NCBI RefSeq assembly: GCF_002259645.1
Contig: NZ_MWWV01000006.1
Coordinates: 124,001-188,000, forward strand
Source: Bifidobacterium tissieri
GTDB lineage: Bacteria > Actinomycetota > Actinomycetes > Actinomycetales > Bifidobacteriaceae
Reading direction: 5' to 3'
Length of the DNA: 64,000 bases
Position 1 is the stretch's first letter. Each line of letters starts with the position of its first letter. A program made the translations under genes and the position numbers. The notes below the pieces were generated by a model. That model worked only from the letters and a program-made list of their open reading frames with translations. It ran no database searches and had not been told where the DNA came from. This document shows, piece by piece, positions 1-64,000 of this stretch.

Positions 1-138
1 TATTCGATTCGGCCGAACGACCTGCGCGACGATGATGTTTTCTTCTTCCTGGGCAACGATGCCTCCTCCGGACGACGTACTAAACGACGTACATCAGCCC
101 CTTTTCGATCGGTTTTTATCGGTTTGAATCGATTATAG
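1..138 (+). CDS. possible C-terminal end of a protein cut by the window edge
   Basis: Frame 1 is open from the first base to a TAG at 136-138, giving 45 residues that begin YSIRPNDLRDDD and end in an Arg/Lys-rich stretch followed by a hydrophobic tail. Codons in the first half end mostly in C or G, as in the real genes nearby. The latter half is less convincing. I do not recognise the family. It could equally be a chance open frame in the region downstream of the tmRNA gene. Confidence 0.3.
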   Translation, partial: YSIRPNDLRDDDVFFFLGNDASSGRRTKRRTSAPFRSVFIGLNRL

Positions 139-188
139 GGGGAGTGTCGAAACGTTGAAAATACGGGCCAGAACCGTTGGAATCGCAA

Positions 189-223
189 CAAAAAAGCCAC
201 CCAAGCGCGTGCTTGGATGGCTT
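189..223 (-). terminator. rho-independent terminator of ssrA
   Basis: On the minus strand a 12-bp stem (arms at 211-222 and 195-206, one G-U type imperfection) with a 4-nt loop is followed directly by a run of six T. It starts only a few bases past the 3' end of the tmRNA, so it is the expected transcription stop for ssrA. Confidence 0.85.
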
Positions 224-229
224 TGCTTG

Positions 230-623
230 TGGAGTCGCCGGGAATTGAACCCGGGTCCGATGACCGTACCCTCAGTCTTCTACGTGCGTAGTCTGCTGGC
301 CAGGTGGCTATCTGTCTGCCCCCGCCTGTGTCGCAGACAACTGGCGGCGGGCATAGTCACAGCAAAAGTCCCTGAAGCGCCCTGTGACGCAATGCTTCAG
401 GCAAGTCTCCTAATGACGCTCAGCATCTCCCCGGAAACATGGGAGAGTGAACGGAGCGGCTGCTCGCTGGTTAATTCTGGCGCGAAGCTCAGGCAGCGAG
501 AGCGAACTCAGTGCGGTTAGATTTAGCACTTATTCTTTGCGGGAGGACATTAACGAGTGGACCCCCGCGTTCTCGGCACGCTTCCCTGCGACGAACAGGT
601 CACCGTCGAAACCGATCGACCCC
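230..623 (-). ncRNA. ssrA: tmRNA (transfer-messenger RNA)
   Basis: tmRNA rescues stalled ribosomes and tags the unfinished peptide for proteolysis, working with SmpB. The 5' end reads GGGGTCG and pairs over 7 bp with CGACTCC at the 3' end, closing the tRNA-like acceptor stem. The T-arm carries GGTTCAATTCC, and the 5' part has the GGTTTCGACGG signature near the start. The discriminator base is A and CCA is not encoded, since CAA follows. The internal tag frame lies at 489-527. The total length of 394 nt is normal for a one-piece tmRNA. A strong terminator follows. Confidence 0.95.
489..527 (-). other. tmRNA tag-peptide reading frame (AKSNRTEFALAA)
   Basis: Within ssrA the resume codon GCT opens a 12-codon frame ending in TGA that encodes AKSNRTEFALAA. 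The closing hydrophobic ALAA is the usual degradation signal for ClpXP/ClpAP-type proteases. The tag matches what I remember for Bifidobacterium, and it is one of the main grounds for the organism assignment. Confidence 0.9.
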
Positions 624-631
624 GATATTGA

Positions 632-660
632 ATTATCAATCAACTGCCGACATACAAAGC
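632..660 (-). promoter_or_regulatory. probable ssrA promoter
   Basis: On the minus strand GATAAT (632-637) lies 8 nt before the first G of the tmRNA, the right place for a -10 box. The -35 region (about 653-660, TTTGTA-like) is weak and sits 15-16 nt further upstream, touching the hairpin that terminates the fructokinase transcript. Confidence 0.45.
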
Positions 661-695
661 CGGACATTTCAATATACCGTTGAAATGTCCGGCTT
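657..695 (-). terminator. 16-bp perfect hairpin after the fructokinase gene
   Basis: Arms at 657-672 and 680-695 are perfect inverted copies (AAGCCGGACATTTCAA) with a 7-nt loop. The hairpin lies about 80 nt after the fructokinase stop and before ssrA on the same strand. The arm ends in TT and is followed by a weakly T-rich stretch, so it most likely acts as a terminator separating the two units. Confidence 0.65.
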
Positions 696-772
696 GTCAA
701 CAAGGAGTGTCACTCATGGTGAAATTCCCGATGGAACATCGGCCAAGGTGAGCGAAACGGGGGAGGAGAGGA

Positions 773-1687
773 TCACTCGGCCTTCTGCTTCGCCTCATAC
801 TCGGCGATGTAGTCGGGCATGACCTCCGGGTACTCCGGCCAGGCACCGGCCTGGGTGCACACGTATGCGGCGGTGTTCACGGCGGCGCGGTGGGCCTCCT
901 GCAGGGACTTGCCGAGCAGGATGTTGATGGTGAACGCGCCGGAGAAGGAGTCGCCGGCGCCGATGGTGTCGGACACCTCCACGCGCGGCGTGGGCAGGGT
1001 GGAGATCTCGCCGTTCTTGGCGAGGATGGTGCTGAAGTCGGCGCCGGCGGTCAGGATCACGTAATCGAGATCGAAGTTGTCCATGAACCACTTGCAGGCT
1101 TCCTCGTCGGTGCCGGTGATGCCGAACATCGGGCGCAGCAGCACGAGCTCGTCATCGTTCAGCTTGAACACGGTGGCGTCGGCCAGCTGCTCTTCGATGA
1201 GCTCCTTGGAGTAGTGGTCGCCGCGGATGTTGATGTCGTAGTATCGCAGCGTTTCGGGACGGCTCATCTTGAGCAGCTTCATGATGGTGTCATGGGACTC
1301 CTGCATGCGGCAGGCGAGGGAGCCGTAGCAGATTGCGTCGGCCTTGCGCACCAGATCGATGAGATCCTGAGTCAGCGCGATGTGGTCCCAGGCCACGTCC
1401 TTGACGATGGTCCACTCGGGGATGCCGTTCTCCAGCTTCACGTCGGCGCGGCCGGTGGGGTAGGCGTTGCGCTGCAGGATGGACTTGATACCGGTCTTCT
1501 CCACCGCGGCCAGCAGCTCATCGCCGAGCTCGTCCTGGCCGATGGCGCTGATCGAGTAGCCGTCGGCGCCGTTCTTGGTGGCGTGGTAGATGAAGTTGAC
1601 GGGGGCGCCGCCTGCGCGCTTGCCTTCGGGGATCATGTCCCACAGGATCTCGCCAAGGCTCAGGACGATCGGCTTCTTGTCGGTCAT
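773..1687 (-). CDS. frk: fructokinase (PfkB/ribokinase family)
   Basis: This 304-residue sugar kinase should phosphorylate fructose (to fructose-6-phosphate, which enters the bifid shunt) in the cytoplasm. The first PfkB signature region holds GGAPVN at about 26-31. The second is DTIGAGDSFSGAF at 240-252, with catalytic base Asp246 and the GAGD anion hole. Length is typical of bacterial fructokinases. The ATG at 1687 is preceded by AGAAAGGAAA. The ROK repressor gene lies 104 bp upstream on the same strand, so the two probably form a sugar-responsive unit. The open frame extends upstream without a start supported by a ribosome site. Fructose specificity comes from family resemblance, and a related sugar is possible. 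Confidence 0.88.
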   Translation of the reverse strand: MTDKKPIVLSLGEILWDMIPEGKRAGGAPVNFIYHATKNGADGYSISAIGQDELGDELLAAVEKTGIKSILQRNAYPTGRADVKLENGIPEWTIVKDVAWDHIALTQDLIDLVRKADAICYGSLACRMQESHDTIMKLLKMSRPETLRYYDINIRGDHYSKELIEEQLADATVFKLNDDELVLLRPMFGITGTDEEACKWFMDNFDLDYVILTAGADFSTILAKNGEISTLPTPRVEVSDTIGAGDSFSGAFTINILLGKSLQEAHRAAVNTAAYVCTQAGAWPEYPEVMPDYIAEYEAKQKAE

Positions 1688-1791
1688 TGGTTTTCCTTTC
1701 TCTGGCATCTCGTCCACGAGATGGTCATATTGGTTGCTGTTGATCGGTTTTCGTTCGTGTCGGCGTCTGGTCGTTCGTGGCCCTTGCGGGG

Positions 1792-3003
1792 TCACATCCC
1801 TTCCGTCTGTTCGACAAATTCTGATGGGTGTTCGAGGAACTGCGCGGCGGCCACCGCGGCGGCACCGTTGAGCGTGGCATCGACGGGCAGGTCGGACAGC
1901 ATGATCTCGGTCGTCCGGTCCAGTACGGGGATGACGCGTTGCGCCACGATGTCTCGCACCCGTTCCAGCATCGGCTCCCCGGCTTCCGCCATGATGTCGC
2001 CGATGATGATCTGCTTGGGGTTGAAGGCGTTGATGATGGTGACGCATCCGTATCCGATGTACGTGGACACGTCGCGGATCAGGGCGAGCGCTTCCGGATC
2101 GCCGTTGCGGGCGAGCGAGAATGCCGCCCGGCAGGCTTCGGCGTGGTGCATGGATTCGGAGCCGGGGACAAGCCCGGATTCCGCGACCATTCCGTGGAAG
2201 GCGACGGCGGAGCAGTAGTTTTCCAGGCATCCGACGTTGCCGCATTCGCAGGGCTTGCCGGCGGCGTCGATGCTGATGTGCCCGATCTCGGTGGCCGCGC
2301 CAAGCTCCCCGTTGAGGAGTTCGCCGTGGTCCATGAGCCCGAGTCCCACGCCTTCGCCGATCAGGTAGTAGCCGAGATTGCGTGAGGTGGCCTCCGGGTT
2401 GAACAGCGCCTGGGCGAGTGCGCCGGCACGGGCGTCCTGCTCGATGAAGACGGGTACGCGGAATTCGGCGGAGAATTCCTCGATGAAGTTGACGTTTCGC
2501 CAGCCGAGCATGGAGGTGACCACGGCGGTGCGTCCTTCGTCGCGCAGGTAGGGGCCGGGTACGGCCATGCCGATGGCGACGATGGAGTCGTCCTTGTCCA
2601 GGATGGATCGGATACGGGTTTTGATGTCGTCGCAGGTCTCGCGGATGGTGTCGTTGCGGACCGGCGGCAGCGTCTGCATGGATTCGAGATTGCCGCCGAG
2701 GTCGAATACGCCGATCTGTGCGAGGGAGCGGGCGAATTTGACGGCGATCACGCGGTATTTCGACTCGTTGAGTTGCAGGCCGATGGACCGGCGTTTCTTG
2801 ATGCCGTCGAGGTTGCCGGTCTCGCTGACCACGCCCATGTCGATGAGCTGTGCCGTGATTTTGGTGATGGCCGCGGGGGTGAGGTCGAGCTTGCGGGCGA
2901 TGTGCGCTCGAGAGCAGATGCCGTCGCGGTGCAGCAGCTGGATGATGCGGGAACGGTTCAGTTCGGCCATGGAGGCGTGCGTACTGCCGGGTGGTGCGAT
3001 CAT
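1792..3003 (-). CDS. ROK-family transcriptional repressor (NagC/XylR type)
   Basis: The 403-residue protein joins an N-terminal winged helix (about 15-60, with RSRIIQLL and AHIARKLDLTPAAITKI) to a ROK sugar-sensing domain. The ROK zinc motif is complete: EIGH at 239-242 and CECGNVGC at 252-259. Such proteins repress sugar genes until a sugar or sugar phosphate binds. The ATG at 3003 is chosen for its strong AAGGAGG just upstream. A longer start at 3042 has no such site. Fructokinase follows in the same direction, and palindromes in the upstream promoter region suggest autoregulation. Confidence 0.9.
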   Translation of the reverse strand: MIAPPGSTHASMAELNRSRIIQLLHRDGICSRAHIARKLDLTPAAITKITAQLIDMGVVSETGNLDGIKKRRSIGLQLNESKYRVIAVKFARSLAQIGVFDLGGNLESMQTLPPVRNDTIRETCDDIKTRIRSILDKDDSIVAIGMAVPGPYLRDEGRTAVVTSMLGWRNVNFIEEFSAEFRVPVFIEQDARAGALAQALFNPEATSRNLGYYLIGEGVGLGLMDHGELLNGELGAATEIGHISIDAAGKPCECGNVGCLENYCSAVAFHGMVAESGLVPGSESMHHAEACRAAFSLARNGDPEALALIRDVSTYIGYGCVTIINAFNPKQIIIGDIMAEAGEPMLERVRDIVAQRVIPVLDRTTEIMLSDLPVDATLNGAAAVAAAQFLEHPSEFVEQTEGM

Positions 3004-3315
3004 ATGGCCTCCTTGACTTCGTCGTCGGCGGCAGGCGAACACGTTTCATACGGTTCGTATTGTCGTCAATCGGTTGGATTTCGTATCGTGAATATATTAA
3101 CATCGTTAATTAATTAAGCGCAAGCGCGACACGCGGATCATCGTCGATTCGCGTGTATCATCGTAATCGAACGGACGTTCGATGCCTGTCGGTGACACGG
3201 CTTGGAAACGAATGACGTTTTATCGTTTCGGTATGGGAGAATGTGACCACGGACGCATATCGCGCATCGCTGATCGCGTATGGGTCATGATTACGATTCC
3301 CGCGAATAGGAGGGT
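3004..3315. other. divergent intergenic region between ROK repressor and nadK
   Basis: This 312-bp gap separates the ROK gene (minus) from NAD kinase (plus). The half next to the ROK gene is AT-rich for this genome and holds palindromes at 3097-3117. The sequence ACACGCG recurs inverted about 18 bp away near 3130-3155. I see no RNA gene or convincing reading frame. It most likely carries the two divergent promoters. Confidence 0.6.
3097..3117 (-). promoter_or_regulatory. candidate ROK operator (overlapping palindromes)
   Basis: TTAAC-ATC-GTTAA (3097-3109) overlaps the perfect 12-bp palindrome TTAATTAATTAA (3106-3117), in an AT-rich patch about 95 bp upstream of the ROK start codon. A TATATT sequence on the minus strand just downstream could be the -10 box. 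The position suits autorepression by the ROK protein. Binding is inferred. Confidence 0.45.
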
Positions 3316-3318
3316 GTG

Positions 3319-4242
3319 TTGCCAAGACAGAGAAACGCGGTCATTGTCACTCACAGGCAGCTGGCGACCACCGGCACCGAGGTCAAGGAGGTGGTGGAGC
3401 AGCTCAAGTCCGTCGGATTCGACGTGACGATCGTGGACAATCTCGAGGCTCCGCCGTTTGCGGCCGGTGAAGTGCAGACGTTCAACCCCGAAACGGAAAT
3501 CGTGATCGTGCTTGGCGGTGACGGGACCATTCTGCGCGCCGCGGAGCTTGTCAAGGGCACCGACGTGCCGATCGTCGGCATCAATATGGGACATGTCGGC
3601 TTCCTCGCCGAATTCGAAAGCTTCCAGACCCAGGATGCCATCGCCAAGATTGCCGCCCGCGACTATTCGATCGACGAGCGTGTGATCGCATGGGTGGATG
3701 TGTGGGTGCCCGGCGCCACCGAGCCCATGCATGACTGGGCGCTCAACGACGTGACGCTCGAACGTGCGGACCGGGGCAAGATGGTGGAGCTCAGCATCAG
3801 CGTGGACGATGTGGAAATGAGCTCCTTCGGATGCGACGGCGTGATCGTCTCCACACCCACCGGGTCCACGGCGTACGCGTTCTCTGCAGGCGGCCCGATC
3901 ATCTGGCCGAATGTGGACGCTCTGCAACTCGTGCCGCTCGCCGCGCATGCCCTGTTCTCCCGTCCTCTCGTCATCGGCTCCAAGTCGTCGTTCACGCTCG
4001 ACATCTCCGAGGATTCTTCGAGCGAGGGGTGGATCTGCTGCGACGGACGCCGACAGCGCAATCTGCCGCGAGGATCGCGCGTGGTGGTTCGGCAGTCGCC
4101 GAACTCGTTGCGTCTGGCACGTCTGGTCGGCGTGCCGTTCACCAGCCGTCTTGTAGGCAAATTCGATCTCCCCGTGATGGGATGGCGGGAGTCAGGCAAG
4201 AATCGCGGCTCGAAGGAGTCAAAGGAGGACAAGAGGCGGTAA
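3319..4242 (+). CDS. nadK: NAD kinase
   Basis: This cytoplasmic enzyme (about 307 aa) phosphorylates NAD to NADP using ATP or polyphosphate. The family motifs are all present: GGDGT at about 66-70, the ALND motif near 144, and TPTGSTAY near 180-187 that binds the substrate. The TTG at 3319 lies 5 nt after AGGAGG. The in-frame GTG at 3316 is too close, so TTG is favoured. The stop codon overlaps the recN start by one base (TAATG), so the two genes are translationally coupled, an arrangement common in Actinobacteria. Confidence 0.94.
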   Translation: MPRQRNAVIVTHRQLATTGTEVKEVVEQLKSVGFDVTIVDNLEAPPFAAGEVQTFNPETEIVIVLGGDGTILRAAELVKGTDVPIVGINMGHVGFLAEFESFQTQDAIAKIAARDYSIDERVIAWVDVWVPGATEPMHDWALNDVTLERADRGKMVELSISVDDVEMSSFGCDGVIVSTPTGSTAYAFSAGGPIIWPNVDALQLVPLAAHALFSRPLVIGSKSSFTLDISEDSSSEGWICCDGRRQRNLPRGSRVVVRQSPNSLRLARLVGVPFTSRLVGKFDLPVMGWRESGKNRGSKESKEDKRR

Positions 4243-5948
4243 TGCTCGAAGAACTGGAGATCCGCTCACTTGGCCCCATCCGTCATGCAGTGGTGAATCC
4301 GGCTCGCGGCATGACCGCGATCACCGGCGAGACCGGTGCGGGAAAGTCCATGCTGCTGAACGCCCTCCGACTGATCTCGGGAGGTGCCGTTCCCGCGCGC
4401 ACCGTATCGGAGGGGGACCGGGAGGCATGGGCGCAGGGCGTATTCGATATCGCGCCGGGCGGGACCGTGGACGCCATCGCCCGAGATGCCGGCGCCGAAC
4501 TCGGCGACGACGGATTGTTCCTGTCCCGTACCCTGCCCGCACAGGGACGTTCACGTGCCGTGCTTAACGGCAGAAGCGTGCCACGTGCCGTGCTTCGTGA
4601 CCTGACCGACGAACTGATCGCCATCCACGGACAGGCCGACCAGCTGCGCATGGCATCTCCCGCCCGGCAGCGGGAATTCCTCGACTCATACGCCGACGAC
4701 GCTGCCGAACTCGACGACTATCGTGCGGCATGGAAACGGCTCAACGATTGCGATGCCAAACTGCGCGCGATCGTCGAACAGGAGTCGGAGACCACACAGC
4801 GTGCCGACTATCTCCGTGAATCCATCGAACGCATTGACCGTACGGCCCCCCACGACGGTGAGGATGCGGAACTCAAGGCCATGCGCGACCGCATCGAGAA
4901 CTCGGCCGCCATCATGCAGGGGGTCGGCGGGGCGCTCGCCGCGCTCGATCCAGGTCAAATGGGTGTGGATTCGGAGACCGGAGGGGCGATGGCCATGATC
5001 GAGCAGGCCATACACTCCCTGCAGTCCATCGGTATGAAGGGAACCTACGCCGAAACCGCGGAACGTCTGTCATCAGTGGAAACGGAACTGTCCGACATCG
5101 TCTTCACCCTTGGCGGCCTGCTTGAACAGGAGGATGGCGAAGGCGATCTCGATCAGATCAACGGACGCATCCACGAGCTCGACGAACTCGCCAGACGGTG
5201 GGGACCCACCCTCGCCGATGTCATCGCCTGGAGGGAGAAGGCCGGGTACGAGCTGGAGGATCTCGACGCATCCCCCGAACGCGTGGCGAAGCTCACCCGC
5301 GAACGGGATGAAGCCCACACCTCCGCGCGCGAGGCCGCCGAGCGGCTGGGGAAGCGACGCCGCGACGCGGCGGCCGAACTCGCCGATCATGTAACGAAGG
5401 AACTCGAATCGTTGGCCATGGCCGGAGCCAGACTTGACATCGAAGTGGACCGGCGTGACGGACTCGACGCGCATGGCGGCGACGACATCCGTTTTCTGTT
5501 CACCGCGTTTCCGGGAGCGCCGAGTCTGCCGATGGGCAAGAGCGCGTCCGGCGGCGAGCTCAGTCGACTCATGCTGGCGTTGGAGCTGTCCGCGGCGCAG
5601 AAGGGGTTCTCGTCCGTGTCCGGTCAGGACATGACGTTCGTATTCGATGAAGTGGACGCAGGCGTGGGCGGACGTACGGCCGCCGAGCTCGGACGACGTC
5701 TGGCGCGACTCGCCGAGAACGCGCAGGTGATCGTCGTCACGCATCTGGCGCAGGTGGCCGCTTGGGCCGACGCGCAATTCGTGGTATCCAAGCGCGCCGA
5801 CGAATCCGATGCCGATGCGGTACGTACCACTGTGGACGAGGTGCGTGGCGAAGCCCGTGAACGTGAGATCGCCCGCATGCTTGACGGCGGCGAGACCGAT
5901 ACGTCGCTGACGCATGCGCGGGAGCTGCTCGACGCCTGTCATTCGTGA
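4242..5948 (+). CDS. recN: DNA repair protein RecN
   Basis: RecN is an SMC-like ATPase that acts at DNA double-strand breaks during recombinational repair. The 568-residue protein has Walker A GETGAGKS at 29-36, a central region rich in Glu/Arg expected to form the coiled coil, the ABC signature region SASGGELSR near 435, and Walker B VFDEVDAGVGG near 466. Length matches the family. The ATG overlaps the nadK stop by one base and is preceded by AAAGGAGG about 13 nt away. No LexA-type box was searched for successfully upstream, because transcription likely begins before nadK. Confidence 0.95.
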   Translation: MLEELEIRSLGPIRHAVVNPARGMTAITGETGAGKSMLLNALRLISGGAVPARTVSEGDREAWAQGVFDIAPGGTVDAIARDAGAELGDDGLFLSRTLPAQGRSRAVLNGRSVPRAVLRDLTDELIAIHGQADQLRMASPARQREFLDSYADDAAELDDYRAAWKRLNDCDAKLRAIVEQESETTQRADYLRESIERIDRTAPHDGEDAELKAMRDRIENSAAIMQGVGGALAALDPGQMGVDSETGGAMAMIEQAIHSLQSIGMKGTYAETAERLSSVETELSDIVFTLGGLLEQEDGEGDLDQINGRIHELDELARRWGPTLADVIAWREKAGYELEDLDASPERVAKLTRERDEAHTSAREAAERLGKRRRDAAAELADHVTKELESLAMAGARLDIEVDRRDGLDAHGGDDIRFLFTAFPGAPSLPMGKSASGGELSRLMLALELSAAQKGFSSVSGQDMTFVFDEVDAGVGGRTAAELGRRLARLAENAQVIVVTHLAQVAAWADAQFVVSKRADESDADAVRTTVDEVRGEAREREIARMLDGGETDTSLTHARELLDACHS

Positions 5949-6000
5949 TGGCCGAATCGGGATGTCGGCTCCCGCGGATAGCGTGGATGCCGTCAAGTTG

Positions 6001-6120
6001 CAGGGGAACCCGACTCGGCGCCGACGATGCGTACTCGCATGCGGCGCGCGGTGGAACGGGTTGAGAAAGGCATGACACCTGACCCTTTGAACCTGTTGGT
6101 TAATACCATCGTAGGGAGGA
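6001..6120 (+). promoter_or_regulatory. TPP riboswitch (thi box)
   Basis: The leader holds the diagnostic 3' core: CCCTTTGAACCTG followed by GGTTAATACC and GTAGGGAGG (6083-6119). The helix AACCCG (6007-6012) pairs with CGGGTT (6057-6062), which is followed by GAGA. The optional P3 arm is large and GC-rich (6019-6050). The riboswitch ends 6 nt before the thiD start and includes its ribosome-binding site, so thiamine pyrophosphate most likely blocks translation directly. It controls thiD, the HAD gene and tenA. Confidence 0.93.
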
Positions 6121-6126
6121 ACGATT

Positions 6127-6951
6127 ATGAGCGTACTGACGCCCGTGCTGTCCATCGCAGGATCCGACTGTTCCGGAGGCGCCGGAATTCAGGCCGATCT
6201 CAAGACCATGAGCGCCAACGGCTGCTTCGCCATGTCTGTGATCACGTCTGTCGTCGCCGAGAACACCGCCCGCGTGATCTCCGTGCTCGACGTGGATCCG
6301 AAGATCATCGCCGATCAGATCGACGCCGTGTTCGAGGACATCCGTCCCAAGGCCGTGAAGATCGGCATGCTCGACAATCCGGACATCATGCAGGTCGTGG
6401 CCGGCAAGCTCGTCGAATACCAGGCCGAAAACGTGGTCATCGACCCGGTCATGTACGCCAAGAACGGTGCCCCGCTCATGGACCCCAACTGCATCGACTC
6501 GCTGATCAGGATCGTGATCCCACACGCCGACGTGTTGACGCCGAACATTCCCGAGGCCGAATGCATCTCCGGACTGAAGATCACTGATCTCGAAGGCCAG
6601 AAGGCCGCGGCGAAGGCCATTCAGGAGATGGGCTGCACGTCCGCGCTCGTCAAGGGCGGCCACGCCACGGGCGACGCCATCGACGTGCTGTACGACGGCA
6701 AGGACTTCTACGAGTTCTCCGCCAAGCGCATCAACACCAAGAACACGCACGGAACCGGCTGCACGTACTCGTCGGCCATCGCCGCCAACCTCGCACTCGG
6801 CCACCCGTTCCACGAGGCCATCGATCGTGCCAAGAAGTACGTGACCATGGCCATCGAGCATTCGCTGGAGCTCGGCAACGGCAACGGTCCCACCAATCAT
6901 TTCTGGGATCTGTACGCACACGGCCTTGCCGGTTTCGACGCCAATGCCTGA
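6127..6951 (+). CDS. thiD: hydroxymethylpyrimidine / phosphomethylpyrimidine kinase
   Basis: ThiD phosphorylates the thiamine pyrimidine HMP to HMP-P and then HMP-PP. The 274-residue protein belongs to the ribokinase fold. GSDCSGGAGIQADLKT (12-27) is the HMP-binding start, NIPEAE lies centrally, and HGTGCTYSSA near 206-216 holds the anion hole and catalytic Cys. The gene follows the TPP riboswitch directly, with GGGAGG 7 nt before the ATG. The HAD phosphatase gene overlaps its end. With tenA downstream, this is a pyrimidine salvage unit. Confidence 0.95.
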   Translation: MSVLTPVLSIAGSDCSGGAGIQADLKTMSANGCFAMSVITSVVAENTARVISVLDVDPKIIADQIDAVFEDIRPKAVKIGMLDNPDIMQVVAGKLVEYQAENVVIDPVMYAKNGAPLMDPNCIDSLIRIVIPHADVLTPNIPEAECISGLKITDLEGQKAAAKAIQEMGCTSALVKGGHATGDAIDVLYDGKDFYEFSAKRINTKNTHGTGCTYSSAIAANLALGHPFHEAIDRAKKYVTMAIEHSLELGNGNGPTNHFWDLYAHGLAGFDANA

Positions 6952-7648
6952 TTCCCCTGATTCCGTCGTGTCGTCCGGTAACTCGTCCGACAACGCGAAT
7001 GCGGACAAGGCCGCCATCTTCGACCTCGATGGCACGCTGCTCGATTCAATGCACGTGTGGACCGACGTGGACAACGAATTCCTCCACGGCCGAGGACTCG
7101 ACGTGCCCGCCGACTATGCCGAATCCATCGCCCACCTGTCGTTCGAGGGGTGCGCGGAGTACACGATTCGCCGGTTCGGTCTGCCGGACAGCCCACAGGA
7201 TCTCATGGACGAATGGAACCGCATGGCGTTCGACGCCTATGCCACCACCGTGCCGCTCAAGCCGCATGCGGAGGAGTACCTGCGCCACCTCAAGTCGTCC
7301 GGTGCCAAGCTCGCCGTGGCCACCAGCCTGCCGCCACGGTTCCGTGAGGCAGTCCTTCGTCGACTCGGCGTCTACGATCTGTTCGACGCGTTCAGCAGCG
7401 TGGATGATGTGAACAACGTCGGCAAGGACCGGCCCGACGTGTACCTGCATGCCGCGGCCCAGATTGGCGTGGTACCGACCTGCTGCACGGTATTCGAGGA
7501 CATCCTTGTGGGCATCCGCGTGGCCAAATCCGTCGGCATGCGTGCATGGGCCATGTACGACGCCTCATCGAAAAACCAGTGGCGGCAGATCACCGCCATC
7601 GCCGATGGCGTCATGCACGACTTTTCCGACGCGCCGCTGATCCTCTAG
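6944..7648 (+). CDS. HAD-family hydrolase in the thiamine operon
   Basis: This 234-residue phosphatase of the beta-phosphoglucomutase/phosphatase branch has motif I DLDGT at 27-31 (nucleophile Asp27), a helical cap, motif II in AVATSLP, and motif III/IV around KDRPDVY and FEDILVGIRVAKS. The ATG at 6944 overlaps the thiD end by 8 bp. An in-frame TTG at 6926 is less likely. The substrate is unknown. Its place between thiD and tenA under a TPP riboswitch suggests a thiamine-related phosphate ester such as thiamine monophosphate or HMP phosphate, but that is inference from context. Confidence 0.88.
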   Translation: MPDSPDSVVSSGNSSDNANADKAAIFDLDGTLLDSMHVWTDVDNEFLHGRGLDVPADYAESIAHLSFEGCAEYTIRRFGLPDSPQDLMDEWNRMAFDAYATTVPLKPHAEEYLRHLKSSGAKLAVATSLPPRFREAVLRRLGVYDLFDAFSSVDDVNNVGKDRPDVYLHAAAQIGVVPTCCTVFEDILVGIRVAKSVGMRAWAMYDASSKNQWRQITAIADGVMHDFSDAPLIL

Positions 7649-7737
7649 ACCACCGACCCTCCTTACTCACATTTTCTACGGCCATTCAGGCCGATGTTTG
7701 CCGATTCGCCGATTTCACATCCCGAAAGGAACCCAAC

Positions 7738-8448
7738 ATGCCCCTTACTCGATTCCTTCCCGATCACCCCTTCGCCGAATGCCTCTACAAGGCCGCCGAA
7801 CCCGTATGGGAGGAGGGCGTCGACCAGCCGTTCCTCCGCGAGCTCGGCGACGGCACACTCGACCGTGAGAAGTTCGTGTTCTACATGCTGCAGGACTATC
7901 TGTATCTCAATGACTACGTGAACGTGCATGCGCTCGCCTTCGCCAAGTGCGACGATCCGGTCATCCGCACGCATCTGTCGAACGCCATCGCCGGTGCCTC
8001 GAACGAGACCGAGCACGTGCACGACTTCTTCCGCGACACATTCGGCATCACCCGTCAGCAGATGGACGACGCCCGTCAGTCGGCGTTTGCTCGCGCCTAC
8101 ACGTCGAATATGATCGCCATTGCACACACCAGGCCGCTGGTCGACGTGCTTGTGGCGTTGCTGCCGTGCGCCTGGGTGTATGCCGACTACGGCACGCGCA
8201 TCGCGGCACGCATCGGCGATGCAATCGAGACGAACCCGTATCGCGCATGGATCGACATGTACAAGACCGACGAATTCTGGCAGTCCGCCGTCTGGTTGCT
8301 CGACGACATCGAAAAGCTGTCCGTCGGACTGAGTGAGGACCACAAGCGCACGCTCACCGAACAGTTCGTGGTGGGCGTGGAACACGAATACATGTTCTGG
8401 GACAGCGCCTACCGTCTCCAGCAGCGCTGGAAGCCCGAGTGGAAGTAG
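7738..8448 (+). CDS. tenA: TenA-family thiaminase II / aminopyrimidine aminohydrolase
   Basis: TenA enzymes hydrolyse degraded thiamine (aminomethyl-pyrimidine forms) to HMP, which ThiD then phosphorylates. The 236-residue protein is near the family length. LLPCAWVYADYG carries the likely catalytic Cys (about residue 144) and GVEHEYMFWDSAY the conserved Glu near 215. YLYLND at about 59-64 matches the TenA pocket. The ATG follows GAAAGGA. It lies 89 bp after the HAD gene and before a long hairpin that ends the unit. I read the operon as salvage of thiamine breakdown products. Confidence 0.93.
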   Translation: MPLTRFLPDHPFAECLYKAAEPVWEEGVDQPFLRELGDGTLDREKFVFYMLQDYLYLNDYVNVHALAFAKCDDPVIRTHLSNAIAGASNETEHVHDFFRDTFGITRQQMDDARQSAFARAYTSNMIAIAHTRPLVDVLVALLPCAWVYADYGTRIAARIGDAIETNPYRAWIDMYKTDEFWQSAVWLLDDIEKLSVGLSEDHKRTLTEQFVVGVEHEYMFWDSAYRLQQRWKPEWK

Positions 8449-8461
8449 AACGAAACACTGA

Positions 8462-8527
8462 ATCTGGGTCTATCCATGTCATGAAGAGCCGCAATACGCC
8501 CTGCTCATGATACGGATAGACCCAGAT
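8462..8527. terminator. long hairpin between convergent tenA and ABC genes
   Basis: A perfect 14-bp outer stem (8462-8475 with 8514-8527) continues inward, after one mismatch and two further pairs, into a 6-bp TCATGA stem (8479-8484 with 8505-8510), leaving a 20-nt loop. It lies between the tenA stop and the end of the minus-strand permease. No T-run follows on either strand, but its place between converging genes suggests a two-way terminator. Confidence 0.6.
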
Positions 8528-8555
8528 CCCACATTGGTGTTGGGTCGTGCCGGGA

Positions 8556-9239
8556 CTATGACAGCCTGCGGAACGTGGTCGGGTAGCTGTGGCGACTGTG
8601 AATCACCGAAACCGTCAAGGCAAGCAGTCCCACCGCGATCATGACCAGCAGCGCCATCCATGGCGATATGAACATGGATAGCACCATGAAGCACATCATC
8701 GGTATCGCCGTGAGGAAGATCGGGATGTTGATCGTGCCGGAGGTGGTCGCATGCGAGGCCAGTATCACTTGCTCATTGGTGAAGGTGAGCGCCAGAACGG
8801 TGAGCAGTGTATAAAGCATCTCCGGGGAAACGAGATCGTGCGGTGTCAACGCCCCGCCGTACAGGCAATACAACACGGGTGGTAGCAGCAGGGACAGTCC
8901 AAGCAGCATGGGCATTACGCTTTTCGCCAGCAGATACTGTGCCATCGGACGGTCTGAACAGCGCATGGTCTCCACCGTTCCGTCGGTTCTCAGCGGCTTG
9001 TTCATACTCAGGGTATGCGCGTTGCCGTTCGGATAAGAGGTGCCCACGGTGAGGATCGGCGAAAGATAGGCGACCATCGGGCCGAACATCATGAACACCA
9101 GCAGGGTGTTCTTGGTGCCGAGCCACAGGATGAACCCGATGATGTACGTCAATGTGATTGCTTCCATGATCGCACCGAGCAGCCAGAACGTTTTTTGGCG
9201 CCTGCACAGCAGCCAGTCCTTCCAGATGATCGCTTTCAT
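8556..9239 (-). CDS. ABC-2 type transporter permease
   Basis: This 227-residue membrane protein starts MKAIIWKDWLL and has about six hydrophobic segments, ending in a short basic tail. The MKA-KD opening is typical of small ABC-2 permeases that pair with a separate ATPase in GntR- or winged-helix-controlled loci. The start at 9239 has AGGAG with 5-nt spacing. A longer frame from 9269 has no support. It is the last gene of a minus-strand unit: membrane protein, regulator, permease-ATPase fusion, this gene. The substrate is unknown. Such systems often handle peptides or toxic compounds. Confidence 0.8.
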   Translation of the reverse strand: MKAIIWKDWLLCRRQKTFWLLGAIMEAITLTYIIGFILWLGTKNTLLVFMMFGPMVAYLSPILTVGTSYPNGNAHTLSMNKPLRTDGTVETMRCSDRPMAQYLLAKSVMPMLLGLSLLLPPVLYCLYGGALTPHDLVSPEMLYTLLTVLALTFTNEQVILASHATTSGTINIPIFLTAIPMMCFMVLSMFISPWMALLVMIAVGLLALTVSVIHSRHSYPTTFRRLS

Positions 9240-9269
9240 TGTCGTCTCCTGTCGTTGCCTTGGATTCAT

Positions 9270-10610
9270 TCATTTCGTTGTCGACGTCGTGTCGGATATG
9301 GCCTTGCCTGCATGCAGTCCAAAGTCCACGTCGGTTTTCCCTCGGCCCAGTGTGACGGCTTCCGTGAACGCTTGATAATCGGCGAAATCATGGGTCATGC
9401 AGTCCTTGACCAGATGTTTGTTATCGAGAATCACCACGCGATCGGTCACCGACCAGCAGTAGTCGAGGTCATGCGTGATCGTCATGATCGTGCGTCCGTC
9501 GGCCCTGAGTTGCCGCATGAGTTCGATGAGCAGCTGCCGGGTGAGCGGGTCCACGGCGTTGGTGGGCTCGTCGAGCATGATGAGCTTCGGGTCGAACAGC
9601 ATGCCCGTCACGATGCCGGCGCGTTTCTTCAGACCTGAGGAGAGCTCCTTCACCTTCTTGTCCAGATGATCTCCAATCTCGAACGCCTTGACCATCGGCA
9701 GATCCTCCAGATGAGCGAGATCCACGGGATTGGGGTGTTCGCGGGTCGCGTAGAGCATGGTGCGGAATCGGATGTTCTCGCGTACGGTCAGGTCGGCGGT
9801 CAGATTGTTTGAATCGGTGAGCTGGAATACATCGCGCATGGAGGGGAACACGTCGGCGTTGATCACCGCATCGCCGTGTTGCGGACGCAGCAGGCCGAGG
9901 ATCACGCCGAACAGGGTGGTCTTGCCCACGCCGTTATAGCCGAGGATGCCGATCGACTGACCGGCGGGAACATCGAGGCTGATATGGCTGAGCACGGGCT
10001 TGGACTTCTGATATCCGAAGGTCATGTCGCGTACGGATACGGCAATGGGGGAGTGAGCCATGCGATCGGCGGAGGACTGTGTGCCACCTGTCGTGGGCGA
10101 GGACGTCAGAGACTGTGCTGTTGTGGTGGTGGTCATAATGAGTACCTTTCCTTTAAAGAAGATCGACCAGAGAAACAGGATGAGAGCGGCCAGCAGCGGT
10201 TCGACGGTGAGTAGCAGTCCCTGCTCGCCGGCTATGACGGTATGCAGGGACGGCACGAGTGCGCGGAACACCAGTACGATCAGTGCGCCGAGTGTGCCGG
10301 ACGGTACCAATGCCGCAATCATCTGCGCGATCAGATACTGCCGATTCGGGCGTCCGCTTGCCTTGAACGCGGCCAGCGTGCCATTGCCGATGTCGCTGCG
10401 AATAAGCTCCATCGCGCAGGTGGGCACGACCGACATGAGGAATGTGATCAGGGTGGCCTGCAGCATGATGCCGGCGAGTACTACGCCTGGTCGAATGATT
10501 GCAGCGGTCCCGATAAGCAGTACTGACAGCGTTCCAGCAACAATGAGCATGATCAGCAGTCCGGTATTGCGGCGGATCTGCAACAGATCCTTGTAGAGGA
10601 TGGCCTTCAT
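9270..10610 (-). CDS. ABC transporter ATPase with a truncated permease fused in frame at its N-terminus
   Basis: Residues 1-155 (start MKAILYKDLL) look like the first two-thirds of an ABC-2 permease, with about four membrane segments and no stop. From residue 159 a complete ATPase follows: Walker A GYNGVGKT near 224-231, signature ELSSGLKKR, Walker B LIMLDEPTNAVD, and the switch His in ITHDLD. The ATPase also has its own start, ATG at 10136, with AAAGGAAAGG 8 nt upstream. Two products are therefore possible: a 446-aa fusion or a 288-aa ATPase. The partner permease at 8556-9239 is full length (227 aa), so this permease portion has probably lost its last two helices by deletion. Confidence 0.82.
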   Translation of the reverse strand: MKAILYKDLLQIRRNTGLLIMLIVAGTLSVLLIGTAAIIRPGVVLAGIMLQATLITFLMSVVPTCAMELIRSDIGNGTLAAFKASGRPNRQYLIAQMIAALVPSGTLGALIVLVFRALVPSLHTVIAGEQGLLLTVEPLLAALILFLWSIFFKGKVLIMTTTTTAQSLTSSPTTGGTQSSADRMAHSPIAVSVRDMTFGYQKSKPVLSHISLDVPAGQSIGILGYNGVGKTTLFGVILGLLRPQHGDAVINADVFPSMRDVFQLTDSNNLTADLTVRENIRFRTMLYATREHPNPVDLAHLEDLPMVKAFEIGDHLDKKVKELSSGLKKRAGIVTGMLFDPKLIMLDEPTNAVDPLTRQLLIELMRQLRADGRTIMTITHDLDYCWSVTDRVVILDNKHLVKDCMTHDFADYQAFTEAVTLGRGKTDVDFGLHAGKAISDTTSTTK

Positions 10611-10735
10611 ATGGTCCTCGATTCGTTGGCTGGGGGACACCTGGGTGGTGGATCGATTGGATTTTGGGTAGGCTCGCGCCGACCCTGTGATATATGGGAT
10701 GACTACGGGATGAATACTGCGGAGCCGATTGCCGG

Positions 10736-11056
10736 TTATCCGCCGGCGACGATCTGCTTCAGAGCGGCGACATGGCTTTGAAATGCGGCTTGTCCGGCGT
10801 CGGTGAACGACACCCATGTCACTTTGTATCCTCGGCCGCTGTTGCGTTCCGCTTTTTTGCTCAACGTTACGTATCCATGGTCGGCAAGTGTTTTGAGATG
10901 CTTGGAGCAGACGGCGTCACTCACGCCGAGGGAGTCGCGCAGCGCATCGAACCTGAGCTTGCCGTAAACCTCGAGCATGCCGCAGATCCGCAGACGGATC
11001 GGCGCGTGAATCGTTTCGTCGAATTTCGGCTCGACCAAAGGGGAACTATCGTTCAT
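10736..11056 (-). CDS. winged-helix transcriptional regulator
   Basis: This is a 106-residue single-domain DNA-binding protein. The stretch from about 17 to 75 (IRLRICGMLEVYGKLRF, then DSLGVSDAVCSKHLKTLADHGYV) is a MarR/ArsR-like winged helix, of the short type often annotated as a winged-helix DNA-binding domain. A basic wing (KKAERNSGRGYK) follows. The start overlaps the end of the upstream membrane-protein gene by 11 bp, so the two are co-translated. It likely controls the transporter genes downstream and binds the paired palindromes at 11714-11754 ahead of the operon. The signal is unknown. Confidence 0.83.
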   Translation of the reverse strand: MNDSSPLVEPKFDETIHAPIRLRICGMLEVYGKLRFDALRDSLGVSDAVCSKHLKTLADHGYVTLSKKAERNSGRGYKVTWVSFTDAGQAAFQSHVAALKQIVAGG

Positions 11057-11678
11057 TTGTCTCGGTTTCCTGGAATACCGGGAGTTTGCTTATCCTGGCA
11101 TATTCGCGGATGTACCATCGCCCCAATGCATGGATTGCCAATGCGCAGAGGACGGCGAGCACGATCGCGCCCACCCATTGTCCGTTGAAGAATCCCCATG
11201 CAAATCCTGCCCATGGCAGCAGAAGCTGCGAGGCCATGGCCGCCGTCCAGGCGATGGCGAAGCGATGATCACGGAACGCCGTTCGCCCGTGTGGTGCCAT
11301 GGTGAATAGGGAGATGCCGGTGGTCTTCTGATACCGGGCCATGATGACGATTGCGGCGATTATGATCAATGCGAGCGTCGTCATGATCACGATGTAGGAA
11401 ACGTCCGAATAGAAATGTCCGCCGAACATCAGACCGATACCCCAATAGACAAAGACCATGAGTGCGAAGATCGGCGTACTGCGCATATTGATCGTCTGCA
11501 ATCCTTGCTCTGAACGTTCCGCCAGGCGTTCCCGATCCGTATCCAACGTCTTCAACGTTTGCAGGCTGTCCAATGCATTCAGGGCCTCATGGGCGTCGGC
11601 CGTGGGTTCGGTAGACTGACTTGCCGCCGTCGTGGTGGATACGGCGTCATCATGCGCCGTGCTGGATTCCTTGGTCAT
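11046..11678 (-). CDS. hypothetical membrane protein, operon partner of the winged-helix regulator
   Basis: This 210-residue protein has a hydrophilic, Thr/Ala-rich N-terminal third (to about 70) followed by two closely spaced hydrophobic pairs (about 76-115 and 148-190). MTKESS is chosen as start because GGGAGG lies 6 nt upstream. A longer frame from 11738 would run through the operator palindromes. It is the first gene of the minus-strand ABC operon and overlaps the regulator. Small two-to-four-helix proteins beside such regulators may sense or sequester them, but nothing in this sequence proves that. Confidence 0.7.
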   Translation of the reverse strand: MTKESSTAHDDAVSTTTAASQSTEPTADAHEALNALDSLQTLKTLDTDRERLAERSEQGLQTINMRSTPIFALMVFVYWGIGLMFGGHFYSDVSYIVIMTTLALIIIAAIVIMARYQKTTGISLFTMAPHGRTAFRDHRFAIAWTAAMASQLLLPWAGFAWGFFNGQWVGAIVLAVLCALAIHALGRWYIREYARISKLPVFQETETNER

Positions 11679-11713
11679 CGCTTCCTCCCAACGATGATGG
11701 TTGCGGAAAATCT

Positions 11714-11754
11714 CTTTCCGTTGTGGAAAGAATATCACTTTCCGTTATGGAAAG
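11714..11754. promoter_or_regulatory. tandem palindromic operators CTTTCC-N5-GGAAAG
   Basis: Two 17-bp palindromes, at 11714-11730 and 11738-11754, share CTTTCC and GGAAAG arms with 5-nt centres GTTGT and GTTAT. Their starts are 24 bp apart. A third, weaker GGAAA/TTTCC pair overlaps the first at 11705-11719. They lie between the divergent membrane-protein/regulator operon and the dehydrogenase gene, about 35 bp upstream of the former's start. The likely ligand is the winged-helix protein encoded at 10736-11056. Confidence 0.7.
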
Positions 11755-11868
11755 AATTATGCGTGTCGCGCTCGCTAAGATGGCAGACGAATCTCGCCCG
11801 ACGCGGTCCAATAGGCAGGGTGACCGTGCGGTTCGGGCGTCAATGATGTCAGTCAAGGAGAAATGAAC

Positions 11869-12852
11869 ATGAAGATAGCCGCCTTCGAGGTGCGCGACGA
11901 CGAGCGTGGATCGTTCGCCGATGAAGCAAACCGGGTCGGTGTGGCCGTTGAGCTGCATAGCGAATGCCTCGGTCCCGACAAAATCGGTCTGGTTGCCGGT
12001 TGCGACGGCGTCAGCACTCTCGGCCAGAGCCATATCGACGCCGCCATGATCGACGCGCTCGCCGATGCCGGGGTCAAGGTGGTGGCCACCCGCACGATCG
12101 GGTACAACCACATCGATCTCAATGCGGCCAGACGGCGTGGCGTCATGGTGCTCAACGCCGACTATGCGCCGAACGGTGTGGCCGAGTACACGGTGATGTT
12201 CATCCTGCTCGTGTTGCGCAACTACAAGCCGGCGCTGTGGCGCGGTCAGGTCTACGACTTCTCGCTTGGGGGATTGCAGGGGCGCGAACTGCGCAATCTC
12301 ACCGTCGGCGTGATGGGCACCGGCCGCATCGGCGCGACGGTGATCCAATGCCTGACCGGATTCGGCTGCCGCATTCTCGCCCATGACCCGCATCCGAAGG
12401 CCGCCGTCGCGGAGCACGCCGAATACGTTGATCTGGAGACCCTGTACGCGCAGAGCGATGTGATCACGCTGCACATGCCGCTGCTCGATTCCACGTTCCA
12501 TATCATCAACCGCGAGACGATCTCCCGGATGAAGGACGGCGTGGTGCTGATCAACTGCGCACGTGGCGAGCTCATGGATCTTGACGCGCTGATCGACAAC
12601 ATCGAGGCCAAGAAGATCGGCGGACTCGGCCTTGACACCGTGGAGACCGAGGGCGAGCTGATCCATCGCGATCGCCGTACCGACATCCTCACCAACCGAG
12701 GCATCGCCTACCTGCGTCAGTTCCCGAACGTGGTGATGACGCAGCATATGGCGTTCTACACCGACGCCGCCGTGCGCAGCATGGTCTCCTGTTCCGTCGA
12801 TGGCATCCGCGCCGTACTGGAGACCGGAGAATTCCGTACCCGTATTGCGTAG
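11869..12852 (+). CDS. D-isomer-specific 2-hydroxyacid dehydrogenase (D-lactate dehydrogenase-like)
   Basis: About 327 residues, NAD-dependent, cytoplasmic. The Rossmann motif is VMGTGRIG, near residues 147-154. The catalytic set is recognisable: Arg in NCARGELMD, a Glu in TVETEGE, and His in MTQHMAFYTD. The overall form resembles D-lactate dehydrogenase and VanH rather than phosphoglycerate dehydrogenase. AAGGAG lies 8 nt before the ATG at 11869, whereas the ATG at 11863 would be only 2 nt away. It is transcribed alone, away from the ABC operon. It should reduce a 2-keto acid such as pyruvate or an aromatic keto acid. Substrate is not readable from sequence. Confidence 0.87.
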   Translation: MKIAAFEVRDDERGSFADEANRVGVAVELHSECLGPDKIGLVAGCDGVSTLGQSHIDAAMIDALADAGVKVVATRTIGYNHIDLNAARRRGVMVLNADYAPNGVAEYTVMFILLVLRNYKPALWRGQVYDFSLGGLQGRELRNLTVGVMGTGRIGATVIQCLTGFGCRILAHDPHPKAAVAEHAEYVDLETLYAQSDVITLHMPLLDSTFHIINRETISRMKDGVVLINCARGELMDLDALIDNIEAKKIGGLGLDTVETEGELIHRDRRTDILTNRGIAYLRQFPNVVMTQHMAFYTDAAVRSMVSCSVDGIRAVLETGEFRTRIA

Positions 12853-12966
12853 CGTGTGTGATGTGCGACGCGCGACGCGCGACGAATGACGCGTGGTGAG
12901 ATGCGATCCCTTCCTGCATGATCTGCGGGGAGGGATCGTTCGTAGGGGAGGAGTGGATGGTCTGCT

Positions 12967-13039
12967 CAACTGTTATGTCTCTGAGTTGAACAGTTGTCAT
13001 AACTGTGATACTGTTATACACAACAGTTACACAGTGTAA
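12967..13039 (+). promoter_or_regulatory. promoter with multiple palindromes upstream of the GntR gene
   Basis: Four related inverted repeats crowd 73 bp: CAACTGTT/AACAGTTG (12967-12974 with 12989-12996), a 19-bp near-palindrome ATAAC...GTTAT (12999-13017), TAACTGT/ACAGTTA (13000-13006 with 13023-13029), and TTACACAGTGTAA (13027-13039). A TTGTCA (12994-12999) and TATACA (13015-13020) spaced 15 bp could be -35 and -10. The last palindrome ends 21 bp before the GntR ATG. Autoregulation by the GntR protein is likely. Confidence 0.6.
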
Positions 13040-13059
13040 TGGTACAGAAAGGGGTATCG

Positions 13060-13449
13060 ATGAAGCTGATCATCTCATCGGTGTCTGGAGAACCCATCTA
13101 CGAGCAAATCAAACGACAGATTCGCGATGCGGTGCTCAACGGCGAACTCAAACCCGGTGAAGCACTGCCGTCCCTGCGAAAGCTGGCCAAGGAACTGCGC
13201 GTATCCGTACTCACCGTCACCAGAGCGTATGGCGAACTGGCCGATGAGGGTGTGGTGCGTAATATCCAGGGCAAGGGCAGCTTTGTCATGGACCGCGGCA
13301 ACGAGGTCATGCGGGAAGCCTTGGAAACGCAAATCAAGGCCAATCTCGCCGAGGTCTGCACCGCGGCGCATGCGGCGGGAATGCCGGTCGCTGATCTGCA
13401 CGATCTGCTCGATGATGTGTACGACGACATCATTAAGGAGCAATCATGA
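13060..13449 (+). CDS. GntR-family regulator, YtrA subfamily
   Basis: This 129-residue protein has a GntR winged helix at about 10-72 (GEPIYEQIKRQIRDAVLNG, PSLRKLAKELRVSVLTVTRAYGEL, NIQGKGSFV) and a short C-terminal helical tail (about 80-129) with no ligand domain, as in YtrA types that control ABC transporter genes. AAAGGGG precedes the ATG at 13060, and an in-frame start at 13039 would use no clear site. Its end overlaps the next gene by 4 bp (ATGA). The gene it should control is the chimeric ABC gene that follows. Confidence 0.88.
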   Translation: MKLIISSVSGEPIYEQIKRQIRDAVLNGELKPGEALPSLRKLAKELRVSVLTVTRAYGELADEGVVRNIQGKGSFVMDRGNEVMREALETQIKANLAEVCTAAHAAGMPVADLHDLLDDVYDDIIKEQS

Positions 13450-14165
13450 CCGACCGTTCCCTCGACTCCGGTCCAATGGCGCTGTCCGTAACCGGAGCGG
13501 CTAAACACTACGCCTCGGGTTTCACCCTGAACGACGTCACCTTCGATCTGCCTGCGGGGTATGTCATGGGACTGATCGGCCCCAATGGAGCCGGTAAATC
13601 CACGCTCATCAAACTCATCCTCAACATGATCCGCCGCGATGCCGGAACCATCGAGTCGTTTGGACGGGACTCCGTCCGGGACGAGGAGGCGTTCAAGGCC
13701 GATCTCGGTGTGGTCTTCGATTCGTCGTTCCTGCTGGTCAACATGGCCATCATCATCTTCGATATGGTGATCAGCGGGGTGATCATGGCGCTGTTCGGCA
13801 CGGGAATCACCGTATTCGAGGTGGTCTTCGCCATGCTGTTCTCGATGCTGATCTTCGCGCTGCTTTCCTCGGTGCTGGTTCCGGTGCTTTACCGGTTCGG
13901 ATTCGGCAAGGGGATCCGTGTGCTCATGATCGGTGCGTTCGCGGTGTGCCTTGTTTTCGGAGTGCTGATGGGGCTTGCGGCCTCGTCACCGGATCTGCGA
14001 CGCTGGCTCAACGGTCTTTTCGAGATCGTCGCGGGGATGGTCCGTGCGATCGCCGACTCTCCCTTCCCCGGTCTTGACGCGTTGATCGCGGTGGCGGTGT
14101 GCGCCGCGTCGATCGCCATCTCTCATCGAGTATCCCGACGGATCTGGAACGGTCATGAGATGTGA
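13446..14165 (+). pseudogene. chimeric ABC gene: ATPase front joined in frame to permease back half
   Basis: Residues 1-95 are an ABC ATPase beginning: beta-strand start, Walker A GPNGAGKST near 46-54, then text up to DLGVVFDSSF. There the ATPase stops and ABC-2 permease sequence starts (LVNMAIIIFDMVISGV), with four or five membrane helices to the end at 239. The ATPase lacks its Q-loop, signature motif, Walker B and switch His. The permease lacks its first half. The frame and ribosome coupling to the GntR gene are intact. An internal deletion across two adjacent genes explains this best. A product could be made but should not hydrolyse ATP as a normal transporter. Confidence 0.8.
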
Positions 14166-14231
14166 TCGAAGATCCCGGCTTCTCCATCGTATAATGATCG
14201 TAATTGTGTAATTCTTCCGAAGGGACTTACG

Positions 14232-14711
14232 ATGTTCAACGGCATACCGCTCGCCATGCGGGTGGAGTATGCCGTTGTTCTTGTTCCCATGCTGGTGCTG
14301 CTGATTCCGGTGGCCGCGTCGATGATCGTGCGATCCCGGCTCGAAGGCTCGCTGCTGCGCGTGCGCAGTCGCGGAATGGTGGCCGTAGGGGCGGCATCCT
14401 GTGCTTCCATGTTGGGTCTTGTGGCGGCCGCGCTGATACTTGGCATGCCGGATATAGCCGTTATGCCGACTACTTCCAATATGGCGATGTGCTACGGGGC
14501 GGCAGTGGCGTTCTGTGCGCTTATGGTCGTGGCATTGCCGGCCTTCGCGGCGGCCGTTCCCGCAACGGTGGGTGCGCTGCTGCACCGTCTTGCCGGTCTT
14601 CCCGCCGTATTGCACTGTGACCGGCATGTGGCGGATTCGTCACGATCGTGGTCCCGCCAGCAATGGGTGCCGCGTTGGGCCCGCTTCTCGCTTCCTGATG
14701 TTCGAATCTGA
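14232..14711 (+). CDS. hypothetical small membrane protein
   Basis: The 159-residue product has three or four hydrophobic segments (about 13-33, 50-75, 82-110) and a hydrophilic, Trp/Arg-rich tail (130-159). GAAGGGA lies 6 nt before the ATG. An upstream AT-rich stretch (TATAATGATCG near 14190) could contain a -10 box. I do not recognise the family. The Arg/Trp-rich tail might mark a frameshifted or weakly constrained end. It lies between the chimeric ABC gene and the YidC paralog. Confidence 0.55.
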   Translation: MFNGIPLAMRVEYAVVLVPMLVLLIPVAASMIVRSRLEGSLLRVRSRGMVAVGAASCASMLGLVAAALILGMPDIAVMPTTSNMAMCYGAAVAFCALMVVALPAFAAAVPATVGALLHRLAGLPAVLHCDRHVADSSRSWSRQQWVPRWARFSLPDVRI

Positions 14712-14827
14712 ACGGTTTTCGTTCGCATATTGCGTCGTTCCAATATTCGCCGTTTCGTATTCGTCGGAGCGAATCCATCCACACTGCTATGAGTGCCATC
14801 ATGACGCATATTCATGATGCACATGAC

Positions 14828-14842
14828 TGTTTCACGTGAACA
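14828..14842. promoter_or_regulatory. parS-like palindrome, one base short
   Basis: TGTTTCACGTGAACA differs from the widely conserved ParB-binding parS 16-mer only by one missing A in the right arm. A partial copy, GTGTTTCACG, follows 25 bp further on. It lies in the intergenic stretch before the yidC paralog. Whether ParB binds a site with this deletion is doubtful. Confidence 0.3.
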
Positions 14843-14894
14843 ATATTCATGACAGTGTTTCACGATGGATTCGCCATATCATCAGGAAGTCATC

Positions 14895-15872
14895 ATGTCC
14901 ATCGTCAATACCATGCTTCAGCCCCTGGAATGGCTGATCGCACAACTACTCATTCTCGGCCACCGAATGCTCACCGCCATTGGCATGCCCGACGGTGCGG
15001 GCCTCGCCTGGTGCCTTGCCATCATGGGACTGGTCCTTGTCATCCGCATCTGTCTGCTGCCGTTGTTTGTGCGGCAGATACAGTCCATGCGACGTATGCA
15101 GGCCATCCAGCCGCAGCTCCAGCGCATTCAGCGCAAATATGCCGGGCGCAAGGATCCGCGCTCGCAGGAGGCGCTGCAACGCGAAACCATGGCGCTCTAT
15201 CGCCGGGAGGGCGCGAATCCCATGGGATCGTGTCTGCCGGCGCTTGTGCAGATGCCGGTGCTGTGCTCGTTGTTCTCCATGCTGCAACGACTGCCGATGA
15301 TCGCCGACGGGACATCGACTGCGATCGGCGGTATCGACCGCTCGGTCGCCGGCGATATCGAAGCGTCGCGATTCCTTGGCGTTCGTGTCGCCGATACGTT
15401 CATGTCCGCCGACGGGGTTTCGGAACGATTGGCCATCGGCGCGATTGTCGCGGTGATGTGTGCGGCGCTGGTCATCATGCAATGGCTGCTGACCCATCGC
15501 AATACATCCCGTACGATCATGGAGTCGCCACAGTTCCGTATGCAGCAAACGATGGTGTTCGTATTTCCCGTGATTTATATCTTCTCCGGAGTGACGTTGC
15601 CGTTCGGCGTACTGCTGTATTGGGTCACCAACAATCTATGGAATCTCATGCAGACCGTTGCACAACTGCGCTGGTTCCCGAATCCCGGATCGGTCGCCGA
15701 TGAACGGAAGTCCGTACGTGACCACGCGCGGGAGAACCGGCGTCGCCGTGCCGCCGGCATGCCGTCACTTGAGGAGGAAGCCGTCGAGGCGGCGCGAAGG
15801 TCGGCAAACGATCGTCGCGCCCGTGAATCGCGGGCCAGACGACACCGGTCGACTGTCGTCACCTCCGACTGA
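14895..15872 (+). CDS. YidC/Oxa1-family membrane protein insertase (likely second paralog)
   Basis: Oxa1-type insertases help membrane proteins fold into the cytoplasmic membrane. The 325-residue protein has a first helix near 10-30, then LAWCLAIMGLVLVIRICLLP (about 40-60), the amphipathic QIQSMRRMQAIQPQLQRIQRKY region, NPMGSCLPALVQMPVLCSLF near 110-130, and paired C-terminal helices with TLPFGVLLYWVTNNLWNLMQ. A long Arg-rich cytoplasmic tail (about 255-325) may touch ribosomes. There is no rpmH or rnpA beside it, so it is probably not the main yidC near oriC. AGGAAG precedes the ATG at 14895. Confidence 0.88.
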   Translation: MSIVNTMLQPLEWLIAQLLILGHRMLTAIGMPDGAGLAWCLAIMGLVLVIRICLLPLFVRQIQSMRRMQAIQPQLQRIQRKYAGRKDPRSQEALQRETMALYRREGANPMGSCLPALVQMPVLCSLFSMLQRLPMIADGTSTAIGGIDRSVAGDIEASRFLGVRVADTFMSADGVSERLAIGAIVAVMCAALVIMQWLLTHRNTSRTIMESPQFRMQQTMVFVFPVIYIFSGVTLPFGVLLYWVTNNLWNLMQTVAQLRWFPNPGSVADERKSVRDHARENRRRRAAGMPSLEEEAVEAARRSANDRRARESRARRHRSTVVTSD

Positions 15873-15910
15873 CCTCCGATCTGGCCGCATGTCCCTCTCA
15901 TGAAATACGA

Positions 15911-15961
15911 ATACGGCACTGGTCAAGGTGATGCTTACGCAACTCCTGATCGGTGCCGTAT
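15911..15961. terminator. inverted repeat between convergent yidC paralog and thrC
   Basis: ATACGGCAC (15911-15919) and GTGCCGTAT (15953-15961) form a perfect 9-bp inverted repeat with a 33-nt spacer between the ends of two converging genes. It may be a two-way terminator, but the long loop and absent T-run make this weak. Confidence 0.35.
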
Positions 15962-16011
15962 CGATGAATCCTCCTCATGCAATATGCGAAGAAGGAACTT
16001 GGGTGCGTGCC

Positions 16012-17502
16012 TTACTTCTCGGCGGCGGAACGGACGTAGTCCTCCATCGCGTCGATCTCCACCACGTCATCGAATCGCACGTCCGCGGTCTCCAATCCGC
16101 GCAGCGCGGCGGGGGCCGTGGTGCCGGTGGCCTTGGACAGCACATCCATGCACTCGAAATCGGTGCCGGTGGCGTCGAGGCCAAGGGACTCATTGACCAC
16201 GCGCGGGAACTTGTACGGGCTGGCGGTGCTCAGCAGCACGCGCGGCGTGAGCGGATCGCGCGGGATCTGCTGCATCACGAAGTAGCCGCAGGCGGTATGC
16301 GGATCGATCACGTAGTGGTTCTTCTCCCAGCAGTCGTGAATCGACTCGCGTACCTGATCCTCGTCGGCCCAGCCGCATCCGAACAGGGAACGGATCTTGG
16401 CCAGCATCTCCTCGGGCACCTCATAGGCACCCCACTGGTTCAGATCGTTCATGAGCATGGAGATCAGACGGGTGTCCTTGTCGGAGAAGTAGTAGAGCAT
16501 GCGCTCCAGATTCGACGAGATGAGGATATCCATCGAGGGGGAGATGGTCTGGAAGAACGGGCGCTGACGGTTGTACGTGCCGGTGGTCAGGAAGTCGAAC
16601 AGCACGTTGTTCTTGTCGCTGGCCACGATCAGATGCTTGACGGGCAGGCCGAGCAGCTTGGCGTAGTAGCCGGCAAGGATGTCGCCGAAGTTGCCGGTGG
16701 GCACGCAGAACTCCACCTCGTCGCCCACGTTGATCACCTGATCCTCGAGCAGCTGAGCGTAGGCGGCGAAGTAGTACACCACCTGCGGCACCAGACGGCC
16801 CACGTTGATCGAATTGGCGGAGGACAGCACGGTGTGCGATTCGCCGGCGAGCTCGGCGGCCAGTTCATGGTCGCCGAAGATGCGCTTGACTGCCGACTGC
16901 GCGTCGTCGAAGTTGCCCTTGACCGCGCACACGTTCACGTTGGAACCGGTCTGCGTGGTCATCTGCAACTGCTGGACCTGACTGACCTTGCCTTCCGGAT
17001 AGAACACGGTGATAGCGGTACCCGGAGCGTCCGCGAAGCCGGCCAGAGCTGCCTTGCCGGTATCGCCGGAGGTGGCCGTGAGGATCATGATCTTCTCGTC
17101 GGCGTCACCGTCGGCCGGGGTGGTGCGGGCCATGAACCGCGGCAGGATCTGCAGCGCCACATCCTTGAACGCGCTCGTTGGGCCGTTGAACAGTTCGAGG
17201 ATGTAGTCGTCGCCGAGCGGCTTGAGCGGCGTGATGGCCGGGTCGGACCACTGGTCGCCGTACGCCGCGCGAATGCAGTCGGACAGCTCCTCCTCGGTGA
17301 AGTCGGGAAGCAGCTTGGCGAGCACGGTCTGGGCGATCTGCTGGTAGCTTTTGCCGGCCAGCGAGGCGATGTCGACGCGCTCGGAGCCCAGCGAGTCGGA
17401 GACGAACAGGCCGCCGTCGTCGGCGATGCCCTTGCGGATGGCCTGCTTGGCGGTGAGCGAATCGGTGGTGCTGCGCGTGCTGTGGAAAGTGGTCACGGTC
17501 AA
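16012..17502 (-). CDS. thrC: threonine synthase
   Basis: ThrC converts O-phosphohomoserine to threonine with PLP. At 496 residues it is of the long, fungal/enteric-like type with an N-terminal extension. The PLP lysine lies in GPTSAFKDVA (Lys113), and TATSGDTGKAAL and PTGNFGDILAGYYAKLLGLP bind the cofactor phosphate and substrate. The frame can start at TTG (17502) or GTG (17496). GAGGG lies 8 nt before the GTG, so the GTG may be used. It stands alone, away from hom and thrB, divergent from glyA. A 556-residue open frame on the opposite strand is a shadow. Confidence 0.93.
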   Translation of the reverse strand: MTVTTFHSTRSTTDSLTAKQAIRKGIADDGGLFVSDSLGSERVDIASLAGKSYQQIAQTVLAKLLPDFTEEELSDCIRAAYGDQWSDPAITPLKPLGDDYILELFNGPTSAFKDVALQILPRFMARTTPADGDADEKIMILTATSGDTGKAALAGFADAPGTAITVFYPEGKVSQVQQLQMTTQTGSNVNVCAVKGNFDDAQSAVKRIFGDHELAAELAGESHTVLSSANSINVGRLVPQVVYYFAAYAQLLEDQVINVGDEVEFCVPTGNFGDILAGYYAKLLGLPVKHLIVASDKNNVLFDFLTTGTYNRQRPFFQTISPSMDILISSNLERMLYYFSDKDTRLISMLMNDLNQWGAYEVPEEMLAKIRSLFGCGWADEDQVRESIHDCWEKNHYVIDPHTACGYFVMQQIPRDPLTPRVLLSTASPYKFPRVVNESLGLDATGTDFECMDVLSKATGTTAPAALRGLETADVRFDDVVEIDAMEDYVRSAAEK

Positions 17503-17689
17503 AACCCTCGGAATCTCCTAGAAAACATTGTGTGGACAGCCGTCAGTCTACCGGTAGCGCTGGGCAAGCGCGGCCGGGCGTCTCACGAACGTTTATGAGA
17601 CAAAACCGTTATGGAGATTGGCACGATGCAAATGCCGCCTTAAACTAAACGGGTCATTCATATCCGTGTGCAACGAAGTGAGGAGCACC

Positions 17690-19000
17690 ATGACGGAACA
17701 GACGTCCTACCCCCAGAAGCCGGGCGACGCGTTCAACGCGCCGATCGCCGAGGCTGATCCCGAGATCGCCGACATCCTGACTGCAGAGCTGCATCGTCAG
17801 CAGGACGGTCTCGAGATGATCGCCTCCGAGAACTTCGTGCCGCGTGCCGTGCTTCAGGCGCAGGGATCCGTACTGACCAACAAGTACGCCGAAGGCTATC
17901 CGGGGCGCCGCTACTACGGCGGCTGCGAACAGGTCGACAAGCTCGAGACCATCGCCCGCAACCGTGCCAAGGAACTGTTCGGCGCCGAATACGCCAACGT
18001 GCAGCCCCACTCCGGAGCCCAGGCCAACGCCGCCGTCTACCAGGCGCTCGTCAAGCCCGGCGACACCGTGCTTGGTCTGGCCCTCGACCACGGCGGCCAT
18101 CTCACCCACGGCATGAAGATCAACTTCTCCGGCCGCTTCTACCACGCCGAAGCCTACGGCGTGAACCCCGAGACCTTCCGCATCGATCCCGAGATCATCC
18201 GCCAGCGCGCACTCGAAACGCCCCCGGCCATGATCATCGGCGGTTGGAGCGCCTACCCCCGCATCGAGGACTTCAAGGCCATGAAGGAGATCGCCGACGA
18301 GGTCGGCGCCAAGTTCTGGGTCGACATGGCCCACTTCGCCGGACTGGTCGCCGCCGGACTGCATCCGAGCCCGGTGCCGTACGCCGACGTGGTGTCCTCC
18401 ACCGCGCACAAGACGCTCGGCGGCCCGCGCTCCGGCTTCATTCTGGCCAAGCAGGAGTACGCCAAGAAGCTCAACTCCGCCGTGTTCCCCGGCCAGCAGG
18501 GCGGCCCGCTCATGCACGTGATCGCCGGCAAGGCCGTGAGCTTCAAGGTGGCCGGTACCCCCGAGTTCAAGGACCGCATGCAGCGCACGCTCGACGATGC
18601 CAAGATCCTCGCCGAGCGTCTGACCGCCGACGACGTGAAGGCCAACGGCATCTCCGTGCTCACCGGCGGCACCGACGTGCATCTGGTGATGGTCGACCTG
18701 CGCAACAGCGAGATGGACGGCCAGCAGGGCGAGGATCTGCTCGCCCAGTGCGGCATCACCATCAACCGCAATACCGTGCCGTTCGATCCGCGTCCGGCGT
18801 CCGTGGCCTCCGGCCTGCGCATCGGCACCAGCGCGCTCGCCACCCGCGGCTTCGGTCCCAAGGAGTACGAGGAGGTGGCCGACATCATCGGCACCGCGCT
18901 CGCAGCCGGCAAGTCCGCCGACGTGGAGTCGCTCAAGGCGCGCGTCGACAGGCTCGTCGAGGACTTCCCGCTCTACCCGGAACTCGATCAGGTGCACTGA
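17690..19000 (+). CDS. glyA: serine hydroxymethyltransferase
   Basis: GlyA interconverts serine and glycine, feeding one-carbon units to tetrahydrofolate. The 436-residue protein has [17 protein letters not shown] near 63-80, SGAQAN, and the PLP-binding lysine in [14 protein letters not shown] (Lys241). The usual run of threonines before His-Lys is partly replaced by Ser and Ala, seen in some actinobacterial forms. GAGGAG precedes the ATG at 17690 by 5 nt. A longer frame from 17618 has no support. It is divergent from thrC, with both in amino acid metabolism. Confidence 0.96.
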
Positions 19001-19035
19001 TCACGTACTGATAGCGCACTGATCGCGCCTGCTGG

Positions 19036-19047
19036 GGGGATATCCCC
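19036..19047. repeat. 12-bp perfect palindrome GGGGATATCCCC
   Basis: A self-complementary 12-mer lies 35 bp after the glyA stop and just ahead of the larger hairpin at 19059-19105. It could be part of the glyA terminator region or a protein-binding site. Nothing else decides between these. Confidence 0.4.
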
Positions 19048-19058
19048 ATCGCATTGAC

Positions 19059-19105
19059 ATATACCGCCATGTTCACCCCGCTTTGGGGAGGATATGGCGG
19101 TATAT
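19059..19105. terminator. nested hairpin between glyA and proA
   Basis: Perfect 12-bp arms ATATACCGCCAT (19059-19070) and ATGGCGGTATAT (19094-19105) enclose an inner CCCC/GGGG stem with loop GCTTT. Each arm is bordered by TTGACAT. On the plus strand no T-run follows, so it may end glyA transcripts or act as a regulatory structure for proA, whose start is 41 bp beyond. Confidence 0.5.
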
Positions 19106-19145
19106 TGACATGAACGGATGTTTCACGCACACGGAGGGGAGTTTC

Positions 19146-20447
19146 ATGGCCGAACAGGACAGCCTGGCGGATGGCGTCTTCGACGCGGTCTGTGCCATGG
19201 CCGATGAGGCTGCACGCGCCCAGCAGACGCTTGCTGGGGCGAGCACCGAGGTCAAGAACGCACTGCTGTTTGACATAGCCGACGCCTTGGTGAACGGCGC
19301 CGGGGGCATCGAGCGCGCCAATGCCGAGGATATGGCCGAGGCCAGCGATTCGGGCATGAGCCAGGGGCTGCTTGATCGTCTGCGTTTCGACACGGACCGT
19401 ATCGTTTCCACCGCTGACGGTGTGCGCAACGTGGCTGCACTGCCGGACCCCGTGGGTGAGATGGTGCGCGGACGCAATCTTCCCAATGGCATGCGGCTCA
19501 ATCAGGTACGCGTGCCCCTCGGCGTGATCGGCATGATCTATGAGGCTCGCCCGAACGTGACCGTCGATGTGGCGTCGCTGTGTCTGAAGTCGGGCAATGC
19601 CGTGCTGCTGCGTGGAGGCCATGCCGCCCGTCGTACCAATGAGGCCACTCTTGAGGTGATCGGCGACGTGCTATCCGCCCATGGCTTCGATCCTGCGCTG
19701 GTGGCCAGCGTCGACCGGTTCGGCAGGGACGGCGCCACCGCGATGATGCAGGCGCGCGGTCATATCGATCTGCTGGTGCCGCGCGGCGGTGCCGGGCTTA
19801 TCCGCGCCGTGGTGGAGAACTCCAAGGTGCCGGTCATCGAAACCGGTGCCGGCAACGTGCATATCTACGTCGACGAATCAGGCGATCTCAACAAGGCCTT
19901 GCCGATCATCATCAACGCCAAGACGCAACGCGTGGGCGTGTGCAACGCCGCGGAGAAACTGCTCGTGCATTCATCCGTGGCGGAGGAGTTCCTTCCCGTG
20001 GCGGCCCATGCACTCACCGAGCATGGCGTGAGGTTGCACGCCGACGAGGCCGCGTTGAGCATCATCGTCAACGCCGGCATCGATGGACTCGACATCGTCC
20101 CCGCCACCGAAGAGGATTGGTCCACCGAATATCTCGACTACGAGATGGGCGTCAAGGTGGTCGACTCCCTCGACGAGGCCATTGATCACATCAACGCCTA
20201 CTCCACTGGACACACCGAGGCGATCATCTCCGAGGACTACTCGCATATCGAACGGTTCACCGCCCGTATCGACTCCGCCGTGGTGATGGTCAACGCGTCC
20301 ACACGGTTCACCGACGGCGGCATGTTCGGTCTTGGTGCGGAGCTGGGCATCTCCACGCAGAAGATGCACGCCCGCGGACCCATGGGATTGGAGGAACTGA
20401 CAACGACCAAGTGGATCGGATACGGAACAGGGCAGGTGCGCGCATGA
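19146..20447 (+). CDS. proA: gamma-glutamyl phosphate reductase
   Basis: ProA reduces gamma-glutamyl phosphate to the semialdehyde in proline synthesis using NADPH. The 433-residue protein is full length. [22 protein letters not shown] (about 130-151) and the catalytic Cys in [11 protein letters not shown] (Cys266) are present, as is the [13 protein letters not shown] region near the end. GGAGGGGAG lies 5 nt before the ATG at 19146. The stop overlaps the next gene (ATGA), so it begins a run of coupled genes: proA, a hypothetical protein, nadD. ProB is not in this window. Confidence 0.96.
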
Positions 20448-21004
20448 GCGAGAACGACAAGGCTTTCGACGTCGATGAGATGGTGCGGCGCGCCGAGGCG
20501 TCCGACGAGCGCAATATGTGGCTTCGCGTGGCGGCGGAACGACTGAGCATCGTCCGATATGTCTTTCTGGTGCAGATCGAGGATGGCATTCCCACGGCAC
20601 CGCAGCGTTCCGCGCTGGAATATGCCGATGCAGTGCTGATCGGATGGCCCGATGCCGACGCCGAGGACGTGGTCGATGTACAGTCCGACGAGCTCCGGAC
20701 CATCGCCGGCCATGTGAAGATGATGGAGGAGTACATCACGCGCTTCCGCGAGTGCGAGCGCGAGAACAGCATCGACGATATGACGGATGTGCTCATCCGC
20801 ATCTCCGAGCAGGTCGCCGAGATCCGCAAACGATTCCAGCCGGGATTCCCGCTGCCCACGTTCGCCGAGATCCGTCGCGTGGTTCAGGAGGAGTGGGATG
20901 AGGACATGGACCGCATCGATCCCGATTCGAGTGGAAACGCCAGTGACGTCGAGCGCGAATCGGAGGTCGAGGACGAGGAGCAGCGCGCCGGAGGTCAGGC
21001 ATGA
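20444..21004 (+). CDS. conserved hypothetical protein between proA and nadD
   Basis: This 186-residue acidic, soluble protein has no signal peptide or membrane segment. Its middle (about 20-120) is helical with many Glu/Arg pairs, and its end (150-186) is low-complexity Asp/Glu/Ser. It overlaps proA and nadD by 4 bp at each end, so it is translated with both. I do not recognise a domain. The tight coupling suggests a conserved bifidobacterial operon member, but no function can be read from the sequence. Confidence 0.75.
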
Positions 21005-21690
21005 GCGAGGCGGTGAATGATCCTCCGGTGAGGAATATGTCCGAGCTCAGCGGTCTGGGCAAGGGGTCGTGGGGCCGACGGTCGGCCCGTGGCAATCGAC
21101 ACCGAGTGCCGCGCATCGGCATCATGGGCGGCACGTTCGACCCGATCCATAACGGTCATCTGGTGGCCGCGTCCGAAGTGGCCTGGGTGTATGACCTTGA
21201 CGAGGTGATGTTCGTGCCCACCGGTCGGCCCGTGTTCAAGCTCGACAAAGCGGTGACCAATGCCGAGGACCGGTATCTGATGACCGTGATCGCCACGGCG
21301 TCGAATCCGCAGTTCACGGTGTCTCGTGTGGACATCGACCGTCCTGGCGTGACCTATACGATCGACACGTTGCGTGACATCCATGCGGCCCGTCCGGACG
21401 CCGAGCTGTTCTTCATCACCGGTGCGGACGCGGTGGCCGAGATCATGCGGTGGAAGGACGCCGACGAGATGTGGGGTCTGGCCCACTTCGTCGCGGTTTC
21501 GCGCCCCGGGTATTCATCCGACATGCAGACGCTGGACGTGCCTGCCCGGGCGGTCGATATGCTCGAGATTCCCGCGCTGGCGATCTCGTCGACGGATGTG
21601 CGTCGACGGAGTCGTGATGGCGAGCCGGTATGGTATCTCGTGCCGGACGGCGTGGTGCAGTACATTTCAAAACACGGTCTGTATCACTGA
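21001..21690 (+). CDS. nadD: nicotinate-nucleotide adenylyltransferase
   Basis: NadD adenylates nicotinate mononucleotide to deamido-NAD. The nucleotidyltransferase signature [11 protein letters not shown] lies at 43-53, and ISSTDVRRR near 195-203 is the second ATP-binding motif. The 229-residue protein has about 37 extra N-terminal residues, rich in Ser and Arg, relative to compact NadD forms. A later start is possible, but the ATG at 21001 fits the ATGA overlap with the preceding gene. RsfS, often just after nadD in other Actinobacteria, is 3 kb away here behind prs and glmU. Confidence 0.93.
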
Positions 21691-21796
21691 TAACGACTGT
21701 AATTCCAAGGGAAATCGCGGTCTTTGCGCAGTTGGCCTGTCAAAGTCGGCCTCTATAGTGGTCAATTGTCGTTGGACCTCACACACGTTTGGAGAT

Positions 21797-22813
21797 ATGG
21801 TGAGCGCAATCCTCGAAGGAAAGCCTGATAAGAATCTCATTCTCGTCACCGGAAGGGCCCATCCAAGGCTGGCCACCGATGTGGCGGATCAGCTCGGCAT
21901 CGATATTCTGGAGACGACTTCGTATGATTTCGCCAATGGCGAGATGTACGTGCGCTACACCGAATCGGTGCGTGGCGCCGACGTCTTTGTGCTGCAGAGC
22001 CATACCACGCCGGTGAACAAGGCGATCATGGAGCAGCTCATCATGATCGACGCGCTGAAGCGTGCCTCCGCTCGTTCCATCACCGCCGTGTGCCCGATGC
22101 TGGGCTATTCCCGTCAGGACAAGAAGCATCTCGGCCGCGAGCCCATTTCCTGCCGTCTGGTGTTCGATCTGCTGGCGACGGCCGGTGCCGACCGCATCAT
22201 GAGCGTCGATCTGCATGCTGCGCAGTCGCAGGGCTTTTTCGACGGTCCGGTGGATCATCTCATCGCCATGCCGGTGCTGGTGGACTATGTGCGTGACCGT
22301 CTCGATATGTCTAACATCGCCGTTGTGTCCCCGGATGCCGGCCGCATCAAGGTGGCTGAACAGTGGGCGCAGCGTCTCGGCGGCTGCCCGCTGGCGTTCG
22401 TGCACAAGACCCGCGACATCACCCGTCCGAACCACGCCGTTGCCAACCGCGTGGTGGGCGATGTCAAGGACAAGGACTGCGTGCTTGTCGACGATCTGAT
22501 CGACACCGCCGGCACCATCGCCAGCGCCTGCCAGGTCCTCAAGAATGCCGGTGCCCGTTCCATCACCGTCGCGGCCACGCACGGCGTGCTATCCGGGCCG
22601 GCCGTGGAACGTCTCAAGAACTGCGGCGCACGGGAGATCGTGCTGACCGACACCGTGCCGATTCCGGTGGAGAAGCGCTGGGAGGGACTGACCGTCCTGT
22701 CCATCGCGCCGCTGCTCGCCAGCGCCATTAAGGCCGTGTTCAGCGATGGCTCGGTGGCCGAGCTGTTCGATACCTATCCGACGCATCATGGGCAGGGATT
22801 CCTGTTCGCCTGA
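21797..22813 (+). CDS. prs: ribose-phosphate pyrophosphokinase
   Basis: Prs makes PRPP from ribose-5-phosphate and ATP for nucleotide, NAD, His and Trp synthesis. The 338-residue product holds LVTGRAHPRLA near the start, the SVDLHAAQSQGFFDGPVDHL region (about 134-153), and the PRPP loop VLVDDLIDTAGT near 231-242. Start may be ATG at 21797 or the next codon GTG, since GGAG is 2 or 5 nt away. It lies 106 bp after nadD, an NAD gene that uses its product. A long open frame continuing upstream is not part of the gene. Confidence 0.95.
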   Translation: MVSAILEGKPDKNLILVTGRAHPRLATDVADQLGIDILETTSYDFANGEMYVRYTESVRGADVFVLQSHTTPVNKAIMEQLIMIDALKRASARSITAVCPMLGYSRQDKKHLGREPISCRLVFDLLATAGADRIMSVDLHAAQSQGFFDGPVDHLIAMPVLVDYVRDRLDMSNIAVVSPDAGRIKVAEQWAQRLGGCPLAFVHKTRDITRPNHAVANRVVGDVKDKDCVLVDDLIDTAGTIASACQVLKNAGARSITVAATHGVLSGPAVERLKNCGAREIVLTDTVPIPVEKRWEGLTVLSIAPLLASAIKAVFSDGSVAELFDTYPTHHGQGFLFA

Positions 22814-22922
22814 CCGATCGCGACACACTGCGACACAGTTGACATTCCAACGGTGTCGCAGTGTCGTTCGTCACGCTCTCGAGGTCATGGCATAATAGTG
22901 ACTCGGCGGTTTCGACCGCCGT

Positions 22923-22993
22923 TCCCCCATGGTGTAATGGCAGCACACGGGTCTTTGGAACCCTTTGTCTTGGTTCGAGTCCAGGTGGGGGAG
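22923..22993 (+). tRNA. tRNA-Gln (anticodon TTG)
   Basis: A 71-nt cloverleaf has acceptor TCCCCCA/TGGGGGA, T-loop TTCGAGT in stem CTTGG/CCAGG, and anticodon loop CTTTGGA giving TTG, which reads CAA. The anticodon stem CGGGT/ACCCT has a C-T mismatch at its outer pair. Discriminator is G, and CCA is not encoded. A strong terminator follows at once. Confidence 0.92.
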
Positions 22994-23001
22994 CATGACC
23001 G

Positions 23002-23039
23002 AAAGGGTCCGATGACGTTCGCGTCGTTCGGGCCCTTTT
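23002..23039 (+). terminator. terminator after tRNA-Gln
   Basis: AAAGGGTCCGA pairs with TTCGGGCCCTTT, and inside it GACG pairs with CGTC around a stable TTCG tetraloop. The stem ends in TTTT. It lies 9 nt after the tRNA. Confidence 0.85.
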
Positions 23040-23131
23040 GCATACCGATCAACGTCGATCCATATCGACGACAACCAATCAACGAAGGATCCGGATGGGT
23101 CCGCGATCACAAGGAAAGTGAAGATTCCAAC

Positions 23132-24508
23132 ATGGCATTCAGCGCTGCGATAATTCTTGCCGCCGGTGAAGGCACCCGCATGAAGTCCGCCGATCCGAAG
23201 GTGTTGCACACCCTGGCGGGCAGGACGTTCCTTAACCGTGTGATGTCGTCCGTCCGCGCGCTCGATCCGGGCATTCTGGCGGTGGTGGTGCATTACCAGG
23301 CCGAACGCGTGACCGAGGCCGCCCGCTCGTACGATGAGAACGTGACCATCGTGCAGCAGGACGACATTCCCGGTACCGGTCGTGCCGTGCAATGCGCCAT
23401 GGCCCAGCTTTCCCCCGACGGCCAGTTGGACGGTTCCGTGCTTATCGCCGCCTCCGACATGCCGCTGCTCGACGCCGACACGCTGCGTCGCCTGATGGAC
23501 TTCCACGCCGCATCGGGCAACTCCGCCACCGTGCTGACCACGATTCTTGATGACCCCACCGGCTATGGTCGCATCATCCGCGATTCCGAGGGCCACGTGC
23601 TGCGTATCGTGGAGCAGAAGGACGCCAATTCCTCCGAACTGGCCGTGCACGAGGTGAACACGTCGGTGTATGTGTTCGATGCCAAGGTGCTGTCCCAGGC
23701 CATCGCCGGACTGAGCAACAACAACGCACAGGGCGAGTTCTACCTTACCGACGCGCTCGAGAAGGCCAAGGAATTCGGCGGCGTGGGCGCCTATGCCGCG
23801 CCTGACGCCCTGGCGGTGGAGGGCGTCAACGACCGCGTGCAGCTCGCATCGCTCGCCAAGCAGCACAATCGTCGCATCTGCGAGGCCTGGATGCGCGCCG
23901 GTGTGACGATCCTCGATCCCGACACCACCTGGATCGATGACGACGTCAAGCTCGCCCGCGACGTGACCGTGCTGCCCGGCAGCTTCCTGCAGGGGCACAC
24001 CACCGTCGCCGAGCGCGCGGTCGTGGGACCGTACACCACGCTGATCGACGCCGTGATCGACGAGGAGGCCGTGGTGGAACGCTCCCGCGTGCAGGGGACC
24101 CATATCGGCAAGGCCGCGAACATCGGCCCGTGGACCTATCTGCGTCCCGGCAACGAGTTGGGCGAGGGTACCAAGGCCGGAGCGTTCGTGGAGATGAAGA
24201 AGGCGCATATCGACAACGGCACCAAGGTGCCGCATCTGAGCTACGTGGGTGATGCGCACATCGGCGAGCACACCAACATCGGTGGTGGCACCATCACCGC
24301 GAATTACGACGGCAAGCGCAAGCATCACACCGAGATCGGCTCCGGCGTGCACGTGGGTGCCGGCAACCTGTTCGTGGCACCCGTCACCGTGGGCGACGGC
24401 GTGACCACCGGTGCTGGATCCGTGGTACGCCACGACGTGCCCGCCGATTCCATGGTGTACTCGGAGAACACGCAGCACGTGGTCGAGGGCTGGAAGCCCG
24501 CCGAGTGA
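23132..24508 (+). CDS. glmU: bifunctional GlmU: N-acetylglucosamine-1-phosphate uridyltransferase / glucosamine-1-phosphate acetyltransferase
   Basis: GlmU makes UDP-GlcNAc for peptidoglycan. The 458-residue protein has the uridyltransferase start LAAGEGTRMKS (9-19), QQDDIPGTGRAVQ near 78-90, and the hexapeptide-repeat acetyltransferase half from about 260, including GPWTYLRPG, AGAFVEMKKA, SYVGDAHIGEHTNIGGGTITANYDG and a GNLFVAPV segment. ATG at 23132 has AAGGAAAG upstream, rather far off (about 14 nt). A long frame further upstream runs over the tRNA and is not coding. An 11-bp hairpin after the stop probably ends the transcript. Confidence 0.96.
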   Translation: MAFSAAIILAAGEGTRMKSADPKVLHTLAGRTFLNRVMSSVRALDPGILAVVVHYQAERVTEAARSYDENVTIVQQDDIPGTGRAVQCAMAQLSPDGQLDGSVLIAASDMPLLDADTLRRLMDFHAASGNSATVLTTILDDPTGYGRIIRDSEGHVLRIVEQKDANSSELAVHEVNTSVYVFDAKVLSQAIAGLSNNNAQGEFYLTDALEKAKEFGGVGAYAAPDALAVEGVNDRVQLASLAKQHNRRICEAWMRAGVTILDPDTTWIDDDVKLARDVTVLPGSFLQGHTTVAERAVVGPYTTLIDAVIDEEAVVERSRVQGTHIGKAANIGPWTYLRPGNELGEGTKAGAFVEMKKAHIDNGTKVPHLSYVGDAHIGEHTNIGGGTITANYDGKRKHHTEIGSGVHVGAGNLFVAPVTVGDGVTTGAGSVVRHDVPADSMVYSENTQHVVEGWKPAE

Positions 24509-24516
24509 TGACAGAT

Positions 24517-24558
24517 CCCGTCCGGTCGTCGGTTGTCGAGGATTGATGACCGGACGGG
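24517..24558. terminator. hairpin after glmU
   Basis: CCCGTCCGGTC (24517-24527) and GACCGGACGGG (24548-24558) are perfect 11-bp arms with a 20-nt loop, starting 9 bp after the glmU stop. TCCTGATTTG follows, so the T-run is poor. Confidence 0.6.
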
Positions 24559-24627
24559 TCCTGATTTGAATGCGATAACCAGATCAACGGACAATAGATC
24601 AAACAGTGTGAGGTGAAAGGAGCGTCC

Positions 24628-25086
24628 GTGCCCGCAGCACAGGATTCCATCGATTCCGTACGCGTCGCCGCCCAGGCGGCCGATTCCATCAAAGCCACCG
24701 ATATCGTGGCATTCGATGTGAGCGATATGATCGGCATCACCGATGCCTTTCTGATCGCATCGGGATCATCCGACCGTCAGGTCGTGGCCATCGCCGACGA
24801 GATCGAACGTCAGTTGCATGAGCGCCGACATGTGGATGCGCGCAACTGCGAGGGCAAGACCGAAGGCGAATGGGTCCTGCTCGACTTTGGCGATTTCGTC
24901 GTGCACGTCATGCTTGACGACAAGCGTGAATACTATGATCTGGAACGACTGTGGGCCGATTGCCCGGCCATCGACCTGCGCCTCGAACATCCCGAAACCA
25001 GCGGCACCGTGAACCCAATCGCAGAGAACGTCGACGCCGCTGACGAACTCGCGGATCAGACCGTATCCTCCGCGGAAGGACGCTGA
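24628..25086 (+). CDS. rsfS: ribosomal silencing factor RsfS
   Basis: RsfS binds ribosomal protein uL14 and keeps the 50S and 30S subunits apart when nutrients are low. The 152-residue protein shows DIVAFDVSDMIGITDAFLIA and ASGSSDRQVVAIADEIE near 26-70, then the family core EGEWVLLDFGDFVVHVM and REYYDLERLW. The C-terminal 30 residues are extra. Start is GTG 24628, with AAAGGAG 5 nt upstream. The phosphatase gene begins one base after its stop, so the two are coupled. Confidence 0.92.
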   Translation: MPAAQDSIDSVRVAAQAADSIKATDIVAFDVSDMIGITDAFLIASGSSDRQVVAIADEIERQLHERRHVDARNCEGKTEGEWVLLDFGDFVVHVMLDDKREYYDLERLWADCPAIDLRLEHPETSGTVNPIAENVDAADELADQTVSSAEGR

Positions 25087-25087
25087 C

Positions 25088-25819
25088 ATGGTTCAGGATG
25101 ATTCCCGTACGGCAACGCATGTCCACTCAGTCACACTGGTCCGTCATGGCCGTACGGCATACAACGCCGCCGGACGCCTTCAGGGACAGACCGACATTCC
25201 GCTGGACGCCGCCGGCATGTGGCAGGTGGAACGCGCCGGGGAATCACTGCGCAGACTCTATGTGGACGGCGAACAGGGCGGGCGGCCGCACGCGCGCCAG
25301 ATGGTCGTCAGTTCCGATCTGATCCGTGCCATGCAGACCGCCCATGCCTTTGCGGACCCGCTCGGCGTGGAGGTGCATCCGGACCCGCGCGTGCGCGAAC
25401 GTGACTTCGGGGAGTGGGAGGGGCGTACCCTACGCGAACTCGAGGAGCGCTGGCCGGATGATTTCGTAGCCTGGATGGCATTCCAGGGCGGAGAGATGCG
25501 GCACGGAGCCGAATCCAAGCACGATGTCGGCATGCGAGGCGCCGAAGCGGTCAACGACTGGGCCCGGCGCGCCGGCGACGACACCGACCTGTTCGTGTTC
25601 TCCCACGGAGCGTGGATCTCGCAGACCCTGCAGACTCTTCTTGGTCTTGACCTCGTCCATCCCGACTTCGCGTCGCTCGTGTCCCTGCGCAACGCCCACT
25701 GGGTGAGGCTGATCCCCATGGATCTGCCGGACGGCGTGATCCGCTGGCGTCTTGCAGCGTTCAATCAGGGGCCCGCCGCCGTGGAGGACGGGGGATGGGC
25801 CGATCCCAAACTGCCGTGA
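25088..25819 (+). CDS. histidine phosphatase (phosphoglycerate mutase-like)
   Basis: This 243-residue protein is of the histidine phosphatase superfamily. LVRHGRTAYN near 17-26 holds the phospho-accepting His20, and the second catalytic His lies in FVFSHGAWI (about 173). Arg and Glu of the pocket are in SSDLIRAMQTA and RERDFGEWEGR. Its pairing with rsfS is typical of Actinobacteria, where the gene is annotated as a phosphoglycerate mutase-like enzyme. The true substrate may be another phosphate ester. The last codons AAA CTG CCG TGA lie in a 17-bp tandem duplication. Confidence 0.88.
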   Translation: MVQDDSRTATHVHSVTLVRHGRTAYNAAGRLQGQTDIPLDAAGMWQVERAGESLRRLYVDGEQGGRPHARQMVVSSDLIRAMQTAHAFADPLGVEVHPDPRVRERDFGEWEGRTLRELEERWPDDFVAWMAFQGGEMRHGAESKHDVGMRGAEAVNDWARRAGDDTDLFVFSHGAWISQTLQTLLGLDLVHPDFASLVSLRNAHWVRLIPMDLPDGVIRWRLAAFNQGPAAVEDGGWADPKLP

Positions 25820-25840
25820 CCCTCAAACTGCCGTGACCCC
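25807..25840 (+). repeat. 17-bp tandem duplication over the stop codon
   Basis: CAAACTGCCGTGACCCT (25807-25823) is followed directly by CAAACTGCCGTGACCCC (25824-25840). The first copy carries the final Leu-Pro codons and stop of the histidine phosphatase gene. The copies differ in the last base only. The duplication is probably recent slippage. Confidence 0.9.
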
Positions 25841-26063
25841 CAAGTTATCGTAGATTGGCGCTGCGCGTCAGCGGGCGCCGATGAGACCTCCGTGTTACGA
25901 GCACCCATCCATACCCCCGATATCCGTCCCGCTTGTGACGATGATGTGACGGAGTATGAGAATTTATGTGCAGATGAATGGCTCCCCGCCGTGTCGTATC
26001 CGATTTCGTCTACGCTGACCCCTGATAAAGGAACCACAATCGCAATCCATGTAGAGAGGTCCA

Positions 26064-27248
26064 TTGTTCAATAAGTTTTTCAAGAACATATCGACCGTTC
26101 CCGTCATCGCCGGCGCGCTCGCCGCAGTGACGTCCTTCCTGTTCTCCGCGAAGATCGGCATCGCGGGATCGGTGATCGGCACGGCGGTCGGCTCCATAGT
26201 CTCCACGGTGGCCTCGCAGGTCTACCAGAACGTACTGCGCGAATCCGGAAAGAAGATTCAGGAGGTCGTGCAGATCAATTCCGATGACGACGATTCGTCG
26301 TCCGAATCCTCCGACACCAAGAACGACGCCGCCAAAACGGATGATGCCGTCGAAGCCGACTCCACTCAGGTGCTGGGCAACGAGGCGGCATCCGGCACCA
26401 CGGTCATGCCGGCGGTGGGTGACGCCACGCAGACTCTTCCCGCAGCGGACGCCACCCGGGTGCTGTCCTCCGATGGCACGGCGGCCGATGGTACGAAGGT
26501 CATGACCACGGTCGGTCGTTCGACCGCATCCCACAGTGGCCGTACCACGATTTCCGGAGCGGCCGGCACCGGAACCAAGAACGTCAAGGGTGTGCTCGCC
26601 GCGTCGAAGGCGGCCGAACAGGCCAATCATCGCAAGGCGATCATCATCTCGGTGGTGACCGCACTGGTCGCCGTAGGCATCAGCGCCGGCGTGGTCCTGC
26701 TGCTCACCAACGGACAGGGCACCGACGACGTGGTTCGTCGTCATCTGCCGTCGCAGACGCAGACCACGCAGACCGTGACGCCGAGCGAGACCGCCACGCC
26801 CACTGCGCCGACGGAGAAGAAGACGAGTGGCGCCTACGAGCCTACGGACGAATCCACCGGAAGCGCCGGTGAGCATGCCGGCAGCACATCGGAGTCCACC
26901 ACGGGCACCAGCGGCACGGGCTCCTCCTCCGAGTCCACCACGGGCACCGGTACCTCCGGGGAATCCGACACCACCTCCGGAACATCGGGTTCGACATCGA
27001 ATTCCGGTTCCGGTTCGACGGGTTCCGGCACTGGCAGCGATTCGTCAGGTTACGGCACCGGTACCAGCGGATCGGGTACGTCGGGTTCGACGGGTTCCGG
27101 TTCCACTTCGTCCGACACCGGTTCCGGTTCGTCCGGCTCTGGTTCGACCGGCTCCGGGTCGTCGGGGTCGGGCAGCGGCACGTCGGGTTCCGGTTCGACC
27201 AGTTCCGATACCACTACCGGTAGCACGGGTACCACCAGCATCCAGTAG
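26064..27248 (+). CDS. membrane protein with Ser/Gly/Thr-rich C-terminal tail
   Basis: The 394-residue product begins with hydrophobic helices (about 10-55), then an acidic stretch, an Ala/Thr-rich segment with repeated T-x-[V/T]-[L/M] motifs (residues 101-147), a membrane helix at about 192-215, and a low-complexity tail (from 226) made mostly of Ser, Gly and Thr, with GSG and TSG repeats to the end. GAGAGG lies 4 nt before the TTG start. The tail is probably outside the cell and may be glycosylated. No LPXTG motif is present. The TxVL-type motifs could be kinase or FHA targets. Family not recognised. Confidence 0.75.
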   Translation: MFNKFFKNISTVPVIAGALAAVTSFLFSAKIGIAGSVIGTAVGSIVSTVASQVYQNVLRESGKKIQEVVQINSDDDDSSSESSDTKNDAAKTDDAVEADSTQVLGNEAASGTTVMPAVGDATQTLPAADATRVLSSDGTAADGTKVMTTVGRSTASHSGRTTISGAAGTGTKNVKGVLAASKAAEQANHRKAIIISVVTALVAVGISAGVVLLLTNGQGTDDVVRRHLPSQTQTTQTVTPSETATPTAPTEKKTSGAYEPTDESTGSAGEHAGSTSESTTGTSGTGSSSESTTGTGTSGESDTTSGTSGSTSNSGSGSTGSGTGSDSSGYGTGTSGSGTSGSTGSGSTSSDTGSGSSGSGSTGSGSSGSGSGTSGSGSTSSDTTTGSTGTTSIQ

Positions 27249-27485
27249 GATCATAGTGTTATTCGCCCTGCCGATATGAATGATCTCCGTCGCCGGACGC
27301 ATGGCTATCAACGGCTGTGTGTCCGGCGACGTTGCATATATGCGCGTGCACCCCGTTTTGTGGCACGCGCACAACACGATGTGCCTATAGGACACGCCGA
27401 AGTTGCGTGTATTGGAGTGCATGTGTAATATATTTCAAGTCCGAAACGACCGGTTAGTTGTTCATGGCTATGAACAATGGCTGAC

Positions 27486-27558
27486 GGGGCTATGGCGCAG
27501 CTGGTAGCGCATCTCCATGGCATGGAGGGGGTCGGGGGTTCGAATCCCCCTAGCTCCA
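27486..27558 (+). tRNA. tRNA-Ala (anticodon GGC)
   Basis: A 73-nt cloverleaf has acceptor GGGGCTA/TAGCTCC, T-arm GGGGG-TTCGAAT-CCCCC, and anticodon arm TCTCC-ATGGCAT-GGAGG giving GGC, which reads GCC. Discriminator is A, CCA is not encoded. A perfect terminator hairpin follows. Confidence 0.96.
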
Positions 27559-27563
27559 CTGAT

Positions 27564-27598
27564 AAGGTCCGGAATCCGCATGGGTTCCGGACCTTTTT
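27564..27598 (+). terminator. terminator after tRNA-Ala
   Basis: GGTCCGGAA (27566-27574) pairs with TTCCGGACC (27585-27593) around a 10-nt loop, followed by five T. It begins 8 nt after the tRNA. Confidence 0.9.
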
Positions 27599-27835
27599 CA
27601 ATTCCGTACCGTGTACTCCGATCCATAACACTCGAGGTGCGGCCGGGCCGACATGAAGTCAGGGTCGGGGCTATCCTTATTGAGGTATTTGCGACAACAC
27701 CGCTGGTGGAAACGCAGATATCGCAAATTGACAACGTATTGATTGACGGCATCGAAAGCAACACAATCGACAGTTGAAGGACAGCTAGGCGTACGGGTAA
27801 TGGTACGGCGACCGGGTGAAGGCAGGTGATGTGCG

Positions 27836-28786
27836 ATGATGAGGATTTTCAGCACCGTCAGTGGGCAGATCGAGCAGATTGAGAAACCGGCTCCTGGATC
27901 ATGGATATGTCTGAGCGAACCGACCGATGTGGAGCTCGCCACCGTCGCCGAAACCTGCAGCATCGATCTGGCCGATCTGCGAGCCCCGCTGGATGACGAG
28001 GAGAGGTCACGTGTGGACGTCGAGGACAACTATACGATGATCATCGTCGATATCCCGACCGTGGAGGAACGCGGCGGCCGCGACTGGTACGAGACCATCC
28101 CGTTGTCGATCATTCTGGTGGATGACGTGATCATCACCGTCTGCATGCAGGACACCCCGGTGCTCCATCCGTTCATGGAAGGCACGATCCGGGGATTCAA
28201 CACGTTCATGAAGTCCCGGTTCATCCTGCAGATCCTGTACCGCAACGCCACCATGTACCTGCGGTATCTGCGCATCATCGACCGCGAGAGCGACAAGCTG
28301 GAACTCAAGCTGCGCCACTCCATGCAGAACCGTGAGATCCTGATGCTGCTCGAGCTGAGCAAGACATTGGTCTACTTCACCACGTCGCTCAAATCGAACG
28401 AGATCGTGATGGAGAAGCTCAACACACTGACACGAATCCGTCAGTACCCCGACGATGAGGACCTGCTCGAGGACGTGATCATTGAGAACAAACAGGCCAT
28501 CGAGATGGCGAACATCTACAGCGGCGTTCTTGCGAACATGACCGACGCATTCGCGTCCGTCGTGTCCAACAACCTGAACAATGTGATGCGAGTGTTCACC
28601 ATCATCTCCATCACACTGTCGATTCCGACGCTTATTTTCTCGATGTACGGCATGAACTTTGCCGAGGGACAGTTGGGAATGCCGTTGACCGACAAGACGT
28701 GGGGCTTCGCGGCGATCATCGTCATATCGTTGATCGTCTCCGCTCTGGTGACCTGGTTCCTCACCCGCTCCCGCATGTTCAAGTAG
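27836..28786 (+). CDS. CorA-family magnesium/cobalt transporter
   Basis: This 316-residue protein has the CorA plan: an N-terminal cytoplasmic alpha/beta domain, a long helix region (about 150-250), and two C-terminal membrane helices (about 252-275 and 290-312). The signature YGMNF sits at the end of the first helix (GMN at 272-274), and the loop after it is acidic. ATG at 27836 is followed by a second ATG, and AGGTG is about 9 nt upstream. The solute-binding lipoprotein gene begins 11 bp after the stop and probably shares the transcript, although no function links them. Confidence 0.92.
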   Translation: MMRIFSTVSGQIEQIEKPAPGSWICLSEPTDVELATVAETCSIDLADLRAPLDDEERSRVDVEDNYTMIIVDIPTVEERGGRDWYETIPLSIILVDDVIITVCMQDTPVLHPFMEGTIRGFNTFMKSRFILQILYRNATMYLRYLRIIDRESDKLELKLRHSMQNREILMLLELSKTLVYFTTSLKSNEIVMEKLNTLTRIRQYPDDEDLLEDVIIENKQAIEMANIYSGVLANMTDAFASVVSNNLNNVMRVFTIISITLSIPTLIFSMYGMNFAEGQLGMPLTDKTWGFAAIIVISLIVSALVTWFLTRSRMFK

Positions 28787-28797
28787 GGGGACGCCAC

Positions 28798-29646
28798 GTG
28801 CATGGCGATGTCGCGGCATGGCGATCAGGCCGCATCATAAGGGGATTGGCTGCCGTTCTGGTTGCCACGCTCACGCTGACCCTGTCGTCCTGCGGGCGCA
28901 GCCCACTCGACGTCAGCGAGGTGACCGGTCCACGCATCGTGATCGGCGTGACCTTCGACCAGCCCGGCATGGGGCTGCGCAAGGGCAGCCAGTACAGCGG
29001 ATTCAACATCGAGGTCGCCGAATACGTCGCCCGCAAGCTTGGCTATGCGAAATGGCAGATCGTATGGGAGGAGGCGCCCTACGACCAGCGGGTGTCCATG
29101 CTCGCCAACGGCGATGTGGACATGGTCACCGGCATGTACGTGGACACGACCATGGCCGCCGACGATTCCGCCATGAATGCCCTCGGCTACGACTTCGTCG
29201 GCCCCTATCTCGACGGACGACAGGACGTCATGATGCTGGCACAGGATGCCGATGACATCCACACCATCGGCGATCTTGCCGGACGGCACGTATGCGTGGT
29301 GTCCGGCAGCCGCACCGTGGACGATCTCCAGCAGGCCCTTGGCGCATCGGTCACGCTGCTCGAACAGCCCAGCGCCACCCAATGCACCACGGCGCTGATG
29401 ACGGGAATGGTCGACGCGGTCTCCGCCGAGGCCGCGGTACTCGCCGGCATGGTCGCATCCGCGGACACAGCCAAAGTGACGACGCTGGGACTCGACTATG
29501 CACAGGGCCAATACGGCATCGGACTGAAAACCGGCAGCGACAAGCTCTCCTCGGAAGTGAAGAAAGCACTTGACGGCATGGAACAGGACGGATCCCTGAC
29601 CCGAGCGTACGCCGACACACTCGGCAGGATAGGATACCGGGCCTGA
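28798..29646 (+). CDS. extracellular solute-binding lipoprotein (amino acid type, family 3)
   Basis: The 282-residue product has a twin basic N-terminus, a hydrophobic signal and lipobox LSSC with lipidated Cys32, so it should be anchored outside the membrane. The mature part matches family 3 binding proteins for polar amino acids: VIGVTFDQPGMG, GFNIEVAEYVARKLGY, VSMLANGDVDMVTG and YGIGLKTGSDKL. GTG at 28798 follows AGGGGG. No permease or ATPase gene lies nearby, so it must serve a transporter encoded elsewhere or act alone. Glutamate or glutamine is a guess from the family. Confidence 0.87.
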   Translation: MHGDVAAWRSGRIIRGLAAVLVATLTLTLSSCGRSPLDVSEVTGPRIVIGVTFDQPGMGLRKGSQYSGFNIEVAEYVARKLGYAKWQIVWEEAPYDQRVSMLANGDVDMVTGMYVDTTMAADDSAMNALGYDFVGPYLDGRQDVMMLAQDADDIHTIGDLAGRHVCVVSGSRTVDDLQQALGASVTLLEQPSATQCTTALMTGMVDAVSAEAAVLAGMVASADTAKVTTLGLDYAQGQYGIGLKTGSDKLSSEVKKALDGMEQDGSLTRAYADTLGRIGYRA

Positions 29647-29789
29647 TCAGTCCCGCCGCGCCTATTTCCACTCATGGCCGTGAAGCGCTCGCCGGTCCGC
29701 TCACCAACTGGGACGGCGGATGCGGCGTGTCCGGATGTGTGGTGATAATTGCCCCTGTTACTTGGAATTTTGTCAGACAAAGGAGCAAC

Positions 29790-32777
29790 ATGGCGCAGGA
29801 CGCAACCGAGGCCGATGTCGCACAGCGGAGCGAGAACGGGGAACCCGCATTCCGATACAACGCCGATCTGGCGCAGAAGATCGAAGAGGACTGGCAGAAG
29901 CGCTGGGACGATGAAGGCACCTTCTGGGCAGCCAATGTCAACGGCGATCTGAAGGACGGCGACGGGCGCAACGCCGAGGGGCGTCCTTCGTATTTCGCCA
30001 TGGACATGTTCCCCTATCCGTCGGGCAAGGGCCTGCACGTGGGTCATCCGCTTGGCTACCTCGCCACCGACGTGGTGAGCCGCTACCACCGTATGAAGGG
30101 CGAGAACGTACTGCACGCCATGGGCTATGACGCCTTCGGTCTTCCCGCCGAACAGTACGCCGTGCAGACCGGTCAGCATCCTCGCATCACCACCGAGCAG
30201 AACATCGCCAACATGCGCCGCCAGCTGCATCGCATGGGCCTGAGCTTCGACAACCGCCGCTCCTTCGCCACCATCGATCCCGGCTATGTGCGCTGGACCC
30301 AGTGGATCTTCTCTCGCATCTACGACTCCTGGTACGACGAGGACGCCACCAACCCCAGTGGTTCCAAGGGATCCGCCCGTCCGATCGGCGAGCTGATCGC
30401 CAAGTTCGAATCCGGAGAGAAGGCCATCCCGGGCCATGAGTCCGACGGCAAGTCCTGGGCCGACCTGACCGAGGCCGAGCAGCAGGACGTGCTCAACGAC
30501 TTCCGCATCGCCTACATCTCCAAGTCCCCGGTCAACTGGTGCCCGGGTCTGGGCACCGTGCTCGCCAACGAGGAGGTCACCGCCGAAGGCAAGTCCGAGC
30601 GCGGCAACTTCCCCGTCTTCCAGCGTGAACTCCGCCAGTGGTCCATGCGCATCACCGCCTACGGCCACCGTCTGATCGAGGATCTCGCGACCATCGATTG
30701 GCCCGAGAAGGTCAAGCTCATGCAGCGCAACTGGATCGGCGAATCCCACGGTGCATCCGTGCACTTCACCGTGGTCACGCCGAACGGCGAACGCGACATG
30801 GAGATCTACACCACCCGTCCCGACACCCTGTTCGGCACCACCTTCGCCGTGGTGTCCCCCGAACACCACCTGCTCGAGGACGTGCCCGCCGAATGGCCGG
30901 CCGAGACGCCCGAGGAGTGGAAGGGCGGCTACGCCACGCCCGTCGAGGCCGTAAAGGCCTACCGTCTGGCCGCCGAATCCAAGACCGCCAAGGATCGTGT
31001 GGACGAGGGCGGCGAGAAGACCGGTCTGTTCACCGGTCTGTACGCCGTCAATCCGATCACCGGCGCGAAGCTGCCGCTGTTCACCGCCGACTACGTGCTC
31101 ATGGACTACGGCACCGGTGCCATCATGGCCGTGCCCGGTGGCGATCAGCGTGATTACGATTTCGCCGTGAAGTTCGGTCTGCCGGTCATCTACACCGTGC
31201 AGCCGCTGCCGGAATCCGGCGACGATCTGTCGAACTACGAGGGCAAGGCCCCGTTCGTCAGCCACGATGGCATCGTGATCAACTCCTCCGTCGATGCGAC
31301 CGCGACCAAGGGCGATGCGTTGAGCCTCAATGGTCTGCGTGTGGACGACGCCATTGCCAAGGTGAACGCATGGCTGGAGTCCGCCGGCGTGGGCAAGGGC
31401 ACGGTCAGCTACCGTCTGCGCGACTGGCTGTTCAGCCGTCAGCGCTACTGGGGCGAGCCGTTCCCGATCGTCTATGACGAGGAGGGAACCCCGCATCTGC
31501 TGCCCGATTCCGCGCTGCCGATCAACCTGCCCGACGTGCCCGACTATGAGCCGCGCACCTTCGACCCGATGGACGCCGAGTCCAACCCGGAGGCTCCGCT
31601 GAGCCGCAACGAGGACTGGGTCAAGGTCACGCTCGATCTGGGCGATGGCGAGAAGACCTACTACCGTGACACGAACACCATGCCGAACTGGGCTGGTTCC
31701 TGCTGGTACTACATGCGCTACATCGACCCGACCGACACCGCGCACATGGTGGAGAAGGACGAGTTCGACTACTGGATGGGCCCGAACCACAACGCCACGT
31801 CCGGCAAGTCGGGCGGTGTGGACCTGTACATCGGCGGCGTGGAGCACGCGGTGCTGCACCTGCTGTACTCGCGTTTCTGGCACAAGGTGCTCTTCGATCT
31901 GGGCTACGTGGATTCGGCCGAACCGTTCCACAAGCTGTTCAATCAGGGCATGATCCAGGCGTACGCCTACACCGACGACCGTGGCCAGTACGTGCCCGCC
32001 GCCGAAGTGGAGGAGGGACCGGCCGACGAGAACGGCGAACCGACGTTCACCTGGCACGGCCAGCACGCCAACCGCGAGTTCGGCAAGATGGGCAAGAGCC
32101 TGAAGAACATCATCACACCGGACGACATGTACGCCAATTACGGTGCCGATACGTTCCGTCTGTATGAGATGAGCATGGGCCCGCTGGACGAGTCCCGTCC
32201 GTGGAACACGCGCAACGTGGTGGGCGGCATGCGCTTCCTGCAGCGTCTGTGGCGTAATGTGATCGACGAGAACACCGGCGAGGCCCACGTGTCCGATGAC
32301 GAGCTCGACGTCAAGACGCTCAAGCTGCTGAACAATACGATCCACGATGTGACCGTGGAGATGGAGGCCATGCGCCCGAACACGGCGATCTCCAAGCTCA
32401 TCGTGCTGAACAACCACCTGACGGGTCTGGACTCCGTGCCGCGCTCCGCGGTCGAGCCGCTGATCCTCATGCTGTCGCCGATCGCTCCGCATATCTGCGA
32501 GGAGCTGTGGCGCAGGATCGGCCACCCCAAGTCGCTGGCGCACGAGCTGTGGCCGGTCGCCGACGAGCAGTACGTGGGTCAGGATTCCGTCACCGCCGTG
32601 GTCCAGGTCAAGGGCAAGGTGCGTGGCAAGCTCGAGGTGAGCCCCGACATCTCCGCCGAGGAGCTGGAGAAGCTCGCTCTGGCACTGCCCGCCGTGCAGT
32701 CCAGGCTGGGCGGCCAGCCGCCGCGCAAGGTGATCGTCAAGGCTCCGAAGATCGTCTCCGTGGTGCCGGCCAACTGA
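29790..32777 (+). CDS. leuS: leucyl-tRNA synthetase
   Basis: LeuS charges tRNA-Leu. The 995-residue class I enzyme has the HIGH region PYPSGKGLHVGHPLGY near 75-90 (His-Val-Gly-His), an editing domain in the middle with a threonine-rich TTRPDTLFGTTF motif near 351, and KMGKSLKN in place of KMSKS at 766-770. The Gly for Ser change is known in some families. AAGGAG lies 4 nt before the ATG at 29790. The upstream leader carries no T-box hairpin I can see. An overlapping 1015-residue minus-strand open frame is a shadow. Confidence 0.97.
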   Translation: MAQDATEADVAQRSENGEPAFRYNADLAQKIEEDWQKRWDDEGTFWAANVNGDLKDGDGRNAEGRPSYFAMDMFPYPSGKGLHVGHPLGYLATDVVSRYHRMKGENVLHAMGYDAFGLPAEQYAVQTGQHPRITTEQNIANMRRQLHRMGLSFDNRRSFATIDPGYVRWTQWIFSRIYDSWYDEDATNPSGSKGSARPIGELIAKFESGEKAIPGHESDGKSWADLTEAEQQDVLNDFRIAYISKSPVNWCPGLGTVLANEEVTAEGKSERGNFPVFQRELRQWSMRITAYGHRLIEDLATIDWPEKVKLMQRNWIGESHGASVHFTVVTPNGERDMEIYTTRPDTLFGTTFAVVSPEHHLLEDVPAEWPAETPEEWKGGYATPVEAVKAYRLAAESKTAKDRVDEGGEKTGLFTGLYAVNPITGAKLPLFTADYVLMDYGTGAIMAVPGGDQRDYDFAVKFGLPVIYTVQPLPESGDDLSNYEGKAPFVSHDGIVINSSVDATATKGDALSLNGLRVDDAIAKVNAWLESAGVGKGTVSYRLRDWLFSRQRYWGEPFPIVYDEEGTPHLLPDSALPINLPDVPDYEPRTFDPMDAESNPEAPLSRNEDWVKVTLDLGDGEKTYYRDTNTMPNWAGSCWYYMRYIDPTDTAHMVEKDEFDYWMGPNHNATSGKSGGVDLYIGGVEHAVLHLLYSRFWHKVLFDLGYVDSAEPFHKLFNQGMIQAYAYTDDRGQYVPAAEVEEGPADENGEPTFTWHGQHANREFGKMGKSLKNIITPDDMYANYGADTFRLYEMSMGPLDESRPWNTRNVVGGMRFLQRLWRNVIDENTGEAHVSDDELDVKTLKLLNNTIHDVTVEMEAMRPNTAISKLIVLNNHLTGLDSVPRSAVEPLILMLSPIAPHICEELWRRIGHPKSLAHELWPVADEQYVGQDSVTAVVQVKGKVRGKLEVSPDISAEELEKLALALPAVQSRLGGQPPRKVIVKAPKIVSVVPAN

Positions 32778-32814
32778 TTCGGTGACTCACTGAATCGGCG
32801 GTTCTGATAACGCC

Positions 32815-32847
32815 GTGGGGGTTCCTCTCGTGGAGAGGAGCCCCCAC
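32815..32847 (+). terminator. terminator after leuS
   Basis: GTGGGGG...CTCTC (32815-32829) pairs over 15 bp with 32833-32847 (one G-T wobble) around the 3-nt loop GTG. The stem is very stable but no clear T-run follows, so it may end leuS transcripts without the usual tail. Confidence 0.65.
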
Positions 32848-32972
32848 AGTCGTATTTGCAGTGATCGATGTGATGGTGACGGTAGCGGTAGGTGGTGGAA
32901 GAGGGGGTTCCATTCGACCACATCGTCCTGTATGGCTTGTGCCGTCGGTGATCGCAAGCCCATGGTGGAAGA

Positions 32973-33749
32973 GTGCCGAAACCCCTGTCTCATTCCGAAT
33001 GGTCGTCCGACCCGCCCAGCATCCATGACCTGCCCGTCACCGAGGTGCCATTGCCGGCGGACTATGCCGATCCAACGGCCCTGACCATGACATTGGCCCC
33101 AATCATCAGCGACGATGCCCCGCCGGCTCGGACCGGATCATCATCGATGCTGGGCATGCTCGCCGGCGTCACCGTGGACGACGGGGGAGCCGACGACCTG
33201 CTGGAGCGACGTATTGCGCGTGACCGCCCCCGATTGGCATTGGAGCCACGGCATGCCATCATCATCATCCTGATCCTCGTAGTGGCATTGAGTCTCAGCC
33301 TCACCCTGCTGGTGCAGCAGGGCATGCGTCTCAGCGCCATGTCATGGAAAGAAAGCTCGGCCGACACGCCACCCGCATCGTCGGCACCAACCGACTCCAG
33401 CACATCGTCATCCACTTCATCGTCCCCACCCGCATCGGCCCCGCCGCAGAACCCGTCTGAGTCTCAGCCTCAGGATTCGCCATCGTCAGGATCGGACGAC
33501 AACGACCATGCGACCGATCCCTCTCCGATTCCGACTTCGACGCCCACATCGACGCTGATCGATCTCAATACGGCGACCGTGGAGGAGTTGCAGACCATCA
33601 AAGGCGTCGGCCCGGTCACCGCGCAACGCATTGTCGACCATCGCAACCGGATCGGCAGGTACACCAGCGTCGATCAACTCCTCGACGTCTCCGGCATCGG
33701 CGCCAAAACACTGGAGAAGATCCGCCCCTACGTGGAGGTGCGGCCATGA
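32973..33749 (+). CDS. comEA: ComEA-type DNA-binding membrane protein
   Basis: ComEA binds incoming DNA at the cell surface in competent bacteria. The 258-residue protein has a cytoplasmic N-terminal part (1-90), one membrane helix (about 94-118), a Ser/Pro/Thr-rich linker (125-190), and two helix-hairpin-helix motifs at the end: LIDLNTATVEELQTIKGVGPV and SVDQLLDVSGIGAKTL. The GTG start has a weak GGAAG site. Its stop overlaps comEC (ATGA). Uptake pilus genes are not in the window, so real competence is unproven. Confidence 0.9.
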   Translation: MPKPLSHSEWSSDPPSIHDLPVTEVPLPADYADPTALTMTLAPIISDDAPPARTGSSSMLGMLAGVTVDDGGADDLLERRIARDRPRLALEPRHAIIIILILVVALSLSLTLLVQQGMRLSAMSWKESSADTPPASSAPTDSSTSSSTSSSPPASAPPQNPSESQPQDSPSSGSDDNDHATDPSPIPTSTPTSTLIDLNTATVEELQTIKGVGPVTAQRIVDHRNRIGRYTSVDQLLDVSGIGAKTLEKIRPYVEVRP

Positions 33750-35713
33750 CGGCGCGAAATGGGGGACGTCGGTCATCGTCGCGACCGTATCATGACCGGG
33801 AGCAGGGAAGCCGAGACTGGCGCATGCTGCCCTGCGCGCTCGCCGTCTGGAGCGCAATGCTGGCGGAACACCTGCTGTTCGTCCACTATGCCGATGCCAT
33901 CGGCAACGCCATTGGTGACGACAGGACAATGTGGCCCATGATCGCCGACCGGATGCCGTTGATCGTCGCATTCGTCATTCTTATCGCCGCGTTGGCGTGT
34001 GGCGTGGCCGTTCGATCGTATTGCCGTCATCGTGACCGGAACGCTCGTCGGCATCGATATGGCAGACGCCATCGACGTCGATCATCGCTTCGACGGGGAT
34101 CATCGCTTCGGCCGCGCTTCATGCCTGTTGACGCCATGTCGTTGCGCTGCCATGTCATCGTGATCGTCGTCGCGGCGCTCTGCGCGTTCGTTATCGGCGG
34201 AATGACCGACATGAAACAGTCCGGCGATCCTATCGCCACTGCCATCGCCGACGGCGCGGATACCACCGTCGAGGTCATCGCCACGACGTCCACGCCAATG
34301 GCCACGGCCTCCCTCCGTGACGCCGACTGCCAGACCGACATCCGCGTGCACGGCGTGACGATCGATCGCATTCGTCTGCCGTCATCGCTTGCGGTGCGCG
34401 TTTACGCGACCGGTTCCGCCTGCAGATTACGGCAGGGTGCCGCATACCGGATCGCCGGCACTCTGCGTCAGCCCCGGTTCGGCACGGCGACGGCATGGCT
34501 GATCGTCGACGACGATCCGGATGCGGTGACCGAAACCACGCGGCCGGTCTGGTGGCGACGTGCCGGCACCACCATGCAGGAATCCTTCATCCGCGTCACC
34601 CGCGGGCTTCCCGAGTACGGTCGGGTGCTGGTGCCCGGTCTCACCCTCGGTGTGCTGGGACAGGACGTCGTCATGACGCCGTGGACGGAGGAATCCGATA
34701 CGGAACCACGGGCATGGTCCACCGGTTATGCCGACGATGTCGACGAGGCGTATGCGCAACGATTGGAGGATGATTTCAAACAGGCCGGCATCATGCATCT
34801 CATGGCGGTGTCAGGCAGCCATTTCGTGCTTGCCGCGGTCTTCATGCGACGATTGTGCGCCCGGTTCCTGACACCACGTTGGATAACCGCAGCCGGCATC
34901 GTCGCCGCGTATGCGGTACTCGGCACACTCGTCTACCCCTCCGACTCGGTGCTACGCGCCGCGATCATGGGTATGGGCGGCGTCGCCTGCCTGCTGGCCG
35001 GACGACGATCGCAGGCACTCGCCGGACTGAACTGGACGGTGATCCTCTCCCTACTGTTCGACCCGTCGCTGGCACGCAGCTACGGGTTCGCCCTGTCCTG
35101 CACCGCCGTATATGGTCTGGTCCTGTTCGGTGGCGCCGTGGAACGGTTCCTGAGACGGTTCATGCCGCGAGTGCTGGCCGACACGATGGCCGTAACCGTG
35201 TCCGCGCAGATCCTCGCCCTGCCCGTGCAGACCATGATGAACCCGCAGCTGCCCGTGCTTGCCGTACCTGCGAACATGCTGGTCGCGCCGTTCGTGGCCT
35301 TCGCCACCATCGCCGGTCTGCTGTCGCTTTGCGTGGCATGGGCTATCCCCGTCGTCGGATATGCGCTCGCATGGGGATCGTGTATTGGCACGTTGCCGAT
35401 CGAACGATGCGCCACGCTGATCGGTGGATCCCGATTCAGTGTTCTGCCTTGGACGGAGGGGCCTGTGGGCGCGCTGATCGTCGTGCTCATCGAGACAGGC
35501 GTGTTCTTGATAATGCTGACGGCCCGCAGTGCGATCCGACGATTGACCCGTATGGTGATGCAACGACGATCAGACGGTACCCATCCGTCATATGACGATC
35601 CATACGAGGAGGGAGAACCCTATCGCGCGCGATACATGGAACGTGCGGACGTCTGGTGGCGTGAGACCCGCGCCATGCTGTTCGAACGGGACGTGGGTGA
35701 TGTCCAGCAGTGA
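33746..35713 (+). CDS. comEC: ComEC/Rec2-type DNA uptake channel
   Basis: ComEC carries single-stranded DNA across the membrane in transformation. The 655-residue protein has an OB-like N-terminal region (about 170-260) and the competence domain (from about 275) with many helices, including GIMHLMAVSGSHFVLAA, YPSDSVLRAAIMG and LPVLAVPANMLVAPFVA. It lacks the C-terminal metallo-beta-lactamase domain seen in long forms, as in some Actinobacteria. An Arg/His-rich insert at about 94-122 is unusual. It overlaps comEA by 4 bp and holA by 14 bp, so the three form a tight unit. Confidence 0.92.
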   Translation: MTARNGGRRSSSRPYHDREQGSRDWRMLPCALAVWSAMLAEHLLFVHYADAIGNAIGDDRTMWPMIADRMPLIVAFVILIAALACGVAVRSYCRHRDRNARRHRYGRRHRRRSSLRRGSSLRPRFMPVDAMSLRCHVIVIVVAALCAFVIGGMTDMKQSGDPIATAIADGADTTVEVIATTSTPMATASLRDADCQTDIRVHGVTIDRIRLPSSLAVRVYATGSACRLRQGAAYRIAGTLRQPRFGTATAWLIVDDDPDAVTETTRPVWWRRAGTTMQESFIRVTRGLPEYGRVLVPGLTLGVLGQDVVMTPWTEESDTEPRAWSTGYADDVDEAYAQRLEDDFKQAGIMHLMAVSGSHFVLAAVFMRRLCARFLTPRWITAAGIVAAYAVLGTLVYPSDSVLRAAIMGMGGVACLLAGRRSQALAGLNWTVILSLLFDPSLARSYGFALSCTAVYGLVLFGGAVERFLRRFMPRVLADTMAVTVSAQILALPVQTMMNPQLPVLAVPANMLVAPFVAFATIAGLLSLCVAWAIPVVGYALAWGSCIGTLPIERCATLIGGSRFSVLPWTEGPVGALIVVLIETGVFLIMLTARSAIRRLTRMVMQRRSDGTHPSYDDPYEEGEPYRARYMERADVWWRETRAMLFERDVGDVQQ

Positions 35714-36710
35714 CGCGACATTAGGATGCATGGCAGCAGCACAAGGCAGAGGCGGAGCGCCCGTCAGCATCGTATTCGGCGGGGATCGGTTCCTCAACAC
35801 CCAGAATGTGCGCGACCTGTGTCACGCGGCATGCGATCAACGTCCGGATGCGGAACTCGTGGAACTCGATGCATCCGAATGCGACTCCTACGCCTTTGAC
35901 GAGGCCGTCAGCCCGTCGTTGCTTTCCGACATCGCAATCGTCGAGATCAGCAATCTGCAGTCCGCTGACGATCGTCTTGGCGACGCGTTGATCGCGTACA
36001 CCAAACAGGCGAAAAACGATCCGACCAACTCCAGCATTCTGATCTGCCAGCATGAAGGCGGCCCCAAGGGCAAGCGCATCCTCGACGCCATGGTGCGTGC
36101 CGGCGCGAAACGGATCGACGTTCCCGATCTCAAGAAAGCCGACGCGAAGATCAACTTCGTCTATCAGCGGTTCGAACGCGAAGGCCGGCGCGTGGACCCG
36201 CTTGCAGCCCAGCAGCTCGTCGGCGTGCTGGGGGAGAAGACCGGTGAACTCGCCGCCATGTGCTCCCAACTGTGCTTCGATTTCGATGACGAGATCATCG
36301 GGCTCGACCGCGTCAACCAGTATCTGATCGCCAATCCACAGGTCACCGGCTTCATGGTGGCCGACAAGGCCGTGGAAGGCCGTACCGCCGAGGCCATCGT
36401 CGCCATGCGATCGGCCATCGAGCAGGGAACGGATCCGATCGCGCTCATCGGCGCGCTCGCCATGAAGCTGCGCACCCTGGCCAAGGCGTCGGCCGTGAAA
36501 TCGGGGACCATCTCCCAGGCTGAGGCAAAAACCAACCCATGGGTGCTGAAGAACGCCACCCGTCAGCTGCCGGGCTGGACATCAGCCGGACTGGCCCGTT
36601 GCATCCGCATGCTCGCATGGGCGGACGAGCAGAGCAAGACCAACGGCGGCGATCCCGTCTACGCTTTGGAACGGTCCATCGAGATCATCGCGACCAAGGG
36701 CCGCGGCTGA
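35700..36710 (+). CDS. holA: DNA polymerase III, delta subunit
   Basis: HolA opens the beta clamp for loading by the clamp-loader complex. The 336-residue product fits the actinobacterial family: a degenerate AAA+ fold with VSIVFGGDRFLNTQN near 20-33, DRLGDAL, NDPTNSSILICQHEG, and the C-terminal collar with GFMVADKAVEGRTAEAIVAM. ATG at 35700 overlaps comEC. The ATG at 35730, with AGG 5 nt upstream, is a credible alternative. The comEC-holA pairing is common in Gram-positive bacteria. Confidence 0.9.
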   Translation: MSSSDATLGCMAAAQGRGGAPVSIVFGGDRFLNTQNVRDLCHAACDQRPDAELVELDASECDSYAFDEAVSPSLLSDIAIVEISNLQSADDRLGDALIAYTKQAKNDPTNSSILICQHEGGPKGKRILDAMVRAGAKRIDVPDLKKADAKINFVYQRFEREGRRVDPLAAQQLVGVLGEKTGELAAMCSQLCFDFDDEIIGLDRVNQYLIANPQVTGFMVADKAVEGRTAEAIVAMRSAIEQGTDPIALIGALAMKLRTLAKASAVKSGTISQAEAKTNPWVLKNATRQLPGWTSAGLARCIRMLAWADEQSKTNGGDPVYALERSIEIIATKGRG

Positions 36711-36773
36711 ATGTGACGGATGACGATATCCGCGATACACGAGATACGAGTCACGAATACGATTGAGGATGCC

Positions 36774-37361
36774 ATGAACAGAAACGACAACGCGAGCACT
36801 ACAACCATCACCCTGCAGGCGCCGACCGCCGACGACATGCGTCGCATCGGCCGGCAGCTGGCCGAAATCGTGCACGGCGGCGACGTCCTGCTGCTGTCCG
36901 GACCGCTGGGTGCCGGCAAGACCACCCTCGCCCAGGGATTCGGTGCCGGTCTGGGCATCACCGAACCGATCGTGTCGCCCACGTTCACGATCGCCCGTGA
37001 ACTCAACGGACGGTTCGCCGACGGTGCGCGCGTGCATCTGGTGCACGTTGATGCCTACCGTCTCGGCGGCACCGCCTACGCTCCGGGACAGGACGCGGTG
37101 GGCCGGCTACTCGACGAGCTCGAATCCCTGGGTCTCGACGAGGAGCTTGAGGATCCCAGCGACAACACGGTGATCCTCATGGAATGGGGCGAGCAGATGG
37201 TGGCTGCCCTCGCCCCGGAACGTCTGGAGATTCATATCGATCGTCCGCTGGACGGGTCGTCGGCGACACGCGACGACGAGGAGCTGACCGGCGACGGCAT
37301 GCGTACCGTCACACTGGTTCCCGTTGGCGAGTCATGGCAGGATCGCCGACTTCCCGCATGA
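36774..37361 (+). CDS. tsaE: TsaE, ATPase for tRNA t6A modification
   Basis: TsaE is the ATPase that works with TsaB and TsaD to add threonylcarbamoyl to adenosine 37 of ANN-reading tRNAs. The 195-residue product has Walker A GPLGAGKTT at 43-51, PTFTIARELNG, and the conserved HVDAYRLGG and MEWGEQM. The C-terminal 30 residues are an extension. ATG at 36774 is the most conserved-looking start, though no strong ribosome site is seen. TsaB follows 72 bp later. Together with tsaB, rimI and tsaD it forms the classic cluster. Confidence 0.94.
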   Translation: MNRNDNASTTTITLQAPTADDMRRIGRQLAEIVHGGDVLLLSGPLGAGKTTLAQGFGAGLGITEPIVSPTFTIARELNGRFADGARVHLVHVDAYRLGGTAYAPGQDAVGRLLDELESLGLDEELEDPSDNTVILMEWGEQMVAALAPERLEIHIDRPLDGSSATRDDEELTGDGMRTVTLVPVGESWQDRRLPA

Positions 37362-37433
37362 TCTCACCGACGCCGATCGGTGTAGACTCACTACAGGCTT
37401 TTTGCAGGGCTTGACGCAGACAGGGAGGATTAC

Positions 37434-38231
37434 ATGGGCTGCACACTGGTGATCGACACCTCATACGGTTCGACGGTGGGCGTCGTGGGCTACGAGCCGA
37501 TCATCGAGACCGATTCGCGCACCCACGTCGAAAAACTGCAGGGCAACATCGCCCACGCCATCGAACGCTCGGGCAACACGCCGCAGGACATCGACACGAT
37601 CGTCGTCGGCACCGGCCCGGCGCCTTTCACCGGCCTGCGCGCCGGCATCGTCACCGCCAAGGCACTGGCCTTCGCCACCGGAGCCACGCTGATCGGTCAG
37701 AACATCCTGGAACCGCAGGCGCACTGGAACATCATCCGGCGCAGGGGGAACGCCGCCGGCCCGCATGTGCTGACGCTTGCCGTGAATGACGCTCGACGCA
37801 AGCAGCTGTATTTCGAACTGTGCGCAGTACCGGCCGTCGGAACCGACGCCGATGAGGCACGGACCGTGCCGCTGATCGCCATGGACATCGATTACCCCAC
37901 CACAATCGTCGATCGTGTGAACACGGCCGTCCGCGACTATGCCGAGGCGCACGGATGCGCCGCAGATGCGATCGTCGTCGACGTGGTGGGCCACGGTGCG
38001 GGCAAGTACGAGTCCGTGCTGAGGAACGTGGAACAGCTGGGCGATATCGTTGATGAATCCGTGCTGGATCAGACGGAGAGCTGGTCCCTGTTCGCCACCC
38101 TGGCCATCGTCCAGCACGCCGAACACCCGGACGATCCCATCGAACCGCTGTACCTGCGTCGCCCGGACGCCGAAGTGCCGAATCCGCTCAAGCACGTGCT
38201 CAACCACGCCGGTGCCGAAAGGACCGTCTGA
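37434..38231 (+). CDS. tsaB: TsaB, tRNA t6A modification scaffold
   Basis: TsaB is the catalytically inactive ASKHA-fold partner of TsaD. The 265-residue protein starts LVIDTSYGS with the phosphate-1 loop, has VGTGPAPFTGLRAGIVTAKALAFA (about 57-80), and lacks the metal-binding His pair of TsaD. GGGAGGATTAC gives a clear ribosome site. rimI begins at the next base after its stop, so translation is coupled. The insert around 95-150 and C-terminal part vary in the family. Confidence 0.93.
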   Translation: MGCTLVIDTSYGSTVGVVGYEPIIETDSRTHVEKLQGNIAHAIERSGNTPQDIDTIVVGTGPAPFTGLRAGIVTAKALAFATGATLIGQNILEPQAHWNIIRRRGNAAGPHVLTLAVNDARRKQLYFELCAVPAVGTDADEARTVPLIAMDIDYPTTIVDRVNTAVRDYAEAHGCAADAIVVDVVGHGAGKYESVLRNVEQLGDIVDESVLDQTESWSLFATLAIVQHAEHPDDPIEPLYLRRPDAEVPNPLKHVLNHAGAERTV

Positions 38232-38774
38232 ATGCTCGTCGGATTGCATGACATCGACCGTGATCGGGCGATCGCCGCGTTTGCCGCACTCGAACGGGAG
38301 CTGTTCGGCAAGGGCGCATGGAGCGAAAACGCCATCCGTCAGGAACTCGATGCGCCGGCGCGCACCTACGTCTTCGACGTCGATGAACCGGACGGATCTA
38401 TACGGGGCTACGCGGGATTCTGGTATGACGGAGACGACGCGGAACTCATGACGATAGGCGTGTCGAAGGATCACCAGCGACAGGGCATCGCCGCGGCGAT
38501 GCTCGACCGTCTGCTGCACGACGCCGAACTGCAGGGAGCACGACGAATGCTGCTGGAGGTGCGAGTGGACAACGCCCCTGCCATCGCGCTCTACCGTCGG
38601 TTCGGCTTCTCCATCATGGGGCGGCGCAAACGCTACTACCAACCCGAGGGAATCGACGCATACACGATGAGCGCCGATATCAGGCCCCACGTCATGGGAT
38701 TCCAGACGACGCAGACGACGCAGACAAGGGGCAACGACCAAGACATCCACGACAATGAAGGAGCGGCACAATGA
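38232..38774 (+). CDS. rimI: RimI-type N-acetyltransferase
   Basis: RimI-type GNATs acetylate N-terminal Ala of ribosomal protein bS18 or other proteins. The 180-residue product has the acetyl-CoA motif VSKDHQRQGIAAAMLDRLL (about 77-95), VRVDNAPAIALYRRFGF (about 113-129) and YYQPEGIDAYTM. The last 30 residues are extra, with short TQTTQT repeats matching the DNA ACGCAGACG repeats. It starts at the base after tsaB and overlaps tsaD by 4 bp. Confidence 0.9.
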   Translation: MLVGLHDIDRDRAIAAFAALERELFGKGAWSENAIRQELDAPARTYVFDVDEPDGSIRGYAGFWYDGDDAELMTIGVSKDHQRQGIAAAMLDRLLHDAELQGARRMLLEVRVDNAPAIALYRRFGFSIMGRRKRYYQPEGIDAYTMSADIRPHVMGFQTTQTTQTRGNDQDIHDNEGAAQ

Positions 38775-39817
38775 ACGAACCCGTGGTGCTGGGCATCGAA
38801 TCCACCTGTGACGAAACGGCCGCGGCCGTAGTACGCGGCGGCACGTTGCTGTCGAACGTGGTCGCATCCTCCATGAACGAGCACGCCCGCTACGGCGGTG
38901 TGATCCCGGAAATCGCCTCGCGAGCCCATGCCGAGGCCTTCGTACCCGTGGTGTCCAAGGCACTCGCCGACGCCGATATGGACATCGCCGACGTGGATGC
39001 GATCGCCGTATCCGCGGGTCCCGGCCTTGCCGGATGCCTTGCCGTCGGCGTGTCCGGAGCCAAGGCCCTGGCCTATGCCGCGGGCAAGCCCATCTACGGC
39101 ATCAACCATGTGATCGGACATATCGCCGTCACGCAGTTGCAATTCGGCCCGTTCCCGGAGGATACGCTGGCGTTGATCGTCTCCGGCGGTCATACGTCGC
39201 TGCTGCATGTGCAGGATGTCGCCCGTCACGTCGACGTGGTCGGTACTACGCTCGACGATGCGGCGGGGGAGTGCTTCGACAAGGTGGCTCGTCTGCTGGG
39301 CTTCCCCTACCCGGGAGGGCCGCATATCGATCGTCATGCGCAGTCGGGTGATCCCCATGCCATCAGAGTGCCGCAGGGACTGACCCAGGGCAAAGCCGGT
39401 GCCAAGCATCCGTATGATTTCAGCTTCTCCGGCGTCAAGACCGCCGTGGCACGGTGGATCGAGGAGCGTCAGACCGCCGGCGAGACCATTCCGGTGGATG
39501 ACGTGTGCGCGTCGCTGGCCGATTCGGTGGCGTCCGTGCTGGCGAAGAAGGCCGTGCGCGGTTGCGAACAGTATGGCTCCCGTACGCTGATCGTGGGCGG
39601 AGGATTCTCCGCCAACTCACAGCTGCGCGCCAAGCTGCTCGAGGTCGGGGCGCGGCACGGTATCGAAGTGCGTATTCCCGAGATCAAACTGTGCACCGAC
39701 AACGGTGCCATGGTGGCCATGCTCGGTTCGAATCTGGTGCAGGCCGGTGTCAAGCCCAGCAGTCTCGACTTCTCCATCGATTCGGCCATGCCGCTATCCA
39801 AGATCTGCATGGAGTAG
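38771..39817 (+). CDS. tsaD: TsaD, tRNA N6-threonylcarbamoyltransferase
   Basis: TsaD transfers the threonylcarbamoyl group to tRNA adenosine 37. The 348-residue protein has the ASKHA start GIESTCDETAAAV near 8-20, and the metal-binding GINHVIGHIA with His113 and His117. VSGGHTSLL, GTTLDDAAGECFDKVARLLG and the C-terminal CTDNGAMVAMLG motif are all present. It ends the tsaE-tsaB-rimI-tsaD run. A GGAG lies 8 nt before the ATG, inside the rimI end. Confidence 0.96.
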   Translation: MNEPVVLGIESTCDETAAAVVRGGTLLSNVVASSMNEHARYGGVIPEIASRAHAEAFVPVVSKALADADMDIADVDAIAVSAGPGLAGCLAVGVSGAKALAYAAGKPIYGINHVIGHIAVTQLQFGPFPEDTLALIVSGGHTSLLHVQDVARHVDVVGTTLDDAAGECFDKVARLLGFPYPGGPHIDRHAQSGDPHAIRVPQGLTQGKAGAKHPYDFSFSGVKTAVARWIEERQTAGETIPVDDVCASLADSVASVLAKKAVRGCEQYGSRTLIVGGGFSANSQLRAKLLEVGARHGIEVRIPEIKLCTDNGAMVAMLGSNLVQAGVKPSSLDFSIDSAMPLSKICME

Positions 39818-39851
39818 CGCGCTGCATGGGATGGCGATCCGATCCGGATAG

Positions 39852-40160
39852 TCAATCGCGAGATTCGATTTTCACACCTCGACGTACCGACTCCGCTTTC
39901 AGAATGAGCTCGGCGAGACTGATGTGCAGAGCGTCACAGACCGCCCACAGTTTGTCATAGCTCACCGATCGTTCCCCGCGTTCGATCCTGCCCATATACG
40001 AGCGGTCGATACCGGCTTCCAGTGCCAGTCGTTCCTGACTGAGATCGTGTTCTTTGCGAAGTTGCACTATGGCCTGTCCGAGATCCCTGCGTCGCTGCAT
40101 TGCCGATTCATGTGCCGATATGCCCCTTGAGGGCGTTTCGTTCGTAACCATAGGGGACAT
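39852..40160 (-). CDS. XRE-family helix-turn-helix regulator
   Basis: A small DNA-binding protein of about 102 residues. The HTH spans the middle: LGQAIVQLRKEHDLSQERLALEAGIDRSYMGRIERGER, then SYDKLWAVCDALHISLAELI. Start is uncertain: ATG at 40193, 40160 and 40151 are in frame, none with a good ribosome site. It is a single gene, converging on tsaD. Such regulators may belong to restriction, toxin-antitoxin or stress circuits. The small gene at 40304 lies upstream in the other direction, but nothing shows that they work together. Confidence 0.82.
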   Translation of the reverse strand: MSPMVTNETPSRGISAHESAMQRRRDLGQAIVQLRKEHDLSQERLALEAGIDRSYMGRIERGERSVSYDKLWAVCDALHISLAELILKAESVRRGVKIESRD

Positions 40161-40303
40161 GGTCCGTTTCAAAGGGCATACAGTCCACGGCATATAGTCC
40201 GTATTTGCTTCTATGGTGAGCGCAAGAAGAACGAACTGTGCTACGGTGAGGTCCTGTCGGCGCAGTGTGGTTTCTTCGTAAGCGCCCTAGGAAGAAAGAT
40301 TTC

Positions 40304-40534
40304 ATGAACATTCTTGCCGAGCTTCACTATATCGGTCACAATACTGCTGCGGTGGCGGATCTGCTGTCCAACATCGACGACGATATGCTGACGGATACGT
40401 TCAATGCACTCGATCCCGCTGAGGATACGTTTTTCAGGAACATCGCCGGTGTGGAGATGATGAGACGCAATCTCCCGATCGACGGGAAGGACGATATCGT
40501 CATCGAAAAACTGTGGCCCGGCGATATACAGTAG
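40304..40534 (+). CDS. small hypothetical protein
   Basis: A 76-residue acidic product begins MNILAELHYIGHNTAAVADLLSN region-wise, with many Asp and no membrane segment. ATG at 40304 follows AGGAAGAAAGATTTC, a distant ribosome site. An in-frame GTG at 40265 would add a basic segment (RKRPRKK). It lies divergent to the XRE regulator with about 140 bp between starts. I do not know the family. The pair could be regulator and target. Coding status is likely but not certain. Confidence 0.55.
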   Translation: MNILAELHYIGHNTAAVADLLSNIDDDMLTDTFNALDPAEDTFFRNIAGVEMMRRNLPIDGKDDIVIEKLWPGDIQ

Positions 40535-40682
40535 AGGCGGCATGCGGTAAGACCGAACGGGTCGCACGGCAGGGTTTGCGTTGCCTCGCGATAACGAGGT
40601 AACGCAACTGGCTGCTGGCGGGTTTGCTTGGGCTTGTTTGGACAAGCTGACGGATGGCGAAAACGCAAGTATGACGAAACAC

Positions 40683-40716
40683 AAAAACCCCGAGAATCGT
40701 TTCCGTTCCCGGGGTG
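40683..40716 (-). terminator. terminator after tRNA-Arg
   Basis: On the minus strand CCCCGGGAA pairs with TTCTCGGGG and is followed by TTTTTG. It begins 5 nt after the encoded CCA of the tRNA. Confidence 0.85.
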
Positions 40717-40720
40717 TAGG

Positions 40721-40797
40721 TGGTGCGCCAGACAGGATTCGAACCTGCGACCTTCTGATCCGTAGTCAGATGCTCTAATCCGCTGGGCTACTGGCGC
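40721..40797 (-). tRNA. tRNA-Arg (anticodon ACG)
   Basis: A 77-nt cloverleaf on the minus strand has acceptor GCGCCAG/CTGGCGC, T-loop TTCGAAT, and anticodon loop CTACGGA giving ACG, which becomes ICG and reads CGT, CGC and CGA. Discriminator A is followed by an encoded CCA, unlike the other two tRNA genes here. Confidence 0.96.
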
Positions 40798-40932
40798 ATG
40801 CTGTCTCAAATCGACAACTCAGTTAATATAACTCGCATTGTGGCATATGCAAAATCGGCGTGTCGCGCCCGACTGGTAGACTTTCAACCATTGTCTTTTC
40901 AAAGTATCGGCCAGCGAATGGAAGTGAAACGC

Positions 40933-42330
40933 GTGACTGAGACGAACAATATGGGAATATGGCGGTCGATTCATCGTGTGGCGGCATCGGATACGATTTC
41001 CGGATTGATCATGCTGGGGTTTGCGCTGGCCGGACTGTTGCTCGCGAACATTCCCGCCACGGCCCACATGTTCGAGACGATGTCGGAGATCCACATCGGC
41101 ATTCCATATACCAACATCAATCTCTCCATCGGCCATTGGGCTCAGGATGGTCTGCTTACCGTGTTCTTCCTGGTCGTCGGCCTTGACCTCAAACAGGAGC
41201 TCACCACCGGCTCCCTCGCCAATCCCAAGGCCGCCGCGGTGCCGATGGCCTGCGCCGTGGGCGGTATGCTCGTTCCGCCGGCGTTGTTCCTGCTTACCGT
41301 CTTCCTGTTCTCCTCATTTGGTCCCGGACCCGTCGGCATGGACGTGGTCGCCACCGGCACGGCCCATGAACTCGCCGACGTCTCTCAGGGATGGGCGGTT
41401 CCCATGGCCACGGATATCGCGTTCTCCCTGACCGTGCTCGCATTGTTCGCCAAGGGGCTGCCCGGCTCCATCCGCGCGTTCCTGATGACATTGGCGACCG
41501 TGGACGATCTGCTTGCGGTGATTGTGATCGCGCTGTTCTTCTCGAACCTCAACGCATGGTACTGGTTCCTCGGCATTGTGCTCTGCGCGGTCGCATGGGC
41601 GTGGCTGGTCAAACGACGTCGTGTGCCGTGGGTGGCTGTGGCTGTGGTCGGCATTCTTTCCTGGGTGATGATGTTCGAGGCCGGAGTGCATCCCACGCTT
41701 GCCGGCGTGCTTGTTGGACTGCTCACTCCGGCACGCGAGATGCATGGTGAGGCTACTCCGCGCGCCGAACGGTACAAGGACAAATTGCAGCCGTTCTCCG
41801 CCCTGCTGGCGTTGCCGATCTTCGCGCTGTTCGCCACCGGAGTCCATTTTGAGACGATCAGCGCGGCGATGCTGGTATCGCCGGTGGTGCTGGGTATCGC
41901 AGTCGGTCTGGTGGTCGGCAAGCCCGTGGGCATCATGATCACGGCATGGCTGTCCACGCACCTCGCCGGACTGAAACTGGCCAAGGGGTTGCGCGTGCGG
42001 GACCTGTTCCCGGCGGCCTGCGCCTGCGGCATCGGTTTCACCGTATCGTTCCTCATCGCATCGCTGGCCTACGCCGATACGGAGTTGTCCGGCGAGGCTC
42101 GATTCGGCGTACTGGTGGGATCACTGCTGTCGGCGGCGATTGCCGGCGTGTTGCTCAGCCGTCAGGCGCGGCGTTTCCGCGAACATGCCGCGGAAAGCCT
42201 GATCGACGGTGAAGACCAGACCGATGACTCCGATGACGAGTACGAGATCGTGGGCGAAGACGGCAGCGTGACCGTGTCGATCGACAAGATACGTTCGTCC
42301 GGAAAGACCGAACGAAAGACAAGGAGCTGA
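40933..42330 (+). CDS. nhaA: Na+/H+ antiporter NhaA
   Basis: NhaA expels sodium in exchange for protons. The 465-residue membrane protein has about 11-12 helices. The ion-binding pair of aspartates is in LATVDDLLAVIVIALFF (Asp191, Asp192), and DIAFSLTVLALF and HPTLAGVLVGLLTP are conserved. The tail (about 405-465) is long, acidic and cytoplasmic, beyond E. coli NhaA. GTG at 40933 has GGAAG 8 nt upstream. ATG at 40918 is an alternative. The LOG-family gene begins 5 bp after the stop. Confidence 0.93.
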   Translation: MTETNNMGIWRSIHRVAASDTISGLIMLGFALAGLLLANIPATAHMFETMSEIHIGIPYTNINLSIGHWAQDGLLTVFFLVVGLDLKQELTTGSLANPKAAAVPMACAVGGMLVPPALFLLTVFLFSSFGPGPVGMDVVATGTAHELADVSQGWAVPMATDIAFSLTVLALFAKGLPGSIRAFLMTLATVDDLLAVIVIALFFSNLNAWYWFLGIVLCAVAWAWLVKRRRVPWVAVAVVGILSWVMMFEAGVHPTLAGVLVGLLTPAREMHGEATPRAERYKDKLQPFSALLALPIFALFATGVHFETISAAMLVSPVVLGIAVGLVVGKPVGIMITAWLSTHLAGLKLAKGLRVRDLFPAACACGIGFTVSFLIASLAYADTELSGEARFGVLVGSLLSAAIAGVLLSRQARRFREHAAESLIDGEDQTDDSDDEYEIVGEDGSVTVSIDKIRSSGKTERKTRS

Positions 42331-42335
42331 ATGTC

Positions 42336-43274
42336 ATGGCGAAGATCGTGAAGAAGAGTCACGAAAAGGCCAAGTCCGGCAAGGGGAAGGACAAGGCCAA
42401 GGCCAAATCCACCAAGGTGGACAAGAAATCGACGGATGGGAAGTCGTCGAGCAAGGGCGCCAAGGACAAGAACCGCGTCAGCACGGCGGAGATCGTGGAG
42501 CCGAAGCTGGAAACCTCCGCCAATGCGCCAGCCGATTCGGATTCCCCGTATGACGACACGTATTATCGCGGTCCGGTGATGATGCGCGGATCCATGATCC
42601 CCGAAGACACCACCATCGGCAATCTGCTGCGTGCCGACGATCGTACCGACTGGCTGCATATGGATCCTTGGCGTGTTCTGCGCATCCAGGCGGAGTTCGT
42701 CGATGGATTCGGTGCGCTGGCCGAGATCGGTCCGGCGGTGGCCGTGTTCGGCTCGGCCCGTACGCAACGCACCGATCCCGCCTACAAGGCCGCCCGGAGG
42801 ATGGGCCGTCTGCTTGCCGAGCGTGGGGTGGCCACGATCACGGGTGGCGGACCCGGCATCATGGAGGCGGCGAACCGAGGCGCATCCCTGGCCGGAGGCA
42901 AGTCCGTGGGGCTGGGCATCGAGCTGCCCCACGAACAGGGAATGAACAACTATGTCAATCTGGGCATGACGTTCCGATACTTCTTCGTGCGCAAGACCAT
43001 GTTCGTCAAGTATTCGTCCGGAGTGATCGTCTGTCCCGGTGGATTCGGCACGCTTGACGAAATGTTCGAAGTACTCACTCTGGTTCAGACCCATAAGGTC
43101 ACCACGATGCCGATCGTGCTGTTCGATACGGCGTATTGGCAGGGACTGTTCGATTGGATCCAGAGCACTCTGATGGATCGTGGCATGATCTCGCCCATTG
43201 ATCCGAATCTGGTGACGCTCACTGACAGCCCGGACGAGGCCGTGCAGTACGCCACTCGACTTATCGCACAGTGA
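42336..43274 (+). CDS. LOG-family protein with Lys-rich N-terminal extension
   Basis: LOG proteins are nucleotide-binding Rossmann proteins, often cytokinin riboside phosphate phosphoribohydrolase-like. The 312-residue product has VFGSARTQRTDPAYKAARRMG, TGGGPGIMEAANRGA and the family motif CPGGFGTLDEMFEVL (about 230-244), including PGGxGTxxE. The first 65 residues are extra: nearly pure Lys, Ser, Ala, Gly, likely disordered and nucleic-acid-binding. It is coupled to nhaA by a 5-bp gap. The enzyme activity is inferred from the motif. Confidence 0.9.
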   Translation: MAKIVKKSHEKAKSGKGKDKAKAKSTKVDKKSTDGKSSSKGAKDKNRVSTAEIVEPKLETSANAPADSDSPYDDTYYRGPVMMRGSMIPEDTTIGNLLRADDRTDWLHMDPWRVLRIQAEFVDGFGALAEIGPAVAVFGSARTQRTDPAYKAARRMGRLLAERGVATITGGGPGIMEAANRGASLAGGKSVGLGIELPHEQGMNNYVNLGMTFRYFFVRKTMFVKYSSGVIVCPGGFGTLDEMFEVLTLVQTHKVTTMPIVLFDTAYWQGLFDWIQSTLMDRGMISPIDPNLVTLTDSPDEAVQYATRLIAQ

Positions 43275-43283
43275 CCTTCAATG

Positions 43284-43325
43284 ACGATGATCTCGGAGAC
43301 GCCGGATGGCGGCCGAGATCATCGT
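43284..43325. terminator. two-way terminator between LOG gene and methyltransferase
   Basis: ACGATGATCTCGG (43284-43296) pairs with CCGAGATCATCGT (43313-43325), and inside it CGCC pairs with GGCG. The right arm contains the methyltransferase stop codon. It lies 10 bp after the LOG stop, with T-rich TTTGATG after it on the plus strand. Confidence 0.75.
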
Positions 43326-44044
43326 TTGATGCTGAGAATCATGCCGGTGCCCACTGGAATCAGCGCCGAGTCGAACCGTTCGTCGTCGAACGCATCGTCG
43401 ATCAACTGACACATGTGCATCACCCGGTCATGCTGGCTGTCCTGATGCTGTCCGCTGTGATCCTGTCCTGATGCCTCGGTCTGGGATCGGGGAGATGGGG
43501 TAGCGCTTGCACTGTGCAGGGCAAGCGCGTCACACAGCATCAGCACGCCGTCACGACGCAGCAGACGGTAGGCGTGGTCGAACGCCCCACTGTAATTCTG
43601 CTCGTCACCGGTCACGATCACCATGTCGTAGTCGCCGGGATTTAACCGAGGAAGAAAAACGTCGGCCTTGGCGTTGACCACACGCAGTTTGACATGCGTA
43701 TGATCCTGCATCCGATTGAACGCCTTGCGGATCAGGACGGTACCTTGCGCCGACGAATCGACGGCGGTGAGCTGACCTGGGGTATCGGCGGACAGCGCAT
43801 TCAGCGCACCGATCAGATGAACGGTCTCCACCAGCGCACCGGTGCCGAGGATGATCACCGATCGTGCGTGGATCTGCCGCACCTGAATCGCCATGAAACG
43901 AGCCTGCGACGCCGATCCCTGTTCGAATCCCGCATCCAGTGCCTGACGGCGCAGTTCGTGCAACAGATCCGATTCATTGTCGTAAGCGGTATCTTCGATG
44001 AACTCCCAGCCGTTGGCCAGCTTGGAATAGTCCCGTCCGCTCAT
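43319..44044 (-). CDS. SAM-dependent O-methyltransferase
   Basis: A 241-residue protein of the class I, catechol O-methyltransferase-like family. SARSVIILGTGALVETVHLI-type motif I is near 60-75, AVDSSAQG with the SAM-ribose acidic residue near 93, and DYDMVIVTGDE near 138. A Ser/Gln/His-rich insert lies at about 184-205. Start ATG 44044 overlaps the sdhB stop by one base (TGATG). A longer frame has no support. Substrate unknown. Being coupled to sdhB does not suggest one by itself. Confidence 0.82.
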   Translation of the reverse strand: MSGRDYSKLANGWEFIEDTAYDNESDLLHELRRQALDAGFEQGSASQARFMAIQVRQIHARSVIILGTGALVETVHLIGALNALSADTPGQLTAVDSSAQGTVLIRKAFNRMQDHTHVKLRVVNAKADVFLPRLNPGDYDMVIVTGDEQNYSGAFDHAYRLLRRDGVLMLCDALALHSASATPSPRSQTEASGQDHSGQHQDSQHDRVMHMCQLIDDAFDDERFDSALIPVGTGMILSIKR

Positions 44045-45015
44045 CACTCGGCCTCCGAAGACACCCTTGCCGCATCCACTTTCTGAATGGTCTGCCACAG
44101 CTCCTCGCCCACGTCGATGCCCTTGGGGCAGTGCATTGAACAGGCACGCACGGACTGACAGGCACGCGCGCCATCCGGTTCCATCAGGGCGGTCAGACGG
44201 TCGGCGGTGGCACCGTCACGTGAATCGTTGATGAATCGGGATGCGGCGATCATGGCAGCCGGGCCGACGAAGGCGTCTCCACCCGCGTACACCGGGCAGC
44301 TTCCCTCGCACACGCCGCAGGCGATGCAGTTGCTCAGCAGCTCATATCGGGCGAGCTGTGCGGGATTCTGCAGGTATTCGAACGCATTGATCTTGCCTTC
44401 GTCGGTGACCTTCAGATCACCCGACGCCTTAAGATACGGTTCGAGCTTGCGGATCTGATTCAGCATCGGATCAATGTCGGCGATCAGATCGCGCTGTGTG
44501 GGGAATCCGGGCAGCGCCGCCAATTCGATGATCAGAGGCGTGTCCGGATCAAGGTCGTCAAGATTCAGTGCATGCGCGTCGTCATCCAAAGGCTCTCCGG
44601 TGGGACGGAACCCATCGCCGTCGACAAATCCGGGGGTGTCGGGGCGCACCCAGTCTCGCACCTTGGCGGTGCACAGCAGAGTGGGCGTGCCGTTGATGGC
44701 CACCGCGTCGGACCCGCACATGCCATGGCCACAGGAGTAGCGGAACGCGAGGGACGGATCCTGCTCACGCTTGACGGCGAGCAGACAGTCCAGCACCGAA
44801 TCGCTGGCATGGACGTCCAGCGTATAGTCCTGCGTCCATCGCTTGCCGCGCGCGCGATTCGTACGGCCTGATGCGGCATCGCCCCCAAATGGGGACTTCG
44901 ATCGGGATCCGAACGGGCTGCCGCCGCGACGACGGCCTGGGCGTTCGGGCTTCGGGGTGAAACGGGAGACGCGCAAGGTCACCGTAAGCATACGGTCAAC
45001 TGCGGCATTGGTCAT
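44044..45015 (-). CDS. sdhB: succinate dehydrogenase / fumarate reductase iron-sulfur subunit
   Basis: This subunit passes electrons between FAD and a partner. The 323-residue protein holds the [2Fe-2S] ligands Cys95, Cys100, Asp103 and Cys115, with Asp in place of the third Cys as in E. coli SdhB. Two further clusters use Cys230/233/236 with 296 and Cys240/286/292. A Gly/Arg/Ser-rich insert lies at about 20-60. ATG at 45015 has AGGAGAAG upstream, 11 nt away. It follows sdhA on the minus strand behind a 23-bp inverted repeat. No SdhC/SdhD anchor is encoded here. Confidence 0.92.
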   Translation of the reverse strand: MTNAAVDRMLTVTLRVSRFTPKPERPGRRRGGSPFGSRSKSPFGGDAASGRTNRARGKRWTQDYTLDVHASDSVLDCLLAVKREQDPSLAFRYSCGHGMCGSDAVAINGTPTLLCTAKVRDWVRPDTPGFVDGDGFRPTGEPLDDDAHALNLDDLDPDTPLIIELAALPGFPTQRDLIADIDPMLNQIRKLEPYLKASGDLKVTDEGKINAFEYLQNPAQLARYELLSNCIACGVCEGSCPVYAGGDAFVGPAAMIAASRFINDSRDGATADRLTALMEPDGARACQSVRACSMHCPKGIDVGEELWQTIQKVDAARVSSEAE

Positions 45016-45074
45016 GAATGTTCTTCTCCTCGCAAATTCGTGCATGAATTCGTACATGCTGTCAACACAGTCTA

Positions 45075-45132
45075 CTCAGCGTTCTGACGCCGGAAATGAC
45101 GTTGTCGCGATTTCCGGCGTCAGAACGCTGAG
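45075..45132. repeat. 23-bp perfect inverted repeat between sdhA and sdhB
   Basis: Arms at 45075-45097 and 45110-45132 are perfectly complementary over 23 bp with a 12-nt loop. On the minus strand it comes 66 nt after the sdhA stop and 60 nt before the sdhB start. It has no T-run after it. It could be an attenuator that lowers sdhB relative to sdhA or a processing/stability element. The perfection suggests recent origin or strong constraint. Confidence 0.9.
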
Positions 45133-45198
45133 GATATGCCATGGTCGGGAATGGAACCGACATGATCGGCTCGGGCGGCGGCGGGACTGGTCCGGAAC

Positions 45199-47073
45199 TC
45201 AGTATTGACGGGCCTTCGGCGGATACGCGGTGATGGTCACCGGTTGCCAGGCGACGTCGCGGCCGCCATCCACCATGGAATGCGTCAGGAACCGTTCATC
45301 GTCGCGCTGCGGATGATCCGTGCGATACAACGATCCGCGTGACTCTTCTCGTGCATCGGATGCGGTAAGCATCACGCCGGCCAGCGTGAGCAGATGACGG
45401 GCTTCGAGGATTGTGGTGAGCTCCTGATTATAGGCGGCGGTATCGCTATGCGTGTGCAGAAGCTCAACACGGGGGCGCAGCGTGCCGTCGATCTCGGCAA
45501 GCGCCGCGGCGATTCCGTCATGATCGCATCGCACGGCGGCATACCGTTCCATGAGCGCACCCAGATCGGCCATCAGACGGTAGGGATTGTCGTCGGGCGC
45601 ATCCGCGTCGATCTGATCATCGTCCACCGGCTGCAGCAATGCCTTGAGGTCCTGTTCGCGGTGTGCGGCGGCATCGTCCACGGCGGTGGTGTCGATGTCG
45701 GTCAGCTCCTCGTCGGGGGCTCCGGCCATGGGATCGTCGGCAATGAGTCGGGCGATCGTCGCGCCGGTGCGGGAGCCGAACAGGCAAGCGTCGAGCAGCG
45801 AGTTCGCGCCCAGACGGTTCGCGCCGTGTACGCTGACGCAGGAGCATTCGCCGGCGGCGAACAGGCCTTCGACGGTGCGACGGGAGTCGTCAGTCCATTC
45901 GTAGACGTTGCCATCGGCGGTGATCGGGATTCCGCCCATGGTGTAGTGCGCGGTCGGCTTGATCGGAATGAGATCGTGCGCGGGGTCGAGTCCGGCGTAT
46001 TCACGTACCGTATCGCACACTTCGGGCAGCTTCTCCTTGAGCGCCTGCTCGCCGATGCCGGTCAGGTCAAGCCAGACGCAGTCCTTCGGGCCATCGGGGT
46101 CCTTGGGGTCGGCCACTCCACGTCCGGCATCCACCTCGGCAACGATCGAGCGGGACACCACGTCGCGTGCTGCAAGATCGCCGTGCCCCGGGGCATACCG
46201 GTCCATGAAGTGTTCGCCGTCGGCGTTGAGCAGTCGTCCGCCTTCGCCGCGAGCGGCCTCGGACAGCAGGATGCCGGTGTGGGCCAGACCCGTGGGGTGG
46301 AACTGCACGAACTCGATGTCCTCCAGCTGCAGGCCCGCCTCGAGTGCCAATGCCATGCCGTCACCGGTCAGATCCCAGGAGTTCGATGTGGTGTGGAAGA
46401 GCCGGCCTGCGCCACCGGTGGCCAGAACGATATTGCGCGCATTCACGCCATGCACGGTACCGGTGTGCGTGTCGATCACCACCAGACCACGCGCCATGGC
46501 ATGGCCATTGCCGTCGCGTTCCAGCACGAGGTCACTGACATACCATTCCTCGGCGAATTCAACGCCCTCCTTGACGCACTGCTGCCAGAGCGCGTGCAGA
46601 ATCTGATGGCCGATGCGGTCGGCGGCGTAGGCGGTGCGACGAACCGGCTGCTTGCCGAACTCCGCGGTATGCCCGCCGAACAGACGTTGGGCGATATGAC
46701 CGTCCTCGGTACGAGAGAACGCCACACCGTCATGCTCCAGACCGATCACCGTGGCCGGCGCCTCCTTGGCGAGGATCTCGGCCATGTCCTGATCGGCGAG
46801 CCAGTCGCTGCCCTTGATCGTGTCGTAGAAATGCCAGTGCCAGTCGTCATGGTCGATATTGCCCAGACTGGCCGCGATGCCGCCCTCCGCGGAACCGGTG
46901 TGGGAGCGCAGCGGCTGAAGCTTCGAAATGACCAGAATACGAGGGGTGCGTCCCTCCTCCTTCATCTGCGCGAACTGGTCCGACCTGACCAGTCCCAGAC
47001 TTGCCGACAGGCCTGCCGCGCCTGCGCCCACGATTACCACGTCATACTGTGTTTCCAACTGCTTCGGACTCAT
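45199..47073 (-). CDS. sdhA: succinate dehydrogenase / fumarate reductase flavoprotein subunit
   Basis: The 624-residue flavoprotein shows the FAD-binding start [14 protein letters not shown] near 13-26, the histidine (His58) in [11 protein letters not shown] for covalent flavin, [20 protein letters not shown] and the catalytic PTAHYTMGG with [27 protein letters not shown] at 47073 is used. RBS is not obvious. It pairs with sdhB. Bifidobacteria lack a full citric acid cycle, so fumarate reduction or a link to aspartate/nucleotide metabolism is more likely than respiration, and L-aspartate oxidase-like use cannot be excluded. Confidence 0.9.
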
Positions 47074-47150
47074 AGGTTCGATTGTCCCACAAGCCATGAC
47101 CGGGGGAGGACCGGCTCTGACGCGGCTGGATGCTGTGGATAATGGGAGCC

Positions 47151-47492
47151 ATGGAGCAGACGTTTTCCCAGCGGGTCTATGACGTGGTTCGGCGTATTCC
47201 GAAAGGGCGGGTCGCTACCTACGGTCAGGTGGCGGCTTTGGCGGGAGCCCCGCGTTCCGCCCGGTTTGTCGGTTTCGCGTTGCATGCGAATCCCGAGCCC
47301 GGTGTAATCCCCTGCCATCGCGTGGTGTTTCGGGACGGTTCTTTGGCCCCCGGATTCGCATTCGGCGGTCCCGATCGTCAACGGGAGTTGCTGGAGGAGG
47401 AGGGCGTGGCTTTCGTGCCTCCGACTGGGAACGCACCATGCGGCGCCGATGGATGGAAAGTGGATCTCGACCGCTGCCAGTGGAGGGCATGA
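47151..47492 (+). CDS. MGMT-family alkyltransferase (short form)
   Basis: A 113-residue protein equal to the DNA-binding and catalytic half of O6-alkylguanine-DNA alkyltransferases. [20 protein letters not shown] near 9-28 is the winged helix, and IPCHRVV holds the acceptor Cys55. The presence of Cys rather than Trp argues for a real transferase rather than an ATL. The N-terminal domain of Ogt is missing. Several in-frame ATGs (47130, 47142, 47145, 47151) exist. 47151 best fits the family length. It converges on dprA with an 10-bp gap. Confidence 0.85.
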
Positions 47493-47502
47493 GCCTATAC
47501 CG

Positions 47503-48966
47503 CTAAAGCGGATGCTGAACGCTGATATGGTCCTCCGGCATGGCCCGGGTTCCGGATCGGCGAGTGACACCTATTGTGCCGTCCGCATCCATGGCGATGA
47601 GTTCCGCCGCTTCCAATGCGGCCAGGGCCCGTTGTGCGGCGGCGACGCCGATAACCTTGCCGGGATGCCGTTCGCGTATCCGTGCGATTACGGTGTCCAT
47701 CGTGCAGACGATGTGCTCCCGGCCGAGAGAGCGTATGGCGGCCAGCATCATCGTCTGCAGAGGGTCCTCGACGGTGATGGTCGTGTCGCCGTCGGATTCG
47801 TCGTCATCGGATGGTTCGCCATGCGGTGTGTCCAACAGGTATGGCGTGTGCTCCGGATGGCAGATTTCGCTGATATCCGTGGCCGAGGCGAGCAATACGG
47901 CCTTGCCGTCATGCACCAGGCGATTGCATCCGGTGTTGTATGGCTCGTCGATGTCGCCGGGCGCGGCGACCAGAGTCCGGTTCATCTCCGCGGCCCAGGT
48001 GGCGGTGTTCAATGCGCCGGAACGGTGACGGGCCTGCGCCACGACGATCACACCGGCCATTGCGGCGATGATCCGATTGCGGAGCAGAAACCGTCGCGCC
48101 TCGGGGACGGTGCCGGGTGGCATCTCACTGATCAGAGCACCCTGTGTCATGAGCATGGCATCGAACAGTCTGAAGTTGCATGAGGGGCCACGGCGCTCCA
48201 CTCCGCCGGCGAATACCGCCACCGTACGCCCGGCATGTTCGGGGTCGTCCGAGCCCTCACGCTCCTCCCGCGCCGCGAGCGCGCCCCAATGCGCCGCCGC
48301 ATCGGCACCCTTCGCTCCTCCGGACACCACGAGATGACCGTGGCGGGCGGCCTGCAGCCCCACGCTGCGGGCCACGAACCGGCCATAATCGTTGACATCG
48401 CGTGACCCGACGACGGCGATCGGCTCATCACAGCTGACCAGCGTGGCGGGGTTCCCCATGCCCCACAGGCACAGCGGGGGAGCCCAATCGGAACGGATGG
48501 CCAGATCGTCGAGCTGACCGGGCCAGTACGGTGAGCCGGGGCCGATGATCCACTGTCCGCCGTGAAAGGTGAAATGATCCGTCAGCGTTTCCCATGCATG
48601 AACGGGCAGCGTGGAGAGTCGCTCACGCCATCGGGAAAGCGCCGTGTGGAATCGTTCCAGTCCACGCGCATCGGGACGGCGTCCCCATCGCGCGGCACCG
48701 ACGATGAAGAACCGGTCCAGTTCGGCATTGGCCTTGCCGATCATCGTGTCGATGCGGCCCTGATCGTCAAGCCATGCAGGCGGTGAGCCGGACGAGGGGA
48801 CTGCCAGCAGCGCCAGAAGCAGGCTGGCGGATTGCGTGCCCTTGAGCGCCGCGAACATCAGCGCGTCCGGGCCGTCGGCGCAAAATGACAGCACGGCACG
48901 GGCCAACGCGTCGGCGTCGAGCGAAAGAGCCCTGCCGTCGTGGTCGGGGTGAGCAAGCCTTGTCAT
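47503..48966 (-). CDS. dprA: DNA processing protein DprA
   Basis: DprA protects incoming single-stranded DNA and loads RecA. The 487-residue protein has the Rossmann core: PIAVVGSRDVNDYGR near 182-196, VVSGGAKGADAAAHWGA, AVFAGGVE, EMPPGTVPEARRFLLRNRIIAAMAG and VVVAQARHRSGALNTATWAAEMNR. An N-terminal extension and a C-terminal DML1-type winged helix (about 410-475) flank it. GGGAGG lies 9 nt before the ATG at 48966. It is the third gene of yraN-comM-dprA on the minus strand, the usual actinobacterial order. Confidence 0.94.
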   Translation of the reverse strand: MTRLAHPDHDGRALSLDADALARAVLSFCADGPDALMFAALKGTQSASLLLALLAVPSSGSPPAWLDDQGRIDTMIGKANAELDRFFIVGAARWGRRPDARGLERFHTALSRWRERLSTLPVHAWETLTDHFTFHGGQWIIGPGSPYWPGQLDDLAIRSDWAPPLCLWGMGNPATLVSCDEPIAVVGSRDVNDYGRFVARSVGLQAARHGHLVVSGGAKGADAAAHWGALAAREEREGSDDPEHAGRTVAVFAGGVERRGPSCNFRLFDAMLMTQGALISEMPPGTVPEARRFLLRNRIIAAMAGVIVVAQARHRSGALNTATWAAEMNRTLVAAPGDIDEPYNTGCNRLVHDGKAVLLASATDISEICHPEHTPYLLDTPHGEPSDDDESDGDTTITVEDPLQTMMLAAIRSLGREHIVCTMDTVIARIRERHPGKVIGVAAAQRALAALEAAELIAMDADGTIGVTRRSGTRAMPEDHISVQHPL

Positions 48967-48981
48967 AATCGGTGCCTCCCA

Positions 48982-50520
48982 TCATCGCAATCGGGTGCGC
49001 AGGGCGATGCCGGATGACACGTCCTGCGCGTCGGGACTGGTCCGGCCTGCAACGTCGGACAGCGTCCACGCCAGGCGAAGGGCTCGATCGGCGCCTCTCA
49101 GGCTCAGTCGTTGCTGCTCCAACGCCTGTGTGAGCGGCATCAGCGCCTTGGTCGACGTGTGGGCTCTGAGCCATTCCCCGCTGGCTTTGGCGTTACATGG
49201 CCAGTTTTCGAACCGATACCGTTCAGCGGCGGCATTGCGTGCCTCGATCACGCGTGCTCGGATCGTGGTGCTGGTCTCGGCGGGTGTGTCGGCGGTCGGG
49301 GTGAAGGTCGCGATGGGCGGCACGGTGATCTGAATATCGATACGGTCAAGAATCGGACCGGACAATCGGTTCCAGTATCGTGTGCGTTCCTTGACGCTGC
49401 ACACGCATTTCTCCCCGGTGCCCCACCCGAATCCGCATGGACAGGGGTTTGCGGCCATGACCAGCTGGAATCGTGCGGGGTAGTGGGCATTGCCCTTGGA
49501 CCGGGAGATCGCCACGTATCCCGTCTCCAACGGCTCGCGAATGGTCTGCAGCACGCGTGGCGGGAATTCGGGCGCCTCATCCATGAACAGCACGCCGTTG
49601 TGCGCGCGGGTGATGGCCCCCGGGCGGGCTATCCCGGATCCGCCTCCCACCAGTGCCGCCACGCTGGCGGTGTGATGCGGGGCCTCATACGGGGGAACAT
49701 CGGTGATGCCGTGTTCGGTGAGTGTGCCGCAGAGTGAACGGATCGAGGCGACCTCCAGTTGCTGTCGTTCGTTCAGAGGCGGCATGATCGTAGGCAGTCG
49801 TGAGGCAAGCATCGTCTTGCCAGCGCCGGGAGGCCCCACCATGATCACATGATGGCCTCCCGCGGCCGCGACCTCCAGCGCCCACTTCGTATGCTCCTGA
49901 CCCATGACCTGACTCATGTCCAGTCCAGTGGCCGGCTTGTCGCCCAGTGGATCATCGAATGACGGGGTACGCAGTTCGTAGGAATCGTCGGGAATCCGAT
50001 ACTTGGTCTTGCCTCCCATATGTTCGATGAGTTCGCCTACATGACGGATCGTCACGACGCCGATGTCGGGAACCAGTTCGGCTTCCTCATGATTGCTATG
50101 GGGAATGAATGCCTTGGCGATGCCGCTGTTGCGCGCATGCAGCAGGATCGGCAGCAGACCGGTGACCGGCAGCACCGTGCCGTCGAGTTTGAGCTCGCCC
50201 AGTACCAGCGTGTCGGATAGTGAATCATGGGGGATCGCACCGCCTGCGCACAGTACGCTCGCCGCGATCGCCAGATCGTGGGCGGCACCGCTTTTGGGCA
50301 GGGATGCGGGGGACAGGTTCACGGTCACCCGCGTCTCCGGCCAGGAGAATCCGGCGGAGGCACAGGCCGATTTCACCCGTTCCCGGGCCTCGGACAGGGA
50401 GGTATCGGGAAGTCCGATGATACTGAAATAGGGCAGTCCGGGGGAGATATACGCCTGCATGCTTACGGTGAATGCCTTCAACCCGTTCAGGCCGACGGAG
50501 AGTGCGGTACCTATACGCAT
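48982..50520 (-). CDS. comM: ComM/YifB-type Mg-chelatase-like AAA+ ATPase
   Basis: ComM promotes branch migration during transformation. The 512-residue protein has an N-terminal Lon-protease-like domain (about 1-170) with LSPASLPKSGAAHDLAIA, then a AAA+ core with Walker A GPPGAGKT (229-236), Walker B VLFMDEAPEF, a Cys-rich NPCPCGFG...KCVC motif and arginine finger region SGPILDRID. ATG at 50520 overlaps the yraN stop by one base. dprA follows 15 bp later. Confidence 0.94.
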   Translation of the reverse strand: MRIGTALSVGLNGLKAFTVSMQAYISPGLPYFSIIGLPDTSLSEARERVKSACASAGFSWPETRVTVNLSPASLPKSGAAHDLAIAASVLCAGGAIPHDSLSDTLVLGELKLDGTVLPVTGLLPILLHARNSGIAKAFIPHSNHEEAELVPDIGVVTIRHVGELIEHMGGKTKYRIPDDSYELRTPSFDDPLGDKPATGLDMSQVMGQEHTKWALEVAAAGGHHVIMVGPPGAGKTMLASRLPTIMPPLNERQQLEVASIRSLCGTLTEHGITDVPPYEAPHHTASVAALVGGGSGIARPGAITRAHNGVLFMDEAPEFPPRVLQTIREPLETGYVAISRSKGNAHYPARFQLVMAANPCPCGFGWGTGEKCVCSVKERTRYWNRLSGPILDRIDIQITVPPIATFTPTADTPAETSTTIRARVIEARNAAAERYRFENWPCNAKASGEWLRAHTSTKALMPLTQALEQQRLSLRGADRALRLAWTLSDVAGRTSPDAQDVSSGIALRTRLR

Positions 50521-51035
50521 CAGAACGCTCCCGGAATCAGATGGACTTCAGGGGCTCGTCGTGAGCCGTGCACGGTGATCGCCAGTACGTCGAAGCGTGT
50601 GGAAACGTGGGGGAAGTCGTGTCCGCGCTCCTGTAGCCATTGGATCCCGGCACGGCGCAGCGTGGTCTGCTTGTGCGCGTTCACTGCTGATTGCGGACTG
50701 CCGAAACTGGCATTGCGACGGGTCTTGACCTCTACGAACGAGAGCCGATCATCAGGAGTGAGCGCAATGATGTCGAGTTCGCCGTACCGGGAATGCCAGT
50801 TGCGGTCCACGACCCGCCAGCCGCGACGTTCAAGCCAGAGGACGCCATAGGCCTCGCCGAGTGCGCCGAGCCGTTTCGGCGTGAGGCCGGGCTCGTGCAG
50901 GGCGGCGGTAAGCCTGTTGAATCGTTCGAAGGGATTGGAGACGGAAGAGATGATGGAGGCATCGGCCGCTGATGGTGCGTTCGATGGAGTGGGAGAGAGG
51001 AGGGATGCTGCTGGGGTGAGGATTGAATCTGTCAT
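50520..51035 (-). CDS. YraN / UPF0102-family endonuclease-like protein
   Basis: The 171-residue protein has the Holliday-junction-resolvase-like core of UPF0102: LGALGEAYGVLWLERRGWRVVDRN near 56-79, GELDIIALT (metal Asp), SFVEVKTRRN (Glu-X-Lys) and the QTTLRRAGIQWL helix. The N-terminal 50 residues are extra and Ser/Pro/Ala-rich. It is first of the yraN-comM-dprA set and its stop overlaps comM. No clear ribosome site is seen, so a later start is possible. Confidence 0.88.
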   Translation of the reverse strand: MTDSILTPAASLLSPTPSNAPSAADASIISSVSNPFERFNRLTAALHEPGLTPKRLGALGEAYGVLWLERRGWRVVDRNWHSRYGELDIIALTPDDRLSFVEVKTRRNASFGSPQSAVNAHKQTTLRRAGIQWLQERGHDFPHVSTRFDVLAITVHGSRRAPEVHLIPGAF

Positions 51036-51105
51036 GATTCGAGTCCATCATCATGCGTCGTGGTCCGTCTAGGGTTACGGCGCAATGTGGTCGAATGCAC
51101 CCCCC

Positions 51106-51144
51106 GGCATGGCCGGCGGTACGCGAGTCGACGCCGGCCATGCC
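51106..51144. terminator. hairpin after the pyridoxal kinase gene
   Basis: GGCATGGCCGGCG (51106-51118) pairs perfectly with CGCCGGCCATGCC (51132-51144) around a 13-nt loop, 16 bp past the pdxY stop. No T-run follows on the minus strand. Confidence 0.6.
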
Positions 51145-51160
51145 AGTCTTGCCGTGGCGG

Positions 51161-52042
51161 TCAGCCCACCAGGCCGGTGAGCTCCGCAAGATTGAGTTCG
51201 AAGCTCACGCCACGTTCCTCAAAGTGTGGCTGGTTGCGGGTGGACTTCATGGCGGAACGTACGAATTCGCCGGCGATGCGGGCGCTTTCGGCGAGCGTGC
51301 GGCCAGCCATCACCGCGCCGCACAACGCCGAGGCGAAGGCGTCGCCGGTGCCGTGGATCATGTATGGCAGCTTCTCATGGGCCAGTTCGGTCATGCCGTC
51401 CACTCCGGAGTCCGCGGTGGCCACATAGTTACGGATCATGCCGTCTTCGCGATCCACGCCCTTGAGCACCACGCTCTTGGCACCGAGCGCCAGCAGTGCA
51501 TCCATCCAGTCGGCTACCTCGTCGACGGTCAGGTTCTTGCCCGGGTAGTCACGCCCGGTGAGGATCGACGCCTCGGTAAGGTTCGGCATCAGCACGTCGG
51601 CACCATCGGCCAGCGCGCCCATGGCCTCGCACAGCTCCGTGGTGTATGTGGGGTACATGTGACCGCCATCGCCCATCACCGGATCGACCAGTCGTAGGGC
51701 GTTCGGATACTCACGGTACAGACGCTGGATGATGGCCACCTGGCCGGCGCTGCCGAGGAATCCCGAATACACGCCGTCGAGCTCCACGCCCTCCTTGCCC
51801 CATGCGTCAAGGTAATCGTTCAGCATGTCGGTGGTGTCGTGGAACGTGTAGTCCTTGTACATCGTGTGCGCGGAGAACAATGCCGTGGGTACCGGGCACA
51901 CGTCGCATCCGGCGGCGGACAGGATCGGAATCGCCGAGGTCAGTGAGCATTTGCCGTAGCCGCACATATCGTGCACGGCAGCGATGCGGGGGATGTAGTC
52001 GGGGTCGCGCTGATAGAGCACGGCGTCGTCGTTCGTGGTCAT
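51161..52042 (-). CDS. pdxY: pyridoxal/pyridoxamine kinase
   Basis: This ribokinase-fold enzyme phosphorylates pyridoxal, pyridoxine or pyridoxamine for PLP salvage. The 293-residue protein has HDMCGYGKCSLT near the start, VYSGFLGS, DPVMGDGGHMYPTY, PNLTEASILTG and the catalytic GTGDAFASALCG (Asp near 244). ATG at 52042 is preceded by GAAAGCGAG. It is divergent from metY, a PLP enzyme, which may be coincidental. It could be classed as PdxK or PdxY. Confidence 0.93.
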   Translation of the reverse strand: MTTNDDAVLYQRDPDYIPRIAAVHDMCGYGKCSLTSAIPILSAAGCDVCPVPTALFSAHTMYKDYTFHDTTDMLNDYLDAWGKEGVELDGVYSGFLGSAGQVAIIQRLYREYPNALRLVDPVMGDGGHMYPTYTTELCEAMGALADGADVLMPNLTEASILTGRDYPGKNLTVDEVADWMDALLALGAKSVVLKGVDREDGMIRNYVATADSGVDGMTELAHEKLPYMIHGTGDAFASALCGAVMAGRTLAESARIAGEFVRSAMKSTRNQPHFEERGVSFELNLAELTGLVG

Positions 52043-52196
52043 GGAACTCGCTTTCTCGATCGTCGGAAGGCCCCGCGATGGCAATGCGGCGGAGCCGTTC
52101 CCGTCCAGACTACCGTCGCTCGATGATGATCGATTCGGATTCCTCGGCGTGTCATGGAAGAAAACCGCGTCGCAGGGACGATTCCGGCCATCGGCA

Positions 52197-52267
52197 AACC
52201 CTTTGCGCCCGCAAGGGTTGGGAAAAGGCTATAACCAAGCCCGATAGCGAAAAGCCCGTTTGGGCTT
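52197..52267 (+). promoter_or_regulatory. structured leader upstream of metY
   Basis: The imperfect palindrome AACCCTT/AAGGGTT (52197-52203 with 52213-52219) is followed by two AAGCCC copies (52237-52242, 52252-52257), either of which can pair with GGGCTT (52262-52267). The 71-bp block lies within the 296-bp gap between divergent pdxY and metY. It could be an operator plus attenuator. I cannot match it to a known riboswitch class. Confidence 0.4.
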
Positions 52268-52338
52268 GAAACCACGCCCTTCAAGCGCATATTGTCACTA
52301 CCAACAACCAAACAAACCACACTCAAGGAGACAACCTC

Positions 52339-53655
52339 ATGGCTGAAGCCAACAAGAACTACCGTTTCGAAACCCTGCAGCTGCACGTCGGCCAGGAGCA
52401 GGCCGACCCGGCCACCGACTCCCGCGCCGTCCCGATCTACGCCACCACCTCCTACGTCTTCCACGATTTCGATCACGCCGAGGCCCGCTTCGGTCTCGCT
52501 GATCCCGGCAACATCTACGGTCGTCTGACCAACTCCACCCAGGGCGTGTTCGAGGACCGTATCGCCGCCCTCGAAGGTGGCACCGCCGGCATCGCGGTGG
52601 CCTCCGGCGCCGCGGCCGTCGAGTACGCGGTTCGCAACATCACCCAGTCCGGCGACCACATCGTCTCCTCCAAGAACATCTACGGCGGCACCTTCAACCT
52701 GCTCAAGCACACGCTGCCGCGCGACGGCATCACCACCACCTTCGTCGACCCGGAGGTTCCGCAGAACTTCGAGGATGCCATCCAGGAGAACACCAAGCTC
52801 GTCTACTTCGAGACCTTCGGCAACCCGAACGCCGACCTGCCGGACTTCGAGGCCATTTCCGAGATCGCCCACAAGCATCACCTGCCGGTGATTGTCGACA
52901 ACACCTTCGCCACCCCGTACCTGTTCCGTCCGCTCGAGCACGGCGCCGATGTGGTCGTTGAGTCCGCCACCAAGTTCATCGGTGGCCACGGCACCACGCT
53001 GGGTGGTGTGGTCGTCGAAGGCGGCAAGTTCAACTGGGCCGAGGTGCCGGGCAAGTTCCCGACCCTGACCGAGCCGGATCCGTCCTACCACGGCCTGAAC
53101 TTCTACGAGGCCCTGGGCGGTGCCGCATTCGTGACCCGCATTCGCGCCATCCTGCTGCGCGACACCGGCGCCACGCTCTCCCCGTTCGCCGCATTCCTGC
53201 TCCTGCAGGGCACCGAAACCCTGTCCCTGCGCGTTGAGCGTCACGTGCAGAACGCGCTGAAGGTTGTCGAGTACCTGCAGACCGTGCCGGAAGTCGAGTC
53301 CGTCTCCCACCCGAGCATCGAGGGCCGTCGCGACCACGAGCTGTACAAGAAGTACTTCCCGAACGGCGCCGGCTCCATCTTCACCTTCGACATCAAGGGC
53401 GGCAAGGACGCGGCACGTGTGTTCATCAACAACCTGCACCTGTTCAGCCTGCTGGCCAATGTCGCTGATGTGAAGAGCCTCGTCATTCACCCGGCCTCCA
53501 CCACGCACTCCCAGGAGACGCTGGAGGAGCTTGAGGATCAGGGCATCCACCAGGGCACCATCCGCCTGTCGATCGGTACCGAGAACATCGAGGACATCCT
53601 CGACGATCTCAAGGCCGGCTTCGAGGCCGTCCGCGCCTCCGGCCTCGCCAAGTGA
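52339..53655 (+). CDS. metY: O-acetylhomoserine sulfhydrylase / cystathionine-type PLP enzyme
   Basis: This PLP enzyme makes homocysteine from O-acetylhomoserine and sulfide, or uses O-acetylserine. The 438-residue protein fits MetY length. [19 protein letters not shown] and YGRLTNST near 32-70, [15 protein letters not shown] near 154-168, and the PLP lysine in [10 protein letters not shown] (Lys212) are seen. The insert around 230-260 is typical of O-acetylhomoserine sulfhydrylase rather than cystathionine beta-lyase. AAGGAG lies 8 nt before the ATG. Confidence 0.93.
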
Positions 53656-53682
53656 CGCCGATCACGGGGAAGCTTACTCGCG

Positions 53683-53741
53683 TATAGGAAAATAACGGAC
53701 GTACACCGCCGGGGGATGCGGTGCACGTCCGTTTTCCTATA
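53683..53741. terminator. long two-way terminator between metY and ROK gene
   Basis: The arms TATAGGAAAA-ACGGACGT-CACCGC (53683-53709) and the complementary 53718-53741 pair over about 24 bp with a two-base bulge and an A-C mismatch, loop of 8. On the plus strand the stem is followed by TTTTCC. It serves both converging genes. Confidence 0.85.
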
Positions 53742-53817
53742 TTCGCCAGTATCGATATGGGCGCTCGCCAGATTCACCAATCATCGTGCGGTCCAAACCG
53801 CCTTGGCCCGACAGCCG

Positions 53818-54954
53818 TCAGTCGGTGCCGCAGACGCCATCCAGGAATTCCCGAACATAGATCAGCGCGGAACCGATCACATCCTGATCAGGCCTGCAGG
53901 CGCTTTTTCGAATCGTGAAATCATCGTCGGGGAAGGCGCTGATCCGATTCACCCTCATTCGCAGCTCGACGATGTCGTCGGTGGTGAGAAACTGTCCGGC
54001 CTGTCCGCCCACGATCACATCGCAGTTGAGCACCGTGCGCATGTTCTTGATCGCCTGGGCCAGATGATCGAGATACAGACTGAAAATACGACGATGCGCG
54101 TACTCGTCGTCGCGCACCTGATTGAAGAACTCGTCCAGGGTCTCGTCACGTTGGCTGATCAGCACGCGTGCCGAACAGTAGACGTCCGCGCATCCCCGCT
54201 GTCCGCAGTAGCATTCATCGCCGTCCGGTACCAGGGTCATGTGTTCGATCGTGCCGTTCTTCATCGTACCGCCCTGACGTAGCCTGCCGTCGATGATCAC
54301 CGCACCGCCCATATACTGTTCAAGATAGATGCACAACGCATCATCGATCGACGGATCCAGCCAGAGCTCGGCCATGGCCGAGGCATCCGAATCGTGGATG
54401 AACGTGCACGGCACCGTGAGCTCCCGTTCGAATTCATCCAGACCCAGCCCGGTATTGCCCAGAATGTCACCGAATACGATGCTCCGGCCGTCGGGCGACA
54501 CGATGCCCTGCATGCAGAACGCCACGCCGATCACATGATCGCCGTCCTCGCCAAGCGAGCCGATGAACTGGTCGATGAGCTGACAGATACGGTGATAGTA
54601 GGCGTGTGCGTGCCGGTAGGGAAGCCTTCCCGTGGCGCGTTTGATGCAGGTGCCACGCAGATCCACCGCGCACAGGATGATCTGCCGGGCCGTCATACGT
54701 ACGCCGATGGCGATGGCCGCGCGATTATTGAACGTATAGATTTGCGGCTTACGTCCGCCGGTCGACTTGAAGAAGCCGCCGCGTCGGATCAGCCCGTCGG
54801 CCTCAAGATCGCGCAGGTTCTGCGTGATCGTGGGCAGACTCATGTTCAGGGCGCGCATGATGTCCTGCTTGGACGAGCCCTGGTTGCGGTAAATATGGTC
54901 AAGCACCTGATGACGGTTGTGCACCTTGACCTGCGCCGTTGTTGCAGTTGCCAA
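53818..54954 (-). CDS. ROK-family transcriptional regulator
   Basis: The 378-residue protein has a winged helix at about 15-62 (VLDHIYRNQGSSKQDIMRALNMSLPTITQNLRDLEADGL) and a ROK domain. The zinc motif CYCGQRGCADVYC is present near 249-261, but the usual ExGH is TIEHMTL, so sugar binding may differ. ATG at 54954 is read from the family form. No operon partner lies beside it. The next gene upstream is divergent ABC machinery, so it may control that or distant sugar genes. Confidence 0.88.
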   Translation of the reverse strand: MATATTAQVKVHNRHQVLDHIYRNQGSSKQDIMRALNMSLPTITQNLRDLEADGLIRRGGFFKSTGGRKPQIYTFNNRAAIAIGVRMTARQIILCAVDLRGTCIKRATGRLPYRHAHAYYHRICQLIDQFIGSLGEDGDHVIGVAFCMQGIVSPDGRSIVFGDILGNTGLGLDEFERELTVPCTFIHDSDASAMAELWLDPSIDDALCIYLEQYMGGAVIIDGRLRQGGTMKNGTIEHMTLVPDGDECYCGQRGCADVYCSARVLISQRDETLDEFFNQVRDDEYAHRRIFSLYLDHLAQAIKNMRTVLNCDVIVGGQAGQFLTTDDIVELRMRVNRISAFPDDDFTIRKSACRPDQDVIGSALIYVREFLDGVCGTD

Positions 54955-55060
54955 TCGAAAGCCTTTCTTCCCGGTTCATTGTAATGGACGGACGATTCAC
55001 GGACGAGTTCATCGACCAATGAAAAGATCATGGGTACGATGGCAGAGAACGTTCGACGGA

Positions 55061-55987
55061 ATGGATGGTGCCATGGGACGACATACGGCGCAGGCGGTGC
55101 AGGCTCGACGTGGACGCGGCGACAATACGAACGCCACGAGTGCCTCACGGATCGCGACTTCACGACGGACCGCGGACCCGGAGGTACGGAACGGCGGCGA
55201 GGCAGTGGCCCGCGCCGTGGATCTGGTCAAGACCTACGGAGACAAGGACACGGCTGTAGTGGCGCTCGACCATGTGAGCGTGGAGTTCATGCGTGGTCAG
55301 ATGACCGCCATCATGGGCCCGTCCGGCTCCGGCAAATCCACACTCATGCATTGCATGGCGGGACTGGACGTGCCGACATCCGGCAAGGTGTTCGTGGAAG
55401 GCCTTGAAGTATCGGCCATGGGACAACGGCAGCTGACGAAACTGCGCCGCGAGCAGATCGGCTTCATCTTCCAGTCGTTCAATCTGGTGCCCACGCTGAG
55501 CGCCGAGGAGAACATCCTGCTGCCGTTGCAGATCGCCGGCCGTCCCATCGACCGTGCGTGGTTCGACCATGTGGTGCATGTGGTGGGTCTGGAACAACGG
55601 CTCACGCACCGGCCCAGCCAGTTGTCCGGCGGCCAGCAGCAGCGTGTCGCCTGCGCCCGCGCACTTATGGCCCGTCCGTCCGTCATCTTCGCCGACGAGC
55701 CCACCGGCAACCTCGATTCGCGATCCAGCAGGGAGGTGCTGAGCTTCCTCAAACAGTCCGTGCATGACTACGGGCAGACCATCGTCATGGTGACGCATGA
55801 CCCGCGCGCGGCCTCCTACGCCGATCGTGTGCTTGTCCTTGCCGATGGCCGCATCGTCAACGACATGAGCAATCCCTCCTACGAGCAGATCCTCGACGTG
55901 TTCGCCGCCGAAGGTGACACGGATGGCGCGGATGAACCGATTGCCAACAAGCCGATGGGGACGATGGAAGGCGGTGCCTCCGTATGA
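55061..55987 (+). CDS. MacB/LolD-type ABC transporter ATPase
   Basis: The 308-residue ATPase has Walker A GPSGSGKSTLM near 98-108, Q-loop FIFQSFNLVP, signature LSGGQQQRVACARAL, Walker B VIFADEPTGNLDS, and switch His in VTHD. The first 45 residues are Ala/Arg/Thr-rich and extra. Start ATG 55061 or 55073 lacks a strong site. It overlaps its permease by 4 bp (ATGA). Such pairs move lipoproteins, peptides or antibiotics, or act by mechanical force. The substrate here is not evident. Confidence 0.9.
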   Translation: MDGAMGRHTAQAVQARRGRGDNTNATSASRIATSRRTADPEVRNGGEAVARAVDLVKTYGDKDTAVVALDHVSVEFMRGQMTAIMGPSGSGKSTLMHCMAGLDVPTSGKVFVEGLEVSAMGQRQLTKLRREQIGFIFQSFNLVPTLSAEENILLPLQIAGRPIDRAWFDHVVHVVGLEQRLTHRPSQLSGGQQQRVACARALMARPSVIFADEPTGNLDSRSSREVLSFLKQSVHDYGQTIVMVTHDPRAASYADRVLVLADGRIVNDMSNPSYEQILDVFAAEGDTDGADEPIANKPMGTMEGGASV

Positions 55988-58842
55988 TCCGGATCGGATT
56001 GCGCGACGCCCGCGCCCATTTCTCGCGATTCGTGATGTCGATCATCGCGATCGCGCTTGGCGTGTCGTTCGTGGTCGGATCGTTCTGTTTCCGTGAGCTG
56101 ATGAACGACCAGGTCGACCAGATGATGGGATCGAACACCGACCATGATGTGTACGTGCGCGGCAGCGACGAGAAGAAGGACGACGATACGGACGCCTCGT
56201 CCTCGTCGATGAAGACCTACAACACCATCGACGACTCACTGGCGGATGACGTCAAAACCGTCAAGGGCGTCGGCACCGCGGAGGTCGTCTATTCCGTCAG
56301 TGGTTCCCTCGTACTGGTGAAGCAGGACGGCAATGCCGTGTCCACCATGGGATCGCCCACCATGGGCATCGGATTGGAGAAGGGCACCTGGCGGTCCGCC
56401 CACCTCACCGAGGGCCGATGGGCCGAAAACCGCAACGAGATGGCGTTGCACTCCTACGCCGCCGAAGCTGCGGGACTCAAGGTGGGGGACACCACCAAAC
56501 TCGTCTACCCATCCGGGCCGGAGGACGTGAAGGTGGTCGGCATCTTCAACACCGACGTGTCACAGGCCGGCGCGATCATCATCGGACTCGCCCCCAGCGT
56601 GGCCAAGGACCTGTACCAGCAGCAGACCGGAGAGATCGGCCAGACCCAGTACATCGGGGTCTATGGAACCGGCAACAAGGGACAGCCGCTCAGCGCTGAA
56701 CAGCAACAGGCACTCGCCGACCGCATCAACCAGGCCCTGCCCGCCGGCTCCAAGGCGCATGCGATCACGGGCGATCAGCTACGTGACGAATACTCGAAAT
56801 CCATCAAGGACATGCTCGGCTTCATCCAGCCGCTGATCCTCATCTTCGCGGTGATCGCGCTGTTCGTCGGTTCGTTCATCATCGCCAACACGTTCTCCAT
56901 GATCGTGCGTGAATCGATGCGGGGATACGCGCTGCTGCGATCCGTCGGAGCCTCGCCCATGCAGGTGTTCTCCACGGTGATCATCCAGGCGCTGCTGCTC
57001 GGTCTGGTCGGCTCGGCGGCAGGCATCGGTCTGGGCTGGGGCATGGTGCGACTTATCGTGTTCGGCATGGCGAAGATGGGAACACCGCTGAGCGGAACCG
57101 CCAGTCCGAGCGTATCCGACATGCTCGTCGGACTGGTGGTCGGCGTGGTCGTCACGTTCATCGGAGCGGCCCTTCCGGCCCGGCGCGCCGCCATGGCACC
57201 GCCCATCCAGGCGATGAACGAGACCGTCAATCCGGAGAAGCCGGTACGGGCGCGGGCGATCATCGGCGCGATCATGGTCGCTCTTGGCGTGGTGGCCTGG
57301 CTGTTCTGCTGGCGGATCGCCACGGTGGATGGCACCCCTACCCCGGTCGGTTTCCTTAACACGATCGCCGATCGGTATGGTACCGGCTGGCCGCTGGGCG
57401 TTGGCGCCGGACTTATCGTCATCGGCGTGATCGTATTGGCCCCGGCGCTGGTTCGCCCGGCTGGTCTCGTGCTGGGATTCCTGCCGTCGCTCGTGTTCCG
57501 GGTGACCGGTTGTCTTGCCGTACGTAACCTGTCCCGGCAGAAACGACGCACGGCGAACACCGCCGCGGCACTGTTCGTGGGCGTGGCGATCGTCAGCTGT
57601 CTGGCCGTGGTGGCCGCATCCGCCAAGGCGTCGGTCGCAGGCATCGTCGACACGGGACTCAAATCCGACTTCGCGGTGTCGTCCGCGGCCAACGGGCAGA
57701 TCCCCGACGCCGCGGTCGATGCCGTCAAGAAGGTCGACGGCGTGAAATCGGTATCCACCAGCCGCATGCTGATGAACGTCAAGTACGATGGCAAGCGCAT
57801 CAACGGTACCTCGTTCGCCGAACAGCCGTCGCTGTTCACCGACGTGTTCGCCCCGGTCGTCGTATCCGGAGACGCGAACAAGGCGCTGCATGACGGCGAG
57901 CTTGTGGTGGGCGAGACCATCGCCAAGGATCGCGACTGGCACGTCGGCGATACGGTGACCATGACCGGCGAACGTGTCAGCGTGGACGAGGAGGCCACCG
58001 CCAAGGCGCAGGCAGACTGGCAGGCCCAGACGCAGGCGAAGGTCGACGCGCTGCAGCAGGAGGCGAAGAAACTGGCGATGGCCGGCGATTCCGCGGGAGC
58101 CCAGACCAAGGCCGCCGAAGCGCAGCAGGCCGTCGCGGACGCGCAGAACGTGGACCCGTCCACGCTGGTCCGTACGAAAACCGAGACCACCACGGCCACG
58201 GTGAAGGTCGGTGCGGTCATTTCGAACGCCGTCTATCGCACGATGGTGCTGATGAACGACGAGACCGCCGAAAAGCTCGCCGACCAGCAGACCATGTTCA
58301 CGATCCAGCTGTTCATCGCCGCGAAGGACGGCACGGATATCGAAGCGTTGCGGGGACGTCTGGTCAAGGCGGTCAAACCGTATTACGTGCTGTCGGTGCT
58401 TGACCGGGAGGACTACAAGTCCACCATGAGCTCGATGGTGGATCAGATCCTCGTCATTCTGTACGCGTTGCTCGCACTGTCGATCGTGATCGCGATCTTC
58501 GGCATCGTGAACACCCTGGCGCTGTCGGTGTCGGAACGCACCAAGGAGATCGGTCTGCTGCGGGCGATCGGCACGTCGCGGGGTCAGGTGCGTGGCATGC
58601 TGGCCATCGAGGCGGCGATCATATCGGTGTTCGGTACGTTGCTCGGACTGGTTACGGGTGTGGGTGCCGGCGTGGTGATCCGTGCCGTGTACAGCAGCAA
58701 GGGATTGGAGACGCTCAGTGTTCCCTGGGATCAGCTTGGGGCGTTCCTTGCGCTGTCGATTCTGGTCGGTTTGCTGGCCAGCGTGCAGCCGGCCGGTCGC
58801 GCGCTGCGAAAACCGGTACTCGACGCCGTCGCGTCGGAGTAG
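55984..58842 (+). CDS. FtsX-like ABC transporter permease with coiled-coil insert
   Basis: A 952-residue permease with duplicated MacB topology. An N-terminal helix (about 15-35) leads to an outside domain (to about 270), then three helices (about 275-400), two more (about 425-500), a helix near 525, a second outside domain (about 540-810) and three final helices with SERTKEIGLLRAIGTSRGQVRGML. At about 668-722 lies an Ala/Gln/Lys-rich coiled-coil insert inside the second outside domain, with QADWQAQTQAKVDALQQEAK. That insert is unusual. The gene is coupled to the ATPase by the ATGA overlap. Confidence 0.9.
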   Translation: MIRIGLRDARAHFSRFVMSIIAIALGVSFVVGSFCFRELMNDQVDQMMGSNTDHDVYVRGSDEKKDDDTDASSSSMKTYNTIDDSLADDVKTVKGVGTAEVVYSVSGSLVLVKQDGNAVSTMGSPTMGIGLEKGTWRSAHLTEGRWAENRNEMALHSYAAEAAGLKVGDTTKLVYPSGPEDVKVVGIFNTDVSQAGAIIIGLAPSVAKDLYQQQTGEIGQTQYIGVYGTGNKGQPLSAEQQQALADRINQALPAGSKAHAITGDQLRDEYSKSIKDMLGFIQPLILIFAVIALFVGSFIIANTFSMIVRESMRGYALLRSVGASPMQVFSTVIIQALLLGLVGSAAGIGLGWGMVRLIVFGMAKMGTPLSGTASPSVSDMLVGLVVGVVVTFIGAALPARRAAMAPPIQAMNETVNPEKPVRARAIIGAIMVALGVVAWLFCWRIATVDGTPTPVGFLNTIADRYGTGWPLGVGAGLIVIGVIVLAPALVRPAGLVLGFLPSLVFRVTGCLAVRNLSRQKRRTANTAAALFVGVAIVSCLAVVAASAKASVAGIVDTGLKSDFAVSSAANGQIPDAAVDAVKKVDGVKSVSTSRMLMNVKYDGKRINGTSFAEQPSLFTDVFAPVVVSGDANKALHDGELVVGETIAKDRDWHVGDTVTMTGERVSVDEEATAKAQADWQAQTQAKVDALQQEAKKLAMAGDSAGAQTKAAEAQQAVADAQNVDPSTLVRTKTETTTATVKVGAVISNAVYRTMVLMNDETAEKLADQQTMFTIQLFIAAKDGTDIEALRGRLVKAVKPYYVLSVLDREDYKSTMSSMVDQILVILYALLALSIVIAIFGIVNTLALSVSERTKEIGLLRAIGTSRGQVRGMLAIEAAIISVFGTLLGLVTGVGAGVVIRAVYSSKGLETLSVPWDQLGAFLALSILVGLLASVQPAGRALRKPVLDAVASE

Positions 58843-58891
58843 GGGAGAGCCGATGGGATCGGATACTGGACTGCACTGCAGAATAACGCCG

Positions 58892-58925
58892 GCATGATCT
58901 TGGTGATCGCATGATCTTGGCGATC
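58892..58925 (+). repeat. 17-bp tandem duplication before the aminotransferase
   Basis: GCATGATCTTGGTGATC (58892-58908) is followed at once by GCATGATCTTGGCGATC (58909-58925), differing by one base. It lies between the permease stop and the aminotransferase ribosome site. Confidence 0.9.
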
Positions 58926-58945
58926 GTATGGAAGGAAGATGAATC

Positions 58946-60118
58946 ATGACATATGCATTCAGGCCGCATGTTCCCGAGTTGACCATGGCTTCGGGGCCGT
59001 GCTCGATCTATCCACAGGTGCTGTCCGCCATGGGCACGCGGATGGTGCACCATCGCACCGATGATTTCGTGGCACTCATGCGGTCGGTGAGTGATGATCT
59101 GTCCATGCTGTTCCGCACCGTCGGACGGGTGCTGCCGGTGGAAGGGGAGTCGATTCTCGGACTGGAGATGGCCGCCTACAATCTGGTCGAACCCGGGGAC
59201 GTGTGCATCAATCTGGCATCGGGATATTACGGTGCCGGGTACGCGAAGGTGTTGCGCGGTTACGGCGGCACGGTGGTGGATGTCGCCGTGCCCTACGACA
59301 CCAGTGTGTCGATCGAACAGGTGCGTGCGGCGCTGGACGCCCATCCGGAGGCGAAGGTGCTGGCGTTCGTGCATTCCGAGACTCCGTCGGCATCGGAGAA
59401 TCCGATGGAGGAGATCTGTCGCGAATGCCATAGCCGCGGCGTGCTGACCATCGTCGACTCGGTCTCCGGCGTCGGTGGCTCCGACGTACGCTTCGATGAA
59501 TGGGGCGTTGACGTTTGCGTCACCGGACCGCAGAAATGTCTGGGCTCCACGCCTGGCATGTCGCTGGTGGCAGTGAGTGACCGAGCCTGGGAGCGTGCCT
59601 GTCGGGTGATCGCCGAAACGGGCAGATACGATCGCTCCTACCTGTGCCTGCTGCCGTGGCGGTCATGGGTGGAATGCGACTACGTGCCGTATACGCCGCC
59701 GATCTCCAGCATCTACGGGCTGAAGGCCGCACTTGACATCGTGGCGGACGAGGGGCTCGACAATGTGATCGCCCGGCACGAGACCGCGGCCCGCGCCACG
59801 CGTGCCGGTATCCGGGCCATGGGACTCGACCTATGGGTGGATGACGAGTCGCATATGGCCAATTCGGTGACCGCCGTGCGTGTGCCGGACGGTATCGACG
59901 ACACGATGTTGCGCGGTCTCATGGACGAACGGTACGGTCTGCACATCTCCGGTGGTCTGGGCGAGGAGGCAGGTAAGCTGATCCGCATCGGTCACATGGG
60001 GTATACGGCCAGCCGGCAGAAAGTGCTCACCGCGTTGTCGGTTCTGGGCTCGGCGCTGATGGAATTGGGATATCCCGTGGACATGACCGGCGGGCTGCAG
60101 GCCGCGTCGGCGGCATGA
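58946..60118 (+). CDS. class V aminotransferase (alanine-glyoxylate/pyridoxamine-pyruvate type)
   Basis: A 390-residue PLP enzyme of fold type I. ASGPCSIYPQVLSAMG near the start, VEGESILGLEMAAYNLVEPGD, and FVHSETPSASENPMEEI near 137 are typical of alanine-glyoxylate-type enzymes. The PLP Lys197 sits in TGPQKCLGSTPGMSLV. IVDSVSGVGG precedes it with the PLP-ring Asp. GGAAGGAAGATGAATC gives a ribosome site. Substrate is open: serine, alanine or pyridoxamine with a keto acid. The gene stands alone between transport genes and is bordered by short tandem duplications on both sides. Confidence 0.88.
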   Translation: MTYAFRPHVPELTMASGPCSIYPQVLSAMGTRMVHHRTDDFVALMRSVSDDLSMLFRTVGRVLPVEGESILGLEMAAYNLVEPGDVCINLASGYYGAGYAKVLRGYGGTVVDVAVPYDTSVSIEQVRAALDAHPEAKVLAFVHSETPSASENPMEEICRECHSRGVLTIVDSVSGVGGSDVRFDEWGVDVCVTGPQKCLGSTPGMSLVAVSDRAWERACRVIAETGRYDRSYLCLLPWRSWVECDYVPYTPPISSIYGLKAALDIVADEGLDNVIARHETAARATRAGIRAMGLDLWVDDESHMANSVTAVRVPDGIDDTMLRGLMDERYGLHISGGLGEEAGKLIRIGHMGYTASRQKVLTALSVLGSALMELGYPVDMTGGLQAASAA

Positions 60119-60119
60119 C

Positions 60120-60155
60120 GTTGTCTTCGCCATGGTGGTTGTCTTCGCTATGTTG
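60120..60155 (+). repeat. 18-bp tandem duplication after the aminotransferase
   Basis: GTTGTCTTCGCCATGGTG (60120-60137) and GTTGTCTTCGCTATGTTG (60138-60155) differ by two bases and start 2 bp after the stop codon. Confidence 0.85.
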
Positions 60156-60191
60156 ATAGACTCGGCGTGCATTAATTCCAGAACGCATATT

Positions 60192-60210
60192 CGGGCCGGA
60201 GGGCGGCCCG
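60192..60210 (+). promoter_or_regulatory. small hairpin at the MFS gene ribosome site
   Basis: CGGGCCG (60192-60198) pairs with CGGCCCG (60204-60210) with a GAGGG loop, ending 15 nt before the GTG start. The purine-rich loop and the AGGA just after it suggest an effect on translation. Confidence 0.45.
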
Positions 60211-60225
60211 CAGGATGGTTTCGCA

Positions 60226-61758
60226 GTGAAGAAACAACAGAACACCATGTTGTCGACCAATACCAGTGACGTGCCGGAGGGGAAGATTCCGGCGCAGACC
60301 TCCCGCACATCGGAGAATGAGAAGATCCCGCCCAAGCTCATCGGCGCGATCATCGCCGTAGGATCGCTGGCGTTCATCGGCATCCTCACCGAAACGGTCA
60401 TGACCGTACTGTTCCCCGAACTCATGCGGGAACTCAACGTCGGCACATCGACCGTGCAGTGGATCACCACCGTATATCTGCTCGTGGTGTCCGCCACCAT
60501 GCCGATCTCCTCATACCTCAAGCGCAAGTTCCCACTCAAGGGCATTTTCGTGGCCGCCGTGATCCTCGCGATCACCGGTTCGGTCATCATGATCTTCGGC
60601 CATTCGTTCCCCGTGCTCATCCTTGCCCGCGTCATTCAGGGCATCGGCTCGGGCGTGGCCACGCCGCTGATGATCAACATCATCCTCGAGCAGTCGCCGC
60701 GGTCCAAGATCGGCAGGCTGATGGGCGTCGGCTCGCTGGTCATCACCGTGGCGCCCGCCATCGGACCGACCGTGGGCGGCGCCGTGTCGAGCGTGCTGCC
60801 GTGGCGTGCGATCTTCGTGATCGTGATTCCGGTGATGGTCATCGCACTGATCATCGGACTGTGCTGCATTGAGCAGAAGGAGCCCACACAGGAGGCGCAT
60901 CTCAATCCGCTGCAGTTCCTGGCGGTCGTGCTCGGATTGTGCGGACTGGTCATGGCGCTCAATCAGGCGGGTGTGGCCGCCGGTGCCGCCGTTTCCGGAC
61001 AGTCGTACACCCATGCACTGGCGTTCGCGGTGGCCAGCCTGATCGTGGGCGTACTGTCCCTGCTGTTCTTCGGCTATTCGTCGAAGCGTTCGTTCTCGCC
61101 GCTGATCCGACTGGGAATCCTGCGCGATCCGGTGGTGCTGCTGCATCTGCTCGCGTACACGATCCTGCCGATCGTGGGCATCGGATTCGGCTACGTGATC
61201 ACCAACCTTGCCCAGTTGTCGCTGGGCACGAACGCGTTCCTCGCCGGTGCACTGGTACTGCCCGGCGCGCTGATCGGCGCGTTCTTCGCCCCGGTTGGCG
61301 GCATGCTCTATGACCGGTTCGGTCCCACCCGCCCCATCCTCACCGCATTCGCAGTGGCGATCGTCGGCCCGGTGCTGCTGCTCGTGTTCTCCATGCGGCT
61401 GACGCCGGAACTGCTCGCCGGATTCTATTTCATCTTCGGTCTGAGCTATGCGCTGGGTTTCTCGAACATCATGACCAGTGCGTTGTCGCAGATCCCTCAT
61501 CAGTTCGCCCCCGACGGCAATGCGATCTTCAACACGATGCTCCAGTTCGGCGGTGCCGCGGGAACGGCCCTGTTCTCCACGATCCTGACCATCGCCCAGG
61601 CCGGTTCCGGCGACGAGGGCACGCCCGGGTTCGCGCATGCCACGGCCGTGGGTGGCGCGTGGACCTTCGCCACGATGATCGTGATCTGCGTGATCGCCTA
61701 CGTGGCCTTGGTCTGCGCGTTCCTCATCCGCGCCAAGCGCGTGGAAGCGGTCGGCTGA
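60226..61758 (+). CDS. MFS multidrug exporter, DHA2 (EmrB/QacA) type
   Basis: The 510-residue protein has about 12-14 membrane helices after a 35-residue hydrophilic start. TETVMTVLFPELMRELNVGTS and WITTVYLLVVSATMP match the first helices of DHA2 exporters. ARVIQGIGSGVATPLM is motif B/C-like, and PAIGPTVGGAVSSVLPWRAIF holds the antiporter motif C. GTG at 60226 has AGGATGG 10 nt upstream. Another start at 60247 (ATG) is possible. It probably pumps a drug or bile-type compound out with proton uptake. No regulator sits next to it. Confidence 0.9.
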   Translation: MKKQQNTMLSTNTSDVPEGKIPAQTSRTSENEKIPPKLIGAIIAVGSLAFIGILTETVMTVLFPELMRELNVGTSTVQWITTVYLLVVSATMPISSYLKRKFPLKGIFVAAVILAITGSVIMIFGHSFPVLILARVIQGIGSGVATPLMINIILEQSPRSKIGRLMGVGSLVITVAPAIGPTVGGAVSSVLPWRAIFVIVIPVMVIALIIGLCCIEQKEPTQEAHLNPLQFLAVVLGLCGLVMALNQAGVAAGAAVSGQSYTHALAFAVASLIVGVLSLLFFGYSSKRSFSPLIRLGILRDPVVLLHLLAYTILPIVGIGFGYVITNLAQLSLGTNAFLAGALVLPGALIGAFFAPVGGMLYDRFGPTRPILTAFAVAIVGPVLLLVFSMRLTPELLAGFYFIFGLSYALGFSNIMTSALSQIPHQFAPDGNAIFNTMLQFGGAAGTALFSTILTIAQAGSGDEGTPGFAHATAVGGAWTFATMIVICVIAYVALVCAFLIRAKRVEAVG

Positions 61759-61809
61759 TTCAGCGTTCGCGAATACGGTGATCAGCCATATGGCTGATGC
61801 CGATGCTAG

Positions 61810-61860
61810 CCACTACGGCGGTTATCGTCCTCAGGGATGATGACCGCCGTTGTGGTTTTT
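61810..61860 (+). terminator. terminator after the MFS gene
   Basis: CCACTACGGCGGT (61810-61822) pairs with ACCGCCGTTGTGG (61843-61855), one mismatch, followed by five T. It lies about 50 bp past the stop. Confidence 0.85.
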
Positions 61861-61987
61861 CGCCCCTGCGCACGATAGGGTGCGCAGCACATTCCCCGTA
61901 CCGTTGCAGATATCAGCAAACGATCGGCGAACGTTAGGCCGTTCGTCAGGATGCAATGACAGCAACACGACACGAAGGGATACGACC

Positions 61988-62821
61988 ATGGGACGGCATA
62001 TGCGGACTCAAGATGAAACGGCAATGGCCAGCGCATCGAGGTACGGTGGCGAAGCGGACAACAGCCGCTCATCGGTGGCGATCGAGGCAATCGGCCTGAC
62101 CAAGGACTATGGCGAGGGCGACACCGTGGTGCATGCGCTGCGCGGGGTGGACGTCTGCTTCGAGCAAGGCAGATTCACGGCGATCATGGGACCGTCAGGT
62201 TCCGGCAAATCCACGCTCATGCACACGCTTGCCGGCCTCGACTCCGCCACCAGCGGACATATCCTGCTCGGCGGCGAGGATCTGACCGCCATGAACGACC
62301 GGCAGCTGACACTGCTGCGCCGCAAGCGCATCGGATTCATCTTCCAAAGCTTCAATCTGCTTCCCATGTTCACCGCCGAGCAGAACATCCTCATGCCACT
62401 CACCCTCGCCGGGGCCAAACCCGACCGGGGCTGGATGCGCACGCTCGTTCGCACGCTTGGACTCGAGCAGCGACTCAACCATCGCCCGAACGAACTGTCC
62501 GGCGGCCAGCAGCAGCGTGTGGCCATCGCCCGCGCACTGATCACACGCCCCAGTGTCGTGTTCGCCGACGAGCCCACCGGCAACCTCGATTCCGTATCCA
62601 GCGCTGAAGTGCTCGACTTCCTCAAACGATCCGTACGCGAACTCAAGCAGACCATCATCATGGTCACGCATGACGCCGTCGCCGCGTCATACGCCGACCG
62701 GGCCATCGTGTTCGCCGACGGTCGCATCGTGGCCGACGAACCGAACCCCACAGCCGACCGCATGAACGAACTGCTGATGGAGGAACGGCAGCGCGCCACC
62801 GCCTTGGCCATGACCTACTGA
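61988..62821 (+). CDS. MacB/LolD-type ABC transporter ATPase (second system)
   Basis: The 277-residue ATPase is a close relative of that at 55061: Walker A GPSGSGKSTLM near 76-86, FIFQSFNLLPMF, LSGGQQQRVAIARAL, VVFADEPTGNLDS and VTHD are all present. An N-terminal extension of about 30 residues is shorter than in the other. GAAGGGA lies 9 nt before the ATG. The matching permease begins 48 bp after the stop. The two ATPases share most motifs word for word, so the systems are paralogs. Confidence 0.92.
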   Translation: MGRHMRTQDETAMASASRYGGEADNSRSSVAIEAIGLTKDYGEGDTVVHALRGVDVCFEQGRFTAIMGPSGSGKSTLMHTLAGLDSATSGHILLGGEDLTAMNDRQLTLLRRKRIGFIFQSFNLLPMFTAEQNILMPLTLAGAKPDRGWMRTLVRTLGLEQRLNHRPNELSGGQQQRVAIARALITRPSVVFADEPTGNLDSVSSAEVLDFLKRSVRELKQTIIMVTHDAVAASYADRAIVFADGRIVADEPNPTADRMNELLMEERQRATALAMTY

Positions 62822-62869
62822 CGGCCGACGACCACGCGCACCACATAACAGAGGAAACGAGAGACCATC

Positions 62870-64000
62870 ATGCTGTCCATCACCATACAACTCATGAAAC
62901 GCAGCGCGAAGATGCTGATTCCCGCCGGCATCGCCATCCTCATCGGCACGCTGTTCATCTCCAGCACGTTCCTGTTCGGCAACACGCTCGACTATTCGAT
63001 ACGCCGACAGATCACCGCCGATTTCGGCGGCGCCAACTACGTGGTCAATGCCGGAGCCGCCGACGACATCACCACCTCCCGATCCGTCGACGACTTCAGG
63101 CTCGACGACATCCGAGCCATCACGGGCGTTGACGGTGTGCGGGTCTCCACCGCTCTGCCGTTGCAGATCAGCAATGCCGACGGCAAGCATTCCACCACCA
63201 CCATGGTTCCCACGGCCGATAACGCCAGTGCGATGATGCCGATGACGATGGCCGAAGGACATTGGCCAAGCGCCAACGGAGAAATCGCGATTCCCGCCGA
63301 CGTGGCCAAACGACTCGGCGTACGTGTGGGCGACACGGTGCGCGTCGACAACTCCACCATGTTCGGTTCCGCCGACATGGGTGATATGACATCCACCCTT
63401 GACGAAACGGTTGTGGGACTCACCCGTGACGACAACGGTGCCTACGCCGGCAACGGTGGCGCAAGCGCCATGGCCGGCGACGATTTCGCCGTCATGAACG
63501 CGGTCCAGGATTTCGGCAAGGTACCCGCCTATGCGGTGTATCTGCTCATCAACGCGCCGCAGGGGTCCACCAACGCCACGATCATCGACCAGATCAAGAA
63601 GACCGTGCCGCACGCCTTCGCCGTACTTGACATCAACGAGTACGGGGACAAGCAGATGGAGTCGATGAGCAGCAGCGGCACCAACATCATCACCACGTTC
63701 ATGCTTGCCTTCGGCGTGCTCGCCATGGTCGTCGCGGCCTTGGTGATCGGTAACACGTTCCAGGTGCTCGTCGCTCAGCGCCGCCGTACGTTGGCATTGC
63801 TGCGCACCATCGGAGCGCAGAAGGGCCAGCTGTATCGGTCGGTGATCCTCGAGGCGGCGCTTCTGGGCTTCATCGCCTCCGCGCTCGGTGTGGCAGCGGC
63901 GTTCGGACTCATCGGCATCATGCATGCCGCAGGCGCCAACTATCAGGGACTCGTGTTCTCCGTGATCCCCAGTCCGGAGGCGTTCTGGGTGCCGATCGCC
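62870..64000 (+). CDS. FtsX-like ABC transporter permease, cut by window end
   Basis: A 377-codon open frame from ATG 62870 reaches the last base without a stop, so the C-terminal half lies outside. A first helix (about 15-38) is followed by an outside MacB-type domain (about 40-265), then helices from about 270. QRRRTLALLRTIGAQKGQLYRSVILEAALLGF near 305-335 is the FtsX coupling region that contacts the ATPase. GAGGAAACGAG lies upstream. It is the partner of the ATPase at 61988. Confidence 0.9.
   Translation, partial: MLSITIQLMKRSAKMLIPAGIAILIGTLFISSTFLFGNTLDYSIRRQITADFGGANYVVNAGAADDITTSRSVDDFRLDDIRAITGVDGVRVSTALPLQISNADGKHSTTTMVPTADNASAMMPMTMAEGHWPSANGEIAIPADVAKRLGVRVGDTVRVDNSTMFGSADMGDMTSTLDETVVGLTRDDNGAYAGNGGASAMAGDDFAVMNAVQDFGKVPAYAVYLLINAPQGSTNATIIDQIKKTVPHAFAVLDINEYGDKQMESMSSSGTNIITTFMLAFGVLAMVVAALVIGNTFQVLVAQRRRTLALLRTIGAQKGQLYRSVILEAALLGFIASALGVAAAFGLIGIMHAAGANYQGLVFSVIPSPEAFWVPIA

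Follow-up and report, generated by a model that had tools for sequence, protein, structure and literature searches.

An in-frame ATPase-permease chimera behind a GntR regulator of Bifidobacterium tissieri, the probable scar of a deletion in a transporter operon

Directly behind a gene for a GntR-family regulator, Bifidobacterium tissieri carries an open reading frame that joins the front of an ABC ATPase to the back of an ABC-2 type permease. This chimera is very probably the scar of a deletion in a YtrA/Pmt-type operon of GntR, ATPase and permease genes, the rest of which was joined in frame. In the intact relatives, the two halves belong to separate, neighboring genes, and the stretch between them is missing here. 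The chimera was first noticed in a sequence-only reading of the 64,000-nucleotide stretch of contig NZ_MWWV01000006.1 (positions 124,001 to 188,000) that we analysed; we refer to this whole stretch as the window and give coordinates in its numbering.

Architecture of the chimera

The locus comprises the following features:

12986–13036, plus strand: putative promoter/operator block ahead of the GntR gene, in which ACAGTT / AACTGT half-sites recur, recognized by its likeness to relatives
13060–13449, plus strand: intact GntR-family regulator of 129 aa (Pfam GntR, 65.8 bits)
13446–13730, plus strand: ATPase front, residues 1–95 with Walker A (ABC_tran profile positions 1–74 of 137)
13731–14165, plus strand: ABC-2 type permease back, about 143 residues with some four helices, in frame (profile of the relatives' permeases)
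16012–17502: thrC, near the chimera

The chimeric frame (13446–14165, plus strand) has 239 codons, and its ATG overlaps the stop codon of the GntR gene as ATGA, so that the open frame, the coupling to GntR and the intact start are all as the sequence-only reading had them. Its account of an in-frame chimera, with Walker A in an ATPase front, likewise agrees with Pfam and with the relatives' permease profile. ABC_tran matches residues 28–100 with 55.2 bits, over positions 1–74 of its 137, and Walker A (GPNGAGKST) occupies residues 45–53. This front is 69–78% identical to the ATPases of those Bifidobacterium loci that gave the better matches, and the best NCBIfam match of the ATPase part is PmtA, with 64.4 bits against a cut-off of 350. 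In the alignment with intact proteins, the break comes after S95 (...VFDSS95, base 13730), inside the interval 13720–13745 in which the junction had been placed, and permease sequence follows.

For the back half, ABC2_membrane_5 aligns with residues 96–233 (profile positions 85–203 of 205) at 16.6 bits, which leaves part of the profile uncovered and falls short of the curated cut-off of 25. A profile of the first permeases of 23 relatives aligns with the back half from position 103 to the profile end, at 49.9 bits (40.7 bits with a cleaned set). Hydropathy runs (residues 85–154, 151–184 and 205–230) suggest about four helices, in line with the four or five first proposed. A motif search found neither the signature nor Walker B in the chimera, but as it overlooks many genuine ATPases too, more weight belongs to the alignment with intact relatives, in which the chimera lacks the segments bearing the signature, Walker B and the switch histidine, the very motifs that had been reported missing. 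We found no description of such a chimera in the titles and abstract beginnings of the literature searched.

The regulator and its promoter

The regulator appears well preserved, with one of 59 near-invariant positions changed in the window (34 rows, 117 columns). We take it to be of the YtrA type by its features, as it is a short GntR protein (129 aa) that heads an ABC operon whose common promoter carries a conserved site. Compared by eye, the block ahead of the gene is similar in the 24 relatives printed. At up to three mismatches, its core has a single match in the window, where none is expected by chance, and a single match in the whole genome. Additional operator copies were considered as a reason why GntR was kept and discarded, as searches of the own genome with two patterns, again at up to three mismatches, returned only the known site. 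Promoter and terminator scans yielded no more sites than shuffled sequences did.

The closest characterized system is PmtR-PmtABCD of Staphylococcus aureus, reported to be an ABC exporter with a YtrA-subfamily GntR repressor that controls its own promoter (PMC5080381). The two systems share their plan, in which a short GntR gene comes first in an operon whose single promoter serves the ABC ATPase and permease genes as well. PmtR is also the best NCBIfam match of the window's regulator, over its whole length, as PmtA is that of the ATPase part. However, with 112.1 bits against a cut-off of 200 for PmtR and 64.4 against 350 for PmtA, both matches fall far short, which leaves the regulator outside the PmtR equivalog family, and the ATPase and permease of the window are truncated and fused. 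By analogy with PmtR, the regulator may still control its own promoter after the deletion.

The intact operon in related genomes

Our scan of named genomes yielded 60 loci, of which 21 carry the label Bifidobacterium; the records nearest to the window genome are possibly omitted from this set. Twenty of the Bifidobacterium loci (L012–L031, with L028 counted despite its broken GntR) were worked through together with L149, L151 and L153, taken from three genomes that belong to the window's genus; the remaining Bifidobacterium locus, L057, was excluded for its broken ATPase. In all 23, the ATPase is complete and the next frame, at −4 or −1 bases, encodes a permease. The separate full-length genes in relatives that the sequence-only reading had named as support for its claim are thus present, whereas what separates the two joined parts there is missing from the window. 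The intact ATPases measure about 300 aa, followed by one or two permeases of about 230–270 aa. Loci such as L012, L015 and L020 share with the window a homologous GntR, a homologous ATPase front, a similar promoter block and mostly also the vicinity of thrC, which lies within the 12 kb fetched in 19 of the 20 named loci L012–L031, but unlike the window they keep the whole ATPase and permease(s).

Searches of 189 genomes of the family gave the same picture. The ATPase front half was found in 70 genomes (1e-20) and the permease back half in 75 (1e-30). When the two lists were compared place by place, the back half lay directly beside the front half in all 69 other front-half genomes, one of which (G080) has a frame break between them; the window genome alone lacks this neighbor. 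The chimera's own permease part had matches in 13 other genomes at 1e-3, with 23–37% identity. Within its own genome, it matched only itself, and the ATPase part has no close second copy, the next match being 38% identical. The same fusion at the same length, which would have counted against decay if conserved in many species, is absent from all other genomes among the 189. Against a deletion at this place weigh the 23–37% identity of the permease part and the fact that we found the intact form here in no strain or close relative, so the event is deduced rather than observed. Four candidates for further chimeras were rejected: tblastn shows complete ATPases in L027, L107 and L111, and in L037, where the alignment runs past the junction, there is a 285-aa frame with a Walker B motif. 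The alignment of L046 also extends past the junction, and this locus reaches the end of its stretch.

With the chimera in one genome only, and that genome (2.87 Mb) in 38 contigs, the assembler might have skipped the intervening stretch of an operon that is in truth intact. We regard such an error as unlikely, given that positions 11001–18000 contain no N, that the joint lies within a long contig (C35) and that the genes flanking the chimera are neighbors in two other genomes as well. These two, G001 and G008, belong to the window's genus, of which nine genomes were at hand, including the window's own. Three others have the intact operon, on a contig other than that of dh and thrC, and five lack the ATPase front half at the threshold used. 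G001 and G008 are among these five and show the order dh, a spacer of about 230–320 bases, orf3 and yidC, the spacer site corresponding to GntR and the chimera in the window. We no longer consider a link of the chimera to orf3 and yidC, as these two genes adjoin dh in both genomes without GntR or chimera.

Some observations concern other genes of the neighborhood. A 159-aa membrane protein (14232–14711, plus strand) without Pfam or NCBIfam match occurs in 10 of the 189 genomes, the window's included; it precedes a YidC-like gene in G001 and G008 too, where its C-terminal end is best conserved. Elsewhere in the window, a permease and a complete ABC ATPase share one open frame with no stop between them (9270–10817, minus strand). 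Its tblastn matches cross the joint in G007, G004 and the fetched parts of G001 and G008, by which this fusion, unlike the chimera, seems to be a conserved arrangement. Finally, a second short GntR protein lies near thrC in G001, G008 and G061, and behind it comes a membrane protein of about 370–420 aa:

L147, 3633–4097, minus strand: second short GntR
L148, 4675–5139, minus strand: second short GntR
L160, 1158–1823, reverse complement: second short GntR

Extent of the deletion and origin of the permease part

The internal deletion would have removed the ATPase gene from codon 96 to its end together with the first 100 or so codons of the downstream permease, and the remaining ATPase front and permease back would have been joined in frame, we infer by a single event. 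The original proposal, a deletion across the end of an ATPase gene and the start of a permease gene, is supported as to the deletion itself and needs correction as to its extent, since some two thirds of the ATPase gene would be lost along with the first 40% or so of the permease gene. Measured between the FDSS codons and the RYL-like codons, the distance is 887–1034 bases for the first permease (23 relatives) and 1615–1977 bases for the second (the 13 relatives with a second one), so that the deletion would measure about 0.9–1.0 kb or 1.6–2.0 kb, respectively. A deletion that joins two genes keeps the frame in one case out of three, and the open frame of the chimera therefore needs no special cause.

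By profile scores, the first permease is the likelier source, as the back half reaches 40.7 bits with the first-permease profile vs 28.6 with that of the second. For comparison, true second permeases score 31–61 bits with the first-permease profile and 34–206 with their own, and the back halves of true first permeases score 35–132 bits with a profile of the others. This spread also bears on the idea that the permease tail was acquired separately and never belonged to the same operon. The distance of the back half from the permeases seen (23–37% identity) would fit such an origin, as would a tree of GntR and the front half (33 distinct rows) that places the window, with weak support, outside its own genus. 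Yet the order and strand match the intact operon, and the permeases of this operon vary widely among relatives anyway; we thus hold a separate origin to be very improbable.

Constraint and age of the deletion

The remaining ATPase part bears few marks of decay. Against a reference of 34 distinct rows and 85 columns, with duplicates collapsed and L057 excluded, one of 45 near-invariant front-half positions is changed in the window, compared with 14 of 45 in the broken copy L057, partly through alignment gaps. Relative to nine relatives, the front half has a dN of 0.15–0.22 and a dS of 0.8–3.0, which gives a dN/dS of about 0.06–0.23 with synonymous sites near saturation. Compared with several relatives, the window shows a dN about twice as high as these relatives show among themselves, and its end branch in the tree measures 0.27 against a median of 0.035, which leaves room for some relaxed selection on this copy. 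Apparent constraint on GntR, the promoter and the ATPase stub suggests that the deletion may be recent and may have struck a unit that had been working until then; continued use of the chimera is the less likely alternative.

An intact start and promoter and a frame open throughout are also what one would expect of a protein still in use. The chimera might accordingly be a working membrane-tethered P-loop protein, such as an inhibitor or sensor that binds a nucleotide or partner and acts with GntR, and the single change among the 45 positions and the low dN/dS speak for it as well. Most of the measured divergence, however, may predate the deletion, the long end branch and doubled dN allow for relaxed selection, the chimera occurs in one genome of 189, and it has lost the catalytic motifs and half of the permease. 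On balance, a working protein of this kind seems improbable to us.

A deletion scar, by contrast, would not work as a transporter. An ABC ATPase that lacks the signature, Walker B and the switch histidine does not hydrolyze ATP in the usual ABC dimer, and a pathway is hardly to be expected from an ABC-2 permease that has lost its first helices. Because these motifs and helices are missing, the product should be unable to power transport. The operon has probably ceased to encode a functional transporter, and the decaying transporter that was one of the two options in the sequence-only reading fits both the intact neighbors in relatives and the stretch missing from the window. Transcription of the chimera under GntR control probably continues, and the product would then be a useless or short-lived membrane protein.

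Losses and breakages of the operon in other genomes

The GntR-ATPase-permease operon is often lost in relatives. GntR is found in 88 of the 189 genomes (1e-30), that is, in the 70 with the front half and in 18 more, and in the 4.2–4.8 kb fetched from each of these 18 (loci L159–L167 and L171–L179), no intact ATPase follows it. thrC lies in the stretch read in 14 of the 18, and several retain a similar promoter block. In nine, the GntR match has 60% identity or more; the other nine (G022, G029, G035, G049, G071, G091, G122, G123 and G133) fall below this value and may hold another member of the GntR family. In G133, moreover, an ATPase match of 42% identity lies next to a GntR match of 49%; this is a different operon.

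The remnants differ from genome to genome. In G046, the ATPase is broken into pieces that do not share one frame, and internal deletions affect both ATPase and permease in G101, apparently the genome of L057. In G061 (L160), the ATPase start region, 80% identical to L024 over 41 bases, is joined in frame to the last 55 or so permease residues, a joint read by eye; the tail scores 27.6 bits with the first-permease profile. This looks like a second, shorter in-frame joint. It resembles the window in its intact GntR, its ATPase start in frame with a permease tail and its nearby thrC, but with only about 25 ATPase and 55 permease residues and no Walker A, it stems from a different deletion. G117 retains, as read by eye, about 28 residues of the permease tail behind GntR, and in G030, G072 and G133 dh comes after GntR. 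The remaining 11 of the 18 genomes have no ATPase at 1e-4. A converse case, outside the 18, is G107, apparently the genome of L028, with a broken GntR ahead of an intact ATPase.

Conclusions

One part of this picture is worth another look, namely GntR without its transporter and what the regulator may still do there. It could be that GntR has a role beyond the transporter and that the chimera was kept in this species so that its membrane-bound Walker A stub could bind a ligand or partner for GntR. Such a role would account for a GntR without transporter in up to 18 genomes, but we give this reading only a slim chance. As a deletion scar, the chimera is ordinary in kind, a broken transporter of a sort that related species have lost or broken in other ways. 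It serves as a worked case of how an intact-looking open reading frame with domain matches at both ends can be the scar of a deletion.
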